A stretch of DNA of 64,000 nucleotides from NCBI GenBank assembly GCA_018222765.1, contig JAAEZT010000006.1, positions 57,921 through 121,920 on the forward strand, written 5' to 3'. A program made the position numbers and the translations under genes. Numbering within the stretch: the stretch's first letter is position 1; each line of letters opens with the position of its first letter. The DNA comes from a bacterium. Lineage in GTDB: Bacteria > Verrucomicrobiota > Verrucomicrobiia > Verrucomicrobiales > Akkermansiaceae. The notes beneath the pieces were generated by a model. That model was not told the origin of the DNA. It saw only the letters and a list, made by a program, of their open reading frames with translations, and did not search any database. This document shows, in pieces, positions 1-64,000 of the stretch.

Positions 1-505
1 CTCTCATCGGTGCCGTCTCAAAATCTGCCGCATAGAGAATCGGAGCCGCCGCCATGAGAAGGCAAAGCCCCAAGCCACGCACAAACAAAAACTCCCTCAC
101 ATACATGATCATCCCAACACAGAACAAAGGGACTCCCAGCTGGAGATAAGGTTTCAATTTAGTGAACTCGCCAAGATCCATAGATAGGGACCCCATGAAT
201 GAAAGTGACCCCTTCACATTCGGCGCGACCAACAACCAGAACCAAACCATCCCGATCGCCATGGCATAAGTGCCAGCCTGGTGATTTCGATGCGCCTTCT
301 TCGCCCAAGCCATTGAAGCGTCGGATTTAAAGAGGCAAAACGCGTATAATGCCGACAAAACAATCCCCAGCACCATTCCGGTCATACTGAGAGATAATTC
401 CTGATAAGGATGGGGTCCGCCATTCATGCGCCGCCAAGCTAGAGCAACTCCAAAGAGGGTAAAGCCCAAAGGTCCGATTCCATCACAAGATTTCCGGTGT
501 CCCAT
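1..505 (-). CDS. Hypothetical multi-pass membrane protein, truncated by the window edge
   Basis: An open minus-strand frame runs from an ATG at 505 off the left edge, so the C-terminus is missing; about 168 codons are visible. I do not recognise the family. The translation shows roughly five hydrophobic stretches (around residues 10-23, 40-57, 77-92, 120-138 and 140-155) separated by short polar loops, which indicates an inner-membrane protein. The ATG at 505 overlaps the 3' end of miaB by 23 bases. A second in-frame ATG at 427 is possible, but starting there would remove the first hydrophobic segment (residues 10-23), so 505 is preferred. It lies downstream of miaB on the same strand and may be co-transcribed. 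No Shine-Dalgarno sequence is obvious. Confidence 0.6.
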   Translation of the reverse strand, partial: MGHRKSCDGIGPLGFTLFGVALAWRRMNGGPHPYQELSLSMTGMVLGIVLSALYAFCLFKSDASMAWAKKAHRNHQAGTYAMAIGMVWFWLLVAPNVKGSLSFMGSLSMDLGEFTKLKPYLQLGVPLFCVGMIMYVREFLFVRGLGLCLLMAAAPILYAADFETAPMR

Positions 506-1913
506 AGAGGGTAAATCCGGTCGAATCCTCAATTTTCACATCCAAAATCTCGCCTGTCATCCGTTCGGCGTCTCCGTCGAAGATGACAATCTTGTTCTGG
601 CTCGTTCGGCCACTTAAACGCTGCTTGTTGGTCTTGCTCGGCCCCTCACACAAAATCGTCTGGGTCGTGCCTATCAATTTCTCATGCTTGTCCCTCGTGA
701 TCTCGTCCTGAACCTTCAGCAGGCGTTGATTTCGCTCCTCTTTCACCGACTCGGTCAACTGCCCGTCCATCTCCGCCGCCGGAGTGTCTTTCCGTTTCGA
801 ATAGCGAAAGATAAAACTATTATCGAATCCCACATGCTTAACGCAATCAATGGTATCCTGAAAATCTTCCTCGGTCTCAGTGGGAAAACCTACGATAATA
901 TCGGTCGTGATTGCGAGATCCGGTCGGGCTGCTTTCATCTTATCACAGATCGTCAGGAATTTCTCATTCTTATACGGGCGACGCATCGCCTTCAAAATCC
1001 GATCACTACCACTCTGCATCGGAAAGTGGATGTGAGAGCATAGCTTGGGCAAATAGGTAAACGCCTCCACCAAATCATCACGGTAACCAATTGGATGGGG
1101 GCTCGTAAAACGAATCCGATCTAGTCCGCCAATCTCGTGCACTTCTTCCAATAACTGTACGAAGGGTGATTTTCCGTCCACTTTATCAAATTCAGTCCGA
1201 CCGTAGAGGTTCACGATCTGTCCCAATAGAGTCACTTCACGTACCCCTTCGCCAACAAGCCTCTTCACCTCCTCCGTAATATCCGAAATCGGCCGGCCCC
1301 GTTCTTTTCCGCGCGTATCCGGAACGATACAAAAGGAACAACGCATATTGCACCCCTGCATGATGCTCACGAAAGCCGTCGCCCGCCTCGACTCCCGCGG
1401 AATATGATCACGAATCGTGTTCTGACTTCCCGCTTCTTCCTCGGTATCAACCACACGCGCAGAGATCACCTTGTCAGCATTAACCTGCACCACTTCGTCC
1501 TCAACCCGCTGGGTTACCAACTCTGCGCCCACCTCATCCATCCTCGTCTCAAGTCGACGATTCAAGATACTGTCCACATAGTCAAAAACGCGATGATACT
1601 TTTGCGTTCCCACCACCAAATCAAGATGCGGCACGCGTTTAAAAAGCTCCTCCCCACGACTCTGGGCCATGCATCCCATAAAACCGTATACAACGTGCGC
1701 CCGCTGATCTCGATACTTCCCCATCATCCCCATCTTACCCAAAGCCTTCTGCTCGGCCTGATCCCGCACACTGCAGGTATTGATCAGGATCGCATCCGCA
1801 TCATGCTCGGTAGGAGTCAGAGTATAGCCACGCTCGGAAAATGTCTGGGCAACCTGCTCAGAATCACGCTCGTTCATCTGTCATCCGTAAGTCTTGATAA
1901 ATACCTTAGGCAC
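483..1913 (-). CDS. miaB: tRNA-2-methylthio-N6-dimethylallyladenosine synthase MiaB, with in-frame UGA (putative selenocysteine) at codon 11
   Basis: Radical-SAM methylthiotransferase that adds a methylthio group to i6A37 of tRNAs. The standard parts are visible: the N-terminal UPF0004 domain, the radical-SAM CxxxCxxC (Cys188, Cys192, Cys195 in GCNMRCSFC) and a C-terminal TRAM domain. A conventional frame opens only at ATG 1877, which would begin at MNERDSEQ. Reading upstream in the same frame gives GTG-start VPKVFIKTYG, then TGA at 1881-1883, then QMNERD. In MiaB this stretch is normally TYGCQMNERD, so the UGA sits exactly at the first Cys ligand of the auxiliary [4Fe-4S] cluster. The other two ligands (Cys47 in NTCSV, Cys81 in MGCMA) are present. 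With UGA read through, the protein is 476 aa, a normal length. A SECIS-like hairpin lies 18-36 bases after the UGA. A nonsense mutation or base-call error followed by initiation at the adjacent AUG is the alternative. Confidence 0.93.
1844..1862 (-). promoter_or_regulatory. Candidate bacterial SECIS hairpin inside miaB
   Basis: On the miaB mRNA, 18 bases after the UGA, a 19-base hairpin can form: lower stem TCTG/CAGA, an A-C mismatch, upper stem GC/GC, loop AGGTT. The apical loop starts 25 bases after the UGA. Known bacterial SECIS elements have a short loop with a G in its first two positions, about 16-37 bases from the UGA, and this one fits. The core resembles the E. coli fdhF element (GC-AGGUCU-GC). 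The stem is short and lies in conserved coding sequence, so chance pairing cannot be excluded. Confidence 0.45.
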
Positions 1914-2317
1914 GCCCCCCCGTAACGCTCCCGCCCCCAAAGCTCAATCCCGAAATCAACACGGTGCTTTCAACACACCCGGTCAGCTCCTGTAATCCAC
2001 GAATGAATATGATTTCTAGCTTGGTCTCCCAGCGTCCACGGAATACTCCTCATTTACTAAGTTCTTCTCATGCACCCTCTCCTCCGGTCAATAATCATGA
2101 CAGCCATCGCCCACCTTCCCGCCGGTGCCGCAGTTAATTTAGCTGAGGAAATGATCGTCGAAGGCAGACACCCCGAAAACTTGCTCTGCCAGGTGGTCAT
2201 CACCGAACCCGGCGGCGCAGAACCGGAGATACCGAAAAAGGGAACAGCCTTGACCAACATCCACGGAGCGTGCAACCGAAACACCCTTGCCTAACTTTCA
2301 TAAAAGTCGACATCGAC
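1914..2317. other. Divergent intergenic region between miaB and the first sulfatase
   Basis: A 404-base gap between divergent genes. It begins with a G-rich run (on the minus strand) just before the miaB GTG, which is the nearest thing to a ribosome-binding site there. Its second half holds a 66-codon plus-strand frame (2097-2294) listed separately. Promoters for both directions are expected here but I see no convincing -35/-10 pair. Confidence 0.4.
2097..2294 (+). CDS. Candidate small protein upstream of sulfatase (unrecognised)
   Basis: A 65-residue frame from ATG 2097 (an in-frame ATG at 2070 is also possible) ending 23 bases before the preferred sulfatase start at 2318. I do not recognise the product. 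It has no signal peptide or membrane segment; its C-terminal part is rich in Pro, Gly and Lys ([14 protein letters not shown]) and it has two Cys. Codon choice (many GCC, ATC, GTC, CTC, ACC) resembles the neighbouring genes, the main argument that it codes. It could be a small co-transcribed protein, a remnant of a longer gene, or leader sequence. Confidence 0.3.
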
Positions 2318-3763
2318 ATGCTCACTCGCCTCCTCTTTCTTGCCTGCACTCTCACTTCCGCAGCCAAACAACCCAATGTCCTCTTCATCGCCGTCGATGA
2401 TCTCGCTGCGTCTCTGGGTTGTTACGGAAATCTCGTGGTCAAAACACCACACATCGACCGCCTCGCCGCTCAGGGCGTCCGATTTGACCGGGCCTACAAT
2501 CAACTCCCGCTCTGCAACCCCAGCCGGGCCTCCATCATGACCGGGCTCCGGCCCGACCAAATCAAAGTCTACGACCTCGACGAGCATTTTCGCACTGCCG
2601 TTCCCGATGCCATCACCCTCTCCCAGCATTTTATTCAAAATGGCTATGACGTGTCCCGTGTGGGTAAAATCTACCACTACAACGTCCCCGCCAGCATCGG
2701 CACCGATGGCTTCGATGACAAGCCGTCTTGGCAACGTGTCATCAATCCCATCGGCCGCGACAAAACCGACGAACACCTTGTCTTCAATGCCGAACCTCAC
2801 CGCAAGATCAGCGGTGCCCTCAGCTGGCTCGCCGCCGATGGTACTGACGAAGAACAAACCGACGGAATGATCGCCACTGAAGCGATCAAACTCATGACTG
2901 AAAAACGGGACAAACCTTTCTTCGTCGCGGCCGGCTTCTTCCGGCCCCACACGCCCTTCGTCGCGCCCAAGAAATACTTCGACCTCTACCCACTCGACAC
3001 GATCCGTCTTCCCTACGCACCAAAAGATGATCGCGATGACATTCCCACCGCGGCCTTCGCTCACAATAATCCGGTCCCGCATTACAATCTCGACAAACTG
3101 ACCTGCCGAAAAGCTCTCCAAGCCTACTATGCTTGTGTCTCATTCATCGATGCTCAAGTCGGGCGCATGCTCGATGCTCTTGAAAAAAATGGACTCGACG
3201 AAAACACCATCGTTGTTTTTTGGAGCGACCACGGATACCACCTCGGCGAACACAATGGCATCTGGCAAAAACGCACTCTCTTCGAGCAAGGAGCCCGAAC
3301 CCCTCTAATCATCCGCTCTCCCGGAGCCGAAGGCAACGGCCTGGCCTCTCCACGCGTTGTCGAATTTGTAGACATCTACCCGACACTTGTCGACCTCGCT
3401 AAACTCCCTCCACCCAAGGCCCAAGAACTGGCCGGACAAAGCCTAACTCCCCTCCTAACTGATCCCATCGCCAAATGGGACAGTGCGGCCATTACGCAAA
3501 TCCTCCGTCCCGCCGACAAACGCCTTAAGACGCCTGTCATGGGCCGCAGCATCAAAACCGAACGATGGCGCTACAGCGAATGGAATGAAGGCAAGGAAGG
3601 AGTCGAACTCTACGATCATGCCGCAGACCCAATGGAATTCAACAACCTCGCCATCAATCCCGATGCAGAGGCCAAAGCGATCATCTCAAAACTCCGCAGA
3701 CAATTCCAAAGCAAGGCCTCGGGAAAGGTCCCAAGCTCTCCTTTCAATCAACCTCGACTCTGA
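2318..3763 (+). CDS. Secreted sulfatase (iduronate-2-sulfatase-like)
   Basis: Type I sulfatase that hydrolyses sulfate esters through a formylglycine made from the motif Cys. From ATG 2318 the protein (481 aa) starts with a short signal peptide ([16 protein letters not shown]), then [10 protein letters not shown] with the metal-binding Asp pair (residues 27-28) and CNPSR at 66-70, where Cys66 is the residue to be converted. Later motifs include GKIYHY and the metal-site [10 protein letters not shown], both typical of iduronate-2-sulfatase-like members. The frame stays open upstream to 2270, but that would put 16 non-signal residues ahead of the secretion signal, so 2318 is chosen. It converges on three minus-strand sulfatases. 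Substrate cannot be read from sequence; a sulfated polysaccharide is likely. Confidence 0.92.
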
Positions 3764-3825
3764 TCCCATTTTCTTGCGACGAAATGGATTTCACTATCTA
3801 ACCACTGCTCTATTTCAGCTCCTCC

Positions 3826-5196
3826 TCACTTTCCCACCGGGCGGCCATAACTATTGACTTCAATTTTGGCAGCGGCCGAAATCGGACCTCTCATCATTTT
3901 CGCAATCACACCTTTAAGTTTTTCACGAGCCACACCGGCCTCTGGTGTCAATTTGGAGAGATCCAGTTGCTCTTCCTTTAGGTCTACACCTGAGATCTCG
4001 TACATCCGCCCATCTGAAAAGAGCTTGTAGTCATGATCCAACGCGAAGATGGACCGGGAAAACTTCTCCTTATCCCATCCCGGACGAGGATCGTACCAGA
4101 AAAAAGCCCAGTCCCGTACGGGTCCTTTGTCACCGAATAACTGTGGCTCAAAACTCATCCCATCAATCTGCCAATCTGAAGGAACTTGCTTTCCCGCCAA
4201 AGCTGCCAGCGTCGGAAGAAAGTCCGACGATTCCACAAGATTAGAATTCAATCCTGATTTGATCCCCTTTGGCCAATTCGCAATCAAGGGAACACGAATC
4301 CCGGTTTGCGTAGTACGATTCTTTCCACCTTGCACCTTCTTTCCCTTAAACCGGGAATGGATCCGTTGATCTGTTCCATTGTCTGAATAGAAAAGAATCA
4401 AAGTATCATCTCGGAGCCCCAGTTTCTCAACTCCATCCACTAAGCGACCCACGATGGTATCCATGTATTCCACCATATCCGGAAAGTATTTTTCATCAGC
4501 TTCCAGTCGGCGGGAAGGATCTTCCCACGCCTCGGAACTCGGCGTTGGATTCATCGGCCAATGAGGCAAAGCCATTGGATAGTAGAGGAACATTTTCTCG
4601 TCCCTGTTCTTTCCCATGAACTTCAACAAGAAGTCCACTGAGAGATCCTCGCCATACCGCCCCTTCAACTCCTTGTGCAACTCCCCATCCGACAGGTAGG
4701 TCGGATCAGCATAGCGCGACCCCTTGTCCTCGGTATGGAGAGAATGGAATAGTGCATATGAATCAAAGCCCGCATCTTTCGGATGCATCCCCGTGCCCCG
4801 ACGTTCATCGGCATTTGGAAAATCAGGCGGATCATACGACTGTAATTGCCACTTCCCCGCCATGCAGGTCTTGTAACCAAAGCCCTGCATCATGTGCCCA
4901 AAGGTCTTCTCCTTCGGCGGCATGATGCCAAAATACATCCAATTACGATGATTTTCCCGCCCCGTCATAATCTCCAGACGAGTCGGAGTGCACAAGGGCT
5001 GGGAATACGCATGGGTAAAACGCAAACCCGTCGAAGCCAACCGGTCGATGTTGGGAGTTTTGTAAGAAGTCCCTCCATAGGAACCAAAACACTCGATCCC
5101 AATATCATCGGCCATAATCAGGACGATGTTTTTAGGATTCTTTGCAAACAAAATACCCCCGAAGACAAAAAGGGATAAGGTGGTGAGAAATTTCAT
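3826..5196 (-). CDS. Secreted sulfatase (arylsulfatase family)
   Basis: 456-residue sulfatase with an N-terminal signal peptide (MKFLTTLSLFVFGGILFA), the metal-binding IMADDIG (Asp30-Asp31) and the formylglycine motif CTPTR at 69-73. Thr replaces the usual Ser at the fourth position, as in many environmental sulfatases. Further sulfatase signatures are AGKWQL, the metal-site YSDNGTD and a downstream KGKKVQGGKN stretch. It is the last gene of a run of three sulfatases on the minus strand, starting 5 bases after the stop of the one before. Its 3' end faces the plus-strand sulfatase with a 62-base gap lacking an obvious terminator. Probably exported and active on a sulfated glycan; substrate unknown. 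Confidence 0.92.
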   Translation of the reverse strand: MKFLTTLSLFVFGGILFAKNPKNIVLIMADDIGIECFGSYGGTSYKTPNIDRLASTGLRFTHAYSQPLCTPTRLEIMTGRENHRNWMYFGIMPPKEKTFGHMMQGFGYKTCMAGKWQLQSYDPPDFPNADERRGTGMHPKDAGFDSYALFHSLHTEDKGSRYADPTYLSDGELHKELKGRYGEDLSVDFLLKFMGKNRDEKMFLYYPMALPHWPMNPTPSSEAWEDPSRRLEADEKYFPDMVEYMDTIVGRLVDGVEKLGLRDDTLILFYSDNGTDQRIHSRFKGKKVQGGKNRTTQTGIRVPLIANWPKGIKSGLNSNLVESSDFLPTLAALAGKQVPSDWQIDGMSFEPQLFGDKGPVRDWAFFWYDPRPGWDKEKFSRSIFALDHDYKLFSDGRMYEISGVDLKEEQLDLSKLTPEAGVAREKLKGVIAKMMRGPISAAAKIEVNSYGRPVGK

Positions 5197-5201
5197 GAAA
5201 A

Positions 5202-6767
5202 CTAGCGGGAGCGTCCTGCATCAATGATGCTCTGTAGCTTGGCTTTCAACTCAGCGCCAATCTCAGGATTCTCCTTCATGACGTTTTTCTTCTCTGCCGG
5301 ATCTTTACTCAAATCGAACAACTGGAATTGCGGCACTTTGTAATTCGCAAGTTTCTTTTCCACCACGGTGTTCCGTGACGACTTCTTATCGTGACGGTGT
5401 AGCTTCCAATCCCCTTTATCCGAAACCACGCGCATTCCAAAAGTGCCACGAGCGCCATTATCCTGTTGGACCAAATGATCGCGCCCCTTGGCTCCCTTTT
5501 CTCCTAAGAGAGCTCCCAGGATATTCTGACTATCGACGCATTGGTCATTGGGAATGGTCTGTCCAGTGAGACTTGCAAAACTGGCCGCCATGTCGATGGT
5601 GCAGACCATCTCACTGCTGATTGCGGGCTGAATTCTACCCGTCCAGCGAGTGATGAAAGGCGTGCGGGTCCCTCCTTCATATACACTGTATTTCCCTCCG
5701 GTATAGGGACCGGCCGCACGATGCACCCCAAGCTTCTCAAGTGCATCATCTTTGTAGCCGTCGTCCATCACAGGACCGTTGTCGGAACAGAAAATCACGA
5801 GGGTATTTTCAGCCAACTTCAGGCGATCAAGAGTCTTCATCACTTCACCCACGCACCAATCCATCTGAATAATGGAATCCCCACGGTAACCCAACTTCGT
5901 CTTCCCTTGAAATCTCTCGTGAGGAATTCGCGGCACATGAATATCGTGTCCAGAAAAGAAGAGGAAAAATGGCTTATCCTTATTCTCTTCCATGAAAAGA
6001 TTCGATTGCTCGACCCACTTGTCGGCAAGGTCTTCATCACGGAACCGGGCGGCGTGCCCTCCAGTGTAAAATCCAATCCGGCTGATCCCATTATGAATCG
6101 TCTGATTGTGACCGTGGGACCAATCCATTTTTAGGGTATCGCGATGAGACACTCCCGTGGGATGCTCGCCCTCGGGCTTCTTTCTACCCACCCAAAGAGG
6201 ATCTTTGGGATCAAGATTGAGCACGTGGTGATCTTTGACATACACCTGCGGAACGCGGTCGTTGGTCGTGGGAAGCAAGAAACAACTATCGAATCCAATC
6301 TCTAAAGGTCCCGGCTTCAATTCGCCATTCCAGTCAGGTCCGCCGTCCTTACCATTCTCTCCTTCCGCTCCCAATCCGAGGTGCCATTTCCCAACCACCG
6401 CAGTTGCGTATCCACCACGGCGAAGGATCGAAGCAATTGTCTCGACTCCCGGCTTGATAATCGCCGGAGCATTCGGTGGAGCAATCCCAGTACGTTTCCC
6501 TCGAAAGGCGTAATTTCCTGTCAGCATCGAGTATCGAGTGGGAGTGCAGGTTGACGCCGAACAGTAGCCACTGGTGAATTTCACTCCCTGAGAGGCCAGC
6601 TTGTCGATATGAGGCGTTTTAAGTTCTGTCGCGCCATAACACGAAACGTCTCCATAGCCAAGATCATCGGCCATGATGACGACGATATTGGGTTTGCGTT
6701 TTTCTGCGAAGGCGCTGGTTTGCGATAGTAATACCAAGGAGGTTAAGGTGATCAGGTTCTTTTTCAT
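5202..6767 (-). CDS. Secreted sulfatase (arylsulfatase A-like)
   Basis: 521-residue sulfatase. Signal peptide MKKNLITLTSLVLLSQTSAFA, then IVVIMADDLGYGD (metal site Asp34-Asp35), formylglycine motif CTPTR at 74-78, VVGKWHLG with the active-site Lys and His, FFSGHDIHVP, and the metal-site CSDNGP. This is the classical arylsulfatase A layout, and the length is typical. Its ATG overlaps the stop of the upstream sulfatase by 4 bases (6764-6767), suggesting translational coupling; the next sulfatase follows 5 bases after its stop. The three proteins are therefore likely made together. Confidence 0.94.
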   Translation of the reverse strand: MKKNLITLTSLVLLSQTSAFAEKRKPNIVVIMADDLGYGDVSCYGATELKTPHIDKLASQGVKFTSGYCSASTCTPTRYSMLTGNYAFRGKRTGIAPPNAPAIIKPGVETIASILRRGGYATAVVGKWHLGLGAEGENGKDGGPDWNGELKPGPLEIGFDSCFLLPTTNDRVPQVYVKDHHVLNLDPKDPLWVGRKKPEGEHPTGVSHRDTLKMDWSHGHNQTIHNGISRIGFYTGGHAARFRDEDLADKWVEQSNLFMEENKDKPFFLFFSGHDIHVPRIPHERFQGKTKLGYRGDSIIQMDWCVGEVMKTLDRLKLAENTLVIFCSDNGPVMDDGYKDDALEKLGVHRAAGPYTGGKYSVYEGGTRTPFITRWTGRIQPAISSEMVCTIDMAASFASLTGQTIPNDQCVDSQNILGALLGEKGAKGRDHLVQQDNGARGTFGMRVVSDKGDWKLHRHDKKSSRNTVVEKKLANYKVPQFQLFDLSKDPAEKKNVMKENPEIGAELKAKLQSIIDAGRSR

Positions 6768-8281
6768 TTTTTGAGTGATTTATATTTTTTCATCCAGGTC
6801 TGGGTCTCCATCAACTCGCCAGCTTCGAGGCGCTTCCAGAGCTCCGGTTCGTTCTTCTTGATTCCAGCACGCGCACGCTCAGCGGCAAGCCACTTTTCCG
6901 GCTTACGTCTCCCGAGGTCAGCCAAGCCCAGGTCGTGATTCTCCATCTGCCACTGGGCTTCATGAGCGCGCATCGTTCTCAGCACAGGAGCATATTCGGG
7001 ATTTTTAGCCAAATTATTCAATTCTTCGGGATCCTTCCCCAAATCATACAGCTCCTCAACGGGCTTTTGATCAGCAAAGAAGGTCAATTCCCGCGTACTC
7101 AACCTCCCCTCCTGCTTCAATCTCCGCATGACATGCAAGGCCGGACGGTTTATTTCCAAATACGCTTGGTCGGTCGCCCAAGGAACTTCCGGCATATGGT
7201 TCCGAATATACTTAAAATCCGCTGTCGTAATGCTACGAGAGCATTCATCGATCTCGTCCCAAATATCCCGCGCCGATCTCACATATTGGCGATACTCAGG
7301 TTTCTCGATCCCAATGAGTGGCTTGGAAGTTATGTAGTCAGGGATTTTTGCGCCAGCCAAACTCAACACGGTCGCCGAGATATCCGTCGTACTGACCAAC
7401 TCTTCGACAACCGTTCCCGCTTTCACCAATCCCGGAGCCCAAATAATCATCGGAATATGAATGCCCGGTTGATGAAGGTATCCCTTACCCCGTAGATTGC
7501 AGCGGCCGTTGTCAGCGATAAAAATTACCACAGTATTTTGATCGAGCTCCTCCTCCTTCAGGCTCTCCATCAACATTCCGACTTCGTTATCCATGTATTC
7601 CACCTGATCCAGATAGCAGGCCCAATCATAACGAATTTCAGGGGTATCTGCGAAGGACAGCGGGAGCTTGATCTCATCCAAAGACACCGGATGTTTCGAT
7701 GCTTTCCTAACACCATTCCACCAATCGCCGCGATGAGTTACAACAAGTTGAATTTGGTTAAAGAATGGTTGGTCCGCCGCCGTAAAGCCTCCAATCTTAT
7801 CAAAGAGCCCAAATCGCTTTTTCCCATCCCAATCCCCAACCGCTTTGTGTTTGAAATTACAGTCTGTCTTCGCCCCTTTCCGCATCACCTTATCATGACC
7901 GAGCAAGCAATTGTATCCGGCATTGCGGAGCCACGATGTGATGGGCTTATAGGGAGCTTTTAGAGGAACGCCCCGGTTACTCCGGTGATGGTGAGCATCA
8001 ATGACAGTTTGATGAACACCCACCATCATCGATGAACGATTTGGCGAGCAAATGGGGCTTGGGCAATAGGCTCTCTCGTAAAGCACGCCCTCCCTTGCCA
8101 TTCGGTTGAGATTGGGAGTCTTTACACCAGCCGTGCCATAGCACTCCAGATCCGTCCCCATATCCTCGGCCATAATCCAAATAATGTTGGGCTTTCTACT
8201 CTCGGCCATTAATCGGGAGAGACAAAAGGCTACTAATAATACGACCCTGCCAACATCTCTAATCCCTTTTCTTTGTTTCAC
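6764..8281 (-). CDS. Secreted sulfatase (heparan N-sulfatase-like) with unusual CSPNR motif
   Basis: 505-residue sulfatase starting at GTG 8281. The N-terminus is a basic stretch followed by a hydrophobic signal (VVLLVAFCLSRLMA), then IIWIMAEDMG, where the first metal Asp of the usual DD pair is Glu (Glu39-Asp40). The formylglycine motif is CSPNR at 78-82: Asn stands where Ser or Thr is normal (C-x-P-S/T-R). The later metal site IADNGR and the C-terminal ELYDLGKDPEELNN sulfatase signature are present. It resembles the N-sulfoglucosamine sulfohydrolase-like branch. First gene of the three-sulfatase cluster, overlapping the next by 4 bases. Whether Asn allows formylglycine formation is not known to me. 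Confidence 0.88.
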   Translation of the reverse strand: MKQRKGIRDVGRVVLLVAFCLSRLMAESRKPNIIWIMAEDMGTDLECYGTAGVKTPNLNRMAREGVLYERAYCPSPICSPNRSSMMVGVHQTVIDAHHHRSNRGVPLKAPYKPITSWLRNAGYNCLLGHDKVMRKGAKTDCNFKHKAVGDWDGKKRFGLFDKIGGFTAADQPFFNQIQLVVTHRGDWWNGVRKASKHPVSLDEIKLPLSFADTPEIRYDWACYLDQVEYMDNEVGMLMESLKEEELDQNTVVIFIADNGRCNLRGKGYLHQPGIHIPMIIWAPGLVKAGTVVEELVSTTDISATVLSLAGAKIPDYITSKPLIGIEKPEYRQYVRSARDIWDEIDECSRSITTADFKYIRNHMPEVPWATDQAYLEINRPALHVMRRLKQEGRLSTRELTFFADQKPVEELYDLGKDPEELNNLAKNPEYAPVLRTMRAHEAQWQMENHDLGLADLGRRKPEKWLAAERARAGIKKNEPELWKRLEAGELMETQTWMKKYKSLKK

Positions 8282-8473
8282 GGTAATGTCTGACCCTGTT
8301 TTTAAGAAAACCAGAGCAAGGGATCGACAAAAAAGCTCTCAGGGCAGTAATAACGCGAAAAGACGACTCATCACATGGTCCCAGAATTGGTTTCCAGCAC
8401 GGCCTTTCTCATCAAGTCATTCCTGAGCGAAGATCCCCGCAAGCCAGAGACCTAGCCTCCTCCATCCATTCAC

Positions 8474-8508
8474 AAAAAAGCCGACGGAGTCATCCCCGTC
8501 GGCCTTTT
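8474..8508 (-). terminator. Rho-independent terminator of htpG
   Basis: An 8-bp perfect stem, GCCGACGG (8480-8487) paired with CCGTCGGC (8496-8503), around an 8-base loop. In the minus-strand direction it is followed by a run of six T (A at 8474-8479) and lies 15 bases after the htpG stop. An A-rich flank on the other side could give weak termination in the opposite direction. Confidence 0.85.
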
Positions 8509-8522
8509 ATTAAGTTCACTTC

Positions 8523-10358
8523 TTACTTCATCAAGGAGCCCATCAGGTCGTTCATACCCGCTACCACACTGGCGGGATTTTTGACCATTCCGGCTGCGAG
8601 CAGAGCATTGTCAGCCAATTGATGGGCGACCATCTCAGCCACTGTCGGATTGGAAGAGCGTAGCTCGTTGAGCTTTTCAACCAATTCGTGACCTGGGTTA
8701 AACTCAAGACGCGCCTTCAACTCGGGAGCATTTTGGCCCATCGATTCCATCATGGCACGCATTTGGCCACTTGGAGCATCCTTGGGGGTAAGAGCCACGA
8801 CCGGGTGCGACACCAGACGCTTTCCGACCTCCACACTTTCAACCTTCTCCTTAAGAGTCTCACCCAACCAATCGACGAGTTCTTTGCTTTCATCTTCGTT
8901 GAGTTTTGATTCTTCCTCTGGAAGATCGTCCATTTCAATCTCCGCCCGATCAGCACTCACGAGAGCTTTCCCTTTGTATTCACGGAGGGTCTCCATGATG
9001 TAATCATCAATTCCATCGGTGAAGAAAATGACTTCGATTCCGCGCTTCTGGAAAGCTTCAAGATACGCCCCGCTCTCCATGGCCGCACGATCCAGACCAA
9101 CAAGGTAGTAGATCGAATCCTGCTCTTCTTTGGCACGAGTGAGATAGTCTTCGAGTGAAGTTTTCTCCCCAGCTTCCGTCATGCTCGTTTCGAAGCGGAG
9201 CAACCCGGCGAGAGACTCATGGTGATCAAAGGAAGTCGCGATTCCTTCTTTGAGGAAACGCCCGAAGACCTCGAAGAATTCTTCGTGTTTCTTTGGGTCT
9301 TTTTTCGCCTCGGTGGTTAGATGCTTGATGAAGCGCTTCGTCAAAAGACGGTTGAGTTTCTGAATCAAGGCACTGTCCTGCATCGATTCACGGGAAATGT
9401 TCAGCGGAAGATCTTCGCTATCCACTACACCACGAAGGAAACGCAACCACTCGGGAAGAAGGCCCTGAGGCTCGGCATCGATAAGAACCTTGCGGCAATA
9501 GAGCGAGACTCCGGACTTCATCTGCCCGAAACCAAATCGCTCGGTATTTTCAGCCGGAGAGTAGAGCAATGCGTTGATATCAATGGGCGCGTCGGCACTA
9601 AAATGAAGCGTGTGACGCGGCTCATCAACAGCGTGCGCGCAGTATTGGTAAAACTCCTTGTACTCTTCGTCGCTGATTTCCTTCTTATTCTTCAACCAAA
9701 TTGCTTCGACAGTATTGACGAGCTCTCCGTTGAGATTAAGCGGAAATGAAACGAAACGTGAGTAGCGTTCGATAATCCCCTTGATCGTCGCTTCCTTGGC
9801 AAAATCCGCGCAATCTTCCTTGAGATGAACCACAATCCGACATCCACGCTTTTCGCCTTCGGCATCAGACACGGTGTAACCACTCTGCCCATCACTCTCC
9901 CACTTCAAATGTTCCGTTTCCTCATCCCAGGAGTGAGTGAAAACCTCCACCTTGTCGGCAGCCATAAAAGCCGAGTAGAATCCCACTCCGAACTGACCGA
10001 TCACCGAAGCGTTGGCATCGCCTTTTTCTTTAAGTGCCTCCAAAAACTCCTTTGAGCCGGAACGGGCAATGGTGCCGAGATTATCCGAAAGTTCCTGACG
10101 ATTCATTCCGATTCCATGATCAGAGAAGGTAATCGTTTTAGCTTCCTCGTCGGTGGTAATATTGATTTCCAATGGAAGATCAGCCTCAAAAACGCTATTC
10201 TCGGTCAACTGTTTTAATCTCAGTTTCTCGAGAGAGTCAGAGGCGTTCGAAATCAATTCACGGACAAAGATTTCCTTATCGGTATACAAGGAATGAATAA
10301 CAATATCGAGAAGCTGCCGGACTTCGGCCTGGAATGATTGGGTTTGCGGTTCGCTCAT
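8523..10358 (-). CDS. htpG: Molecular chaperone HtpG (Hsp90 family)
   Basis: Cytoplasmic ATP-dependent chaperone. Starting at ATG 10358 gives 611 residues beginning MSEPQTQSFQAEVRQLLDIV, the typical HtpG N-terminus; the frame is open to 10409 but the extra 17 residues are not family-like. The ATP-binding motifs are clear: ELISNASDSLEKLR, SDHGIGMN and GQFGVGFYSAFM, followed by the middle domain (LPLNISRE) and the C-terminal dimerisation region. Its start is 70 bases downstream of the stop of the TPR gene on the same strand, so it may have its own promoter. A strong hairpin terminator follows. Confidence 0.97.
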   Translation of the reverse strand: MSEPQTQSFQAEVRQLLDIVIHSLYTDKEIFVRELISNASDSLEKLRLKQLTENSVFEADLPLEINITTDEEAKTITFSDHGIGMNRQELSDNLGTIARSGSKEFLEALKEKGDANASVIGQFGVGFYSAFMAADKVEVFTHSWDEETEHLKWESDGQSGYTVSDAEGEKRGCRIVVHLKEDCADFAKEATIKGIIERYSRFVSFPLNLNGELVNTVEAIWLKNKKEISDEEYKEFYQYCAHAVDEPRHTLHFSADAPIDINALLYSPAENTERFGFGQMKSGVSLYCRKVLIDAEPQGLLPEWLRFLRGVVDSEDLPLNISRESMQDSALIQKLNRLLTKRFIKHLTTEAKKDPKKHEEFFEVFGRFLKEGIATSFDHHESLAGLLRFETSMTEAGEKTSLEDYLTRAKEEQDSIYYLVGLDRAAMESGAYLEAFQKRGIEVIFFTDGIDDYIMETLREYKGKALVSADRAEIEMDDLPEEESKLNEDESKELVDWLGETLKEKVESVEVGKRLVSHPVVALTPKDAPSGQMRAMMESMGQNAPELKARLEFNPGHELVEKLNELRSSNPTVAEMVAHQLADNALLAAGMVKNPASVVAGMNDLMGSLMK

Positions 10359-10428
10359 AACTAGTAAATCAGTGCGCGCGCAAAATAGCGAAGACTCACC
10401 CGCTGTCAACTCATGGCCGCACAGCGCT

Positions 10429-11019
10429 CTAGGCCTGCAATTTTAGGACTCTGTTAAGGTCTTCTATCCACTCCCGGGCGTGATCGTTATCAGTATCCAA
10501 GGAAACGACCTTTTCGTAACAGACCTTGGCTTCTTGATATCGTTTCTGGGCCACAAGATAGCCTGCCAGATTCCCGTAGGCTTCATCGAGTACTTCTCCA
10601 CCGATCGCGATGGCTTCCCGGATAAGATACTCGGCCCGCGCCACTTCACCTTGCTGGAAAGCTGCCTGTGCAGCAAAAACGAGATACTCGCCCTCATTGC
10701 TATCGATCTTATTGGCTTCGCGATAATCTTTCTCCGCCTCGGCGTAATTTCCGCGATGAGACTGCAAATCCCCCCGCTGGGAAAGGAATGCCGCACTCAA
10801 GTCCTCGGGAATCTCCTCCTCGATTCGCGCGAGAGTCGCCTCGGCATGATTGAGATCTCCGAGATCAACCAGATTTGCAACATACATCAGGGTCGCGGCA
10901 TAATTTTCATCAGCCTCATCTTTCACTAGGATCTTCTCGTAAAGGTGACGTGCCGTAGCGAGTTGATCCAACTCCTCGGCATCCTCAAGAAGTTCCAATA
11001 AATCATTGATGGAAGACAT
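10429..11019 (-). CDS. Tetratricopeptide-repeat protein
   Basis: 196-residue soluble protein made almost entirely of helical TPR units; repeats such as ATARHLYEKIL, AEKDYREANKID and EAKVCYEKVVSLD show the A/G-Y-A-x-A-P-like pattern at 34-residue spacing. No signal peptide or membrane segment, so likely a cytoplasmic scaffold. It starts 9 bases after the guaA stop, probably in the same transcript as guaB-guaA. Partner and function are unknown. Confidence 0.85.
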   Translation of the reverse strand: MSSINDLLELLEDAEELDQLATARHLYEKILVKDEADENYAATLMYVANLVDLGDLNHAEATLARIEEEIPEDLSAAFLSQRGDLQSHRGNYAEAEKDYREANKIDSNEGEYLVFAAQAAFQQGEVARAEYLIREAIAIGGEVLDEAYGNLAGYLVAQKRYQEAKVCYEKVVSLDTDNDHAREWIEDLNRVLKLQA

Positions 11020-11028
11020 AATGAAACT

Positions 11029-12552
11029 CTACTCCCACTCGATACTCGCTGGTGGCTTGGTCGAAATATCGTAAAGGACGCGATTAATTCCGCTAACCTC
11101 ATTCAAAATATCCTGACTGGCCTCGCGAAGGAGCTGCGCAGGCAGATCTACCCACTCCGCGGTCATTGCGTCTTCGCTGATCACCGCACGCAGATTAGTG
11201 GCCCATTCGTAGCTCCGCTCATCACCTTTTACACCAACTGTTTTGACGGGGATCAGGCCGGCATAAGCCTGCCATACTCGGTCATACCAGCCATGCTCCT
11301 TGAGTTTACCGATGAAAATGGCGTCACAATCGCGAATAATATTGAGACGATGACGATCAACTGCACCCGGACAGCGCACCGCAAGTCCCGGTCCCGGGAA
11401 AGGATGCCGATTGAGAATATCTTTTTCAATCCCTAGGGAGGCGCCCAATTCTCGAACCTCGTCTTTGAAGAGTTCCGCCAATGGTTCCAGCACTTTCCCC
11501 TGCTCCTGCAATTCGAGAATCTTGGGAACCCGGTTGTGGTGAGTCTTGATCACGGAAGCTTTCGACTTGGCATTGGAGGCACTTTCAATGACATCGGGAT
11601 ACAATGTTCCCTGCGCCAACATCTCGGCATCACCAACCGCATCCCAAAATACCTCGATAAACATGTTGCCAATGATCTTGCGCTTTTCCTCCGGATCGTC
11701 CCTGCCAGCCAGGGCATCAAGAAAACGATCAGTGGCATCAACCGTTTCGATATCCACCTTCATTCGTTTGAAATTCGCCTGAACTTCGGCTGCCTCATTT
11801 TTTCGAAGGAGACCATTGTCGACAAAGATGGCGCGTGTATTGACTCCGGCCTCTTTGAGCAGAACGGCCAAGACAGTGCTATCAACGCCCCCGCTCACTC
11901 CGCAAACGACCTGGCGCTCGCCTACGACCTCACGAATCCCTTCAATCATCTCGCGCTTGAAATCTTCGATATGGAATCGCTGCAGCTTTTCCGCCTGATT
12001 AAGGAAATTGTTGAGTATCTTGTTGCCCTCGTGGCTGTGGGTCACTTCGGGATGAAACTGAATTCCGAAAAAGCCACCCGGCCACTTCAAACTGACCGGC
12101 GTGCCGTGTTGATTCGATGCAATCACTTCCGCATCGTCGTGAAGATCCTGCACGGTATCAGAATGACTCATCCAGACCTGCGATTCGGCAGACACGTCGG
12201 CATACAAATCATCGTGCGTAGTGGGGGCTAGCATTGCAGGACCATACTCTCGCTTGTTACTCGCCTTTACCGAACCACCAAACTTGATGTTGAGCAGCTG
12301 CATTCCGTAGCACACCCCAAGAACAGGAACACCGTAGGACTTCAGTTTCTCAAAATCAATATCCGGAGCATCCGGTTCACTAGTACTTTTTGGTCCACCC
12401 GAGAGAATAACCGCTCCGGGCGTTCCAATTTCAGAAATATCTTCCGGCGAATACAGTTTGGCAAAGTATCCGAGTTCACGCACCCGTCGCACAATGAGCT
12501 GGGTGTATTGCGAACCAAAATCGAGAACCGCGACATGTTGATTTTCTTCCAT
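11029..12552 (-). CDS. guaA: GMP synthase (glutamine-hydrolysing)
   Basis: Converts XMP to GMP with glutamine as nitrogen donor. 507 residues with the expected order: class I glutamine amidotransferase domain with nucleophile Cys81 (GVCYGMQ) and catalytic His167/Glu169 (QFHPEV), then the ATP-pyrophosphatase P-loop GVSGGVDST around residue 218, and the C-terminal dimerisation domain ending in SIEWE, the usual GuaA end. It starts 2 bases after the guaB stop, a normal guaBA operon that supplies GMP. Confidence 0.98.
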   Translation of the reverse strand: MEENQHVAVLDFGSQYTQLIVRRVRELGYFAKLYSPEDISEIGTPGAVILSGGPKSTSEPDAPDIDFEKLKSYGVPVLGVCYGMQLLNIKFGGSVKASNKREYGPAMLAPTTHDDLYADVSAESQVWMSHSDTVQDLHDDAEVIASNQHGTPVSLKWPGGFFGIQFHPEVTHSHEGNKILNNFLNQAEKLQRFHIEDFKREMIEGIREVVGERQVVCGVSGGVDSTVLAVLLKEAGVNTRAIFVDNGLLRKNEAAEVQANFKRMKVDIETVDATDRFLDALAGRDDPEEKRKIIGNMFIEVFWDAVGDAEMLAQGTLYPDVIESASNAKSKASVIKTHHNRVPKILELQEQGKVLEPLAELFKDEVRELGASLGIEKDILNRHPFPGPGLAVRCPGAVDRHRLNIIRDCDAIFIGKLKEHGWYDRVWQAYAGLIPVKTVGVKGDERSYEWATNLRAVISEDAMTAEWVDLPAQLLREASQDILNEVSGINRVLYDISTKPPASIEWE

Positions 12553-12554
12553 AA

Positions 12555-14009
12555 TTAGCTGGCAGGCTGGTAGTTGGTGGGCTCCTCGGTGATGGTGACA
12601 TCATGCGCGTGACTCTCACGAAGTCCGCCTGCAGTGATTCTAACGAACTCGGCCTTCTTCCGAAGCTCGGGGAGATTACGGGCTCCGACGTAGCCCATTC
12701 CCGAACGAAGACCGCCCATTAGTTGAAATACGACGTCCGCCAATGGGCCTTTGTAAGGAACGCGTCCCTCGACTCCTTCCGCAACAAGTTTTCCACTGGA
12801 ATTCTGGCCGTAACGATCTCCCGCTCCTTTGCGCATTGCCCCGATTGAGCCCATGCCACGGTAGGTCTTAAAGCGACGCCCTTGCGAATGCACTGTCTGT
12901 CCGGGACTTTCGCGGGTTCCTGCGAGAAGCGACCCCAGCATTACCAGATCAGCTCCGGCAGCGAGAGCTTTCGTAATATCACCTGAGTATCGAATTCCAC
13001 CATCTGCGATTACTTTGACGCCTAACTCATGGGCGGTATCTGCAACGTTTTGCACTGCGGTAAATTGAGGCATCCCCACTCCGGAAATGACACGGGTCGT
13101 ACAAATCGAACCGGGCCCAACACCGACCTTCAAACAATTCGCTCCCGCGCTGATAAGATCCTTCGCTCCCTGCGAGGTGACAACATTACCAGCAACGACG
13201 GGAATATTCCCCAAGCCGCGGAGAGCAGCAATTACTTCCATCACCCGCGAGGTGTGTCCGGTCGCGGCATCGATGAAAAGCGCGTCAGCCCCGGCGTCGA
13301 TGAGAGCTTTTGCCCGTTCTAAAAATTCTGGTCCTGGTCCCACGGCGGCACCGCAACGGAGCTGTCCATTGGGATCCTTGGCGGCATTAGTAAAAGTAAT
13401 TCGCTTTTCAATATCGGCGCCGGTGATCAACCCGCCGAGCGTGCCATCGGCATTAATAAGAGGAAGTTTCTCAATACGATTTTCATAAAGAATGACCCGA
13501 GCCTTGTGTTGATCCATCCCAACCGGAGCGGTCACTAACTTCTCAATGGAAGTCATGACATCTTCCACTAAGGCCGTCTCGCTCGGAACATGACGAAGGT
13601 CGCGACCGGTCACCATTCCTTCCAGCTTGTCATTTTCATCAACAACCGGAAATCCTGAGAAACCCTCGCGCTCCATGATTTCTCGAACTTGCGCCACCGT
13701 AAACTTGCGAGAAACCGTAAGCGGTTGTTGGATCACGGCATTTTCAGATCGTTTCACCTTCGCAACCATGGAGGCCTGCTCATCGATCGGGCAGGCCCGG
13801 TGGATCACCGCAATACCGCCCTCACGAGCCAAGGCCATCGCGAGCTCGGTTTCCGAGACTGTATCCATCGCCGCAGAGACCACGGGGATATTGAGAGGAA
13901 TTCCGTCACACAGGTCGGTTCGAACATCAGATTCCGAAGGAAGCAATTCGCTCAAACCGGGCGTCAACAAAACGTCGTCAAAAGAAAGGGCCAAAGAAGG
14001 TTCCGCCAT
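12555..14009 (-). CDS. guaB: Inosine-5'-monophosphate dehydrogenase
   Basis: NAD-dependent oxidation of IMP to XMP, the committed step of guanine nucleotide synthesis. 484 residues: an N-terminal barrel segment ([10 protein letters not shown]), two CBS regulatory domains (about residues 90-205) that in the family bind adenine/guanine nucleotides, and the catalytic loop GPGSICTTR with the nucleophilic Cys, followed by the GMGSIGAM flap region. First gene of guaB-guaA-TPR. The 217-base divergent region upstream (14010-14226) separates it from the giant secreted protein gene and must hold both promoters; I see no clear motif and no purine riboswitch there. Confidence 0.98.
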
Positions 14010-14226
14010 GAGCGATACAAGGGAAATGGAGATCCGAAAGCAAGCGCGATTCCCTCAGATTTGTGAAATTCTGCAATTCTCATTGTGAATAAGCCCAAGA
14101 ACTGCCCGATCATCGAAAAATCGCTTCTTTTTTGTAACCTTCGCGTCTCCAGACTCCTAACAAGCTTGAATGCTCCACCTAAGGTCGTCATTCTCTCTCC
14201 ACGGTTCCTTTACCCACAGTTTTAAG

Positions 14227-17200
14227 ATGAACGTCCATTCGCACCTCCTTCGTCGCTTTCTCTCTTCTTTCATTCTCTTTTTTGCCCTGCTCTTTTCAGC
14301 GGAGGCTCAGACGCAACCACCTTCCTTCTCTCTGAGTATATCGTCCGAGACGGTTGGCCTCGGAAGTTGCGCTGAGCTCACTTTTGAAATCCAGAACAAT
14401 AGCGGGATCGCGGCTAATAATCTCGATTTCACACTCAACTTACCCGACGGAGTGGTTCTGACTGATCCCGCCATTGCCACCAGCGATTGCGGCGGAACAT
14501 TCAGCACGGCCAATGGAGGAAATACAATTTCCCTCACCGGAGGAACCGTGGGCCCCAATGCCACTTGTTCCGCCCGAGTCGGAATCACTCTCACAGCAGT
14601 GGGTCCCTTTGACCTCACGACCGGTGTTTTGACCTCAAGTGCCGGAAACAGCGGAAATGCCACGATTCAAGTCGGAGCGCCCGTCAACGGACCTTCCCTT
14701 GGGTTTTCGAAATTCTTCACCACCAGCCCAATTCAGCTCGGTGGGCAAACAACGCTCGTATATACTATTCAAAATCAATCCCAAGTCGATGCCTTCGGGA
14801 TTTCTTTTACCGATGATCTCTCTCCCGGAATCGTGGTGGCAAACCAAGCTAACATTGTCAACAGCTGCTCCACGGCGACACTGACAGCGATTGCAGGCTC
14901 CCAACAAATCGCCTTCAATGGCGGCACTCTCGCTGCGGGCCAAAGCTGCACCCTCTCACTCGATGTCGTCGGCGTGACCGCGGGGTCAAATTCCAGCATG
15001 TCGAGTGACATCACTTCAAGCTTTCAAAACTCTCAACCCATATCCTCCGGGCGTGCTTGTAGTATTCTCGAAGTGATCCCCCCCGAGGATCTCGCCAACA
15101 TTTCTTTTTCCAAAAATTTCCTCGAAGACTCGGTTGGTCCCGGCGGAACCGCCACGCTGGAGTTTTCTATCACCAATAACAGCCAGAGTGAGACCTTCTC
15201 GCAGATCAACTTCACCGACGATCTCGACGCCATGTTACCCGGAGCAGTCGCGGTGAATCTTCCCTATGATGGAGGATATTTCGTCAATGCGAGCTTCGAC
15301 GACAACGCCCCCATCATTCTGAGTAATACTTGGGATTACCTTGACGAGCTTCAAAACGAAAACGGCAGAAATGATGACTACCCTGTCGACGGTTCTGGAA
15401 ACCTTTGGAATGACGCCACCTTTGACACGTCAACGTCTAACATCGGTCCTTGGGAAATCGGAAACGCTCCCTTTCAGGCAGGTGAAATCGACGCCTTTCC
15501 TCCCGGAACCCCCGCTATCCTTGATGGCATTGATGCCGCTCCGAATGGAGAGAACCTTGTTACCACTTACCTGTTCCGTCAGAACTTTAATCTCAATGCC
15601 ACTCAAGCTGACATACCCAACTGGCTGATCGAGCACGTCTTCGACGACGGCGCCATCGTCTACATTAACGGCAAGGAAGTCTACCGATCACCTCAAATGC
15701 CTGCCGGACAAGTTACAACAACCACTCTCTCAGGTCTCGGCAACGAATCCAGTCAGGTCATTTCTCCGGTCAACCTCGTAGGATTCCTTGTCGCGGGGGC
15801 AAACACTATTGCCGTCGAGGTGCATCAAACCACTATTGATAGCAGTGACGTTGGATTTTCACTGAATCTCATCCCCGCCTCGGACTCTCCAACCGGAGGG
15901 TTCAGCTACGCAGACGACACCTTTGAGGGAACCAACGACGCCGGGACCGCAGATGGAATACTTGATCCTGTCGGCGGATTTACCGGCGGCGGTATCAGCG
16001 CAACCATGGGGGGTAAAAACTTTTTCACAGGTTTCCTCAACCCCCCAAGTTCCGGCGGGTGGTCACGCACCTTCACTGTTGATGAAGCCGGAGTAATTCC
16101 GGTAAGTCTCCGATACCGGCTTATCTTTGACGAAACATTCGAGGGCGATGAATCCGGGCAGGCCCTTTTTGAATTAAATGGTATTCGCTATGGCAATGGC
16201 CCCAACAACTCACTTGCACAATTTTCCGGCGGCGTCGGAGTTGATCAGGATTCGGGATGGCAGACCTTCACAACCAACATTTCCCTTGGTGCGGGCGAAC
16301 ACACAATCTTGCTCGGTGGCTACAACAACAAATCAAACTCAGGCTCCGAGGTGATGCAGGTCTTCTTCGATGATGTTCAAATCGGCACTCCACAAACTCC
16401 TACTCGAATTTGCGGACCTAATTCAGCCCTTGCTGGCAGCAACGTTTTGTCATTAAGCGGAGGCCAACTCACACCCGGACAGACATGCTCATTTCAAGTA
16501 GGAGTAAAAATCCCGGTTGCCACTTCCTTTGGTGAATACTTCAACACAACCAGCCTCATCTCAACAGAAGTCATCGGATCGACTTTGGTAGGATTTCCCG
16601 CGACCGACACCTTGCTGATCGCTCCGGTCACTCCGGCTTTCTCAATGAACTTTGGCCCCGGCGCCATCAATGCCGGCGAAGATTCCACCCTAACTTTCAC
16701 CATCGACAACAGCGGATCTCAGCTCCCTGCGGAAAATATCACTTTGAATCACCAACTCCCGGCCGGATTGATTCTCTCCACTCCAACCGACTCTTCCACA
16801 ACTTGTCAGGGAGGAACGCTCACTGCAGTTAGCGGAACAAACACTATCTCCTACACCGGGGGAACGGCCCCTCCGGGACAGATCTGCGAAATTACCGTCA
16901 ATGTCACGAGTATCGAAGGTGGCGAGTTTGTCAGCACAAGCGGCGAACTCACCAGCTCTCTCGGCAATAGCGGAACGGCAAGCGATACCATCGATATCCA
17001 ACCTCTCGTCGCGATTGCCCTCAGGGTTGAAGGTTCCACCGAGATAGTCATTGCCGGTTCCGGTCCCGAAAACCTCACCTACGTCATCACCGCATTCAAT
17101 GGCGGGCCATCGACCGCGACAAACATCGTTATTGATCAGAGCGAAACACTTCCCTCTGGAGCTTCAATGGTCAGCGCAACCACGAGCCTTGGCTCGTTCG

Positions 17201-19149
17201 ATCAATCCGATTGGTCAATCCCAACTCTTCTCTCAGGTGAGTCGGCAACTCTTACCATCACCTACAGCGTGGAACGGAACACCGTGCCGGGAAACAATGC
17301 AATTGCAGGAACGGTCATCCTCACCTCGGTTGATCAACTTGACTCCAATAACTCCGACAACACCGCAACCGAGTTTACATCCGTTAACAACGTCTTTGAT
17401 ATTACCTTGGACACAACCGGGCCAATCGAGCCCGTCCTGGCCGCCACGGGACCAGGAAATTTGGTCTACACGATCACCGCTAGCAATTCAGGCCCCTCGG
17501 ATGCAACCAATCTTGGAATTCGAGAAACCCTAGATCTTCCGACCGGGGTCAGTGTGGATTCTATCATTCCCAGCATCGGATCATTCACTCCCCCCAACGC
17601 CCCCAACGGTCTTTGGAACCTCGATCTTCCATTCGGAGAAACTGCCACTCTCACCGTGAACCTCACAGTCGGGGCTGATGCTCCGGACGGCGGCTCCATC
17701 AGCAGCACTTCAATTCTTGAATCAGCCTTGGGAACCGACAGTAACAATTCAAATGATTCTGCAACAGAAACAACGGCGATCGTTGCCGGTTCCGATTTAG
17801 TCATCACCCAAAGTGGCCCGGAAGCCCCGGTCGTGGCTGGCTCGGGAACAGGCAACCTCATCTACACCGTGGAGGTCTTGAACCAAGGCCCACTCACAGC
17901 CACTGGAATCGAGCTCACCGAGAGCCTAAGTTTTGGGGACGGAATTACGATTGACTCGGTCACACCTACCGCTGGTTCCTTTTCAGATGATGTTTGGAAC
18001 CTTGGCGACCTCGCAGTCGGAGTCTCGGAGACTCTTCAGGTCGTCCTGACCGTTGGCCCCTCCGCCGCAACAGCTTCTCCAGGAGTCACCAGTACCGCCT
18101 CTGTGAGCGCTGCCGATCAACGGGAAATCAACCCCGGCGATGAATCAGCGACCACCACCGCAGACATCATCCGGGAGGTCGATCTCGCCATTTCGGCGAC
18201 GAACTCCCGCGACCCCGTTCTGGCCGGGTTCAATCTTCCTCAAAACCTCTTCCACACCATCACTGTCGTGAACAATGGCCCGAGTGACGCCTCGGCCGTG
18301 ACAATCAATATAGGCGAAATCTTACCTGACGGAGCCACTGTCGACTCTATTAGTCCTGGAACCAATACTTCTTTTGCAGACTCACTCTGGACAGTTGGTG
18401 ATCTAGACGTTGGAGCTTCATCCACGATCATCTACTACTTTAATGTCTCGGAAACCGTCGCAGGCGGCGTCGATCTCATTGAAAATGAAGCCAACGTTTC
18501 GGGAGCGAGCGAAACTCTCCTCAACGTTGCCGATGACACAGCTATCATCTCGACTGATGTCGTCAGTCCATCCACCACAAGACTTCTTCGGGGTGCCGTT
18601 GCACTGGATTTCCAAACAGGGCTCTTCAAGCAAGTCATCACCATCACCAACGACAATCCCGGCACTCTTCCCTCGTTCCGCATTCTTGTCAACGAACTGC
18701 CGGATGGCGTCACAGTGCATAATGCCCAAGGTGCTACCATCGATGGCACTTCCTACCTGCTCTACAAACAAGCCCTTGCCAGTGGTGAGAGCATCGATTT
18801 GGTCGTAGAGTATTATCAGGCCGACGCCTCGGGAGGAATCGAACCTACTTTTAAGATCGAATTGCTCGACCCCGAAGACGAACAAGTGGCCGGAGAGGGC
18901 GTGAATGTTGACCCTCCGAAAATCCTTCCAAATGGAGACCTTCTGATCGAGTTCGATTCCCAGATCGGCCAAGTTTTCACCGTCCAATACAGTAATGACG
19001 GTCAAACTTGGGCCAACGTCGTGCCCGACGTTGTGGCTGGAGGAACCCGATTACAATGGATCGACAACGGTCCGCCCAAGACATCGAGCCATCCCCGAGA
19101 GGAGAAGCGCCGCCTCTACCGCGTGATTCAAAAAGATGCCGATCAATAA
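14227..19149 (+). CDS. Very large secreted protein with DUF11-like repeats
   Basis: 1640 residues from ATG 14227, chosen because MNVHSHLLRRFLSSFILFFALLFS...AEA is a good signal peptide; the frame opens earlier at 14170. The body has repeated Ig-like DUF11-type units with NxGPSxAxxxxIxExLPxGxxxxS signatures. Units near the N-terminus contain Cys pairs and SFSKNF-type starts; the central part (about 360-740) contains two beta-sandwich domains (IVYINGKEVYR; FDDVQIG) resembling carbohydrate-binding modules; four or five classical DUF11 repeats follow (about 930-1500). The C-terminus has a conserved-looking FTVQYSNDGQTW...LYRVIQK module also seen in other secreted proteins of this group. Probably a surface or matrix protein; it precedes a beta-barrel candidate by 19 bases. 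Confidence 0.85.
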   Translation: MNVHSHLLRRFLSSFILFFALLFSAEAQTQPPSFSLSISSETVGLGSCAELTFEIQNNSGIAANNLDFTLNLPDGVVLTDPAIATSDCGGTFSTANGGNTISLTGGTVGPNATCSARVGITLTAVGPFDLTTGVLTSSAGNSGNATIQVGAPVNGPSLGFSKFFTTSPIQLGGQTTLVYTIQNQSQVDAFGISFTDDLSPGIVVANQANIVNSCSTATLTAIAGSQQIAFNGGTLAAGQSCTLSLDVVGVTAGSNSSMSSDITSSFQNSQPISSGRACSILEVIPPEDLANISFSKNFLEDSVGPGGTATLEFSITNNSQSETFSQINFTDDLDAMLPGAVAVNLPYDGGYFVNASFDDNAPIILSNTWDYLDELQNENGRNDDYPVDGSGNLWNDATFDTSTSNIGPWEIGNAPFQAGEIDAFPPGTPAILDGIDAAPNGENLVTTYLFRQNFNLNATQADIPNWLIEHVFDDGAIVYINGKEVYRSPQMPAGQVTTTTLSGLGNESSQVISPVNLVGFLVAGANTIAVEVHQTTIDSSDVGFSLNLIPASDSPTGGFSYADDTFEGTNDAGTADGILDPVGGFTGGGISATMGGKNFFTGFLNPPSSGGWSRTFTVDEAGVIPVSLRYRLIFDETFEGDESGQALFELNGIRYGNGPNNSLAQFSGGVGVDQDSGWQTFTTNISLGAGEHTILLGGYNNKSNSGSEVMQVFFDDVQIGTPQTPTRICGPNSALAGSNVLSLSGGQLTPGQTCSFQVGVKIPVATSFGEYFNTTSLISTEVIGSTLVGFPATDTLLIAPVTPAFSMNFGPGAINAGEDSTLTFTIDNSGSQLPAENITLNHQLPAGLILSTPTDSSTTCQGGTLTAVSGTNTISYTGGTAPPGQICEITVNVTSIEGGEFVSTSGELTSSLGNSGTASDTIDIQPLVAIALRVEGSTEIVIAGSGPENLTYVITAFNGGPSTATNIVIDQSETLPSGASMVSATTSLGSFDQSDWSIPTLLSGESATLTITYSVERNTVPGNNAIAGTVILTSVDQLDSNNSDNTATEFTSVNNVFDITLDTTGPIEPVLAATGPGNLVYTITASNSGPSDATNLGIRETLDLPTGVSVDSIIPSIGSFTPPNAPNGLWNLDLPFGETATLTVNLTVGADAPDGGSISSTSILESALGTDSNNSNDSATETTAIVAGSDLVITQSGPEAPVVAGSGTGNLIYTVEVLNQGPLTATGIELTESLSFGDGITIDSVTPTAGSFSDDVWNLGDLAVGVSETLQVVLTVGPSAATASPGVTSTASVSAADQREINPGDESATTTADIIREVDLAISATNSRDPVLAGFNLPQNLFHTITVVNNGPSDASAVTINIGEILPDGATVDSISPGTNTSFADSLWTVGDLDVGASSTIIYYFNVSETVAGGVDLIENEANVSGASETLLNVADDTAIISTDVVSPSTTRLLRGAVALDFQTGLFKQVITITNDNPGTLPSFRILVNELPDGVTVHNAQGATIDGTSYLLYKQALASGESIDLVVEYYQADASGGIEPTFKIELLDPEDEQVAGEGVNVDPPKILPNGDLLIEFDSQIGQVFTVQYSNDGQTWANVVPDVVAGGTRLQWIDNGPPKTSSHPREEKRRLYRVIQKDADQ

Positions 19150-19168
19150 TTCCATCTCCCAAATTCTC

Positions 19169-20401
19169 ATGAACTTCAGATTCAGATCCACCTATTTCGC
19201 CCTCAGCATTCTCCCTGCCACCGCTGGCGAAGACGCTATCAACTCTGCCAAGGGAGGACTCCCCCTTCCTCCTGCCACAGACTATTCTTCGAAAGGCGTC
19301 ATCGACCTCCCCAAGTTGACTTCCCAACCAAAATCTCCGTGGAATTTTGGCTTCGGGATCTCGGGGCGGCAAATCGGAAAAATCCGCTTTGATACCGCCC
19401 CAACCAGGCTCTCTGTTCCGAATGCCTTTGGAGCGAGTTCATTCACAATCCCTTCTAGTATCGGGTCGGAAACGGGTCTCTTCAACCGGGAATACGACAA
19501 CGGCTTTGTGAACCCCGGACCCCGAACTGCGGCAACCGGTAGAACGACCGACTATGGATACGCCACTCCTGACCAGATTCAGATCAATCGATTGGAGTTT
19601 TATGCCGACGGAGGGGAACGCCGCGTTGTCACGACATCGAACTCTCTCTCACCTAGTGATTGGAGTACCGAAGATGATTGGGAGATCTCGCCATCCCTAA
19701 CTCTGAACCGTCTCACCGATTTGGGAAATGGTTGGAGCGTCGGCCCCTCCCTCCATCTGAGCTTCACCAACTTCGACGGACAACAAGGAGGATTAAATAG
19801 CCTCAACGCAATCGAGACCCGAAGCATCTTCGACGTCAGAACCATCGATCAATTCGATTCCACTGGACTGGTCCTTCCCAATGCCCCCTACGTCGGTTCT
19901 CCCGGCGCCGTCGCACCGCTCCTGCCCGCCGAACCAATTGCCGGCGCAAGATCCTACGAAGATTCCCTCCAAATGGCTCCCGACAATGCCGTATTCTCTG
20001 ACTCCATTTATGAAAACCTCGACGTCAATCTATTCGGTTTCTCGATCGGCGCGGAGGCCATTTATCAGTCGGAGAGCAATTTAATCACCGGCATCGGAGC
20101 GGGATTTGTTCTGAACTTTGCGGACTGGGATGCAAATCGCAGTGACCAACTTATTCAGGTCACTAACGGTGGACCTCCGGTTGAAGTTGGATCATCCAAC
20201 TCCGAGAACTCCGGAACGGACGTCCTCTATGGATTCTATCTTCAGGGCACAATCGGTTACCAAATCAATGAATCATGGTCGATGCAAGGAAATGTCCGCT
20301 ACGACTGGAGCGAGTCCTTGAGGGACTCAGTCGGCGAGAGTGACTTCGACGTCGACCTCTCCGGATTTAGCCTCGGAATGGGCGCAACCTACTCTTTCTA
20401 A
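19169..20401 (+). CDS. Putative outer-membrane beta-barrel protein
   Basis: 410 residues from ATG 19169 (signal-like MNFRFRSTYFALSILPATAG; an upstream in-frame ATG at 19136 overlaps the previous gene by 14 bases). The second half shows alternating amphipathic strands rich in Gly, Asn and aromatics (FGFSIGAEAIYQ; GFYLQGTIGYQIN; SMQGNVRYDW) and the chain ends in Phe after GMGATYSF, the usual beta-barrel end recognised by Bam. No enzymatic motif. It follows the giant DUF11 protein closely and is probably co-expressed; it could be a partner, porin or anchor for that protein (inference). Its stop is 1 base from the stop of the convergent gene. Confidence 0.72.
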   Translation: MNFRFRSTYFALSILPATAGEDAINSAKGGLPLPPATDYSSKGVIDLPKLTSQPKSPWNFGFGISGRQIGKIRFDTAPTRLSVPNAFGASSFTIPSSIGSETGLFNREYDNGFVNPGPRTAATGRTTDYGYATPDQIQINRLEFYADGGERRVVTTSNSLSPSDWSTEDDWEISPSLTLNRLTDLGNGWSVGPSLHLSFTNFDGQQGGLNSLNAIETRSIFDVRTIDQFDSTGLVLPNAPYVGSPGAVAPLLPAEPIAGARSYEDSLQMAPDNAVFSDSIYENLDVNLFGFSIGAEAIYQSESNLITGIGAGFVLNFADWDANRSDQLIQVTNGGPPVEVGSSNSENSGTDVLYGFYLQGTIGYQINESWSMQGNVRYDWSESLRDSVGESDFDVDLSGFSLGMGATYSF

Positions 20402-20402
20402 G

Positions 20403-21260
20403 TTAAAACCGCTCAAGAATCGGAGCCAACCTCCGCGCGGTTTTCTCGGGCCAATGGTCTTTGGGAGTAAATAATGCTGCGTCCAGCGATGAATGCTCCG
20501 GCCAATTTGCTTCCAGGGGAATCATGGAGATCGCCCGCTTGATAATCCGACCGCTCATTTCCGCGTTCGCCGCCAGGTGCTCCACCACAGAGCTCGCATC
20601 AACAACTTCACCTTCCTCTCTCCAACAATCGTAGTCGGTCACCATTCCCAACGAGGCAATGGCCATCTCCGCCTCCCGTGCGAGCTTGGCTTCAGGGAGA
20701 TTGGTCATTCCGATAATGTCATAGCCAAAATGGCGATAATAGTAGGACTCTGCCCGTGTTGAAAAAGCCGGGCCATCCATGCAGACATAAGTCCCGCCAT
20801 TTTGAATCTGCGCTCCCTCTTGCTCTCCTGCGCGTTGAAGAATCTCGCGCAAGTCATTGCTGGTAGGATTGGCAAAGCTGACATGAGCCACGATCCCTTC
20901 TCCAAAAAAGGTATTATTCGCGCGCTGGCTGGTGCGGTCAAAATACTGGTCCGGAATAACAATCGAACGAGGTGGATATTCTTCCTTCAAACTCCCCACC
21001 GCAGTCGCGCAAATCACCCAGCGGACGCCCAGCGAACGCAAGGCCCAAAAATTAGCGCGGTGATTCACCTCAGTCGGCAGAATGGAATGCCCTTTACCAT
21101 GCCGAGATAAAAACCAAACCTGTCTTCCCTGGTATTGCCCACCGATCAAGGAATCAGAGGGATCACCAAAAGGCGTCGTTACATTTCGTTCCTCAACATT
21201 CTCAAGACCTTCAAATCCTGAAACGCCACTTCCGCCGATAATACCAATTGCCGGATTCAT
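20403..21260 (-). CDS. mtnP: S-methyl-5'-thioadenosine phosphorylase
   Basis: Cleaves methylthioadenosine with phosphate to adenine and 5-methylthioribose-1-phosphate. 285 residues of the PNP/MTAP family: IGIIGGSG at the N-terminus, the phosphate-binding LSRHGKGHS, VMDGPAF-like VCMDGPAFSTRAES and GMTNLPEAKLAREAE, which carries the MTAP-specific variant of the base-binding loop (family knowledge). The ATG overlaps the stop of the DUF368 gene by 4 bases, implying coupling. Purine nucleoside phosphorylase activity of the trimeric class is the alternative, less likely given the MTNLPEAKLAREAE loop. Confidence 0.93.
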   Translation of the reverse strand: MNPAIGIIGGSGVSGFEGLENVEERNVTTPFGDPSDSLIGGQYQGRQVWFLSRHGKGHSILPTEVNHRANFWALRSLGVRWVICATAVGSLKEEYPPRSIVIPDQYFDRTSQRANNTFFGEGIVAHVSFANPTSNDLREILQRAGEQEGAQIQNGGTYVCMDGPAFSTRAESYYYRHFGYDIIGMTNLPEAKLAREAEMAIASLGMVTDYDCWREEGEVVDASSVVEHLAANAEMSGRIIKRAISMIPLEANWPEHSSLDAALFTPKDHWPEKTARRLAPILERF

Positions 21261-22204
21261 ACTGCTTTATTTTTATGAGCGATTCGATCGATGATAACGA
21301 TCAAGCCGATTCCAATCGCAACCGCACCGATCTCCAACCAGGTTTCTCCCCGCGCAAAATCCGGAAGAGACCAATCCTTGAATCCGATAATCTTCTCCTT
21401 CGCCTCTCCGTGCCGATCAGTGATCAAGGTGGTCATCGTGGTTTTCCAGGGCCAAATGATGACTAACGACCCCGTCACAAATCCCGTGATCGCGCTGACA
21501 GCGTTATCATGATGGGTCCGAAAGAGCCAACTGAGGAGTCTCGAAAGTACCAGAAGCCCCACCACCGCGCCAATTCCAACCGGAATTAAAATCGGAAGCG
21601 CCGTCTTTAAATCACCACCAAAAAGCGCGCTGAGAGAATCGAGCATGATGAGCTCATAATTCCCCATCAGAAGCAGAACGAAGGAACCGCTCAAACCCGG
21701 AATAATCATGCTGCACATCGCAACCACACCGCAGAGCCCAAGGTAGATTGGATTGTTACTCTCCGAGCCAGGAGTGAGAAAAGCAATCGACACCGCAATT
21801 CCGAGCCCTACCAAAAAAACCAAGAACACCGAAGCATCCCACTTTCGAATCATTTTGCCAACCGAAGGAATGGATGCCAAAATCAGACCGAAAAATAAAG
21901 AGAACACGAGAACCGGATGATGCTCAAAACCCCACTTTAGGAGTTTTGCCAGCGTCGCAAATGCAAGGACCACGCCAATCCCCATCGAAAGAAGAAATCG
22001 CCCGTCGACTTTAGCCCAAAGGTCTTTGATTTGAAACTTTGACCCCAGCTTAACAGCCTCAACGTCGAAGGATTTCAGAGCCTCAATGAGACGTTCATAG
22101 ATCCCCGTGATAAAAGCGATCGTACCACCGGAAACCCCGGGAACAACATTGGCTGCTCCCATGGCAAAGCCCTTCAAGGCGGTGGCCAGATCCTCTTTGC
22201 GCAT
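21257..22204 (-). CDS. DUF368 membrane protein (PopT-like, candidate undecaprenyl-phosphate translocase)
   Basis: 315-residue polytopic membrane protein. The N-terminal signature KGFAMGAANVVPGVSGGTIAFITGIYERLI and the repeat MCSMIIPGLSGSFVLLLMGNYE are diagnostic of DUF368. Members of this family (PopT) have been shown to recycle undecaprenyl phosphate across the inner membrane for peptidoglycan and surface glycan assembly; that function is transferred here by family. It lies 2 bases downstream of icd and overlaps mtnP by 4 bases. The company of icd and mtnP gives no obvious functional link, so the cluster may be only a transcription unit. Confidence 0.9.
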   Translation of the reverse strand: MRKEDLATALKGFAMGAANVVPGVSGGTIAFITGIYERLIEALKSFDVEAVKLGSKFQIKDLWAKVDGRFLLSMGIGVVLAFATLAKLLKWGFEHHPVLVFSLFFGLILASIPSVGKMIRKWDASVFLVFLVGLGIAVSIAFLTPGSESNNPIYLGLCGVVAMCSMIIPGLSGSFVLLLMGNYELIMLDSLSALFGGDLKTALPILIPVGIGAVVGLLVLSRLLSWLFRTHHDNAVSAITGFVTGSLVIIWPWKTTMTTLITDRHGEAKEKIIGFKDWSLPDFARGETWLEIGAVAIGIGLIVIIDRIAHKNKAV

Positions 22205-22206
22205 TT

Positions 22207-24907
<2,701 letters not shown>

Positions 24908-26143
24908 ATGAGCGATGCTTCCCAGCCGGTAAAACCCAAACGTAAGCGAGTCAATGTCCGTCGACCTGATGTCATGACCTTGGTCCAAGCCGAAGTAGAG
25001 CGACATTACCACTCGCCCATCGTGGAAAAAGTGCGTGATCGGGGAGGTTCGATGCAAATCGGCAACACCACGGTGCGACTCGCGGAGCAGTTTGGCTTCT
25101 GCTACGGCGTAGAGCGCGCCATCGATCTGGCCTACGCCGCGCGGCGGGTTTTTCCGGATCAGCGTATTTTTCTCATTGGAGAAATCATTCACAATCCCGA
25201 GGTGAATCGTCAGTTGATCGAGATGGACATCGTCTCCCTTCCTTGGGAGGAAATCACTGATGACTACGACAAACTCACCGAAGATGATGTTGTCATCGTT
25301 CCCGCTTTCGGCGCCCCAACATCCTTCACCGAGAAGATCGAAGCACAAGGCTGCAATATCATCGATACGACCTGCGGCGACGTCATGAAAGTTTGGCGAC
25401 GCGTTCGCACTTACGCCAAATCTGGTGTCACCTCACTCATTCACGGGAAACGTGATCACGAGGAAACTCTCGCCACCGCCTCCCGTGCCGTCGGCGACGA
25501 TGGCAATGGCCACTACCTCGTCGTTCTCACTCTCAAAGAGACTGACTACATCTGCGATTACATCCGTAACGGTGGCGATCGACAGGAATTCTTGAACAAT
25601 TTCACCAAAGCACACTCAGAAGGCTTCGACCCCGACATTCATCTCAAGGAAATTGGCGTCGCCAACCAAACAACCATGTTGAAGAGCGAGACCGAGGAAA
25701 TTCAAAATCGCGTCAAGAAAGCCATCAGCGACCGCGATGGATCACCTGATAACTTCCAGGTTTTTGATACAATCTGTGGGGCAACCCAGGAGCGACAAGA
25801 CGCCCTCTTCGACATGCTCACCAAGCCCATGGATCTCCTTCTTGTTGTCGGCGGATATAACTCGTCGAACACAACACACCTCGTCGAGATCGGGCAGGAA
25901 AACCTTCCCACCTATTTCATTCGCGAAGCATCTTGTTTGGAATCTCTCGAAACAGTCGTTCATTTCGACCTCGAAGAAAAAGCTGAGGTTGAATCAGACA
26001 ATGTTCTCGCCGGATTTGACGACCAAGCCGCCACTATCGGCATAACCGCCGGGGCCTCATGCCCCGCCAACTTGATCGAAGAAACCATCGTAAGAGTTCT
26101 CTCGCTTCGCGGCATCGACCGGGAAGCCATCGAGCAGGCCTAA
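24908..26143 (+). CDS. ispH: 4-hydroxy-3-methylbut-2-enyl diphosphate reductase, long (plant/cyanobacterial) form
   Basis: Last step of the MEP pathway, giving IPP and DMAPP. 411 residues, about 100 more than the E. coli type, with the N-terminal extension and internal insertions of the plant/cyanobacterial form. The three [4Fe-4S] ligands are visible: Cys65 in FGFCYGVERAI, Cys in IDTTCGDV, and Cys in AGASCPANLI; the GEIIHNP and ANQTTM motifs are also present. The stop codon overlaps the stop of the convergent TPR gene by 4 bases, so no terminator fits between them. Confidence 0.97.
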   Translation: MSDASQPVKPKRKRVNVRRPDVMTLVQAEVERHYHSPIVEKVRDRGGSMQIGNTTVRLAEQFGFCYGVERAIDLAYAARRVFPDQRIFLIGEIIHNPEVNRQLIEMDIVSLPWEEITDDYDKLTEDDVVIVPAFGAPTSFTEKIEAQGCNIIDTTCGDVMKVWRRVRTYAKSGVTSLIHGKRDHEETLATASRAVGDDGNGHYLVVLTLKETDYICDYIRNGGDRQEFLNNFTKAHSEGFDPDIHLKEIGVANQTTMLKSETEEIQNRVKKAISDRDGSPDNFQVFDTICGATQERQDALFDMLTKPMDLLLVVGGYNSSNTTHLVEIGQENLPTYFIREASCLESLETVVHFDLEEKAEVESDNVLAGFDDQAATIGITAGASCPANLIEETIVRVLSLRGIDREAIEQA

Positions 26144-27813
26144 CCTTTGATCAACTCAATTCTTTTCCGAATCTGTTCTGCGGCGTCCTTGCGGTCCAGC
26201 CCCAGAAGGGCATTGCGATACCCCTCCAGCACACCCACATGATTGGGCCTGAAATCGAGCCCCTCCCGATAAGCTAACGCGGCCTTTCCGGGTTCGCCCA
26301 AGACCAGATAAAACGCACCTAGGCGGGCCTGCATGGGATAATCAATCGCGGCAGGTAGCAAGTTGGTCGGACTCCCCTGTCGTTCAATCGCTCCTTTGAT
26401 ATAATTAATCGCCCCGAGCCGAGCCGCACCCTCGTCCTGCATCGCCAACATTCCCCGCAACTCGGAAACCGCGACCCCCAGAGTATCTCTCGCCCTGACC
26501 CAGTCGGAATAAGAACTCGTCTTCGCCACTGCCTCCTTCATGCCCTCCAAACTCTTGGCGTGTTGAATAAGGAGTCCGAATAAGCCTTCGGCAACTTTGA
26601 AATCTTTTGCCGCAAGCGCTTTTCGCACTCCGAAGTAGAAAGCCAAATTATCTCGATAAACTGCCGCGAAAGATTTGTCCTCGTGCCATTCTCCATCGGA
26701 TAAGGCCTCCAATTGCTTTTGCGCGGCACTCCACTCCTTCGTGGAGGAACGTCCCATCGCCAACCTTGCTCCAATCGTCCGGCCTTCCCACATCAAGAGA
26801 CTCGCTCCCCTTGAAAAAATCCGCTCGGAATCGACTTTCAAGGAAGCCAATTCCTCAGTAATGGGAAGTGATTTCTCGTAGTGTCCCAGCACAGTATGGA
26901 GATTAGCCTGATAAATTTTCGCCCGAATCCATCCATCACAATCGTATCTCGAAACACCTTCGGCTTTCATGTAGTTCTCGTAAAAATCAATCGCCTTTTG
27001 GCATGCCGCGAGGGCCAAAGCCGCATTGCCGCACTTCGCTTCCACATGCGTGAGCACCAAATGGAATATCGGTGACTCCGGCTGCTTCTCGACCAACTTC
27101 CGGGCATAGGGCAGCACATCTGCTCGCAGTTTCTCGCCTTTTAACGGCGACTCCGATTGACTCGTCACCCAAAAGGAAATCACGGAAAGATTGTTCGGAT
27201 TTTCTTCCACCATCTTTTTTAAGCTCTCCGACGCCTTCTGCTGTCCAATGCGGGGCTCTCCATTACCATCAAAACCATCTCTCGTGAGAAAATTACCCAG
27301 CAGACGGGATTGAACGTCGTTGGGAAATTTCCTTGCGATCTCTTGGAATGCTTCCCCCGATGAGCGTACACCGTCGGTAATCAATTGGGCCGCGGCATAC
27401 GCATACCCTTGTTCAAGCGGCACTCCTTTTTTAGCCTCAAGCAGAGTGACCATCCGCTCGATCGCGGCCTTGCGTTGACGATAAAATTCATGGTTTCGTC
27501 CAGCCAGACTCATCGTGATTCCCCAATAGGCCATGAGGCAACCAGGGTCGGCTTGTGCCGCTGCACAGAAATGACGGTAGGCTTCAAAATCCCAAGGGGC
27601 ATTGAGATAGGCCATTCCGAGCTGAACATGTTTGGAGGCCTTGGCTGATGTCGTCGAAACCGCAAAGGCTGTATCGGACAATCCCCCGACCAATTTTGGC
27701 GGAGCCAATTTCGCCACCACCGGATGCACCACCGATTTCACCTCAAAATCCTCCTGTGCACCTGCAAGACAGATGATTCCCAATAGGATCGAGCATACTC
27801 GCTTCAGCATCAT
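26140..27813 (-). CDS. Secreted TPR-repeat protein
   Basis: 557 residues from ATG 27813 (27810 also possible). This start gives a clean signal peptide, MMLKRVCSILLGIICLAGA; the frame is open to 27936 but that extension overlaps the divergent proC start. The body is alpha-helical with TPR-like units (KHVQLGMAYLNAPWDFEAYRHFCAAAQADPGC; GKAALAYREGLDFRPNHVGV). Such proteins with an early AYWGITMS stretch occur widely as periplasmic or exported TPR proteins of unknown role. Divergent from proC with an 80-base gap and tail-to-tail with ispH. No enzymatic motif seen. Confidence 0.82.
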   Translation of the reverse strand: MMLKRVCSILLGIICLAGAQEDFEVKSVVHPVVAKLAPPKLVGGLSDTAFAVSTTSAKASKHVQLGMAYLNAPWDFEAYRHFCAAAQADPGCLMAYWGITMSLAGRNHEFYRQRKAAIERMVTLLEAKKGVPLEQGYAYAAAQLITDGVRSSGEAFQEIARKFPNDVQSRLLGNFLTRDGFDGNGEPRIGQQKASESLKKMVEENPNNLSVISFWVTSQSESPLKGEKLRADVLPYARKLVEKQPESPIFHLVLTHVEAKCGNAALALAACQKAIDFYENYMKAEGVSRYDCDGWIRAKIYQANLHTVLGHYEKSLPITEELASLKVDSERIFSRGASLLMWEGRTIGARLAMGRSSTKEWSAAQKQLEALSDGEWHEDKSFAAVYRDNLAFYFGVRKALAAKDFKVAEGLFGLLIQHAKSLEGMKEAVAKTSSYSDWVRARDTLGVAVSELRGMLAMQDEGAARLGAINYIKGAIERQGSPTNLLPAAIDYPMQARLGAFYLVLGEPGKAALAYREGLDFRPNHVGVLEGYRNALLGLDRKDAAEQIRKRIELIKG

Positions 27814-27893
27814 GGCTTCTTTCTCGTAGAAAACCTCGTTGCTGGCAATGCCTTTCCCTCGACAGCGACGGTCCTTTGAGGCAAATCTTCGCC

Positions 27894-28703
27894 ATGACGA
27901 TTGGATTGATTGGATGCGGCAAGATGGGAACAGCACTCACCCTGGGAGCGATTCGTACCGGAGTGCTCTCTGAATCACAAATCCGTGTCTATGATCCGGT
28001 CGCGGCCGCCATCGAGAGTATTCAAAAAGAAGCGAACCTCGCCGCAGCATCCTCGCTCGAGGAACTCATTTCCTCCTGCGACACCTTTCTCCTCTGTGTG
28101 AAACCGTTCGATGTCTGCTCTGTTCTCGAAAAGATCGCCGCAGCCAGCAAGGGTCCAGAAAATGCCCTAGTCCTCTCCATCGCCGCCGGAATCACCCTTT
28201 CCAGCATGGAATCCTCGGTCGAGGGAAAAGCCCGCATCATTCGCATCATGCCCAATACTCCGGCCATGATCGGCAAGGGCGCTGCTGCTTATTCGTTGGG
28301 CGCCTCGGCAAAATCCGAAGATGGAGACTTCACCGAAAAACTCCTCTCATCAGTCGGTATAGCCTGCGAGGTCAAGGAATCCCTCCTCGATGCTGTTACC
28401 GGCACCTCAGGCAGCGGCCCCGCCTACGTCTACACCTTTATCGAGGCACTTGCCGATGGCGCTCTTCTCGAAGGAATCCCACGTGCCCAGGCATTTCAAC
28501 TTGCCGCCCAAACCGTTCTCGGAGCCGCCGCCATGGTGACAGAGACCGGCCTCCATCCAGCCGAGCTCCGCGACCGTGTTACCTCTCCCGGAGGAACCAC
28601 CATCGCCGGCCTACGCGCTTTAGAGGACGGAGCATTCCGGGCCACCGTTATTGACGCGGTTCATACCGCCACCGAAAAGGCGAAGGAACTCGGTCAGCAA
28701 TAA
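27894..28703 (+). CDS. proC: Pyrroline-5-carboxylate reductase
   Basis: Final step of proline synthesis: reduces P5C with NAD(P)H. 269 residues from ATG 27894, chosen because MTIGLIGCGKMGTAL places the Rossmann GxGxMG at the very N-terminus; ATG 27876 would add six residues. The C-terminal signature GSGPAYVYTFIEALADGA...TVLGAAAMV and ELRDRVTSPGGTTIAGL is the ProC family mark. proA is also in this window (43110-44372) but far away, so proline genes are dispersed. Confidence 0.97.
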   Translation: MTIGLIGCGKMGTALTLGAIRTGVLSESQIRVYDPVAAAIESIQKEANLAAASSLEELISSCDTFLLCVKPFDVCSVLEKIAAASKGPENALVLSIAAGITLSSMESSVEGKARIIRIMPNTPAMIGKGAAAYSLGASAKSEDGDFTEKLLSSVGIACEVKESLLDAVTGTSGSGPAYVYTFIEALADGALLEGIPRAQAFQLAAQTVLGAAAMVTETGLHPAELRDRVTSPGGTTIAGLRALEDGAFRATVIDAVHTATEKAKELGQQ

Positions 28704-28769
28704 TCCCCTCCACATTCTCTTTTTTCTTTCCCTGTTCAAACGTCCAGTTCAGCTTCCCTTCCGACCGAC

Positions 28770-29549
28770 ATGAAAATTATCGCTATTGCCAACCAGAAAG
28801 GAGGAGTTGGAAAAACAACCACCGCGATTAACTTTTCCGCCGGTCTCGCTGCAAAGGGCAAAAAAGTCCTCCTCCTAGATCTCGATCCACAGGCAAATGC
28901 CACCAGCGGACTGGGAGTGGAGTCCAGCCCGGAGGCCTGCATGTATTACCCGCTTCTCGGTCAAACCATGATTGAAGACAATATCGTCCAGACCCGCCTC
29001 GAAAACCTCTTCATCGTCCCGGGCGACATGGATTTGGCCGGCGTGGAGATCGAATTGGCCCAAATGGACGACTATCTCAGTCGTTTGCGCAAAATCCTAA
29101 TGAATATGGCAAAAATTAGGAATTTCGACTACGTCATCCTCGACACTCCGCCCTCACTAGGCGTCCTCATGACCTCCGCACTCGCGGCAGCCGACGAAAT
29201 CATCATTCCCCTTCAATGTGAGTGGTTTGGGCTCGAAGGCCTCTCAAAAATCGTCCACGTCATCGAGCTGATTCGTGACTCCGGGTCAAATGTCCAACTG
29301 GAGGGCATTCTCATGACCATGTTTGACGGTCGAACCAATCTCTCCCGCGATGTCGTCGCCGAAGTGGAGAAATATTTCCCGGAACAGCTCTACCGCGCCA
29401 TCATTCCTCGGACAATCCGCCTCGGTGAGGCTCCCAGCCACGGGAAAACGATCTTCGAACACGACGCCAGAGGAGGCGGCGCAAAGGCCTACGAGCGCTT
29501 TACGGACGAATTTCTGGCCCGGAAAGCGATCGAGCCCATTGGATTATAG
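28770..29549 (+). CDS. parA: ParA/Soj-family chromosome-partitioning ATPase
   Basis: 259-residue deviant-Walker ATPase: NQKGGVGKTTT (Walker A with the signature Lys), LLLDLDPQANAT (Walker A'), and YVILDTPPSLG (Walker B). Size and the absence of an N-terminal helix-turn-helix place it with chromosomal Soj/ParA. The usual partner parB is not adjacent: proC precedes it by 66 bases and mreB follows after 159 bases. Function in origin segregation is inferred from family; an orphan ParA-like positioning role for another cargo is also possible. Confidence 0.9.
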   Translation: MKIIAIANQKGGVGKTTTAINFSAGLAAKGKKVLLLDLDPQANATSGLGVESSPEACMYYPLLGQTMIEDNIVQTRLENLFIVPGDMDLAGVEIELAQMDDYLSRLRKILMNMAKIRNFDYVILDTPPSLGVLMTSALAAADEIIIPLQCEWFGLEGLSKIVHVIELIRDSGSNVQLEGILMTMFDGRTNLSRDVVAEVEKYFPEQLYRAIIPRTIRLGEAPSHGKTIFEHDARGGGAKAYERFTDEFLARKAIEPIGL

Positions 29550-29708
29550 CAGTCCCGCCGTGGAACATCGATCATTCAGGCGAGGAACACAGGATGCGGC
29601 TTGACCATCCAAGGCCCTCTCTCCATCTTAAGGTCTCCCGAAGGTAAAGTTCCTTAACTTTTCCCAAGTATCGGGGTAACCTTTATTTAATTTTTTCCCT
29701 TTTAATCA

Positions 29709-30734
29709 ATGTTTGCACGACTTTTTGGACTGCTGTCGAACGATATCGGAATCGACCTCGGCACAGCGAATACCCTAGTCTACCTCAAGGACCAGGGCAT
29801 CGTCCTCAGGGAACCGTCGGTGGTGGCTGTGAAAGCCGGAACCAACGAAGTTCTCGCTGTCGGTGACGACGCCAAGCGCATGCTCGGCCGAACTCCCGGC
29901 AATATTGTGGCGATCCGCCCGCTCAAAGACGGAGTGATTGCCGATTTCGAAGTCACCGAAGCGATGCTTCGACACTTCATTAAAAAAGTGAGCGGCAAAC
30001 GCCGCGCCCACCCCCGGGTGGTCATCGCCATACCCTCGGGCATTACCGAAGTGGAACGCCGCGCGGTAAAAGAATCCGCCGAGCAGGCAGGAGCCCGCGA
30101 AGTCTACCTCATTGAGGAACCGATGGCCGCCGCAATCGGCGTCGGGCTGCCCGTTCAAGACCCTTCGGGTAATATGATTGTCGATATCGGTGGAGGCACT
30201 ACAGAAGTCGCACTGATCTCACTATCCGGTATCGTTTACGCCCGCAGTGTCCGCACCGCTGGTGACGAACTAGACGAATCCATCATTTCCTACATGAAGC
30301 GGGCCTACAACCTCATGATTGGCGAGCGCACCGCCGAGGACATCAAAATCCGCATCGGTTCCGCTGCCCCGCTTCCCAAGGAAAGCACCATGGAAGTGAA
30401 AGGTCGTGACCTTGTTTCCGGACTCCCAAAAACAATCAAAATTTCTTCCGATGAAGTTCGCGGCGCCATGGCTGATCCGCTGACCAATATCGTCGATGCC
30501 GTCCGCACCACCCTCGAACGTTGCCCGCCGGAACTGGCTGCCGACCTCGTTGACCGGGGAATCATTCTCGCCGGCGGTGGAGCTCTCCTGCGAGGACTCG
30601 ACAAACGCCTTCGCGAAGAAACCGGACTCCCCGTTCACGTCGCCGAGGACCCCCTCAGTGCCGTTGGTGAAGGAACCGGAATGGTCCTCAGTGAAATTAC
30701 TTTCTTACGACAAGTGACAAATTCCGACCGCTAA
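29709..30734 (+). CDS. mreB: Rod-shape-determining protein MreB
   Basis: Bacterial actin that organises lateral wall synthesis. 341 residues with phosphate-1 [12 protein letters not shown], phosphate-2 [14 protein letters not shown], and the adenosine motif [14 protein letters not shown]-terminal [14 protein letters not shown] is consistent with the membrane-binding segment of MreB. First gene of mreB-mreC-mreD-mrdA-rng, all on the plus strand with gaps of 12-28 bases. The 159-base leader (29550-29708) ends in a T-rich tract and presumably carries the promoter. Confidence 0.98.
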
Positions 30735-30755
30735 TCCCGGTCAAATGATTCGGTC

Positions 30756-31568
30756 ATGAGGCCCTTCAATTTCTTCGCTCTTCTGCTCTTCACAGCAGGA
30801 CTCGTGTGGGTATTTACCCTCAGCGAAGATGCAGTACGTCAGGTTCAAAAAGCCTACTACTCCGCCATCAGCCCCATGATTTCCAAGGGAGCAAAAGCCG
30901 AAAAGTTTGCCCATGATTTCATTCAGGAGGTAGAGCACTCCTCCGACCTTAAAAAGCAACTGGAACAAAGCCAACGCGAGCGTGATCGCTTTAAATTGAT
31001 CGCCTCACGGGTCCGGGAGCTTGAAGGAGAAAATAACGAATTGCGCAGTGCACTATCGTTTCAAAAACAAACCGAATTTGATGTTATCGCCTCGCGGGTC
31101 ATTCGCAGGCAACCCCATCTTTGGAATAGCACAATTGAGATCAACCGCGGTGCCGGAGAAGGCATGGGGGTTTCGCTCTGCGTGCTGGCGTCCAATGGTG
31201 GTTTGGTCGGACGAGTCAGTCTCCCCGGAGACAATGTCTCGTCAGTCCTTCTCATCACAGATGAAGAATCACAGGTTCCCGCACGTGTCGAAGGCACGTC
31301 GGAGGTCGGCCTTATCGTTGGCCAGCGAACCGCATACGGTGAGTCGCTCAAACTGCGTCTAACCTATCTCTCAAAAAACGCCATCCTCAAAAAAGGGATG
31401 AACGTTTATACCGACGGGCGGGGAAAGCTTTTCCCTGCAAACATTCCTATCGGAACCATCGACGAATTTGAAGCAGGCCCAGTATACGGCGAAGCGGAAA
31501 TCATTCCCGCTGTAGACTTTAACAACCTGAAGACCGTCTTTGTGATTACCGATATAACTGGTGATTAG
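30756..31568 (+). CDS. mreC: Rod-shape-determining protein MreC
   Basis: Bitopic periplasmic scaffold linking MreB/MreD to PBP2. 270 residues: one N-terminal membrane helix (FFALLLFTAGLVWVF), a coiled coil (about residues 60-100, LKKQLEQSQRERDRFK and onward), then the beta-barrel MreC core (VIRRQPHLWNSTIEINRGAGEGMGV; GLVGRVSLPGDNVSSVLLITD). Length and order are normal. Starts 21 bases after mreB. Confidence 0.95.
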   Translation: MRPFNFFALLLFTAGLVWVFTLSEDAVRQVQKAYYSAISPMISKGAKAEKFAHDFIQEVEHSSDLKKQLEQSQRERDRFKLIASRVRELEGENNELRSALSFQKQTEFDVIASRVIRRQPHLWNSTIEINRGAGEGMGVSLCVLASNGGLVGRVSLPGDNVSSVLLITDEESQVPARVEGTSEVGLIVGQRTAYGESLKLRLTYLSKNAILKKGMNVYTDGRGKLFPANIPIGTIDEFEAGPVYGEAEIIPAVDFNNLKTVFVITDITGD

Positions 31569-31580
31569 AACAGACTCCTC

Positions 31581-32135
31581 ATGCTATCCTATATTATCAG
31601 CCTGATCGGACTCCTCCTCCTGAGTTGCATCGTCCAGCAATTCCTTCCTCCCATCGCCCCCTGGTATGGTGCCCGTGTTCTAGTCCTCCCTCTCGTCGTC
31701 CTTTGTGGTTCCGCCACTGTCTCCACCGCAGCCATGTTGATTCTCGCCTTTCTCGGTGGCTTTCTCTGGGACTCCCAACACATCATCCAACATCCAACCC
31801 TCGATCCCGCAGTCTTCGCACCCCCCTCCGACTCTCTGAAATTTGGCTACTCCATCATCCTCTACGCTTTCATGGGCTTCCTCATGCAGGGAATCCGCCC
31901 CATGTTTCAAGAGGGAAAATGGTATCTTTCAGCCGGCCTGACCGGAGTAGCTATTTTCCTCTATCTCTTTGCCGAACACCTCCTCCGCAGCTTTGTTCGC
32001 GGTTCCTTGGACTTCGACAACGGGATGATCAATCAGATTGGGATGACCTCGCTCTTCACCATGCTTGCCTCGCCTGTCGTCTTCTGGATGCTTTACCGTA
32101 TCGCGGATCTTTGCGGACACGAAATTAGCGACTAA
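31581..32135 (+). CDS. mreD: Rod-shape-determining protein MreD (putative)
   Basis: 184-residue protein with about five hydrophobic helices, located between mreC and mrdA where MreD is expected; sequence is poorly conserved in this family so the call rests on position, size and topology. Motif-like features: LPPIAPWYGARVLVLPLVVLCG near the N-terminus and GFLWDSQ in the first loop. Integral inner-membrane member of the elongasome. Confidence 0.85.
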   Translation: MLSYIISLIGLLLLSCIVQQFLPPIAPWYGARVLVLPLVVLCGSATVSTAAMLILAFLGGFLWDSQHIIQHPTLDPAVFAPPSDSLKFGYSIILYAFMGFLMQGIRPMFQEGKWYLSAGLTGVAIFLYLFAEHLLRSFVRGSLDFDNGMINQIGMTSLFTMLASPVVFWMLYRIADLCGHEISD

Positions 32136-32147
32136 ACTACTCTATTC

Positions 32148-34289
32148 ATGGAACCAAAATACCGCTTCCGGCTCTATCTCCTCACCGCTCTGGTGCTGGT
32201 GGGTTGCGGAACACTCTTGTCGCGGCTCTATGAATTTCAGATTCTCCAACGTTCCAACTTCGTAGCCAATATTCCGACTACCCACACGGTCACCGTCCGG
32301 GAACCCGGCGTCCGGGGAATTATCATCGACCGTCACGGCGTGGTCCTCGCAGAAAACCGAGGAAGTTACGAAGTCATATTCAATCTCGAGGACATCTACA
32401 AAAGCTGGCAGGAACAAAACGAAGACACCCCAACGGTGAAGGAAATCGTCAGCGGCCCCCAGGGCATGCCGACGCAGAAGGAATCCAAGGACATCGCCCG
32501 CATTGTCAACGAATGGGTCGTCCCCCGTCTCTCGGCATATGGACTGGGAGGAAAAAAATTCACCAGGGCAGTCAAGGTTCACTACGAAACCCACGGTGGC
32601 CTTGTCCCCTTCACTTACGAAACTGATCTCAACTACAGCCAGTTTGCCCAACTGGCCGCTCACAGCACCGATCTTTCCGGAGTTTCGGTGACCGTTCGTC
32701 CCCGTCGCACCTATCCATATGGAACGCTCGCCTGCCATCTCCTCGGTAAAGTCCGCCAGTGGGATAAGGAGGATATCCCTGCGGAATTCTCCGGTCGTCG
32801 CATGCACTACCAAGGTGACGAACGGGGCATTGAAGGAATCGAACTCACCATGAACGAAGCGTTGCAAGGCGAAGGTGGCGTCCGCGTCTTGGTGAGGAAT
32901 GAAAAAAACAAAGTCATCGCTCTCGAGGATTACACCCCACCGCGTGAAGGCGCCGAAGTTCAACTCACCATCGATTCTCGAATTCAATACCTCGTCGAAA
33001 ACATCCTCCGGCGAGTGGGTCGTGGCGCCGTCGTTGTCATGGATCCAAACACGGGTGAAGTTCTCGCCATGGCCTCCGTGCCGAACTTCGATCCAAATGA
33101 TTTCGTTCCGAGCATCACTCAGGAAAAATTTGATCGCTATAACAAGAACCCCGCCGCTCCATTCTTGAATCGCAGTATCGCCGGTTTCATGTCGGGCTCG
33201 ACGGCAAAACTTCCCACCGCGATTGCCGGGGGGCTTCACGGATCAATTAAGCACTACCACAAATGTATCGGCTTCTGCCAGTATGGCAAATCCGAGCGCA
33301 GCCGAATCCGATGCTGGAAGACCTACGGGCACGGAAGCCTAGGAATGAGTGAAGCCATCCAGCGATCCTGCAACCCCTACTTTATGACTCTGGCTGGCAG
33401 CCTCAAATCAAAGGTCATGGTCGATACCTTCAACCTCCTCAATCTTGGTCGGCCTACCGGCATCAGGCTACCCGAGGAGCAGGCCGGCATTGTCCTTGGC
33501 AGCAAACAATGGAGAAGAGAAATTCGCCCGGGCGCCACTCTCACTCCCGCCGACCTCGCACAAATGTCCATTGGACAAAGTGACTCCCTCGCCACGCCTC
33601 TGCAGATTTGCGGAATCACCGCCACCATCGCAAACGGCGGGAAATACTACCAACCCCGCATCATCAGACAGGTCGTCGGTAACGACCCTTCAGGAGAACA
33701 CCATGTCATTCTTGAAGACAAAGCCCAAGTGAAAGTCGACCTCATCAAAGAAGGCATGGAAAAGGAACAGATCGAGATCATCCGGCAGGGGATGTGGTTG
33801 GCCGCCAACAAGCTCGGTGGAACCGCCCGATCCGCGGCTCTTAAGAATGTCGAAATTGGAGCCAAGACCGGCACCGCCCAAGTCAGTAAAACCAACCTTA
33901 AAAACTCTCATAACGCCTGGACAACTTCCTTTGCACCCTTTGAATCTCCCCGCTACGCTGTCACAGTTATGGTGAGCAATGGCAAGAGCGGCGGACTCGT
34001 TGCGGGTGCCCTCACCCACCTCATCTACCGTAGCCTCTTCGCCATGGAGGCCGGGCTGGATCCCCGACTCACCAAAATGGGTGTTTACGCCGGTCACTTC
34101 GAACCCATCGAAAAGATCGAACTACCCGAAGGCGAACTCGTCACTCTCGATATTGCCGATGCCGGTGAAACCGGCAACGAAGTTGGCGACGAACTCTTCC
34201 AGGAAGGACAACCCGTTCTAGTGAAACCAAAAACAATCCCTCTCCCATCATTTACGCCCCAACCGGATGAGCCGGATGGCGGACAATAA
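32148..34289 (+). CDS. mrdA: Penicillin-binding protein 2 (elongasome transpeptidase)
   Basis: Class B PBP cross-linking peptidoglycan during elongation. 713 residues: one N-terminal membrane helix (YLLTALVLVGCGTLLSRLYEF), pedestal domain with VRGIIIDRHGVVLAEN, and the transpeptidase domain with SxxK at Ser351-Lys354 (GSTAK), SxN at Ser407-Asn409 (SCN) and KTG at 573-575. The residue before GST is Ser rather than the usual Pro. The C-terminus has an extra acidic/Pro-rich tail (about residues 675-713) beyond the usual end. rodA, its SEDS partner, does not follow; rng does. Confidence 0.95.
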   Translation: MEPKYRFRLYLLTALVLVGCGTLLSRLYEFQILQRSNFVANIPTTHTVTVREPGVRGIIIDRHGVVLAENRGSYEVIFNLEDIYKSWQEQNEDTPTVKEIVSGPQGMPTQKESKDIARIVNEWVVPRLSAYGLGGKKFTRAVKVHYETHGGLVPFTYETDLNYSQFAQLAAHSTDLSGVSVTVRPRRTYPYGTLACHLLGKVRQWDKEDIPAEFSGRRMHYQGDERGIEGIELTMNEALQGEGGVRVLVRNEKNKVIALEDYTPPREGAEVQLTIDSRIQYLVENILRRVGRGAVVVMDPNTGEVLAMASVPNFDPNDFVPSITQEKFDRYNKNPAAPFLNRSIAGFMSGSTAKLPTAIAGGLHGSIKHYHKCIGFCQYGKSERSRIRCWKTYGHGSLGMSEAIQRSCNPYFMTLAGSLKSKVMVDTFNLLNLGRPTGIRLPEEQAGIVLGSKQWRREIRPGATLTPADLAQMSIGQSDSLATPLQICGITATIANGGKYYQPRIIRQVVGNDPSGEHHVILEDKAQVKVDLIKEGMEKEQIEIIRQGMWLAANKLGGTARSAALKNVEIGAKTGTAQVSKTNLKNSHNAWTTSFAPFESPRYAVTVMVSNGKSGGLVAGALTHLIYRSLFAMEAGLDPRLTKMGVYAGHFEPIEKIELPEGELVTLDIADAGETGNEVGDELFQEGQPVLVKPKTIPLPSFTPQPDEPDGGQ

Positions 34290-34317
34290 CCCTCTAACAA
34301 TCTAACGAAATAATCAT

Positions 34318-35910
34318 ATGATCAAACGCATCAAAAACGCCCTCGGACTCGGAAACCCCGACCCCCGTGAAGGCGTCACAATAGTAATTAACGCTGAAAC
34401 CCTCGAGCGCCGCGTGGCCCTCCTCGAGGACGGCGTCCTCGAAGAATACTCGGTCGAACGAGACGGCGACGACAATATCGTCGGCGGCATCTTCAAAGGC
34501 CGCGTCAAAAACATCGAGCAGGGTCTCAAGGCCATGTTCGTTGACATTGGACTGGAAAAAAACGCCTTCCTCCACTTTTGGGACGCTATTCCGGCGGCCC
34601 TAGATGGTGGTATTGAAGAAGTCCGACGCAATGGGAAACCAGCCAAGAAAGCAAAGAAGATCTCTTCCAAGGACATCCCCAGCATTTACCCCGTAGGATC
34701 CGAAATCATGATTCAGGTCTCCAAGGGAGCCATCGGAAACAAAGGTCCTCGTGTTACCACCAACGTGTCACTCGCCGGACGCTACCTCGTCCTGATGCCC
34801 TACTCCGAACAATTCGGAATCTCACGCCGAATTGACGATCCCAAGGAGCGCCAACGCCTTCGTAAAATCATGCAGCGTCTCAGCGTGCCCGACGGAATGG
34901 GCATCATCATGCGCACCGTGGCTACCGGCACCCGCGCCCGGCATTTCGTCCGTGATCTCGCCATGCTTCTCGAACAGTGGCAGTCAGTCGAAGACAACCG
35001 CGATTCAGGCCCTGCGCCGATTGCTTGCTTCCGCGAACCGAACCTGATTGAAGGAACCGCCCAAGAGTTTCTCACTGACGAGGTCGACAAAATCGTGTGC
35101 GATGACGAAAAAACCACCGAGCTAGTTCAGGAAATCGCAGGTAAAATTTCCCGCCGTGCGAAGCGAAAAATCCACCACATCTCATCAAAGCAAACGATCT
35201 TCGAGCGCTTCGGAATTCAAAAACAAATTGACGAAGCCTTCATGCGCGAAGTCTGGCTCCCTTGTGGCGGCTACATCGTCATCGACGAAACCGAGGCCCT
35301 CATTTCAGTGGACGTGAACACCGGTCGTAACCGCGGCTCCAAGGATGTCGACAAGATGCTCCTACAAACAAATATCGAGGCCGCCGAAGAAGTCGCCCGC
35401 CAACTCCGACTCCGCAACATCGGTGGTCTGGTCGTAGTCGACTTCATCGATATGCGCCACCGCCGCGACCAGCAGGCTGTCTATCGGGCCATGAAGGAAC
35501 GCCTCAAGCGCGACAAGGCCAAGACCCAGGTTCTACAAATCTCGTCAGTTGGCTTGATGGAAATGACCCGTCAGCGCCTCAATGCAAGCCTCCTGGATTC
35601 CACCCTCGAACCTTGCCCATACTGCCAGGGACGAGGCCGCATCAAGACCACAATGAGTATGAGCATCGAGATTCAGCGCCGCCTCAATACCGTGATCCAA
35701 CGCCAGGCGGAGACCAATGAATCAGGAGATTTGATTGTTTTGGTAAATTCCGACGTTTTGAATCGCTTTAAGTCTGAAGACTCGAAAATTCTCATGGAAC
35801 TTGAACGCTCTCATTCCGGGCGTCTCATCTTCCGGAGCGACCCGAATCTTCACCGCGAGCGCTTTAGCATCATCGATGCCAGTTCCGAAAAAGCGATCGT
35901 GCAAGTTTAA
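34318..35910 (+). CDS. rng: Ribonuclease G/E family endoribonuclease
   Basis: Single-strand endoribonuclease involved in rRNA maturation and mRNA decay. 530 residues with an S1-like RNA-binding domain (GGIFKGRVKNIEQGLKAMFVDIGLEKNAFL), the DNase I-like catalytic part with metal-binding Asp in SVDVNTGRNRG and VVVDFIDM, and the zinc-link CPYCQGRG. It lacks the long acidic-basic scaffold tail of RNase E, so it is RNase G-like. A charged insertion (about residues 95-118) splits the S1 domain. The mre-rng linkage is also found in E. coli (mreBCD-maf-rng). Confidence 0.95.
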   Translation: MIKRIKNALGLGNPDPREGVTIVINAETLERRVALLEDGVLEEYSVERDGDDNIVGGIFKGRVKNIEQGLKAMFVDIGLEKNAFLHFWDAIPAALDGGIEEVRRNGKPAKKAKKISSKDIPSIYPVGSEIMIQVSKGAIGNKGPRVTTNVSLAGRYLVLMPYSEQFGISRRIDDPKERQRLRKIMQRLSVPDGMGIIMRTVATGTRARHFVRDLAMLLEQWQSVEDNRDSGPAPIACFREPNLIEGTAQEFLTDEVDKIVCDDEKTTELVQEIAGKISRRAKRKIHHISSKQTIFERFGIQKQIDEAFMREVWLPCGGYIVIDETEALISVDVNTGRNRGSKDVDKMLLQTNIEAAEEVARQLRLRNIGGLVVVDFIDMRHRRDQQAVYRAMKERLKRDKAKTQVLQISSVGLMEMTRQRLNASLLDSTLEPCPYCQGRGRIKTTMSMSIEIQRRLNTVIQRQAETNESGDLIVLVNSDVLNRFKSEDSKILMELERSHSGRLIFRSDPNLHRERFSIIDASSEKAIVQV

Positions 35911-35929
35911 CCTCTTGGCATTTCTCTAG

Positions 35930-36895
35930 ATGATCACCTCAATGACACGCGGCCTCTTCACGGTCATTGGGGTGCTCTTGTTGTCCAACTGCCGTCTATC
36001 CCCCATTGTGTCCGCCGAGGTGCGCCTCGAAAACAAGCATCTTCATTCCTTCGATGGAGATCGCCTTCCTTATACCACCTGGATACCCAAGACCGCCCCC
36101 GATCAAATCATTATCGGCGTTCATGGAATCAGCGGTGCTGCTTCGGACTACAAACCATTGGGAGATCACCTGCTCGCGAATCTTCCCGGAACAGCGATCT
36201 ACGCTCCCGAAACCCGCGGCCAAGGCAACGACCCGATCAAGGAACGACGGGGGCATATTGGCGACCGCCGGGAATGGTTCCGGGATCTGACGACCTTCAC
36301 CAGATTAATCCGAAAGAAGCATCCGAGGGCCCGTATCGTTTGGTGCGGCGAAAGCATGGGTTCGCTCATCGTAATGCACACCTACGCATACGCTGCCGAC
36401 CGCAGTGGTCTCTGCGACGCCATGATCCTTTCTTCCCCGATTGTTGACATCAGAGGGGACTTTCCAAAGTGGAAGGAGCATCTTGTAAATGGAGCTGCTG
36501 CGCTTCTTCCAAAAGCCCGGGTCTCTCTCGAAGCCCTCGCTGGCAAGTCAGACGTCAAGGTTACCAAAAACACCATTCATTCTGAACAAGCTCAAAAAAA
36601 TCCCTACCACATCGAACGCCATACCTTGCGCCTGCTCACGACTCTCGGCGACATGATCAGAGGGATGAAAATGGCCTCCCAGAGCCTCAACATTCCCCTC
36701 TACGTTCTCTATGGGGGAAAAGACGTCTTCTCCGACCCCAAGGACGTGAAAATCTTCATGGAAAACCTCCCCGCAACCACGAAGTCCGAACAGAGCTTCT
36801 ACCCTGAAAGTTTCCATCTTCTGTTCCACGACCACCAAAGTGACAAGGTCGTTGCAGACATCGAGAAATGGCTCCGCAAACTCCCCGCACACTAG
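35930..36895 (+). CDS. Secreted alpha/beta hydrolase (monoacylglycerol lipase/lysophospholipase-like)
   Basis: 321-residue alpha/beta hydrolase. The N-terminus is a membrane/signal segment (GLFTVIGVLLLSNC), with a Cys at 21 that resembles a lipobox (LLSNC) though Asn before Cys is atypical. The fold motifs are HGISG (oxyanion region, about 65), nucleophile elbow GESMGS with Ser142, an Asp in YGGKDVFSDP and a His in PESFHLLFHD; the serine-aminopeptidase S33/Hydrolase_4 pattern. It begins 19 bases after rng and may share its transcript. Substrate unknown; a lipid ester is the family expectation. ATG 35942 is an alternative start. Confidence 0.82.
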   Translation: MITSMTRGLFTVIGVLLLSNCRLSPIVSAEVRLENKHLHSFDGDRLPYTTWIPKTAPDQIIIGVHGISGAASDYKPLGDHLLANLPGTAIYAPETRGQGNDPIKERRGHIGDRREWFRDLTTFTRLIRKKHPRARIVWCGESMGSLIVMHTYAYAADRSGLCDAMILSSPIVDIRGDFPKWKEHLVNGAAALLPKARVSLEALAGKSDVKVTKNTIHSEQAQKNPYHIERHTLRLLTTLGDMIRGMKMASQSLNIPLYVLYGGKDVFSDPKDVKIFMENLPATTKSEQSFYPESFHLLFHDHQSDKVVADIEKWLRKLPAH

Positions 36896-36960
36896 ATTTT
36901 CCTCATTGCCTCTCTACTTTCCCTACGCCATCGTTTACTCATCCCTACCAACTACGATCC

Positions 36961-37260
36961 TTGAAATTCCACCTTCTCCTCAGCCTGCCGCTCGCCTTTC
37001 TGACTGCGTGTTCAGATCTCGATCCCAAGGAAAAAGACAAACCCAAGGCCAAAAATACCAGCCAGGTCGCTCCAGAGCCGCCTCTTCCCGAGCAGGCTAG
37101 TGATGGAATCGATTTCTCGGACCCTGATACTTCAGGAGCCCTCCTTACCGACGATAAAAAGAAAACCGTCACTGGGCCTGCACCGACATCCAAACCAATC
37201 GAGGGAGACAACGTGATCAACGTCACTCCTCCCCCTACGCCTTCTCTCCCGGACGAATAG
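36961..37260 (+). CDS. Small putative lipoprotein
   Basis: 99-residue frame best started at TTG 36961, which gives a compact lipoprotein signal: LKFHLLLSLPLAFLTAC with lipobox LTAC. An in-frame ATG at 36868 would overlap the previous gene by 28 bases and bury the signal inside, so it is disfavoured. After the Cys the mature part is short, polar and Lys/Pro-rich with no fold motif (KEKDKPKAKNT; PPPTPSLPDE), suggesting a disordered envelope lipoprotein. It sits between the hydrolase and the rRNA methyltransferase. Confidence 0.6.
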   Translation: MKFHLLLSLPLAFLTACSDLDPKEKDKPKAKNTSQVAPEPPLPEQASDGIDFSDPDTSGALLTDDKKKTVTGPAPTSKPIEGDNVINVTPPPTPSLPDE

Positions 37261-37281
37261 AAATCTCTTTTCTTCCCTCAA

Positions 37282-38502
37282 ATGTCAGAGCGACCACGTA
37301 AATTCAAAGCCGAACCCTATGAGTGGCATGAGATCATCGAGGTCGAGGTGGTCGGCTTGTCCAATCTCGGCGCCGGAATTGCCAAACCTAACGACTGGGT
37401 CGTCTTCATTCCCTTCGCGCTCCCCGGAGAAAGGGTCCGCGCCAAAATCTGGCGTAATGAGGCAAATTGCTCTCATGCCGATCTCGTAGAGATTCTCACC
37501 CCCTCGCCTGATCGCATTGAAGCCCACTGCCAACATTTTGGCGTATGCGGTGGCTGCCAATACCAAAACCTTCCCTACGAAAAACAACTCGAATGGAAGA
37601 CCCGCCAGGTCGCAGAGCTTCTCGTTCACATGGTCGGAATCGAAACACCGGTGCAAGCAGCTATTCCCTCTCCCAGGCAATGGGCCTACCGCTCCAAAAT
37701 CACGCCCCACTTTCAAAAACCCCAGCCTAAGAAGCCCATCCCGATCGGCTTTCTGGAACACAATCGTCGCCACCGTCTCGTCGACATCTATCACTGCCCC
37801 ATTGCCATGGATGAGATCAACGCTGATCTCCAACGAGCGAGAGACGAGGTTAAGAAAAACGCCTCTTCATACAAAAAAGGATCCACCCTTCTCCTCCGGG
37901 CTACTGGCGGAAAGGTCGAAACCAATCACCGTAATCCGGTTTCAGAAAAGGTGGGTGATCTCACTTTCAATTTCCTCGCCGGGGACTTCTTCCAAAACAA
38001 TCCCTTCATCCTCAAATCCTTCACCGGTTATGCTGCCGAACAGGCCAAAGGACCGGATCAAAAGTATCTCCTCGATGCCTATTGCGGCTCAGGCCTTTTC
38101 GCCCTGACTCTCGCCAAAAACTTCGAAGAAGTCATCGGAATCGAAGTATCCGAATCATCCGCCGATTGGGCCCGGAGAAACGCCCTTACCAACGGGATCG
38201 AGAATGCACAGTTCATTGCCGCCTCCGCCGAGCACCTTTTCGCAGACATTCAGTTTCCACCGGGCAACACCTCGGTCCTCATCGATCCTCCCCGCAAAGG
38301 CTGCAGCGAAGACTTCCTTCAGCAGCTCTTTAATTTCGGCCCAAGCCGCGTAGTCTATGTTTCGTGTAATCCGGCCACGCAAATGAGGGATCTGAAATCC
38401 TTCCTCGCACAAGGGTATCAACTCGAAGAGATTCAACCCTTTGATCTCTTCCCGCAGACCCGCCACCTCGAGTGCGTCATCACGCTTTCGAAGAAAAGCT
38501 AG
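37282..38502 (+). CDS. rlmD: 23S rRNA (uracil-5-)-methyltransferase, RlmD/RumA type
   Basis: SAM-dependent m5U methyltransferase of the TrmA/RumA family. 406 residues: N-terminal TRAM domain (VVGLSNLGAGIA), an iron-sulfur cluster site (Cys in AHCQHFGVCGGCQY), SAM-binding LLDAYCGSGLFAL, the DPPRKGC motif with the family Asp-Pro, and the catalytic Cys in VYVSCNPATQMRDL. The target (U1939 or U747 of 23S rRNA) cannot be settled by eye. Its stop overlaps the convergent aldehyde-dehydrogenase stop by 4 bases (CTAG). Confidence 0.93.
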   Translation: MSERPRKFKAEPYEWHEIIEVEVVGLSNLGAGIAKPNDWVVFIPFALPGERVRAKIWRNEANCSHADLVEILTPSPDRIEAHCQHFGVCGGCQYQNLPYEKQLEWKTRQVAELLVHMVGIETPVQAAIPSPRQWAYRSKITPHFQKPQPKKPIPIGFLEHNRRHRLVDIYHCPIAMDEINADLQRARDEVKKNASSYKKGSTLLLRATGGKVETNHRNPVSEKVGDLTFNFLAGDFFQNNPFILKSFTGYAAEQAKGPDQKYLLDAYCGSGLFALTLAKNFEEVIGIEVSESSADWARRNALTNGIENAQFIAASAEHLFADIQFPPGNTSVLIDPPRKGCSEDFLQQLFNFGPSRVVYVSCNPATQMRDLKSFLAQGYQLEEIQPFDLFPQTRHLECVITLSKKS

Positions 38503-39335
38503 ACGCCAACGGGATGCCAGGTCGTCTTCACTTCCTGAAAATCGGTGATGAGATAGGGATCCTCTTTCAGTGATTTATTCGGGTGCACCGAAACACGTTT
38601 CAAATTCTCGGCCGCCTCTAATTCGAGGGCCCGTGTTTCGTCAGAATCACTGGAACAAAGCATGAGAGCATTCACATCCATATGCTTGGCAAACTCCAGT
38701 CCCAACTCATCCCTCTCTCCGGTCAGAATATTCACCACACCCGCCGGAACATCCGAGGTTGCGAGAACTTCCGAAAAGGAAATTGCCGTCGTGGCATCTT
38801 GAGGAGACAGCACCACGGCGCAGTTCCCACCCACGATCACTGGAGCAAGAGTCGACACCAACTCAGAGAGACTTCCCCGACCCGGGGCAATAATCCCCAC
38901 TACGCCATTTGGCTGAGGAGCCGAGAAATTGAAATGCGAAGACGCCACCGGATTTACCGACGAAAAGACAGCCTGATATTTGTCGCTCCATCCCGCATAA
39001 TATACCAGAAGATCGATGGCCTGCGCCAAATCCTTACGTGCTTTGTTCTCACGGAGGCCGTGAGACACTAACTCGGAAACGAATTGCTCTCCCCGTCCAT
39101 CGAGGATCTCAGCAATCCGATAAATAATCTGCCCTCGCAGATAGGCCGTTGCCTTGGCCCAACCAGCGCTTGCCTTACGAGCCGCCACCACGGCTTCCCG
39201 AAAGTCCTTGCGACTCGCCTGAGACATATTCGCCAACAAGGCGCCATCCTTTCCGCGAACCTCAATCACGCGGCCCGATTCGGTTCGGGGAAATTTCCCT
39301 CCAATGAAGAGTTTGTAGGTTTTCTTAATGGTCAT
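38499..39335 (-). CDS. Truncated, Cys-less aldehyde dehydrogenase homolog (ALDH16 second-domain-like)
   Basis: 278 residues from ATG 39335 (MTIKKTYKLFIGG, matching the ALDH N-terminus; the frame opens upstream to 39473 without homology). It has the NAD-binding half of ALDH: GVVGIIAPGRG in place of IPWNFP, VIVGGNCAVVLSPQDATT, VPAGVVNILTG. It ends before the catalytic domain, so the active-site Cys and the LELGGK motif are absent. It follows the full-length ALDH by 10 bases. Known ALDH16 proteins carry a catalytic domain plus a truncated second domain lacking Cys; this pair looks like a split version (inference). Likely an inactive partner or structural subunit. Confidence 0.85.
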   Translation of the reverse strand: MTIKKTYKLFIGGKFPRTESGRVIEVRGKDGALLANMSQASRKDFREAVVAARKASAGWAKATAYLRGQIIYRIAEILDGRGEQFVSELVSHGLRENKARKDLAQAIDLLVYYAGWSDKYQAVFSSVNPVASSHFNFSAPQPNGVVGIIAPGRGSLSELVSTLAPVIVGGNCAVVLSPQDATTAISFSEVLATSDVPAGVVNILTGERDELGLEFAKHMDVNALMLCSSDSDETRALELEAAENLKRVSVHPNKSLKEDPYLITDFQEVKTTWHPVGV

Positions 39336-39345
39336 GACGAATTTG

Positions 39346-40791
39346 TTAGAGATTAAGATAAGCAGACAGTCCGTGAAGTCCTCCCTCACGTCCAATTCCG
39401 CTTTCCTTGTATCCGCCAAAAGGTGAGGTCGGATCAAATTTGTTATAAGTATTAGCCCAGACAACGCCGGCATTAAGCGACGTCGTCATTTTGAAAATCT
39501 TGGATCCTTTATCGGTCCAAACTCCACCGCTTAATCCATAAGGCGTGTTATTCGCTTTCTCAATGGCTTCCTGGGGCGTCCGGAAAGTTTGAATCGCGAG
39601 TACCGGACCGAAGATTTCCTCCTGCACGATACGATGACTCTGCGCGCAGTCCGTAAAGAGCGTTGGCTTGAACCAATTCCCTTTCCGTGGCAAGCGACCT
39701 TCAGGCTGCCAGATACAGGCTCCTTCTTTTTCGCCGGCGTTCACCAAGGCCTTGATTCGCGCAAGCTGCTCGGCCGAATTAATCGCACCGATGTCAGTAT
39801 TCTTATCCAGCGGATCGCCAACTTTGAGGGTCCCGATTCGCTTCTTCAGCTTGCGAATCACTTTATCGGCAATGCTCTCCTGGACGAACAGACGTGAACC
39901 AGCACAACAGACGTGGCCTTGATTAAAAAAGATCCCATTGATGATCCCCTCAACCGCCTCATTGATTGGCGCATCTTCGAAGATAATGTTGGCCGCCTTT
40001 CCACCCAACTCGAGGGTATATCGTTTGTCCGTCCCCGCGACCGTCCGACGGATCGACTTTCCAACAGCAGTCGAACCAGTAAACGCAACCTTATCGATAT
40101 CAGAGTGTTCCACCAAGGCTTGTCCCGTTTCACCGTCTCCGGTGATAATGTTTACCACTCCTGCTGGAAGTTCGGCATCTTCCAGCAACTCGGCCAATTT
40201 CAGCGCGGTGAGCGGCGTGGTCTCAGCGGGCTTCAACACCACCGTGTTGCCACAAGCCAGGGCCGGAGCGATTTTCCAGGCCGCCATCAAGAGGGGGAAA
40301 TTCCAGGGAATGACCTGCCCCACCACACCCAGCGGCTTCGGTTTCTTTCCCGGAAAGGCGTATTCCAATTTATCCGCCCATCCGGCGTGATAGAAAAAGT
40401 GTGCCGCGGCCAAAGGAACATCAATATCGCGACTCTCGCGAATTGGCTTTCCTCCATCCATTGATTCGATGACGGCAAACTCCCGGGCTCGTTCCTGCAA
40501 AAGGCGAGCGATCCGAAAGAGATACTTCCCACGCTCCGCCCCGGAGATCGATGACCATTCTCCGTCGTAGGCTTTGCGGGCGGCCTTCACCGCCTGATTG
40601 ACTTCTTTTTTCCCCGCCGATGAAACTTCGGCAATCACCTTGCCAGTCGCGGGATTGATGGTGTCGAACTTCGAAGCTGCCTTGACCCACTTCCCGCCGA
40701 TGAAAAGATCGTAACTCTTCTTCAGGGAAATGTGATCGGATGACTCGGGTGCCGGGGCGTAGTCGCCACTTGTAAAATCGTGAGGATTCAT
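39346..40791 (-). CDS. Aldehyde dehydrogenase (catalytically complete)
   Basis: 481 residues from ATG 40791, which leaves 4 bases after the deoC stop; an in-frame ATG at 40818 would overlap deoC by 23. Complete ALDH motifs: IPWNFPLLMAAWKIAPAL, the NAD site FTGSTAVGK, catalytic Glu in LELGGK, active-site Cys in NQGHVCCAGSRL, and EEIFGPVL near the C-terminus. Placed between deoC and the Cys-less homolog, it probably oxidises acetaldehyde or another aldehyde released by deoxyribose-5-phosphate cleavage. This is an inference from context; the family oxidises many aldehydes with NAD. Confidence 0.94.
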   Translation of the reverse strand: MNPHDFTSGDYAPAPESSDHISLKKSYDLFIGGKWVKAASKFDTINPATGKVIAEVSSAGKKEVNQAVKAARKAYDGEWSSISGAERGKYLFRIARLLQERAREFAVIESMDGGKPIRESRDIDVPLAAAHFFYHAGWADKLEYAFPGKKPKPLGVVGQVIPWNFPLLMAAWKIAPALACGNTVVLKPAETTPLTALKLAELLEDAELPAGVVNIITGDGETGQALVEHSDIDKVAFTGSTAVGKSIRRTVAGTDKRYTLELGGKAANIIFEDAPINEAVEGIINGIFFNQGHVCCAGSRLFVQESIADKVIRKLKKRIGTLKVGDPLDKNTDIGAINSAEQLARIKALVNAGEKEGACIWQPEGRLPRKGNWFKPTLFTDCAQSHRIVQEEIFGPVLAIQTFRTPQEAIEKANNTPYGLSGGVWTDKGSKIFKMTTSLNAGVVWANTYNKFDPTSPFGGYKESGIGREGGLHGLSAYLNL

Positions 40792-40795
40792 GATC

Positions 40796-41710
40796 TCAGT
40801 CTTTGGTAAAGTAATCACCGCTCTGATAACGGCCTGTTTCTTGTTTTCGGATTTGCATCAAAAGGTCATTAGTCAACGAACTCGCTCCAAATCGAAACCA
40901 CTTGTTGTTGAGCCATTTCTCACCGAGGACCTCTTTCACCATAATGAGATACTGAATCGCCAGCTTGGCATTACTAATCCCTCCAGCCGGTTTCATCCCC
41001 ACCATGCGTCCCGTCTCCCCGTAGAAATCTTCAATTGCCTGCAACATTACCAAAGTCACCGGCAAGGTCGCGGCAATAGGGACTTTCCCGGTGGAGGTTT
41101 TAATGAAGTCAGCACCCGCTGCCATCGCGATATCGCTGGCGTAGCGCACGTTGTCGTAAGTCGTCAACTCTCCGGTTTCGAGAATCACTTTCAGATGAGC
41201 TTCTCCGCAAGCGTCCTTACACGATGCAATTTCGTCATAGATCGCCCGATACTCTCCCTGCAAAAACTGTCCGCGCGAAATCACCATATCGATTTCATTC
41301 GCTCCCTGTCCGACCGCATAACGCACTTCAGCGAGGCGTTCCTTCAATCGCATCTGTCCACTGGGAAAAGCCGTCGCTACGCTGGCGACATTCACACCCG
41401 ATCCCTTAACCGCTTTGGCGGCCACCTTCACCATCCTGGGATAAACACAAACGGCCCCCGCTGGTCCCACGCTGGGATCTTCCGGAAGCGGCCGCATCGC
41501 TTTGGCACACATTTGCTGAACCTTTCCGACTGAATCGGCACCTTCCAAAGTCGTCACGTCCAACATCGTCACCGCGAGTTTCAAGGCTGATATCTTCGAC
41601 TCCTTCTTGATACTTCGCGTGCAGAACCGCTTGGCACGCTCCTCGACACCGACCTGGTCAATCGTCGGCGAATTCCGGCGACTGGGAAATGGTAAAACCT
41701 CTGCTTTCAC
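40796..41710 (-). CDS. deoC: Deoxyribose-phosphate aldolase
   Basis: Class I aldolase splitting 2-deoxyribose-5-phosphate into glyceraldehyde-3-phosphate and acetaldehyde. 304 residues, longer than the E. coli enzyme and closer in size to the human-type DERA. Catalytic parts: Asp in ANEIDMVIS, Schiff-base Lys in DFIKTSTGK, and Lys in GMKPAGGIS. First gene of deoC-ALDH-ALDH on the minus strand. The other nucleoside salvage genes (deoB, deoD, cdd) form a separate cluster at 61-63 kb. Confidence 0.96.
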   Translation of the reverse strand: MKAEVLPFPSRRNSPTIDQVGVEERAKRFCTRSIKKESKISALKLAVTMLDVTTLEGADSVGKVQQMCAKAMRPLPEDPSVGPAGAVCVYPRMVKVAAKAVKGSGVNVASVATAFPSGQMRLKERLAEVRYAVGQGANEIDMVISRGQFLQGEYRAIYDEIASCKDACGEAHLKVILETGELTTYDNVRYASDIAMAAGADFIKTSTGKVPIAATLPVTLVMLQAIEDFYGETGRMVGMKPAGGISNAKLAIQYLIMVKEVLGEKWLNNKWFRFGASSLTNDLLMQIRKQETGRYQSGDYFTKD

Positions 41711-41822
41711 TCCTCGAAGAGTAACAACTCACTGATTCTTGGCCACTGATTTTCTTTAGTTCGAAGATTAAATGGACCGTTTTGAGTGGCCGGAGGAAGG
41801 ATTGTCGAAATAGGATTCCCCT

Positions 41823-42923
41823 ATGAGATTCGAAACGCTCCGCCTCCCACTCAATTCAATCATCTGCGCTTTCCTCTGCAGCCTTCCTCTTCAGGCCCAG
41901 GAAAAGAAAACAGAAATTCGATTCACCAGCGTACCGGACATCTTTAATTGGAACATCAGCAATCCCCAACCGGGATGGGAAGACACGCTTGATTGGTTTT
42001 TCAAACTCCTCAAAAAAGAAGGCCCGGATTTTAATCTCAACGCCGGCGACATCATGGATGCCCGTTGGTGGACCAATGCCGAACAGGTAAGAAAGAAGAC
42101 CGAAGAATACTGGACCGGGTTCAACAAGCGCTATGCTGACCACGACCTCAAAGTCTACGTCGCCCCCGGAGACCACGAATATGGTGACGACGGCGGACTC
42201 AAAAAGGGCGACATCGCCCGCGCCTTCGGGAAACAATTCACCGAACTCATGGGCATGCCCAAAAATGGACCGGAGAACCACCTCGGCCGCGCCTTCTTCG
42301 TGCGACAAGATAACCTACTCGTCATCACCCTCGATACCTTCGAGGATGCCGGAAAGAGGTTCGCTTATACCGTCGGACCAAAGCAATTGACCTGGATGGA
42401 GAAGACGCTCGTCGATCATAAAGACGCCGAGTTCGTGATCGTGCAAGGTCACCTCCCCATCGTCGGGCCCGTAAAAAGCAAGAACTCCAGCGCCAGCATG
42501 CTTAAAGACGGCACCAAGTCCCCGCTTTGGAAACTCATGGTGAAGCACAAGGTCGACGCCTACTTCTGCGGCGAGCACCATCGTATCACGGTAAAGAAAC
42601 ACGAGGGCATCTGGCAGATCGTTCACGGCGCCCTTTGGGGAACCCAAACCGACCTCAACTACCTCAGCGGCATCGTAAAACCAGGTGAGATGACTTTAAA
42701 AATCCACGAATTCGATGTAGAATATAGCGGAGGCTACATCGGCGACCACCCCCACCGTGGCGCCAAAAACAAGCCACGCGAAAAAGTTGCGCTCACTGGG
42801 AAGAGTCAAAAAGAAGGGCCTAGGACCACCGGCATGCTGACACTCAAAGCAGGTTCCGATAAGGAAGCCACAACTGGCTGGTTCCGGAAAGCACTGGATG
42901 TTCAGCCGGCTAAGAAAAAGTAA
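41823..42923 (+). CDS. Secreted calcineurin-like metallophosphoesterase
   Basis: 366 residues with signal peptide (MRFETLRLPLNSIICAFLCSLPLQA). Metal-binding motifs of the superfamily appear with variants: NAGDIMDARWW (GD), PGDHEYGDDG (usual GNHE reads GDHE), VQGHLPIVG (His), and CGEHHRI (usual GHxH reads GEHH). It stands alone between the divergent deoC operon and the convergent tRNA. Periplasmic phosphoesterase; substrate not deducible. Confidence 0.82.
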   Translation: MRFETLRLPLNSIICAFLCSLPLQAQEKKTEIRFTSVPDIFNWNISNPQPGWEDTLDWFFKLLKKEGPDFNLNAGDIMDARWWTNAEQVRKKTEEYWTGFNKRYADHDLKVYVAPGDHEYGDDGGLKKGDIARAFGKQFTELMGMPKNGPENHLGRAFFVRQDNLLVITLDTFEDAGKRFAYTVGPKQLTWMEKTLVDHKDAEFVIVQGHLPIVGPVKSKNSSASMLKDGTKSPLWKLMVKHKVDAYFCGEHHRITVKKHEGIWQIVHGALWGTQTDLNYLSGIVKPGEMTLKIHEFDVEYSGGYIGDHPHRGAKNKPREKVALTGKSQKEGPRTTGMLTLKAGSDKEATTGWFRKALDVQPAKKK

Positions 42924-42948
42924 TTTCTTTTTTCCTCCAGTAATAGAG

Positions 42949-42965
42949 CCACAAAAGGTGGTTTT
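42949..42965 (+). terminator. Weak candidate terminator after the metallophosphoesterase
   Basis: CCAC/GTGG 4-bp hairpin with an AAAAG loop followed by TTTT, 25 bases after the stop. Too small to be sure. Confidence 0.25.
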
Positions 42966-42971
42966 AATGGA

Positions 42972-43048
42972 TGGTCGGGGCGACAGGATTCGAACCTGCG
43001 ACCTCTTCACCCCCAGTGAAGCGCGCTACCAAGCTGCGCTACGCCCCG
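42972..43048 (-). tRNA. tRNA-Pro (anticodon GGG)
   Basis: A complete 77-nt cloverleaf on the minus strand, CCA included. The 5' end CGGGGCG pairs with CGCCCCG; discriminator A and an encoded CCA follow (42972-42974). The anticodon arm is CTTCA-CTGGGGG-TGAAG, giving anticodon GGG (reads CCC and CCU). T-arm GCAGG-TTCGAAT-CCTGT is standard. The gene lies 48 bases after the metallophosphoesterase and 61 bases after the stop of proA on the same strand. Confidence 0.97.
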
Positions 43049-43109
43049 ACACATTGCCTTGCAGCGGGCGCGTTTTGCCAGAGATGACGGAATTGGCAAG
43101 AATTTTCCG

Positions 43110-44372
43110 CTAGGCTTTCAGCTGGCCGTCGCCACGCACGCGGTATTGGTAGGAAGTCAACTCGCGGAGGCCCATCGGGCCGCGGGCGTGGAGCTTGTCG
43201 GTGGAAATCCCAATCTCCGCACCAAAGCCGAATTCCTCCCCATCGCTGAAACGGGTCGAGACGTTGTGGAAGACGCAAGCCGAGTCAATTTGGGACATGA
43301 ATTTTTCAGCGGCAATGGAATTGGTGGTCACAATAACCTCGGTATGCTGAGAACTGTATTCGTTGATGTGGTCCACCGCGGATTCCAGTGAATCGACGAT
43401 TTTCACCGCGAGGATGTAGTCGAGGTATTCGGTGGACCAGTCCGCTTCGGTGGCCGCTTTGGCATCGATCACAGCGCAAGTCGCCTCGTCACCTCGCAAT
43501 TCGACGTTTTTTTCAGCCAAGGCTGCTGCGACTTTGGGAAGAAACTCCTCCGCGACCGCTTGATCCACGAGAAGTGTTTCCAGCGCATTGCACACGCTGG
43601 GTTTCTGCGTCTTGGAATCGACGACAATCTTCACCGCCATTTCCTGGTCGGCTTCGGGATGAACATAGGCGTGGCAGATGCCATCGTAGTGCTTAATGAC
43701 AGGCATACGCGCCAGGGAAACGACTGTTTCGATGAGCCCCTTTCCTCCACGAGGAATGATGAGGTCGAGATACTTGTCCATCCCGGCCATCACCGCGACG
43801 CTCTCGCGATCAGTGAAAGGAATGAGCTGAATTGCACCCTCGGGCAGCCCCGCCTTCTCTCCACCGCGTTGCAGGGCAGCAGCCAGAGCACGGTTAGAGT
43901 GAATTGCCTCCGAGCCGCCGCGCAAGATGGTGGCGTTCCCGGATTTCAAACAAAGAACGGCTGCGTCGCTCGTCACATTGGGACGGCTTTCATAAATGAT
44001 CCCGATCACGCCAATGGGCACGCGAAGTTGCTGAATACGGATGCCATTAGGACGATCCCACTCCCCTAAAACTTCTCCAACGGGATCTGGAAGCGTCGAG
44101 ACTTGCTCCACTCCGGCGGCGACTGCTTCGAGGCGTATTTCATCGAGGCGAAGCCGGTCCAATATCGCGCCGGTTAGTCCCCGCTCCTCCCCGGCAGCGA
44201 TGTCCTGGGCATTGGCTTCCAGAATCTCCGAAGCAGCAGCGCGAATTCCTCCGGCCATCGCGCGCAGGATCTCGTTCTTCTCTTCCTCCGAGAGAACAGC
44301 CAAGGCCAATGCGGCCGAGCGGGCTTTTTTGCCCATGGCATACACCTGATCTTTAATCTCCTCGCTGGTCAT
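43110..44372 (-). CDS. proA: Glutamate-5-semialdehyde dehydrogenase (gamma-glutamyl phosphate reductase)
   Basis: Second step of proline synthesis, reducing gamma-glutamyl phosphate with NADPH. From ATG 44372 the protein has 420 residues (MTSEEIKDQVYAMGKKARSAA), the usual length; the frame opens to 44429 but the extra 19 residues are not family-like. Motifs: GVIGIIYESRPNVTSDAA, ILRGGSEAIHSN, LIIPRGGKGLI, and the catalytic Cys in KPSVCNALETLLV. proB is not adjacent. The 272-base gap upstream (44373-44644) to lysA on the same strand shows no feature I can support. Confidence 0.97.
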   Translation of the reverse strand: MTSEEIKDQVYAMGKKARSAALALAVLSEEEKNEILRAMAGGIRAAASEILEANAQDIAAGEERGLTGAILDRLRLDEIRLEAVAAGVEQVSTLPDPVGEVLGEWDRPNGIRIQQLRVPIGVIGIIYESRPNVTSDAAVLCLKSGNATILRGGSEAIHSNRALAAALQRGGEKAGLPEGAIQLIPFTDRESVAVMAGMDKYLDLIIPRGGKGLIETVVSLARMPVIKHYDGICHAYVHPEADQEMAVKIVVDSKTQKPSVCNALETLLVDQAVAEEFLPKVAAALAEKNVELRGDEATCAVIDAKAATEADWSTEYLDYILAVKIVDSLESAVDHINEYSSQHTEVIVTTNSIAAEKFMSQIDSACVFHNVSTRFSDGEEFGFGAEIGISTDKLHARGPMGLRELTSYQYRVRGDGQLKA

Positions 44373-44644
44373 CTCGCTGAAGCCATAGCTCAATTTGGGC
44401 GAAGATAAAAGCGATTCGAAGCAAATCATGCACGGTCTCCGGTCGGATCTGCAGAGCGTAAACCTAACGCGCTACGCAAACAGAGCCATGCAAACCCTGG
44501 AACAACCACAGACCTCGATTGCTTCCAATAACGGCATCAACCCCATCGTCTTCACAATTCAATCGCTCTTTCTCAGGGATCGTCGGATGCTCTCCCACCA
44601 AATTCCACAAGAGCGAACTCACGAAAGCAAAGCTAAAGGCCTGA

Positions 44645-45928
44645 TTATTCTTCCAGACGGAGAATATCCTCAATGGTCTCCCGTCGCGTAATCTGAGTAA
44701 TTGTGCCGTCGCTCTCTCGCCACAATTGAGGCGCACGCCCCAGCGAGTTGTAATTGGACGCCATGGCGTATCCATAAGCACCTCCGTCATGCAAAACAAT
44801 CAAGTCACCTGTTTTTGGCTCAGGCAATTCACGCGGCTGAAGCATTTCAGAATCATCCCGGGTAAAAACATCGCCACTCTCACAAAGCGGACCGGCGATC
44901 ACTACAGGCACATCTTCACGATCATTAACATCCGGCAGCGTAATGCGATGGTACGCACCATACATCGCAGGCCGTACCAAATCGACAAATCCCGCGTCGA
45001 CCATTGCAAAGGTCACGCCAGGTCCTTTTTCGTTGGTCTCGGTTGATTTCACATCGGTCACCCGTGCCACCAAGGAGGCTCCGGGTGCTACGTAGAACCG
45101 GCCGGGCTCAATCTCCAAGCGAAGTTCTTTCCCGGCAACTTCGCTGAGCTTTCTCTGTGCCGAAGCAAATAAATCACGAAGTCGTTCAACTGGAATATCA
45201 GCGTCGGGATCGCGGTAGTTGTGTGGAATTCCTCCACCCAATGAAACTGCTTCGAGGTCTTTGAAAAGAGGAACGATTTCAGCGAACTCATCAGTCAGGC
45301 GCGAAAGATTATCGTGAAGTTCATCAAACTGTGGCCCACTTCCAATGTGCGCGTGGAGCATCACCACCCGCATCCCGGCTGCCTCAGCGGCATCAAGGAC
45401 GGTCTTCGCTTCGGTAATCCAAACGCCATGCTTCGAGCTCGGCCCCCCGGTATCACATTCGTTCACGTGACCGTGACCAAAGCCGGGATTCACCCGCAGT
45501 GATATCGGACCGGCGTATTTCGCCTTTTGCAAATCTCCCACCATTCCCGGTGATCCAACATTGGGAAGAACACCTTCGTCCAGAACCGTCTGGAGCGCGT
45601 TGTCGCGGAAGACATCAGCAGTGAAACAAATCTCGGGAGGAGTATTCCCACCGGAATAACCCGCATGACGCGCGCGCAAAACTTCATTTCCAGAAACCGA
45701 GTCAATCCAAACCCCGGCATCCCTCATTTCCTTGAGCACCTTGGTGGTTGGTGAGGCTTTCATTGCAAAACGAGCCTGCACGCCCGGCGAGTCGGTCGTC
45801 GATACCACGGCATTGATCCGGGCCCTGAGAACATCAGCATCCCATATCCAGAAAGGTGTGCCGTATTCCTCGGCAAGACGTTCCAAAAGCTCGGGATCGG
45901 ATGAAGGAGTATGAGACGGAGTTTTCAC
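44645..45928 (-). CDS. lysA: Diaminopimelate decarboxylase
   Basis: PLP enzyme making L-lysine from meso-diaminopimelate. 427 residues of the alanine-racemase-fold type III decarboxylase family: PLP Lys57 in FAMKASPTTKVL, the pyridoxal phosphate loop SLGGGIPHNY, EPGRFYVAPGASLV and the substrate-binding CESGDVFTRD. An LysA-like paralog acting on another diamine (e.g. carboxynorspermidine) cannot be fully excluded. It diverges from kdsB with a 152-base gap. Confidence 0.88.
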   Translation of the reverse strand: MKTPSHTPSSDPELLERLAEEYGTPFWIWDADVLRARINAVVSTTDSPGVQARFAMKASPTTKVLKEMRDAGVWIDSVSGNEVLRARHAGYSGGNTPPEICFTADVFRDNALQTVLDEGVLPNVGSPGMVGDLQKAKYAGPISLRVNPGFGHGHVNECDTGGPSSKHGVWITEAKTVLDAAEAAGMRVVMLHAHIGSGPQFDELHDNLSRLTDEFAEIVPLFKDLEAVSLGGGIPHNYRDPDADIPVERLRDLFASAQRKLSEVAGKELRLEIEPGRFYVAPGASLVARVTDVKSTETNEKGPGVTFAMVDAGFVDLVRPAMYGAYHRITLPDVNDREDVPVVIAGPLCESGDVFTRDDSEMLQPRELPEPKTGDLIVLHDGGAYGYAMASNYNSLGRAPQLWRESDGTITQITRRETIEDILRLEE

Positions 45929-46025
45929 TGGCGCTACCCATGCGATACCGGCGCGAAAACCTCAAGCGCGATTGCACATCGGATTAATTCATTCGAAAAA
46001 ATCGACCCCGATTCTTCAATTAGCC

Positions 46026-46054
46026 TTGGCAGCTGCATGCGCTGTGCCTAGTTT
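46026..46054 (+). promoter_or_regulatory. Candidate sigma-70 promoter of kdsB-pyrG-nagZ
   Basis: TTGGCA (46026-46031, 5 of 6 to the -35 consensus), 17-base spacer, TAGTTT (46049-46054, 3 of 6 to -10). Transcription would begin near 46061, leaving a leader of about 20 bases that contains the Shine-Dalgarno but excludes the upstream in-frame CTG codons. Confidence 0.4.
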
Positions 46055-46067
46055 TCATAAACCGTCG

Positions 46068-46074
46068 AAGGAGG
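46068..46074 (+). promoter_or_regulatory. Strong Shine-Dalgarno (AAGGAGG) that fixes the non-AUG start of kdsB
   Basis: Seven bases matching the anti-SD perfectly, 6 bases before ATA 46081. It decides the kdsB start because no ATG, GTG or TTG exists in frame between the upstream stop (46021-46023) and well inside the gene. Confidence 0.8.
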
Positions 46075-46080
46075 AACTTT

Positions 46081-46833
46081 ATAGTTACGAAAAAAACGCG
46101 AATCGTTGGCATCATTCCGGCCCGTTGGGCCTCCTCCCGCTTCCCCGGAAAGCCCCTGCATCCGCTTCTGGGAAAACCCCTCCTACAGCATGTTTTCGAA
46201 CGTGCCTCCCAGTGCGCCGAACTCGATGAACTCGTCATCGCCACCGACGACAAACGCATTTCAGATCTTTGCGAAAGCATCGGGGCCCGTGCCGTTCACA
46301 CTCGCGACGATCATCCCTCGGGGACCGACCGCATCACAGAAGCGGCTGCAGCCTGCGAAGAAGTAACCCATGTTATTAACATTCAGGGCGACGAACCCCT
46401 CCTCGAAGCGGAATTAGTGGACACCCTCGCACGCGCTCTCCGCGACGATGACGACCTTCCCATGATAACTGCCGCCAGCCCGGTAGGGGATCCCGAGCTA
46501 ATCGCCGATCCCAACATCGTCAAAGTCGTAATCAGCTCCCAATCCGACGCCCTCTATTTTTCGCGCTCACCGATCCCCTTCCGTCGTGGCAAGATTCCTG
46601 ATCTCCCCACCTATCGCCACCTCGGCATCTATGGCTACCGCGTCGATTTTTTGAATCGATTCATCTCGCTTCCACCCTCGCCCTTGGAGCGAGCCGAGGG
46701 CCTCGAACAACTTCGCGCGCTTGAAGACGGAGCACGCATCAAAGTCCATCTCACCGAGCACGAAGCCATCGGCCTCGACTCTCCTGATCAAATTCCACTC
46801 ATCGAATCTCTCCTCACTGCTGCCCAAAAATGA
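46081..46833 (+). CDS. kdsB: 3-deoxy-manno-octulosonate cytidylyltransferase (CMP-KDO synthetase), probable AUA start
   Basis: Activates KDO with CTP for lipopolysaccharide core synthesis. 250 residues (E. coli about 248): nucleotide-binding [58 protein letters not shown] and HLGIYGYR are all family motifs. The first codon is unusual: the reading frame has no ATG, GTG or TTG before the conserved IVGIIPAR block, whose native proteins need only a few residues before it. ATA at 46081, 6 bases after AAGGAGG, gives (M)[14 protein letters not shown]. The first conventional in-frame starts, GTG 46417 and ATG 46462, would delete the active site. The stop overlaps pyrG by 4 bases. Confidence 0.93.
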
Positions 46834-48434
46834 AATACATCTTCGTCACCGGAGGAGTCGTCTCCTCTCTTGGAAAAGGACTCGCCGCTGCCTCAATCGG
46901 AACTCTGCTTGAACACCGGGGTCTGAAAGTCCTCCTCCAGAAATTCGATCCTTATCTCAATGTCGATCCCGGCACGATGTCGCCGTACCAGCACGGTGAG
47001 GTCTACGTCCTCGACGACGGAGCGGAAACCGATCTCGACCTGGGACACTACGAGCGATTTGCCAACTGCACCCTTTCCCAGACCAACAGCCTGAGTTCGG
47101 GGCAGGTCTTCGAAAACGTCATCAAAAATGAGCGTAAAGGAAAGTATCTTGGCGCCACGGTCCAGTTCATCCCGCACGTCACCGATGAAATCAAAGACCG
47201 CCTTAAGCAGGCCACCGCTGAAAATCCCGACACCGATGTCATCATTACCGAAATTGGCGGCACTGTCGGGGACATCGAAGGGCACCTTTTCCTCGAAGCC
47301 CTCCGTCAATTCGCCCAGGAAGTTGGCCGAGCCAACGTCTGCTTCATCCACGTGACTCTTCTTCCTCTCGTTCGCGCAGCCGGAGAAATTAAAACCAAGC
47401 CGACCCAGCAGTCGGTAGCCAAACTCCGGGAAATCGGAATTCAACCCGACATCATCATTTGCCGCACCGAGCACGAACTCGGCGAAGACAACCGCGCTAA
47501 AATCGCGATGTTCTGCAATGTCCCCGTGCCCAATGTCGTCGCATTCCGGGATGTTGAACACACCATCTACGAATGCCCTCTCGACCTTCGAAAAGACAAG
47601 ATCGACCGCCTTGTTTCAGATGTTCTTGGCGTTGAATCAAACACTCCCGACCTCAGCAAGTGGGAGTCTTTTGTCGAACGCCTGATTCACCCTGAGCACA
47701 GTGTCCGCATCGCGGTTGTCGGGAAATACATCGAGCTTCAGGACGCTTATAAATCAATCTACGAATCGCTCACGATCTCGGGCGCCGAACACAATACCAA
47801 AGTCGAAGTCGTCAAGATCGATGCCGAGCATCTCGAGAAAGCATCCGCTGAAGAAATCATCGGAAAAGTCGATGGCATCCTCATCCCGGGAGGATTTGGC
47901 GATCGCGGTATCGAGGGTAAAATCATTGCCGCGCAGTACGCCCGCGAAAACAAGATACCCTACTTCGGAATCTGCCTCGGCATGCAAATCGCCACCATCG
48001 AATACGCCCGAAACGTCTGCGGCCTCGCCGAAGCCAACTCGACCGAATTCAACAAAGAAGCCGCTCATCCCGTCATCAGTCTGCAGGAAGAACAACAAGG
48101 CATCACCGACATGGGCGCCTCCATGCGTCTCGGCTCCTGTGAATCCATCGTCTTCCCTGACACCAAATCCTTCGAAATTTACGACAAAGCCGACACGATT
48201 CACGAGCGTCATCGCCATCGTTACGAATTCAATCCCGCCTACCGTGAGCAATTTGAGAAAGCCGGACTCGTCATCGCTTCCGTATCCCAGAAAGAAGGCC
48301 TCGTCGAAATCATCGAGGTCCCCGACCATCCATTTTTCGTCGCGGCGCAATTTCACCCCGAGTTCAAATCGAAGCCCAACTCTCCTCATCCCATCTTCTC
48401 TAGCTTCGTCAAGGCCGCCCTTGAGAACTCATGA
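46830..48434 (+). CDS. pyrG: CTP synthase
   Basis: Aminates UTP to CTP with glutamine. 534 residues: N-terminal synthetase domain ([58 protein letters not shown]) and C-terminal class I amidotransferase with nucleophile Cys in FGICLGMQ and His in AQFHPEFKS. Fully canonical. Four-base ATGA overlaps couple it to kdsB upstream, which consumes CTP, and nagZ downstream. Confidence 0.98.
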
Positions 48435-49498
48435 ACGCCTCCCGCCTCATTGTTGGACTAGAGGGACCCGAGCTTACCCAGGAGGAAATCGCGCTCTTCA
48501 CCGAGATCCGACCGGCGGGATATATTCTCTTCTCCCGCAATCTCGTTTCGCCAATCCAGATTCGCGATCTCACCGACTCTCTCACAGCACTCTCAAGCGA
48601 CATCCCCTTCATCTCCATCGACCAAGAAGGCGGCCGGGTTTGGCGCACCAAGGAATTTAGCGCAGCGCCACCAGATGCGGCCAACTTTGCGGAAAAAGCC
48701 ACCTCCAAACAGATCGCCCGCTTTGGAGCCTTCACCGGACAACTCCTAGAACTCCTGGGGATTAACTTCAACTTTGCCCCCGTCCTCGACCTCGATCATT
48801 TCCCGGAACAAAACAACGGACTTCGTGGTCGCTGTTGGGGAAATGACTCTCAAGACGTCATCAACAAAGCAGGTGTCTTCAACCGCTGGATGCGCAAGCA
48901 AAGAATTCTCTCCTGCGGAAAACATTTCCCAACCAACGGACTCGCCTTGAGCGATCCACATCACGACCTCCCAGTCGCCGATGTTACTATCGAGGAACTC
49001 CTCGCCAGCGACCTTCTCCCCTATACCGCGCTCATGCCCGAGTTGGACGCTATTATGGCCTGCCACCTGAACTTCCCAAAAATCGATCCCAATTATCCGG
49101 CATCCCTCTCCCACAAAATCCTGACCCGCCTACTCCGTGACCAACTCGGATACGAAGGACTGATCCTAACCGACGACCTCGACATGAGAGCGATCGTCAA
49201 CCACTACGGCCGAGGACCCGACATCCGGCTCGCCCTCGAAGCCGGAGCCGACATCGCCCTCGTCTGCCACAACTTCGCCAATCTCCGCGACGTTCTCCCA
49301 CAACTCGACGGCATCGATAACTGGGACACCCTGAACCGGATCGAGAAAGTTTCCAAGCGACTCAAACATCCGCCCAAGTTCACTCAAGAAAAGTGGGACG
49401 CCGTGAACGAAAAGCTCACCGACCTTACCCGCGAAGTCAGCGGCCAGGACCGCTTCGACCCCGAACGCCCTACGCAAAGCCCGGTTGAGGATTACTAA
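48431..49498 (+). CDS. nagZ: Beta-N-acetylhexosaminidase, GH3 family (NagZ-like)
   Basis: Releases GlcNAc from muropeptides in peptidoglycan recycling. 355 residues of the GH3 TIM-barrel: [10 protein letters not shown], the catalytic loop [19 protein letters not shown] and the nucleophile Asp in [12 protein letters not shown]. The usual loop is KH(F/I)PG(H/D)GxxxxD(S/T)H; here Gly-His is Thr-Asn and Ser is Pro, but Lys, His and the Asp-x-His acid/base dyad keep their spacing. No signal peptide, so cytoplasmic as expected. Third gene of kdsB-pyrG-nagZ; its stop lies 3 bases from the stop of the convergent rnr. Confidence 0.9.
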
Positions 49499-49501
49499 GA
49501 T

Positions 49502-51850
49502 CTAACGCCGTCTTTTCTTCCCACTCTTGTTCGCGGATTGCGATTTCTTCTTAGCCCCGAACTTGTCCTTCTTGAATTTCCCCGCTGACTTCTTTGCGGC
49601 GGTTTTTCGGGCATTCTTCTTTTTGCCAGCAGTCTTTTTACTAGTGAATTTTCGAGTCCCTTTCTTCTTCGGGCTCTTCCCACCGATTACTTGGGTGATC
49701 TTGAAGTTGACCCGCTTGTTGATCTGATCGACCTCCTCAACAACAATCTTGATTCGCTGGCCCGCCTGAAGCACCTCTCCTCGACGACTGGTAAAGCGGT
49801 CTGAATTGGGTTCGAAGAACCAATGTCCTGCCGGGAAGCCTTCGCGTTTCACGAGACCGCGTTGGAGAATATCGGTGCACTCCATGAAGAGACCCATGGC
49901 ACGCACTTCGGTAATGATCCCGTCGAATTCCGGCGGTGGTTCCTCCCCGGAAGACAACTCAAGCCACTCTAGCATTTTCATTCGGCGGCTTTCGCTTTCG
50001 GCATCGGAACTGGTTCGCTCGGTATTCGAAATATGCTCGGCAATTTCGATACAGCGCTTCTCGTTGGGCGTCCAATCAATCTTGGCCGGGCGATTCTGCA
50101 GGAGGGGTTGCAAAGCACGATGCATCACGAGATCGGCGTAACGACGAATCGGACTGGTGAAGTGAGCGTAGTCGGACTTCGCCAACCCATAGTGACCGTC
50201 GGGCGTCGAGAGATAACAGGCACGCTTGAGGCTCTTGAGAAGACCAACCTTAATCGCAGGCTCCTCCAGCGAACCTTTGGCATCGTTAATCAGCTTCTGA
50301 ATGTGCTTTCGATTGGTGAGATTTCCCGGCTTGTAACCATGCGACCGCGCCATCTCAGCAAACTCGTTGAGCTTATCGGGATCGGGATCTTCATGAACTC
50401 GATAGATCGTGGCCTTCCCGGAATTTTTGACTTTCCGGGCGACCGCTTCATTAGCGGCCAACATGAATTCCTCGATAAGCTGATGACTCTCGTTGTATTC
50501 CTCCCGCTTGTATCCGGTGGGAACTCCTTGCTCATTGAGAACGATACTGACCTCAGGCATATCGAGATCGAGACCGCCGTTTGCGAAGCGCCGTTTGCGC
50601 AGGACACTCGCCAACTCCCAGGCCTCGCGAATGAGATCGCCCAAATCACCTCCGGCTCCGGGACGCTCGAGGATTTCCTGCGCTTCTTCGTAGGCATATT
50701 TTCGGGGAGTGCGAATCACGGCATCGTGAAAACTCGACGAGACCATACGGCCATTCTTATCGAAATTCATGAGCGCACATTTCGTGAGACGATCCTCCTG
50801 CGGCACGAGCGAACAAAGCCCATTGGAAAGTTCTTCCGGAAGCATGGGAATGACTCGGTCGACGAGATAGGTGGAATTCCCCCGGGCCTGTGCCTCAACA
50901 TCGAGAATACTCCCGGGCTTCACGTAATGTGAAACGTCAGCGATGTGGACCGCCAACTGCCACCCTTTGTCGGTCTTGCCAACCCAAACGGCGTCATCGA
51001 AATCCTTCGCAGTCATTGGATCAATCGTGATAACCGGACGCTTGCGCCAATCGTCACGTCGATCGATTTCACTCTGCGGAACGCGGTCGGGAATCTTCTG
51101 CGCGGCCTCCACCACTTCGGGCGGAAAGCTTTGATTAATGCCATGTTGTTCAATGATCTCGACAACATCAACTCCCGGATCGCCGGGCCAACCAAGAATA
51201 GCGACGACTTTCCCTTTGGGTAAATCATTGGCGTGTTTCCATTCCGTGATTTCAACAGCAACAATCTGACCCGACTTGGCATCGGGTGGACTTTCCACGC
51301 TGATACTCGACGGAAGTCGTTCATCCTTGGTCTTCACCGAGGAGAATTTCCCTTTCTTGATCAAGGTCCCCGTCACGCGACCGGAACGACGTTCGACAAC
51401 TTCAATGACCCTCGCTCTGAATTCATCCAGCTCTCTCTGCTTCCCTTTGTTCGGAACCAGTTTGGCCATGACAATGTCGCCATCGAGGGAGGTGTCCAAT
51501 CCCCGAGACGAGACATAGTAACGATCGGGATCCTTGAGATCGATCCCGCTGGCTATGTTCCCTTCATCCGTCTGGCTGATCATGAACCAACCATGCCCCG
51601 AGGGAGTGAGCCTGATTTTCCCAAGCAGCCCTTCGCGGGTCTTTTCCTGCGTGCTCAGACTGTATCGGCTTTTCTTTCCGATCGAAATCTCACCAGCGTC
51701 CTGCATCCCTTTGATTACCCCACGAAGCTTGCTGCGTAAATTCCCCGGCACCTCCAGAGCACGCGCGATTTCGCTCTTATTCAACGGTCGTCCTCCCTCC
51801 TGTCCCAAAAGCTCTCTAATCCTCTTCTTCAATTCCGCCTTACTGGCCAT
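49502..51850 (-). CDS. rnr: Ribonuclease R
   Basis: Processive 3'-5' exoribonuclease. 782 residues from ATG 51850 (51865 possible): N-terminal winged-helix segment (KSEIARALEVPGNLRSKLRGVIKGM), cold-shock domains, RNB catalytic domain with ITIDPMTAKDFDDAVW (metal-binding Asp cluster) and DYAHFTSPIRRYADL, a C-terminal S1 domain and a long Lys-rich tail of about 60 residues. The tail is typical of RNase R and probably binds RNA or ribosomes. Its promoter must lie in the 452-base gap shared with the divergent pseudopilin. Confidence 0.97.
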   Translation of the reverse strand: MASKAELKKRIRELLGQEGGRPLNKSEIARALEVPGNLRSKLRGVIKGMQDAGEISIGKKSRYSLSTQEKTREGLLGKIRLTPSGHGWFMISQTDEGNIASGIDLKDPDRYYVSSRGLDTSLDGDIVMAKLVPNKGKQRELDEFRARVIEVVERRSGRVTGTLIKKGKFSSVKTKDERLPSSISVESPPDAKSGQIVAVEITEWKHANDLPKGKVVAILGWPGDPGVDVVEIIEQHGINQSFPPEVVEAAQKIPDRVPQSEIDRRDDWRKRPVITIDPMTAKDFDDAVWVGKTDKGWQLAVHIADVSHYVKPGSILDVEAQARGNSTYLVDRVIPMLPEELSNGLCSLVPQEDRLTKCALMNFDKNGRMVSSSFHDAVIRTPRKYAYEEAQEILERPGAGGDLGDLIREAWELASVLRKRRFANGGLDLDMPEVSIVLNEQGVPTGYKREEYNESHQLIEEFMLAANEAVARKVKNSGKATIYRVHEDPDPDKLNEFAEMARSHGYKPGNLTNRKHIQKLINDAKGSLEEPAIKVGLLKSLKRACYLSTPDGHYGLAKSDYAHFTSPIRRYADLVMHRALQPLLQNRPAKIDWTPNEKRCIEIAEHISNTERTSSDAESESRRMKMLEWLELSSGEEPPPEFDGIITEVRAMGLFMECTDILQRGLVKREGFPAGHWFFEPNSDRFTSRRGEVLQAGQRIKIVVEEVDQINKRVNFKITQVIGGKSPKKKGTRKFTSKKTAGKKKNARKTAAKKSAGKFKKDKFGAKKKSQSANKSGKKRRR

Positions 51851-52302
51851 GGCCGAGCCTCTCATGTTTTCTGCGAGTCACAACCATCGATCAAAAATCA
51901 CTGGAATTAATCACAACTCATCCGGGGTGTAGTTACAATGTAAGTGGCACCCTGAAACTTGCGAAAAAACCAAACGAACCAGATATTTTACCTTCAGTAA
52001 ATCCCGTGGAAGTGGTGCCCACAAACACAACAAACTCAATCGTGGCGATACTCACACTCGCCCCCAACCACCCGGAAAAAAATGAATCCGCTCCCCTCGG
52101 CAAAGCCGATGAGGCTGGCCTTGAGAAAAATCACGACAACGGCCCAAGATAGAAATCCAACGAGCCAAAAAAGCGCTGGATTATCTGCCCAGTCAGCTTA
52201 CTATGTATGCACATTGTAGGTTCCTAGCAACCTATGGTTGCATTGACTACCGGAAACCGCTTAGTCTGCGCTCCTACCGCAAAACCACACAAGAAATAAT
52301 CC
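51851..52302. other. 452-base divergent intergenic region between rnr and the pseudopilin
   Basis: No gene recognised. Features seen: an AT-rich patch near 51960-51995; GGCACC/GGTGCC inverted arms about 60 bases apart (near 51948 and 52014); a small TCGGC-AAA-GCCGA hairpin near 52098-52111 without a T-run; and a TAGGTT/AACCTA hairpin (52217-52234) flanked by imperfect repeats CTATG..TGCA..ATTG. The region presumably contains both promoters. A small RNA cannot be excluded. Confidence 0.4.
52217..52234. promoter_or_regulatory. Inverted repeat upstream of the pseudopilin gene
   Basis: Perfect 6-bp arms TAGGTT and AACCTA around a 6-base loop, 69 bases before the ATG, with imperfect copies of a CTATG..TGCA..ATTG element on each side. 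Could be an operator or leader hairpin; no regulator is identified. Confidence 0.3.
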
Positions 52303-52911
52303 ATGACTTACACCAAATCGACTCTTTCCCGCCGCTGCGGCTTCACCCTTGTTGAGCTTCTCGTCGTGATTTCTATCATCGCCGTTCTTGCTTCTCTGGG
52401 ATTCGCCGGCTTCAACATGGCGATTCAAAAGGCCAAAAAAACCTCGGCGAAAGCCGCAATCAGCAGCTTGGTGCAGGCTTGTAATGACTATTACGAAGAT
52501 GAATCACAACTCCCCCTCAATGAAGGAGCGACCGCTGACCAAGAACGTATCTCCGACAACGAATTGATGTCGGTTCTGGTCGGACTTGAATCTGCCCGGG
52601 AAGAAAACCCGACCGGAACCTCTTACTTCAAATACAAGAAGGCCTCCGGAAAAGGACAGACCAAATACGACGGGCTTGATCGTAACAAAAGCCGTGCACA
52701 GCTCTATGGTCCCTGGAAGAACAGACAAGAAAACGACCGCTTCTACCGTCTCATGATGGATTATGACTTCGATGAGGAAATCGACGAACCGTCTAACATC
52801 GGTAATGAAACCCAGTTCGGTCAGCGTGTTCTTGTCTACCATCTGGGCAAAGATGGCGAGGCCGGTCCCGGAAAAAATCAGGACAACGTTTACAGCTACA
52901 AGGAACGCTAA
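52303..52911 (+). CDS. Type II secretion/type IV pilin-like pseudopilin
   Basis: 202 residues with a class-defining prepilin leader: basic TLSRRCG then FTLVELLVVISIIAVLASLGFAGFNMA. Cleavage is expected after Gly13 with N-methylation of Phe14 and Glu at mature position 5. The hydrophobic helix is followed by a charged soluble domain (LVQACNDYYEDESQLP). The long form with an acidic, Asp/Glu-rich C-terminus is frequent in Verrucomicrobia and Planctomycetes, where many such genes occur singly. No secretion genes lie nearby, so it may be a minor pseudopilin or an exported structural protein. Confidence 0.9.
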   Translation: MTYTKSTLSRRCGFTLVELLVVISIIAVLASLGFAGFNMAIQKAKKTSAKAAISSLVQACNDYYEDESQLPLNEGATADQERISDNELMSVLVGLESAREENPTGTSYFKYKKASGKGQTKYDGLDRNKSRAQLYGPWKNRQENDRFYRLMMDYDFDEEIDEPSNIGNETQFGQRVLVYHLGKDGEAGPGKNQDNVYSYKER

Positions 52912-52933
52912 TCGCTCTTCGAGCTAAATTTTC

Positions 52934-52969
52934 AAAAGCCGGTTTCTCCTCATGGAGTCCGGCTTTTTT
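52934..52969. terminator. Bidirectional Rho-independent terminator
   Basis: AAAAGCCGG (52934-52942) and CCGGCTTTTT (52959-52968) form a 9-bp stem including A-U pairs with a 16-base loop. T-run on the plus strand, A-run on the other side, so it can serve both the pseudopilin (+) and the convergent gene (-) whose stop codon (52968-52970) overlaps the T-run. Confidence 0.85.
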
Positions 52970-54233
52970 ACATGCAGGGAACTAGAATTCCGTCCCGCAT
53001 CCCGTGGATCTTTTTCTTGTCGGCAGGCACGATGGTCGCAAGACAACCACCCAAATTGGTTTTCCCCTGCTCATCAACAAAGTAATACGGACACAGGCGG
53101 GCCCTCCCAACCATGATCCGTTTCTCTCCGGTTTCCGAATCAAAGTATGGATGCTCTACCAACTTTGTTTCCTGGAATTCCTGCACCACCCAAGGTTGGG
53201 TTGAGAATTCCTCCTGGGCATGAGCGATTGCTGACTGCCATTCCGACGACGCCACATCGTGTCCCATGATCACACCACGGGATCCCCAGGCCAGTTCGCT
53301 AAAGCCACTGACCTTGAGCACGAGACGACGGTCTTTCTGGCTGAACTTCCCTACTTCGTCCCACGACGCCACCTCAAGTCTCGGCAAGGCCGCGTGAGGA
53401 GGAATTTCCGAAGGATCGACGACCCAACCGAATGGGAGTAATTGCTGAAGGCGTTGGAGATGGCTTCCTCTCAGTTCCTTACTCCAGACTTTTCGCAAAG
53501 CCGGCGTCCAGAAAAGAGCCAGCCAGAGCTTCTCTTCAAAGTGAGGCTTGAAAGGCGGGGTCACCCCTCCCCGCGCCACGAGATCTTTCGCACCGGGAAT
53601 GGCAGGCAAATCAAACAATTCGAAAAAGCGATACACTTCCCGATCTCCCCCCGCCCACTTTTCGGCCTGACTCACCGAAAAATTTCCACCCAAGGCCTCC
53701 ACCAACCATTCCATTTCGGGAAGGTAGTCACCTGATTCCTCGGAGACGAGAATCTCCCCGCCCTCGGGAAACAATGAAGCAAATCCCTCCAACATACCGT
53801 TTTCCCCGCCGAAAATCTCAAATCCTCCTCGAGCATAGATTTTGCTTAACCAAGCCAGCGTCCCCATTCCACCGGGAACACCATCGAGCTCGGACGCGGT
53901 AAATCCATCCTCTGTCAGCAAAAGATCCGGGCGAATGACCCGAGGAGCCACTCCGGCCTGTCCCGGATCCCGCTGATGAGCCACCAGCCAGTCCGGCTTT
54001 CCGGCATCCAGAAGCCCCGAAATCCACTTGGGCAATAAACCCCTGGCACTTTGGCGATAAATCTCGTCTCCCGCTTGTTGAAAGCGATGGAGCGGGTGTC
54101 CCAGGCCATTAAGAATCTTGCGCTGCCTTTTTGAGAGCTCAAACGGCCTTGGCGACCACAACCATTGACGGTCGGCAAAGAATCCCTTGTCGGGAGCAGC
54201 TTCCTTCAGCGCATCCAGTGTTAAGTCCGCCAC
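52968..54233 (-). CDS. Conserved hypothetical protein, possibly ATP-grasp-like
   Basis: 421 residues, soluble, no signal peptide. I do not firmly recognise the family. Suggestive parts: RPDLLLTEDGFTASELDGVPGGMG (an Asp/Glu-rich segment resembling substrate-loop regions of glutathione-synthase-type ATP-grasps), LVLKVSGFSELAWGSRGVIMG (nucleotide-binding strand-loop), WVVQEF and a C-terminal RLCPYYF...GGCLATIVPADKKKIHGM. These could form the ATP-grasp core, but assignment needs a profile search. Divergent from tatC with a 130-base gap; convergent with the pseudopilin. Confidence 0.5.
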   Translation of the reverse strand: MADLTLDALKEAAPDKGFFADRQWLWSPRPFELSKRQRKILNGLGHPLHRFQQAGDEIYRQSARGLLPKWISGLLDAGKPDWLVAHQRDPGQAGVAPRVIRPDLLLTEDGFTASELDGVPGGMGTLAWLSKIYARGGFEIFGGENGMLEGFASLFPEGGEILVSEESGDYLPEMEWLVEALGGNFSVSQAEKWAGGDREVYRFFELFDLPAIPGAKDLVARGGVTPPFKPHFEEKLWLALFWTPALRKVWSKELRGSHLQRLQQLLPFGWVVDPSEIPPHAALPRLEVASWDEVGKFSQKDRRLVLKVSGFSELAWGSRGVIMGHDVASSEWQSAIAHAQEEFSTQPWVVQEFQETKLVEHPYFDSETGEKRIMVGRARLCPYYFVDEQGKTNLGGCLATIVPADKKKIHGMRDGILVPCM

Positions 54234-54363
54234 GTCGGCGCAAATCTAGCAATGACACCCCAGACATCAACCCTTGGCTTGAAAGTTTCACCTCAGGAAA
54301 TCGTAGATCGATGATCTTTGCCATTGTCCTTGGCCAGATCCCCAGTATTCACAACTCCGTCAC

Positions 54364-55791
54364 ATGTTTTTCCTCAAGAAGATGTTCCAGCTCCGAGACC
54401 AAGTGAACCCGGATGCCGAAAAGCCCTTCCTCGAGCATCTCGAGGATCTGCGAATCATGATCACACGGATCACGCTGACCCTCTTGGTCACGACCATCGC
54501 CTGCTTTCTTTATAAGGACACCCTGATGAATGTCATCCGGAAGCCCATCGATGAAGTCTGGGTGACCAAACAGGAGTCACTCCTCCCGGAGGAGCTTGAT
54601 CTTAATTTGGAGAAGTGGGAGAAAGCCCTCGCCTACGCCTCCGTGTCCCCACAGCTGGGTGCCTACGACAACAAGATTCAAGAAGATTGGTGGTCAACCA
54701 TTGATGACCCCAAACAACGCACCTTGACCGAAGCCACAGTGCTCTATCGGGCAGCCAAAGAACTTCCTGAAAAAGAACGCAAAGGTTTCCTCGAATCCCT
54801 GCCCGACAACAAAGCTGATGCCCGCGCCTCCGCACTCCTTCTTCTCGAGACAAATCCTTCTGCCAGCCTCAATGAGAAAGGGAACCTGCGTCTGATGAGT
54901 TCCTTCAAGCCGACGGAAACATTCATGCTCACAATGAAGCTGGCCTTCTTTGCCGGCATCGTCATCGCTTTCCCCTTCATTCTCTACTTCATCCTTCAGT
55001 TCGTCCTGCCTGGTCTCAAAGCTGAGGAGCGCAAAGCTCTCTGGCCGGCCCTTGCTATCGGCTTCGGACTCTTTCTTTGCGGCGTTCTCTTTGCCTACTT
55101 CTACGTCCTCCCGAATGTCCTCACCTTCTTTTACGACTGGGGAAAGGAAATTGGAGTCTCCAATGATTGGCGTATCGGTTACTATATTTCCTTTGCCACC
55201 ACTTTTGTCCTGATCTTCGGACTGGCCTTTGAACTCCCCGTTGTCGTGATGACCATGGTCAAACTTGGCATTCTCAGTCACAGCACGATGCGGGAAACCC
55301 GCTCTTACGCCATTCTCGCTATCTTTGTCATTGCGGCTCTCATCACTCCGACTCCCGACATTATGACTCTCTCACTGTTGGCGGTGCCAATGTGTCTTCT
55401 CTACGAGATCTGTATTTGGCTCTCCTACTTCCACGAAAAGAAAGTTCGTCGCGAAGAAGAAGAGGAAGAGAGGGAACGCATGGAGCGACTCCTTTCCAAG
55501 CCAAGCGAAGTCTCCCTGACCGAAGAGGACGAGGGAGAAGATCACAGCGATCACGAAGATTACGATCACGGAGATTACGATCATCCTGATCACGCTGACG
55601 ACCATCATGATGACTACCATCATCATGAGGATCACGAGTATGATCACGATTCAGAGGACGACTACGACCATCACGACGATGAGGATTACCTCAACTACCC
55701 CGGAGAACACCAGAATCCGGATGAGGACCCTGATCACGATCCCCACCTTCCTGACGAGGATATTCCGGACGAGGAAAAAGATCGGGACTGA
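54364..55791 (+). CDS. tatC: Sec-independent translocase TatC with an inserted P1 loop and acidic His-rich tail
   Basis: Core component of the twin-arginine export pathway. 475 residues against about 250 in E. coli. Signature FLEHLEDLR (residues 22-30) precedes TM1 (about 33-50). Between TM1 and TM2 (about 189-212) lie roughly 135 residues where the usual periplasmic loop is about 25-30; the insertion (about 68-180) is charged and helical (LNLEKWEKALAYA; EKERKGFLESL). TM3-TM6 (AYFYVLPNVLTFFYDWG; LPVVVMTMVKLGI; ITPTPDIMTLSLLAVPM) are normal. The last 89 residues are Asp/Glu/His/Tyr-rich with 17 His, suggesting metal binding. tatA/B are not adjacent. yicC follows. Confidence 0.93.
   Translation: MFFLKKMFQLRDQVNPDAEKPFLEHLEDLRIMITRITLTLLVTTIACFLYKDTLMNVIRKPIDEVWVTKQESLLPEELDLNLEKWEKALAYASVSPQLGAYDNKIQEDWWSTIDDPKQRTLTEATVLYRAAKELPEKERKGFLESLPDNKADARASALLLLETNPSASLNEKGNLRLMSSFKPTETFMLTMKLAFFAGIVIAFPFILYFILQFVLPGLKAEERKALWPALAIGFGLFLCGVLFAYFYVLPNVLTFFYDWGKEIGVSNDWRIGYYISFATTFVLIFGLAFELPVVVMTMVKLGILSHSTMRETRSYAILAIFVIAALITPTPDIMTLSLLAVPMCLLYEICIWLSYFHEKKVRREEEEEERERMERLLSKPSEVSLTEEDEGEDHSDHEDYDHGDYDHPDHADDHHDDYHHHEDHEYDHDSEDDYDHHDDEDYLNYPGEHQNPDEDPDHDPHLPDEDIPDEEKDRD
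55522..55788 (+). repeat. Low-complexity Asp/His-coding repeat in tatC
   Basis: Codes for the last 89 residues of TatC. GATCAC, GATTAC and CATGAT-type hexamers recur (for example around 55545-55660), a pattern prone to length change by slippage. Copy number is likely to vary between strains (inference). Confidence 0.6.
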
Positions 55792-55829
55792 TGCTGGCTA
55801 TCCTCTTCAAACCCTCATAGAAAACTGTC

Positions 55830-56705
55830 ATGCAATCAATGACTGGCTTCGGCCGAGCGGAATACGCCACGGAAAATCTCATTGCCAGGATTGAGATCGC
55901 ATCTGTCAACCGGAAGCAAGCCGACATCGTTTTCAATCTGCCCCGGGAATTAGGTGAGTTGGAAGCAGAGATGCGGAAGTTACTCCTCTCCGAAGTTTCA
56001 CGGGGCCGAGTCAATGTATCAATCCGTCTGGAACCGGTCGCCTCCTCCCGAGGACAAATCTCGCTTGATCTCCCCCGGGCACAGGCCTTGGAAAATATTT
56101 TCTCAGAATTGTCCCAAGCCTTGGGTCGCGACATTGAAGCCACCCCCGGAGATTTCCTTCGCGCCCCCGGAATCATAAATTCCGATGACCAGGGACTCGA
56201 TCCCAAGGATGCCAGAGAGGCCATTCTCCCCGCCCTCAAAAACGCTCTGGAAAAATTAACGGAAATGCGCCGCCTCGAGGGAGCTGATTTGAAAAGCGAT
56301 CTCCTTGGCCGCCTCGATGTCATCGCTTCTCACACCAAAATTATCGGCGAAGCCACCGGCAATGTCGTTTCCCGTCAACGGGAGCTTCTTCATCAACGCC
56401 TGAGTGAGGCGGGACTTGAATTGGATCTCAACGATGAAAGATTGCTCAAGGAAATCGCAGTCTTTGCCGAGCGCTGTGACATTTCCGAAGAGACCACCCG
56501 CCTCGGCTCTCATCTGGGACGCTTCCGGGAATATCTAGATAGCTCGGATGCTGTGGGCCGCCCTCTCGATTTCCTTTGCCAAGAGATCAACCGCGAATTG
56601 AACACCATTGGCTCCAAGGCTAATGACGCGGGCATCGCCCAAAATGTTGTTCTCGCAAAAACAGAGCTCGAAAAAGTCCGTGAACAGGTGCAGAATGTCG
56701 AATAA
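55830..56705 (+). CDS. yicC: YicC/YloC-family endoribonuclease
   Basis: 291 residues with the N-terminal SMTGFGRAE signature, the YicC core (SVNRKQADIVFNLPRELGELEAEMRKLL) and the C-terminal DUF1732 domain (RPLDFLCQEINRELNTIGSKANDA). Members of the family act as ribonucleases on small RNAs in E. coli. It starts 38 bases after the tatC stop on the same strand. Assignment is from sequence family only. Confidence 0.93.
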   Translation: MQSMTGFGRAEYATENLIARIEIASVNRKQADIVFNLPRELGELEAEMRKLLLSEVSRGRVNVSIRLEPVASSRGQISLDLPRAQALENIFSELSQALGRDIEATPGDFLRAPGIINSDDQGLDPKDAREAILPALKNALEKLTEMRRLEGADLKSDLLGRLDVIASHTKIIGEATGNVVSRQRELLHQRLSEAGLELDLNDERLLKEIAVFAERCDISEETTRLGSHLGRFREYLDSSDAVGRPLDFLCQEINRELNTIGSKANDAGIAQNVVLAKTELEKVREQVQNVE

Positions 56706-56779
56706 GCGTGAACTTTTTCTTTTCCCCTCTCGCCCTGACCAAAGCGGAATAGTCTTTTGCGCTAGGTAAAGTTTTCCCT

Positions 56780-57400
56780 CTAGAAATCGAGTTCGGGAGC
56801 ATTCAGTTCCCTTACAAAATCCCGTCCTGCGATCCTAGACAACATCTCGAGCTCGCTCTTCAAACTTACTCTTGCCGAAGAAGCCGCCGCTTCCTCACGT
56901 CCACACGGAGTCATGCTCGCGAATTGCTTCCGGTCCTGCGAGGAACTCAAAATCGTGAGAAACGGGCGATCATTTCTCTGCATGAGTAAAACAGGGTGCA
57001 TCCAGCAAGAAGTCGGTTTGTAAAACCAAGGATGCTTTCCCTCTTCCATCGCCCTGAGCTGCCAGAAACACCGATGCTCCGAATCCAAAAAAACGCAGCG
57101 GGTTTTTGGGAAATGATCAGGAAAATCTTCGGCCAACTCGTCCTCAGCCGCCGGCACCGTTTTGGTCTTCCACGAACCATCCGGCAACCGCATCAAGCCA
57201 TCCGCACCACTTAAGGAGGATAACACATCAGCCTCTTCCACGCCCAAAATGACGCCATCATGGCAACAGGTCGCACGACATTTTGCTAATTCGCAAAGTG
57301 GTAATTTTCGCTCGAATGCGGCGTGATCAAGAGCAGCCTCTCGAAGCTGTTGCACCAACTGATTGGCGGTCTCACTGAACGCCGTGGAATGTTCCGACAT
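56780..57400 (-). CDS. Cys-cluster protein, YkgJ/UPF0153-like
   Basis: 206 residues with conserved-looking Cys groups: CELAKCRATCCHDG near residue 40, CVFLDSEHRCF near 100 and CWMHP near 130, a pattern typical of YkgJ-type zinc- or iron-chelating proteins. A further Cys (MTPCGREEA) lies near 165. No membrane segment, so cytoplasmic. It starts 6 bases after the stop of the pseudokinase-like gene and probably forms an operon with it. Metal and function unknown. Confidence 0.75.
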   Translation of the reverse strand: MSEHSTAFSETANQLVQQLREAALDHAAFERKLPLCELAKCRATCCHDGVILGVEEADVLSSLSGADGLMRLPDGSWKTKTVPAAEDELAEDFPDHFPKTRCVFLDSEHRCFWQLRAMEEGKHPWFYKPTSCWMHPVLLMQRNDRPFLTILSSSQDRKQFASMTPCGREEAAASSARVSLKSELEMLSRIAGRDFVRELNAPELDF

Positions 57401-57406
57401 CTTAAA

Positions 57407-58378
57407 CTAACGGAAATGCAACTTCCTTGCTTGTCCCGGGTTCTCAAAAATCAACCTACTAGCGACAGAAGACTCAACTGGCGCCTGATTTGGCGGAAGC
57501 GCCTGAACCAAGGGCTGACTTGGGGTTGGCGTGGGAATCGAAGCTTGATCGGAAAACGCAGGAGGCGGCACCAAAGAGTTGGTTTGGGATGACGCTTGCA
57601 TCAAGGGCTGGGTTGAAGGTGGTGCAGGAACGGCTCCTTGATTGGAAAAAGCAGGAGTTGGCATTAACGGCTGGTTCGGAGCCCGATTAGGCACGAGAGA
57701 CTGAGTGGGCTCAGGAGGCGGCGCTACCATCATCAAAGCTTGGGTTGGCTCGGGAGGCGGCGGAGTCATCAATTGACCATAATGGGGTGCAGGATCGGCC
57801 TCCGCAGTCATCGGAACAATTTCACTATTCTCGGCTTCTGTCACCAAGTTGCTCAACTCAGTGCGGGCGTCTTTACCTCCTCCCGGAGGAACTCCCATGG
57901 CCCAATCAAGAAACCAATTTTGAACGTCGATATTGAAAGTTTCAACCGGGTGTCCTCCCTGTCCATCGGTTAGGATCACATCACGGGCCCGGAATGAGAT
58001 CGCGGAAGCACGATCTCCGAGGGCATCAATCAATGCCTGTCCATGATCAGCGAGACGTTGGATATCAGGAGGAGTGAGTACTCCGCCATTCATCCGGTCA
58101 TCCAAATACTCCCCATCCCACCATACTCTAGCCACCCAGGGCATCCCGTCGATTTCATCGAGACCCCCGTCAACAACCGGCCTCAAACATCCGTGGTTGA
58201 GGCGCTTCAATTCCTTGAGAGCCACGTCAAAACAAGTGTTCTTCAGGTTCGCTAGGATCGATTTCGTGAAAATGAAACGCGAGATCGCATAACGAAAGCC
58301 GCTTCTCCCGCGAGCCTTGTAAACCACTTGGTTAGGAGACTGCAGGAGCATTTCTTCGATTGCATAATCGATTTCCAC
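57407..58378 (-). CDS. Putative pseudokinase with Pro/Gln-rich C-terminal tail
   Basis: 323 residues. Residues 1-160 follow the outline of a Ser/Thr kinase: strand pair with VVYKARGRSGFRYAIS (the VAIK Lys is replaced), a helix-containing LKELKRLNHGCLRPVVDGGLDEIDGMPWVARVWWDGEYL (small-lobe hinge pattern), then a region where HRD and DFG should lie but no such residues are seen (SFRARDVILTDGQ; FNIDVQNWF). From about residue 200 the chain is low-complexity with repeats of PPPEPTQ and Q-P-L-M/V-type units. I infer a catalytically dead kinase fold used as a scaffold. No kinase motif is intact; identification is by pattern only. Confidence 0.5.
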   Translation of the reverse strand: MEIDYAIEEMLLQSPNQVVYKARGRSGFRYAISRFIFTKSILANLKNTCFDVALKELKRLNHGCLRPVVDGGLDEIDGMPWVARVWWDGEYLDDRMNGGVLTPPDIQRLADHGQALIDALGDRASAISFRARDVILTDGQGGHPVETFNIDVQNWFLDWAMGVPPGGGKDARTELSNLVTEAENSEIVPMTAEADPAPHYGQLMTPPPPEPTQALMMVAPPPEPTQSLVPNRAPNQPLMPTPAFSNQGAVPAPPSTQPLMQASSQTNSLVPPPAFSDQASIPTPTPSQPLVQALPPNQAPVESSVASRLIFENPGQARKLHFR

Positions 58379-58480
58379 AGATTTATTAAATCACCGATCA
58401 TGGTGAAAATCTATCCAGAATATTAACTTTCCTAAAAAAATATTCCGCGACTTCAGCTCATTCCAGCCTAGAATTTCCCC

Positions 58481-61039
58481 GTGAGGTTTTCTCGTATCGT
58501 ATTCCCACTCTTTGCTGCCCTCCTCCCCCTTGACAGTGGAGACGCAGTCGAAATCAGGGTTGCTACCTACAACGTGCGCCTGGGTCTGGGATCTGGAGGT
58601 GATCTGGAAAGAGACTCAGCTGAAGCGGTCATTGCCCGGGTCAATCCCGACGTCATCGGGCTTCAAGAAGTCTACTCAGCCGATCGGTCTGGGAATCCCA
58701 GTAATCTTGATGATCTCGCGAGCTCTCTCAACTACCCCCACGTGTTCATTCCCTCGGGGGCAATCGACACCCAAAGCCGGGTGGTCATTCTTTCAAAGTT
58801 CCCTTTTCTAAACTCGTGGAGCATTCTTTCTCCTGCGGGAGCAAATGATATGACCCGTGCCGCGTCGGCTGTCCTGATTGATCTTCCCGGAACCGACGCA
58901 GACCCAGTGATCATCAACGCCCACTTGAAATGCTGTCTGGAACCCGACGACTCATTCCGTCGCGCGGTCGAGATGTTTCGCATTAATGATTTTCTCATCG
59001 ATGAGGGATTCGACAGTTCGGACAATATTTTCTTTCTCGGTGATTTCAACCTCATTGGAAGTAGCTGGACCTACAACTCCCTCCCCGCTGGCCTCCCATT
59101 GAGCTATCAACTGGGAACCGACGTCAGCTTCCCGGTCAACTATTCTCCTGATCCCGCGAGCTACTTCACCTCTCTTGCCCTAACCAATCCTGGCTTCCTG
59201 CAACAGAACGGTAGTTCGAGCGCGACTCACAATTCCGGCTCCACCTTGGATTACATTCTCATCTCAAATCCAATCGCAATCCGAGGAACTCAAACTGAGA
59301 TCTATAAAAGTAGTCTCGACGCCTCCTTTCCCGGCCTTTCCAAATCCGGAACGCCCCTGCCCGCCAGCACTAGTAACGACGCCTCGGATCACTATTTGCT
59401 TTTCGGCGACTTCGACATTGATGGTGGCGAAACTCTCTCAATGAGCCTTTCAACAAATACGGCCACAGAATCATCTCCCCCGATCAACCTGACCATCACC
59501 TTGCCGCAACCTCCCGGGATCGGCGAGACGGTCACGGTAAACTTAACCAGCTCCGATTCATCCGAGCTCACAATCGCTGCTACCTCCCTCGTCTTCACCA
59601 GTGGACAATCGAGTGCCAGCACAACCCTGACCCCCCGCCCAGACCTCATTCTCGATGGTAGTCAGTCCGTCGACATCCAAGCCTCGGCCAGCGGATTTAA
59701 TAGTGTCTTCGAAACAATCACCGTCGCCGATTCCGATACCAGCATCTATCAGCTCACTGAAATCAACGCGCCCTGGCTCCAGACCTTCGAAGGGTTCCAA
59801 GGAGAGGAGACTCCAGCAGCATGGAATGTAACCAACAACAATTGGCAGGGACCCGACGACGGCACAATGGAAATGAGAGGGCCCCGTTCCTACGGTGGCT
59901 CATCATTAGGAAATTTTTCCGGCAGCGAGGATCTCTTTACCGCGACCTTTCAAAACCTGACCGGATCAGCTATCAAATCCTTGTCCATCTCCTATCTCGC
60001 ACAACAATGGCGGAGCTTTCAAAACGGCTCCCTCGATCAATGGATCGTTACCTTCATCGACAACGGAGTTCGAACAGAAATACCGGGCCTTACGTTCACC
60101 TCCGAGACAAATCAAGCCACTGGAGCTCTCGAACCACCTCTCGAACAAACACTCCAGGGACTCATCACCGGAATAAACATTTCACCCGGCGCCAGTATTC
60201 AACTGGAATTTCAAGCTACTCCGGGAACTCCCGGCGGTAGCGAACCCGACGATGTCTTCATCAATGAAATCCACTACGACAATGACAGTAGCGATATCGG
60301 TGAGTTTGTCGAAATTGTCGTGGGCCCGGAATATTCAAACGACCTCTCGAACATTGAACTGGTCCTCTACAACGGAAATGGCGGAGGCACTTATAACTCC
60401 ACCCGGACTCTCGACAATTTCATGCAGGGAACAATCTGCGATTCCTGCCACCATATTTTCTACAGCGAGATTTCCGGGATTCAGAATGGCGCCCCTGACG
60501 GAATGGCCTTGATCGTCGATGGTGTCGTAAAACAATTTATTAGTTATGAAGGCAGCTTCACCGCAACCAACGGCCCGGCATCAGGAACAACTTCAACCGA
60601 CATCGGGGTATCCCAAACATCGTCTACTCCGCCTGGCATGGATAGCCTCGGGCTCACGGGGAACGGTTCAGAAGCGGTCGATTTCAGCTGGAACGTTCTC
60701 TCCGGAGTTCACACGCCCGGCCAACTCAATCCTGGACAATCGTTCAGCGCCGGATCCTTTCCGCAGGGAATCGCCATCGACAATCTCACCCTCATTCCAT
60801 ACGCCCAGTCAAACGAACCCCATCCGAGTCGTATCTCAGCGATCGACTTAATCACACCCAACACCGTCAGACTTGCTATCCCGACCTCGAATGGCTTCGA
60901 CTATAGTCTGGAGAGCTCGTCAGATCTCATCACTTGGACTTCTCGTGCCAATCAGAGTGGTAATGGACAAACCTGGATGCCTGATTTTCCCTATGAAGTA
61001 AATCAATTCTTCCGCCTGAACATTACGCCTTCCGATTAG
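58481..61039 (+). CDS. Secreted endonuclease/exonuclease/phosphatase-fold protein with lamin-tail-like domain
   Basis: 852 residues from GTG 58481 with signal peptide (RFSRIVFPLFAALLPLDSGDA). The N-terminal EEP domain is intact: ATYNVRLG (Asn), GLQEVY (Glu), INAHLKC (His), LGDFNLIGSS, LDYILIS and SDHYLLFGDF, i.e. the DNase I-like metal and catalytic residues. A Calx-beta-like segment (TVTVNLTSSDSSELTI) follows around residue 350, then a beta-sandwich and a lamin-tail-type unit (FINEIHYDNDSSDIGEFVEIVVG, about 585-700), and the C-terminal SSSDLITWTSRANQSG...QFFRLN module. Likely an extracellular nuclease or phosphatase; other EEP-LTD fusions are known extracellular DNases. Confidence 0.88.
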   Translation: MRFSRIVFPLFAALLPLDSGDAVEIRVATYNVRLGLGSGGDLERDSAEAVIARVNPDVIGLQEVYSADRSGNPSNLDDLASSLNYPHVFIPSGAIDTQSRVVILSKFPFLNSWSILSPAGANDMTRAASAVLIDLPGTDADPVIINAHLKCCLEPDDSFRRAVEMFRINDFLIDEGFDSSDNIFFLGDFNLIGSSWTYNSLPAGLPLSYQLGTDVSFPVNYSPDPASYFTSLALTNPGFLQQNGSSSATHNSGSTLDYILISNPIAIRGTQTEIYKSSLDASFPGLSKSGTPLPASTSNDASDHYLLFGDFDIDGGETLSMSLSTNTATESSPPINLTITLPQPPGIGETVTVNLTSSDSSELTIAATSLVFTSGQSSASTTLTPRPDLILDGSQSVDIQASASGFNSVFETITVADSDTSIYQLTEINAPWLQTFEGFQGEETPAAWNVTNNNWQGPDDGTMEMRGPRSYGGSSLGNFSGSEDLFTATFQNLTGSAIKSLSISYLAQQWRSFQNGSLDQWIVTFIDNGVRTEIPGLTFTSETNQATGALEPPLEQTLQGLITGINISPGASIQLEFQATPGTPGGSEPDDVFINEIHYDNDSSDIGEFVEIVVGPEYSNDLSNIELVLYNGNGGGTYNSTRTLDNFMQGTICDSCHHIFYSEISGIQNGAPDGMALIVDGVVKQFISYEGSFTATNGPASGTTSTDIGVSQTSSTPPGMDSLGLTGNGSEAVDFSWNVLSGVHTPGQLNPGQSFSAGSFPQGIAIDNLTLIPYAQSNEPHPSRISAIDLITPNTVRLAIPTSNGFDYSLESSSDLITWTSRANQSGNGQTWMPDFPYEVNQFFRLNITPSD

Positions 61040-61043
61040 AATC

Positions 61044-61433
61044 TCACAATGATTCGGGGCCAAAGGAATCGGGTAATAATTCCCCCAAGGACATTTCTTT
61101 TACCAGAATGCCATTCTCGTCGGCCATCAGGACCCGCATTGATGCAGGACAAAATTCATTAATTACCTGCCGACACGCTCCACACGGGCTCCCGCCTCCC
61201 TTGACCGAAATTGCCAAAAGTTCAAACGAAGACTCGCCCTGACTGATGGCATTGGCAATGGCAACCCGCTCGGCGCAATTGGTCAGTCCATACGAGGCAT
61301 TCTCAACATTACAGCCGGAATACACCTTTCCGGACTCACCCAATATCGCAGCGCCCACAAAAAATTTTGAATAAGGCGCATAGGCGGATTTACGCGCTGC
61401 AACTGCCAGGTTGATAAGTTCTTGATCGGTCAT
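61044..61433 (-). CDS. cdd: Cytidine deaminase
   Basis: Deaminates cytidine and deoxycytidine to uridine nucleosides. 129 residues, the tetrameric short form. Zinc site Cys53 and catalytic Glu55 in NCAERVAI, with Cys84 and Cys87 in SPCGACRQ; substrate motif [10 protein letters not shown]. Overlaps deoD by 4 bases; last gene of deoB-deoD-cdd. Its stop lies 4 bases from the stop of the secreted EEP gene on the other strand. Confidence 0.97.
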
Positions 61434-62143
61434 GAGATTCTCACCGCTGCCTCGAGGGCAATTTTCATCATCCCGGTAAAGCTCTTTTCCCGCTCCTCAC
61501 TCGAAGTGCTCTCTCCCGTCCGAATGTGATCACTTACCGTGCAAATCGCCATTCCCCGAACCCCAAACTCCGCACAGACCCCGAATAAACCCGCTGCTTC
61601 CATTTCCACCGCCAACACTCCCATCGCCTCCATGCGATCAAACATCTCGGACTGCGGAGTATAAAAAAGATCTGCCGAGAAGAGGTTTCCAACTTTTACG
61701 GGGATCTCCAGTTCTCGAGCTGCAAGAACATGAGCCTCCACCAAATCGTAGTCTGCAATCGCCGCAAAATCATACCCACCAAATCGCGCCCGGTTCACTC
61801 CACTATCGGTGCATCCTCCCATCCCGATCAAGACATCCCGAACCTTCACTGATTTGGAAACAGCCCCGCAACTACCGACTCGAATGAGATTCTTCACGCC
61901 ATAATCCGTGATCAGTTCCTTGGCATAAATCGAAATTGATGGAATCCCCATTCCACTCCCCATGACGGAAACCGGCGTTCCTCGATAAAGTCCGGTATAG
62001 CCAAACATATTCCGCACTCCATTCACTTGCATCACCTCATCGAGAAAGGTCTCCGCGATAAACTTCGCCCGCAAAGGGTCTCCCGGAAGAAGAATAGTTT
62101 CCGCAAAAGCCCCCTCTTTGGCTTCAATATGTGGTGTCGGCAT
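61430..62143 (-). CDS. deoD: Purine nucleoside phosphorylase, DeoD type
   Basis: Phosphorolysis of purine nucleosides. 237 residues of the hexameric DeoD class: [34 protein letters not shown] is the conserved start, with phosphate-binding [10 protein letters not shown], and [18 protein letters not shown] near residue 180. Starts 9 bases after the deoB stop and overlaps cdd by 4 bases, giving a compact nucleoside salvage unit. Confidence 0.97.
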
Positions 62144-62152
62144 GAAAAAACT

Positions 62153-63328
62153 CTACAAGATCGATTGCCCCTCGTCCATCTTCACTCCCAACCAATCACC
62201 AATTGTTGCCCCAACGTCACTAAAAGTGTCCCGAATCCCGCCATTTCCCTGTCCAGCACCATGAATTAACACCGGTACTCTCTCACGGGTATGATCGGTC
62301 CCCCTCCAGGTTGGGTCGTTTCCATGATCCGCTGTGATCACAAGCAGATCCCCCTCCTGTAATTCATTCAGAAAGCGCCCCAGCTCCTCATCCCATTCCT
62401 CCAAGGCAAGACCGTATCCCTTCGGGTCTCGTCGATGCCCGTAGAGCATGTCGAAATTGACAAAGTTGGTCATCACCAACTCACCAGATCCCATCGCTTC
62501 ACGACTTCGCTCCCAAAGCCTGTCATGTCCACTGGCTTTCAATTCCTCATTAAAACCGACATGCGCAAAAATGTCACCAATCTTGCCCACGCCACAAACA
62601 TGCCTCCCGCTTTCCTTTGCACGCTCCAGCACCGTCGGCTTCGGTGGAGTGACCGCATAGTCTTTTCTGTTTCCAGTTCGTTCAAAACCACCTGCCTCCC
62701 CAATAAAAGGCCTGGCAATCACACGCCCAACATTGTCCTCCATCAGTAACTCCCGCGCAACTTCACATAGTTTGTAGAGACGCTCCAATCCAAATGCTTC
62801 CTCATGTGCCGCGATCTGAAAAACCGAATCAGCCGAGGAGTAGAAAATCGGCTTTCCCGATTGCACGCTTTCCTCGCCAAGTCGCGTGACGATTTCCGTC
62901 CCACTGGCATGACAATGCCCCAGCGATCCAGTCAGGTCACACCGCTTATAAAGCTTCTCAAGAAGCTCCCCCGGAAAACATTCCCTTTCGTTTGGAAAAT
63001 ATCCCCAATCCCAAGTCGCCGGAACACCAGCCAATTCCCAGTGACCACTCGGTGTGTCTTTCCCGGTCGAGATCTCGGTAGCCGCCGAATAATGACCAAT
63101 CACGTCCTGACCACGCCATCCCTTGGGGAATCGTCCATGGACCAAGCGATAAGCTTCCCCCAAGCCCAAGTGCTGTAGGTTGGGCAAATCGAGCGATCGC
63201 CCTTCATTCGTGACAAACCACGCCGCAATATGACCCAAGGTATCACTACCCTCATCGCCAAAGGCCTCCGCGTCCGGAGCCCCACCGATTCCAACTGAAT
63301 CCAAGATGAACCACAAGACGCGCCGCAT
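62153..63328 (-). CDS. deoB: Phosphopentomutase
   Basis: Interconverts (deoxy)ribose-1-phosphate and -5-phosphate. 391 residues of the alkaline-phosphatase-superfamily class: metal and phosphoryl-acceptor motif ILDSVGIGGAPDAEAFGDEGSDTLGH at the N-terminus (Asp and Thr), GKDTPSGHWE, and VITADHGNDPTWRGTDHTRE at the C-terminal metal site. First gene of the deoB-deoD-cdd cluster. Products feed DeoC, encoded 20 kb away. Confidence 0.98.
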   Translation of the reverse strand: MRRVLWFILDSVGIGGAPDAEAFGDEGSDTLGHIAAWFVTNEGRSLDLPNLQHLGLGEAYRLVHGRFPKGWRGQDVIGHYSAATEISTGKDTPSGHWELAGVPATWDWGYFPNERECFPGELLEKLYKRCDLTGSLGHCHASGTEIVTRLGEESVQSGKPIFYSSADSVFQIAAHEEAFGLERLYKLCEVARELLMEDNVGRVIARPFIGEAGGFERTGNRKDYAVTPPKPTVLERAKESGRHVCGVGKIGDIFAHVGFNEELKASGHDRLWERSREAMGSGELVMTNFVNFDMLYGHRRDPKGYGLALEEWDEELGRFLNELQEGDLLVITADHGNDPTWRGTDHTRERVPVLIHGAGQGNGGIRDTFSDVGATIGDWLGVKMDEGQSIL

Positions 63329-63376
63329 ATCCGAGTCTAGGGTCGCAAGGAAAGGATGACAATAAAAGCGTGGAGT

Positions 63377-64000
63377 TTACTCCTCTTTGGGTCTTCTCGG
63401 AATCATGTTCTCGAGATTCGAAAAGCGACCTTCAAGCTGGCTCCGATAAAGCTCCAGCTGGCCTTCAGTCAACACAGGACGCAAGAGCTCAACCTGCTCA
63501 GTCACCGATTTAGCCATTGCTTCCGCCGCGAAATCCTTAATCGATTCCCCATCGAGCTGATCACCAGTCGCCATTTTTTCGAGACCCTGATTGGCAATCG
63601 AGGAAATCATTCCCTGAAGTGCTGGATCGAGAGTCACTCCAGACTGCTTAGTGAATTGCTTAATCATCGATGAGACATCCGAACTTTCTTCAAGCCCTTC
63701 CAGGCGATTTGCGTAAATGATCCCGTATGCATCGTTGCGCTGCTCAGGAGTAAGCATGAGATCTTCCTGCAAGGTTGCGAGCTGACGAAGAGCTCCGGCT
63801 TCCGCACTATTTTGAGTCTGGCGACTCTCAAAATTCTTATACTTTTCCTTTTGCTCGGGCGAAAGCATTTCAACCATCGATTCCTCCAAAGCGCGTCCAC
63901 TCATAATGGCCATGGCTCGTTTTGCGGTATCGGAAACAGCCGCCGGATCATTCCCTTCAACAATACCTCCCATCGATTGCATTTCATCAAACTGCTTGTC
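63377..64000 (-). CDS. Hypothetical helical protein, N-terminus beyond the window
   Basis: The frame is open through the right edge (DKQFDEMQSMGG continues in frame to position 64000), so the protein is longer than the visible 208 residues. The visible part is helical, with LSPEQKEKYKNFESR and LMLTPEQRNDAYGIIYAN units similar in pattern to Spy/LTXXQ-type repeats, and ends LENMIPRRPKEE. No membrane segment in the visible part. Family not recognised with certainty; a periplasmic or exported helical protein is plausible if a signal peptide lies beyond the edge. Confidence 0.6.
   Translation of the reverse strand, partial: DKQFDEMQSMGGIVEGNDPAAVSDTAKRAMAIMSGRALEESMVEMLSPEQKEKYKNFESRQTQNSAEAGALRQLATLQEDLMLTPEQRNDAYGIIYANRLEGLEESSDVSSMIKQFTKQSGVTLDPALQGMISSIANQGLEKMATGDQLDGESIKDFAAEAMAKSVTEQVELLRPVLTEGQLELYRSQLEGRFSNLENMIPRRPKEE

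Follow-up and report, generated by a model that had tools for sequence, protein, structure and literature searches.

AUH start codons (AUA, AUU or AUC) are known from infC, which encodes IF3 and begins with AUU, AUC or AUA under autogenous IF3 control. The pcnB gene of Escherichia coli starts with AUU. In Staphylococcus aureus, AUA or AUU codons combined with an extended Shine-Dalgarno (SD) sequence in ccpN, citZ and cvfC1 yield approximately 10% of the output of AUG in poor medium, and repression by IF3 has been proposed for these starts (PMC13009471). A GTC start codon sets a low product level for sigR in Streptomyces, and IF3 represses noncanonical starts both in E. coli and in Streptomyces (PMC5472188).

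The kdsB gene described here, in a 64,000-nucleotide stretch of DNA from an Akkermansiaceae bacterium (the window), shares with infC an AUH start that is conserved in relatives and has no canonical alternative upstream. The two genes differ, however, in that kdsB would have no part in direct feedback and has a strong SD, whereas infC of the same genus shows none. Like pcnB, kdsB is a non-infC gene with an AUH-type start, but gene and lineage differ. With S. aureus ccpN (AUA) and cvfC1 (AUU) it has in common a conserved AUH codon with a strong SD, an arrangement shown to lower output in S. aureus, although those are other genes in another phylum. Unlike them, kdsB displays all three of AUA, AUU and AUC among close relatives, as well as a switch back to a canonical start devoid of SD. 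The sigR start is also noncanonical, but it is GTC rather than AUH, and the IF3 repression shown for sigR is one that we infer for kdsB. The AUH-start kind is already known from infC, ccpN and cvfC1, and comparison of kdsB sequences adds unusually clear evolutionary evidence to it. We found no earlier report in the literature of an AUH start for kdsB or for this phylum.

The kdsB start site and its leader

The kdsB gene has a role in lipopolysaccharide building. Its product scored 222 bits against TIGR00466 (curated cut-off, 155.2) and 293 bits against NF003952, and it matched Pfam PF02348; the score above the cut-off and the presence of the conserved N-terminal block identify it as KdsB (CMP-KDO synthetase). 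The features of the locus are given in Table 1.

Table 1. Features of the kdsB-pyrG locus, with positions in the window
Feature	Position	Strand	Remarks
In-frame stop TAG upstream of kdsB	46021..46023	+	Opens the kdsB frame
-35 element TTGGCA (TTGTGA in most of the genus)	46026..46031	+	Putative, from conservation; genus consensus CTTGtgac
-10 element TAGTTT, 17 nt past the -35 element	46049..46054	+	Putative, from conservation; genus consensus CTAgctT
Conserved leader block AAACCG	46059..46064	+	Every column at least 80% conserved in 20 AUH genomes
Shine-Dalgarno AAGGAGG	46068..46074	+	Complementary to 16S 3' end (..CACCTCCTTT.. in five genus members)
kdsB start codon ATA	46081..46083	+	ATA/ATT/ATC in 20/22 genus members, TTG in 2
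kdsB, 3-deoxy-manno-octulosonate cytidylyltransferase, 250 aa	46081..46833	+	TIGR00466, NF003952, Pfam PF02348
pyrG, CTP synthase	46830..48434	+	Named from sequence alone; ATGA overlap with kdsB, no visible SD

According to the original prediction, translation of kdsB starts at ATA 46081, preceded by a perfect SD, in a frame devoid of ATG, GTG and TTG between the stop at 46021 and the conserved block. Coordinates and frame proved correct: no such codon occurs in frame between that stop and the catalytic block, and the first canonical one is GTG 46417, 112 codons downstream and within the enzyme. The AAGGAGG motif was likewise confirmed, six bases (AACTTT) ahead of the ATA, which is followed by GTT ACG AAA AAA ACG CGA ATC GTT GGC ATC ATT CCG. 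The 3' end of 16S rRNA carries a normal anti-SD in five members of the genus, the assembly from which the window derives being itself without a 16S gene. A CAU initiator tRNA is present.

The promoter proposed here for kdsB, not picked up by a simple consensus scan, was read from the alignment, which revealed a genus-wide arrangement, CTTGTGAC / 17 nt / CTAGCTT, then AAACCG. The predicted transcript would start near 46060, with a leader of approximately 20 nt before the ATH codon. Two CTG codons, at 46033 and 46042, had been noted as lying before or within the promoter. Both are in the -35/-10 spacer of this conserved promoter and are therefore upstream of the likely transcript start. No Rfam element was detected in the kdsB leader, and single-sequence folds yielded no common hairpin.

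Conservation of the start codon and its association with a strong SD

We searched same-genus genomes with the KdsB protein and could read the 5' end of kdsB in 22 of them. The codon at the start position was ATA in five, ATT in nine and ATC in six, and ATG was never found there. The two remaining members (L009 and L015) have a TTG start and have lost the SD. In the 20 AUH members, the start codon is located nine or ten codons ahead of the IIPAR sequence, and AGGAGG, as AAGGAGG in 17 of them, stands 5 to 7 nt upstream; with a length of 6 to 8 nt, these are strong or extended SDs of the S. aureus type. Downstream of the conserved block, codon positions 1 and 2 are 95 to 96% conserved and position 3 is 68% conserved. 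The comparison with relatives, which might have revealed a conserved ATG, thus returned none, and the preservation of AUH in 20 genomes of the genus supports the AUA start. We consider initiation of kdsB at AUA in this genome well supported, the start position being defined by comparison.

Of 127 kdsB loci outside the genus, drawn from its family and order and from other phyla, all had a canonical start 3 to 16 codons before the block. In the rest of the family the gene mostly has a GTG or TTG start that lacks an SD. All 20 AUH kdsB genes have a strong SD at proper spacing, as against none of 49 canonical ones (2 from the genus and 47 from the order), one of which carries AGGAGG but at a spacing of 14. 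The strong SD therefore accompanies AUH, not canonical starts. By itself the pattern AAGGAGG-N5-7-ATH is not discriminating, with 144 matches genome-wide versus 95 in a reversed control.

The kdsB stop and the start of pyrG overlap as ATGA (46830-46833 in the window) in 22 of 22 loci of the genus, and pyrG has no visible SD. A literature search on a kdsB-pyrG operon in Chlamydia returned nothing.

Other AUH starts in the genus

The infC gene of the genus (L159 to L183), which served as a positive control, begins with ATA or ATC followed by GCY AAR. Nearly all members have an upstream stop with no canonical codon in between, and there is no strong SD. On sequence grounds, this start matches the classical case of discrimination by IF3. 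An ATG approximately 13 codons into the gene would be a false start call.

We also asked how much coding score each gene loses if only a canonical start is allowed, using a sample of 1.165 Mb (27% of the genome) with 737 complete genes. The loss reached at least 6 units in three of them, kdsB (19.9, the greatest among the 737 genes), rSAM_link_UDG (15.8) and a DEDD exonuclease (6.2). As this test overlooks short N-terminal gaps and missed infC, four AUH genes are a minimum, and the two further genes in a sample of 27% of the genome indicate that AUH starts may be more common in the genus.

The DEDD 3'-5' exonuclease (L330, G000:C46:39808-40410, minus strand, and L331 to L353) has an apparent ATC start, replaced by ATT in some members, in most of the genus. 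ATC or ATT is kept at one place, and the opened frame is devoid of canonical codons in 15 of 24 members. In L346 there is ATG at the very codon where others have ATC or ATT, and outside the genus the starts are canonical. The rSAM_link_UDG gene (TIGR03916; L304, G000:C14:9733-10983, minus strand, and L305 to L328) has an apparent ATT or ATA start in ten members, and the others have ATG at the homologous codon (GTG in L328). No strong SD was found at the AUH starts of these two genes, and AUH and SD are therefore not a fixed pair in the genus.

Alternative explanations and a model for control of kdsB-pyrG

We think it likely that a conserved, weak AUH start together with a strong SD keeps expression of kdsB-pyrG low, probably in an IF3-sensitive manner. 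The least improbable alternative, which we nonetheless regard as unlikely, is that AUH is indeed the kdsB start but merely a tolerated weak codon for which the SD compensates, with no regulation by IF3 or otherwise. The occurrence of at least three other AUH genes in the genus (infC, the DEDD exonuclease and, in a subclade, rSAM_link_UDG) would fit tolerance, as would the joint change of start codon and SD, which is expected under compensation for constant output. However, AUG is a single mutation away, and on the tree the third base underwent at least seven changes, all of them among A, T and C and none to G. As G makes up only 12% of four-fold sites in the kdsB genes of the genus, its absence is suggestive but weak when taken alone. 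An SD of 6 to 8 nt has moreover been kept where such SDs are rare; among 223 genes in the first 381 kb of this genome, just 3 have a 7-nt SD. Finally, when outgroups were included in a protein tree, both TTG members fell within the AUH clade, beside ATC and ATA members. The canonical codon to which their lineage returned is TTG, and the SD was lost, as though a low yield were favored.

That the ATA is an internal isoleucine codon, with translation beginning upstream at a CTG or in another frame, is very improbable. ATA, ATT and ATC are exactly the isoleucine codons, so conservation of ATH would fit, and this genome does have in-frame CTGs. Nevertheless, the SD is immediately preceded by an in-frame stop in L004, L007, L018 and L021, and L006 and L008 have one three codons upstream of the SD, which makes an upstream in-frame start impossible in these genomes. 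L014 is the only AUH member with any canonical codon, an in-frame TTG directly ahead of the SD. Conservation is lacking for the CTGs, which sit within the promoter. In the alignment the SD spacing changes by single bases but the stretch from ATH to the block in multiples of three, the pattern predicted for the edge of a coding region. An upstream CTG start or a frame-shifted start was thus rejected on account of the stops, the promoter position and the lack of conservation.

It is just as improbable that altered initiation machinery in the genus, such as its initiator tRNA, reads AUH as an ordinary start. Several genes have AUH starts, and in the anticodon stem of the initiator tRNA, A29:U41 replaces the first of three G-C pairs. 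Against this, two further genera of the family (G034 and G039), whose kdsB starts with GTG (L029 and L127), have exactly this tRNA, and the coding-score test gave just three such genes in 27% of the genome. A genus-specific initiator tRNA was rejected because genera with canonical kdsB starts have the same one. The A29:U41 pair is not confined to this genus, being present in other genera of the family too (L298 and L361 to L390). Lastly, although the assembly containing the window is a draft in 87 contigs, a sequencing or assembly error turning ATG into ATA is refuted by 19 other genomes, two close relatives with the same ATA and 17 more with ATA, ATT or ATC.

The AUH start with its strong SD appears to be a valve that evolved to hold kdsB output low rather than a sequencing error. 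In the model that we favor, the strong, well-placed SD would hold the 30S subunit at the AUH codon, with only the first two bases of which the ordinary initiator tRNA (anticodon CAU) would pair properly. Such a weak start would keep KdsB low. The output of approximately 10% in S. aureus and the IF3 repression in E. coli and Streptomyces make kdsB most likely a low-output, IF3-sensitive gene; the reduced yield is deduced from these systems, and IF3-linked control is plausible by the same analogy. IF3 would destabilize AUH initiation complexes and infC of the genus itself starts with AUA or AUC, so that kdsB output should rise as free IF3 falls. By coupling through the ATGA overlap with the SD-less pyrG, the AUH start of kdsB probably throttles CTP synthase as well.

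Gene finders overlook starts other than ATG, GTG and TTG, and apart from infC few conserved examples have been described; standard annotation rules would mis-call kdsB throughout this genus. The kdsB data show an exchange between an AUH codon with a strong SD and a canonical start without SD, and they suggest that one genus uses AUH starts in several genes. A more tentative proposal, which we consider rather doubtful, is that infC, kdsB-pyrG, the DEDD exonuclease, rSAM_link_UDG in a subclade and probably more genes form an IF3-controlled translational regulon of converted AUH starts. If this is true, the regulon would make the activation of envelope sugars and the supply of CTP depend on the ratio of free IF3 to 30S subunits.
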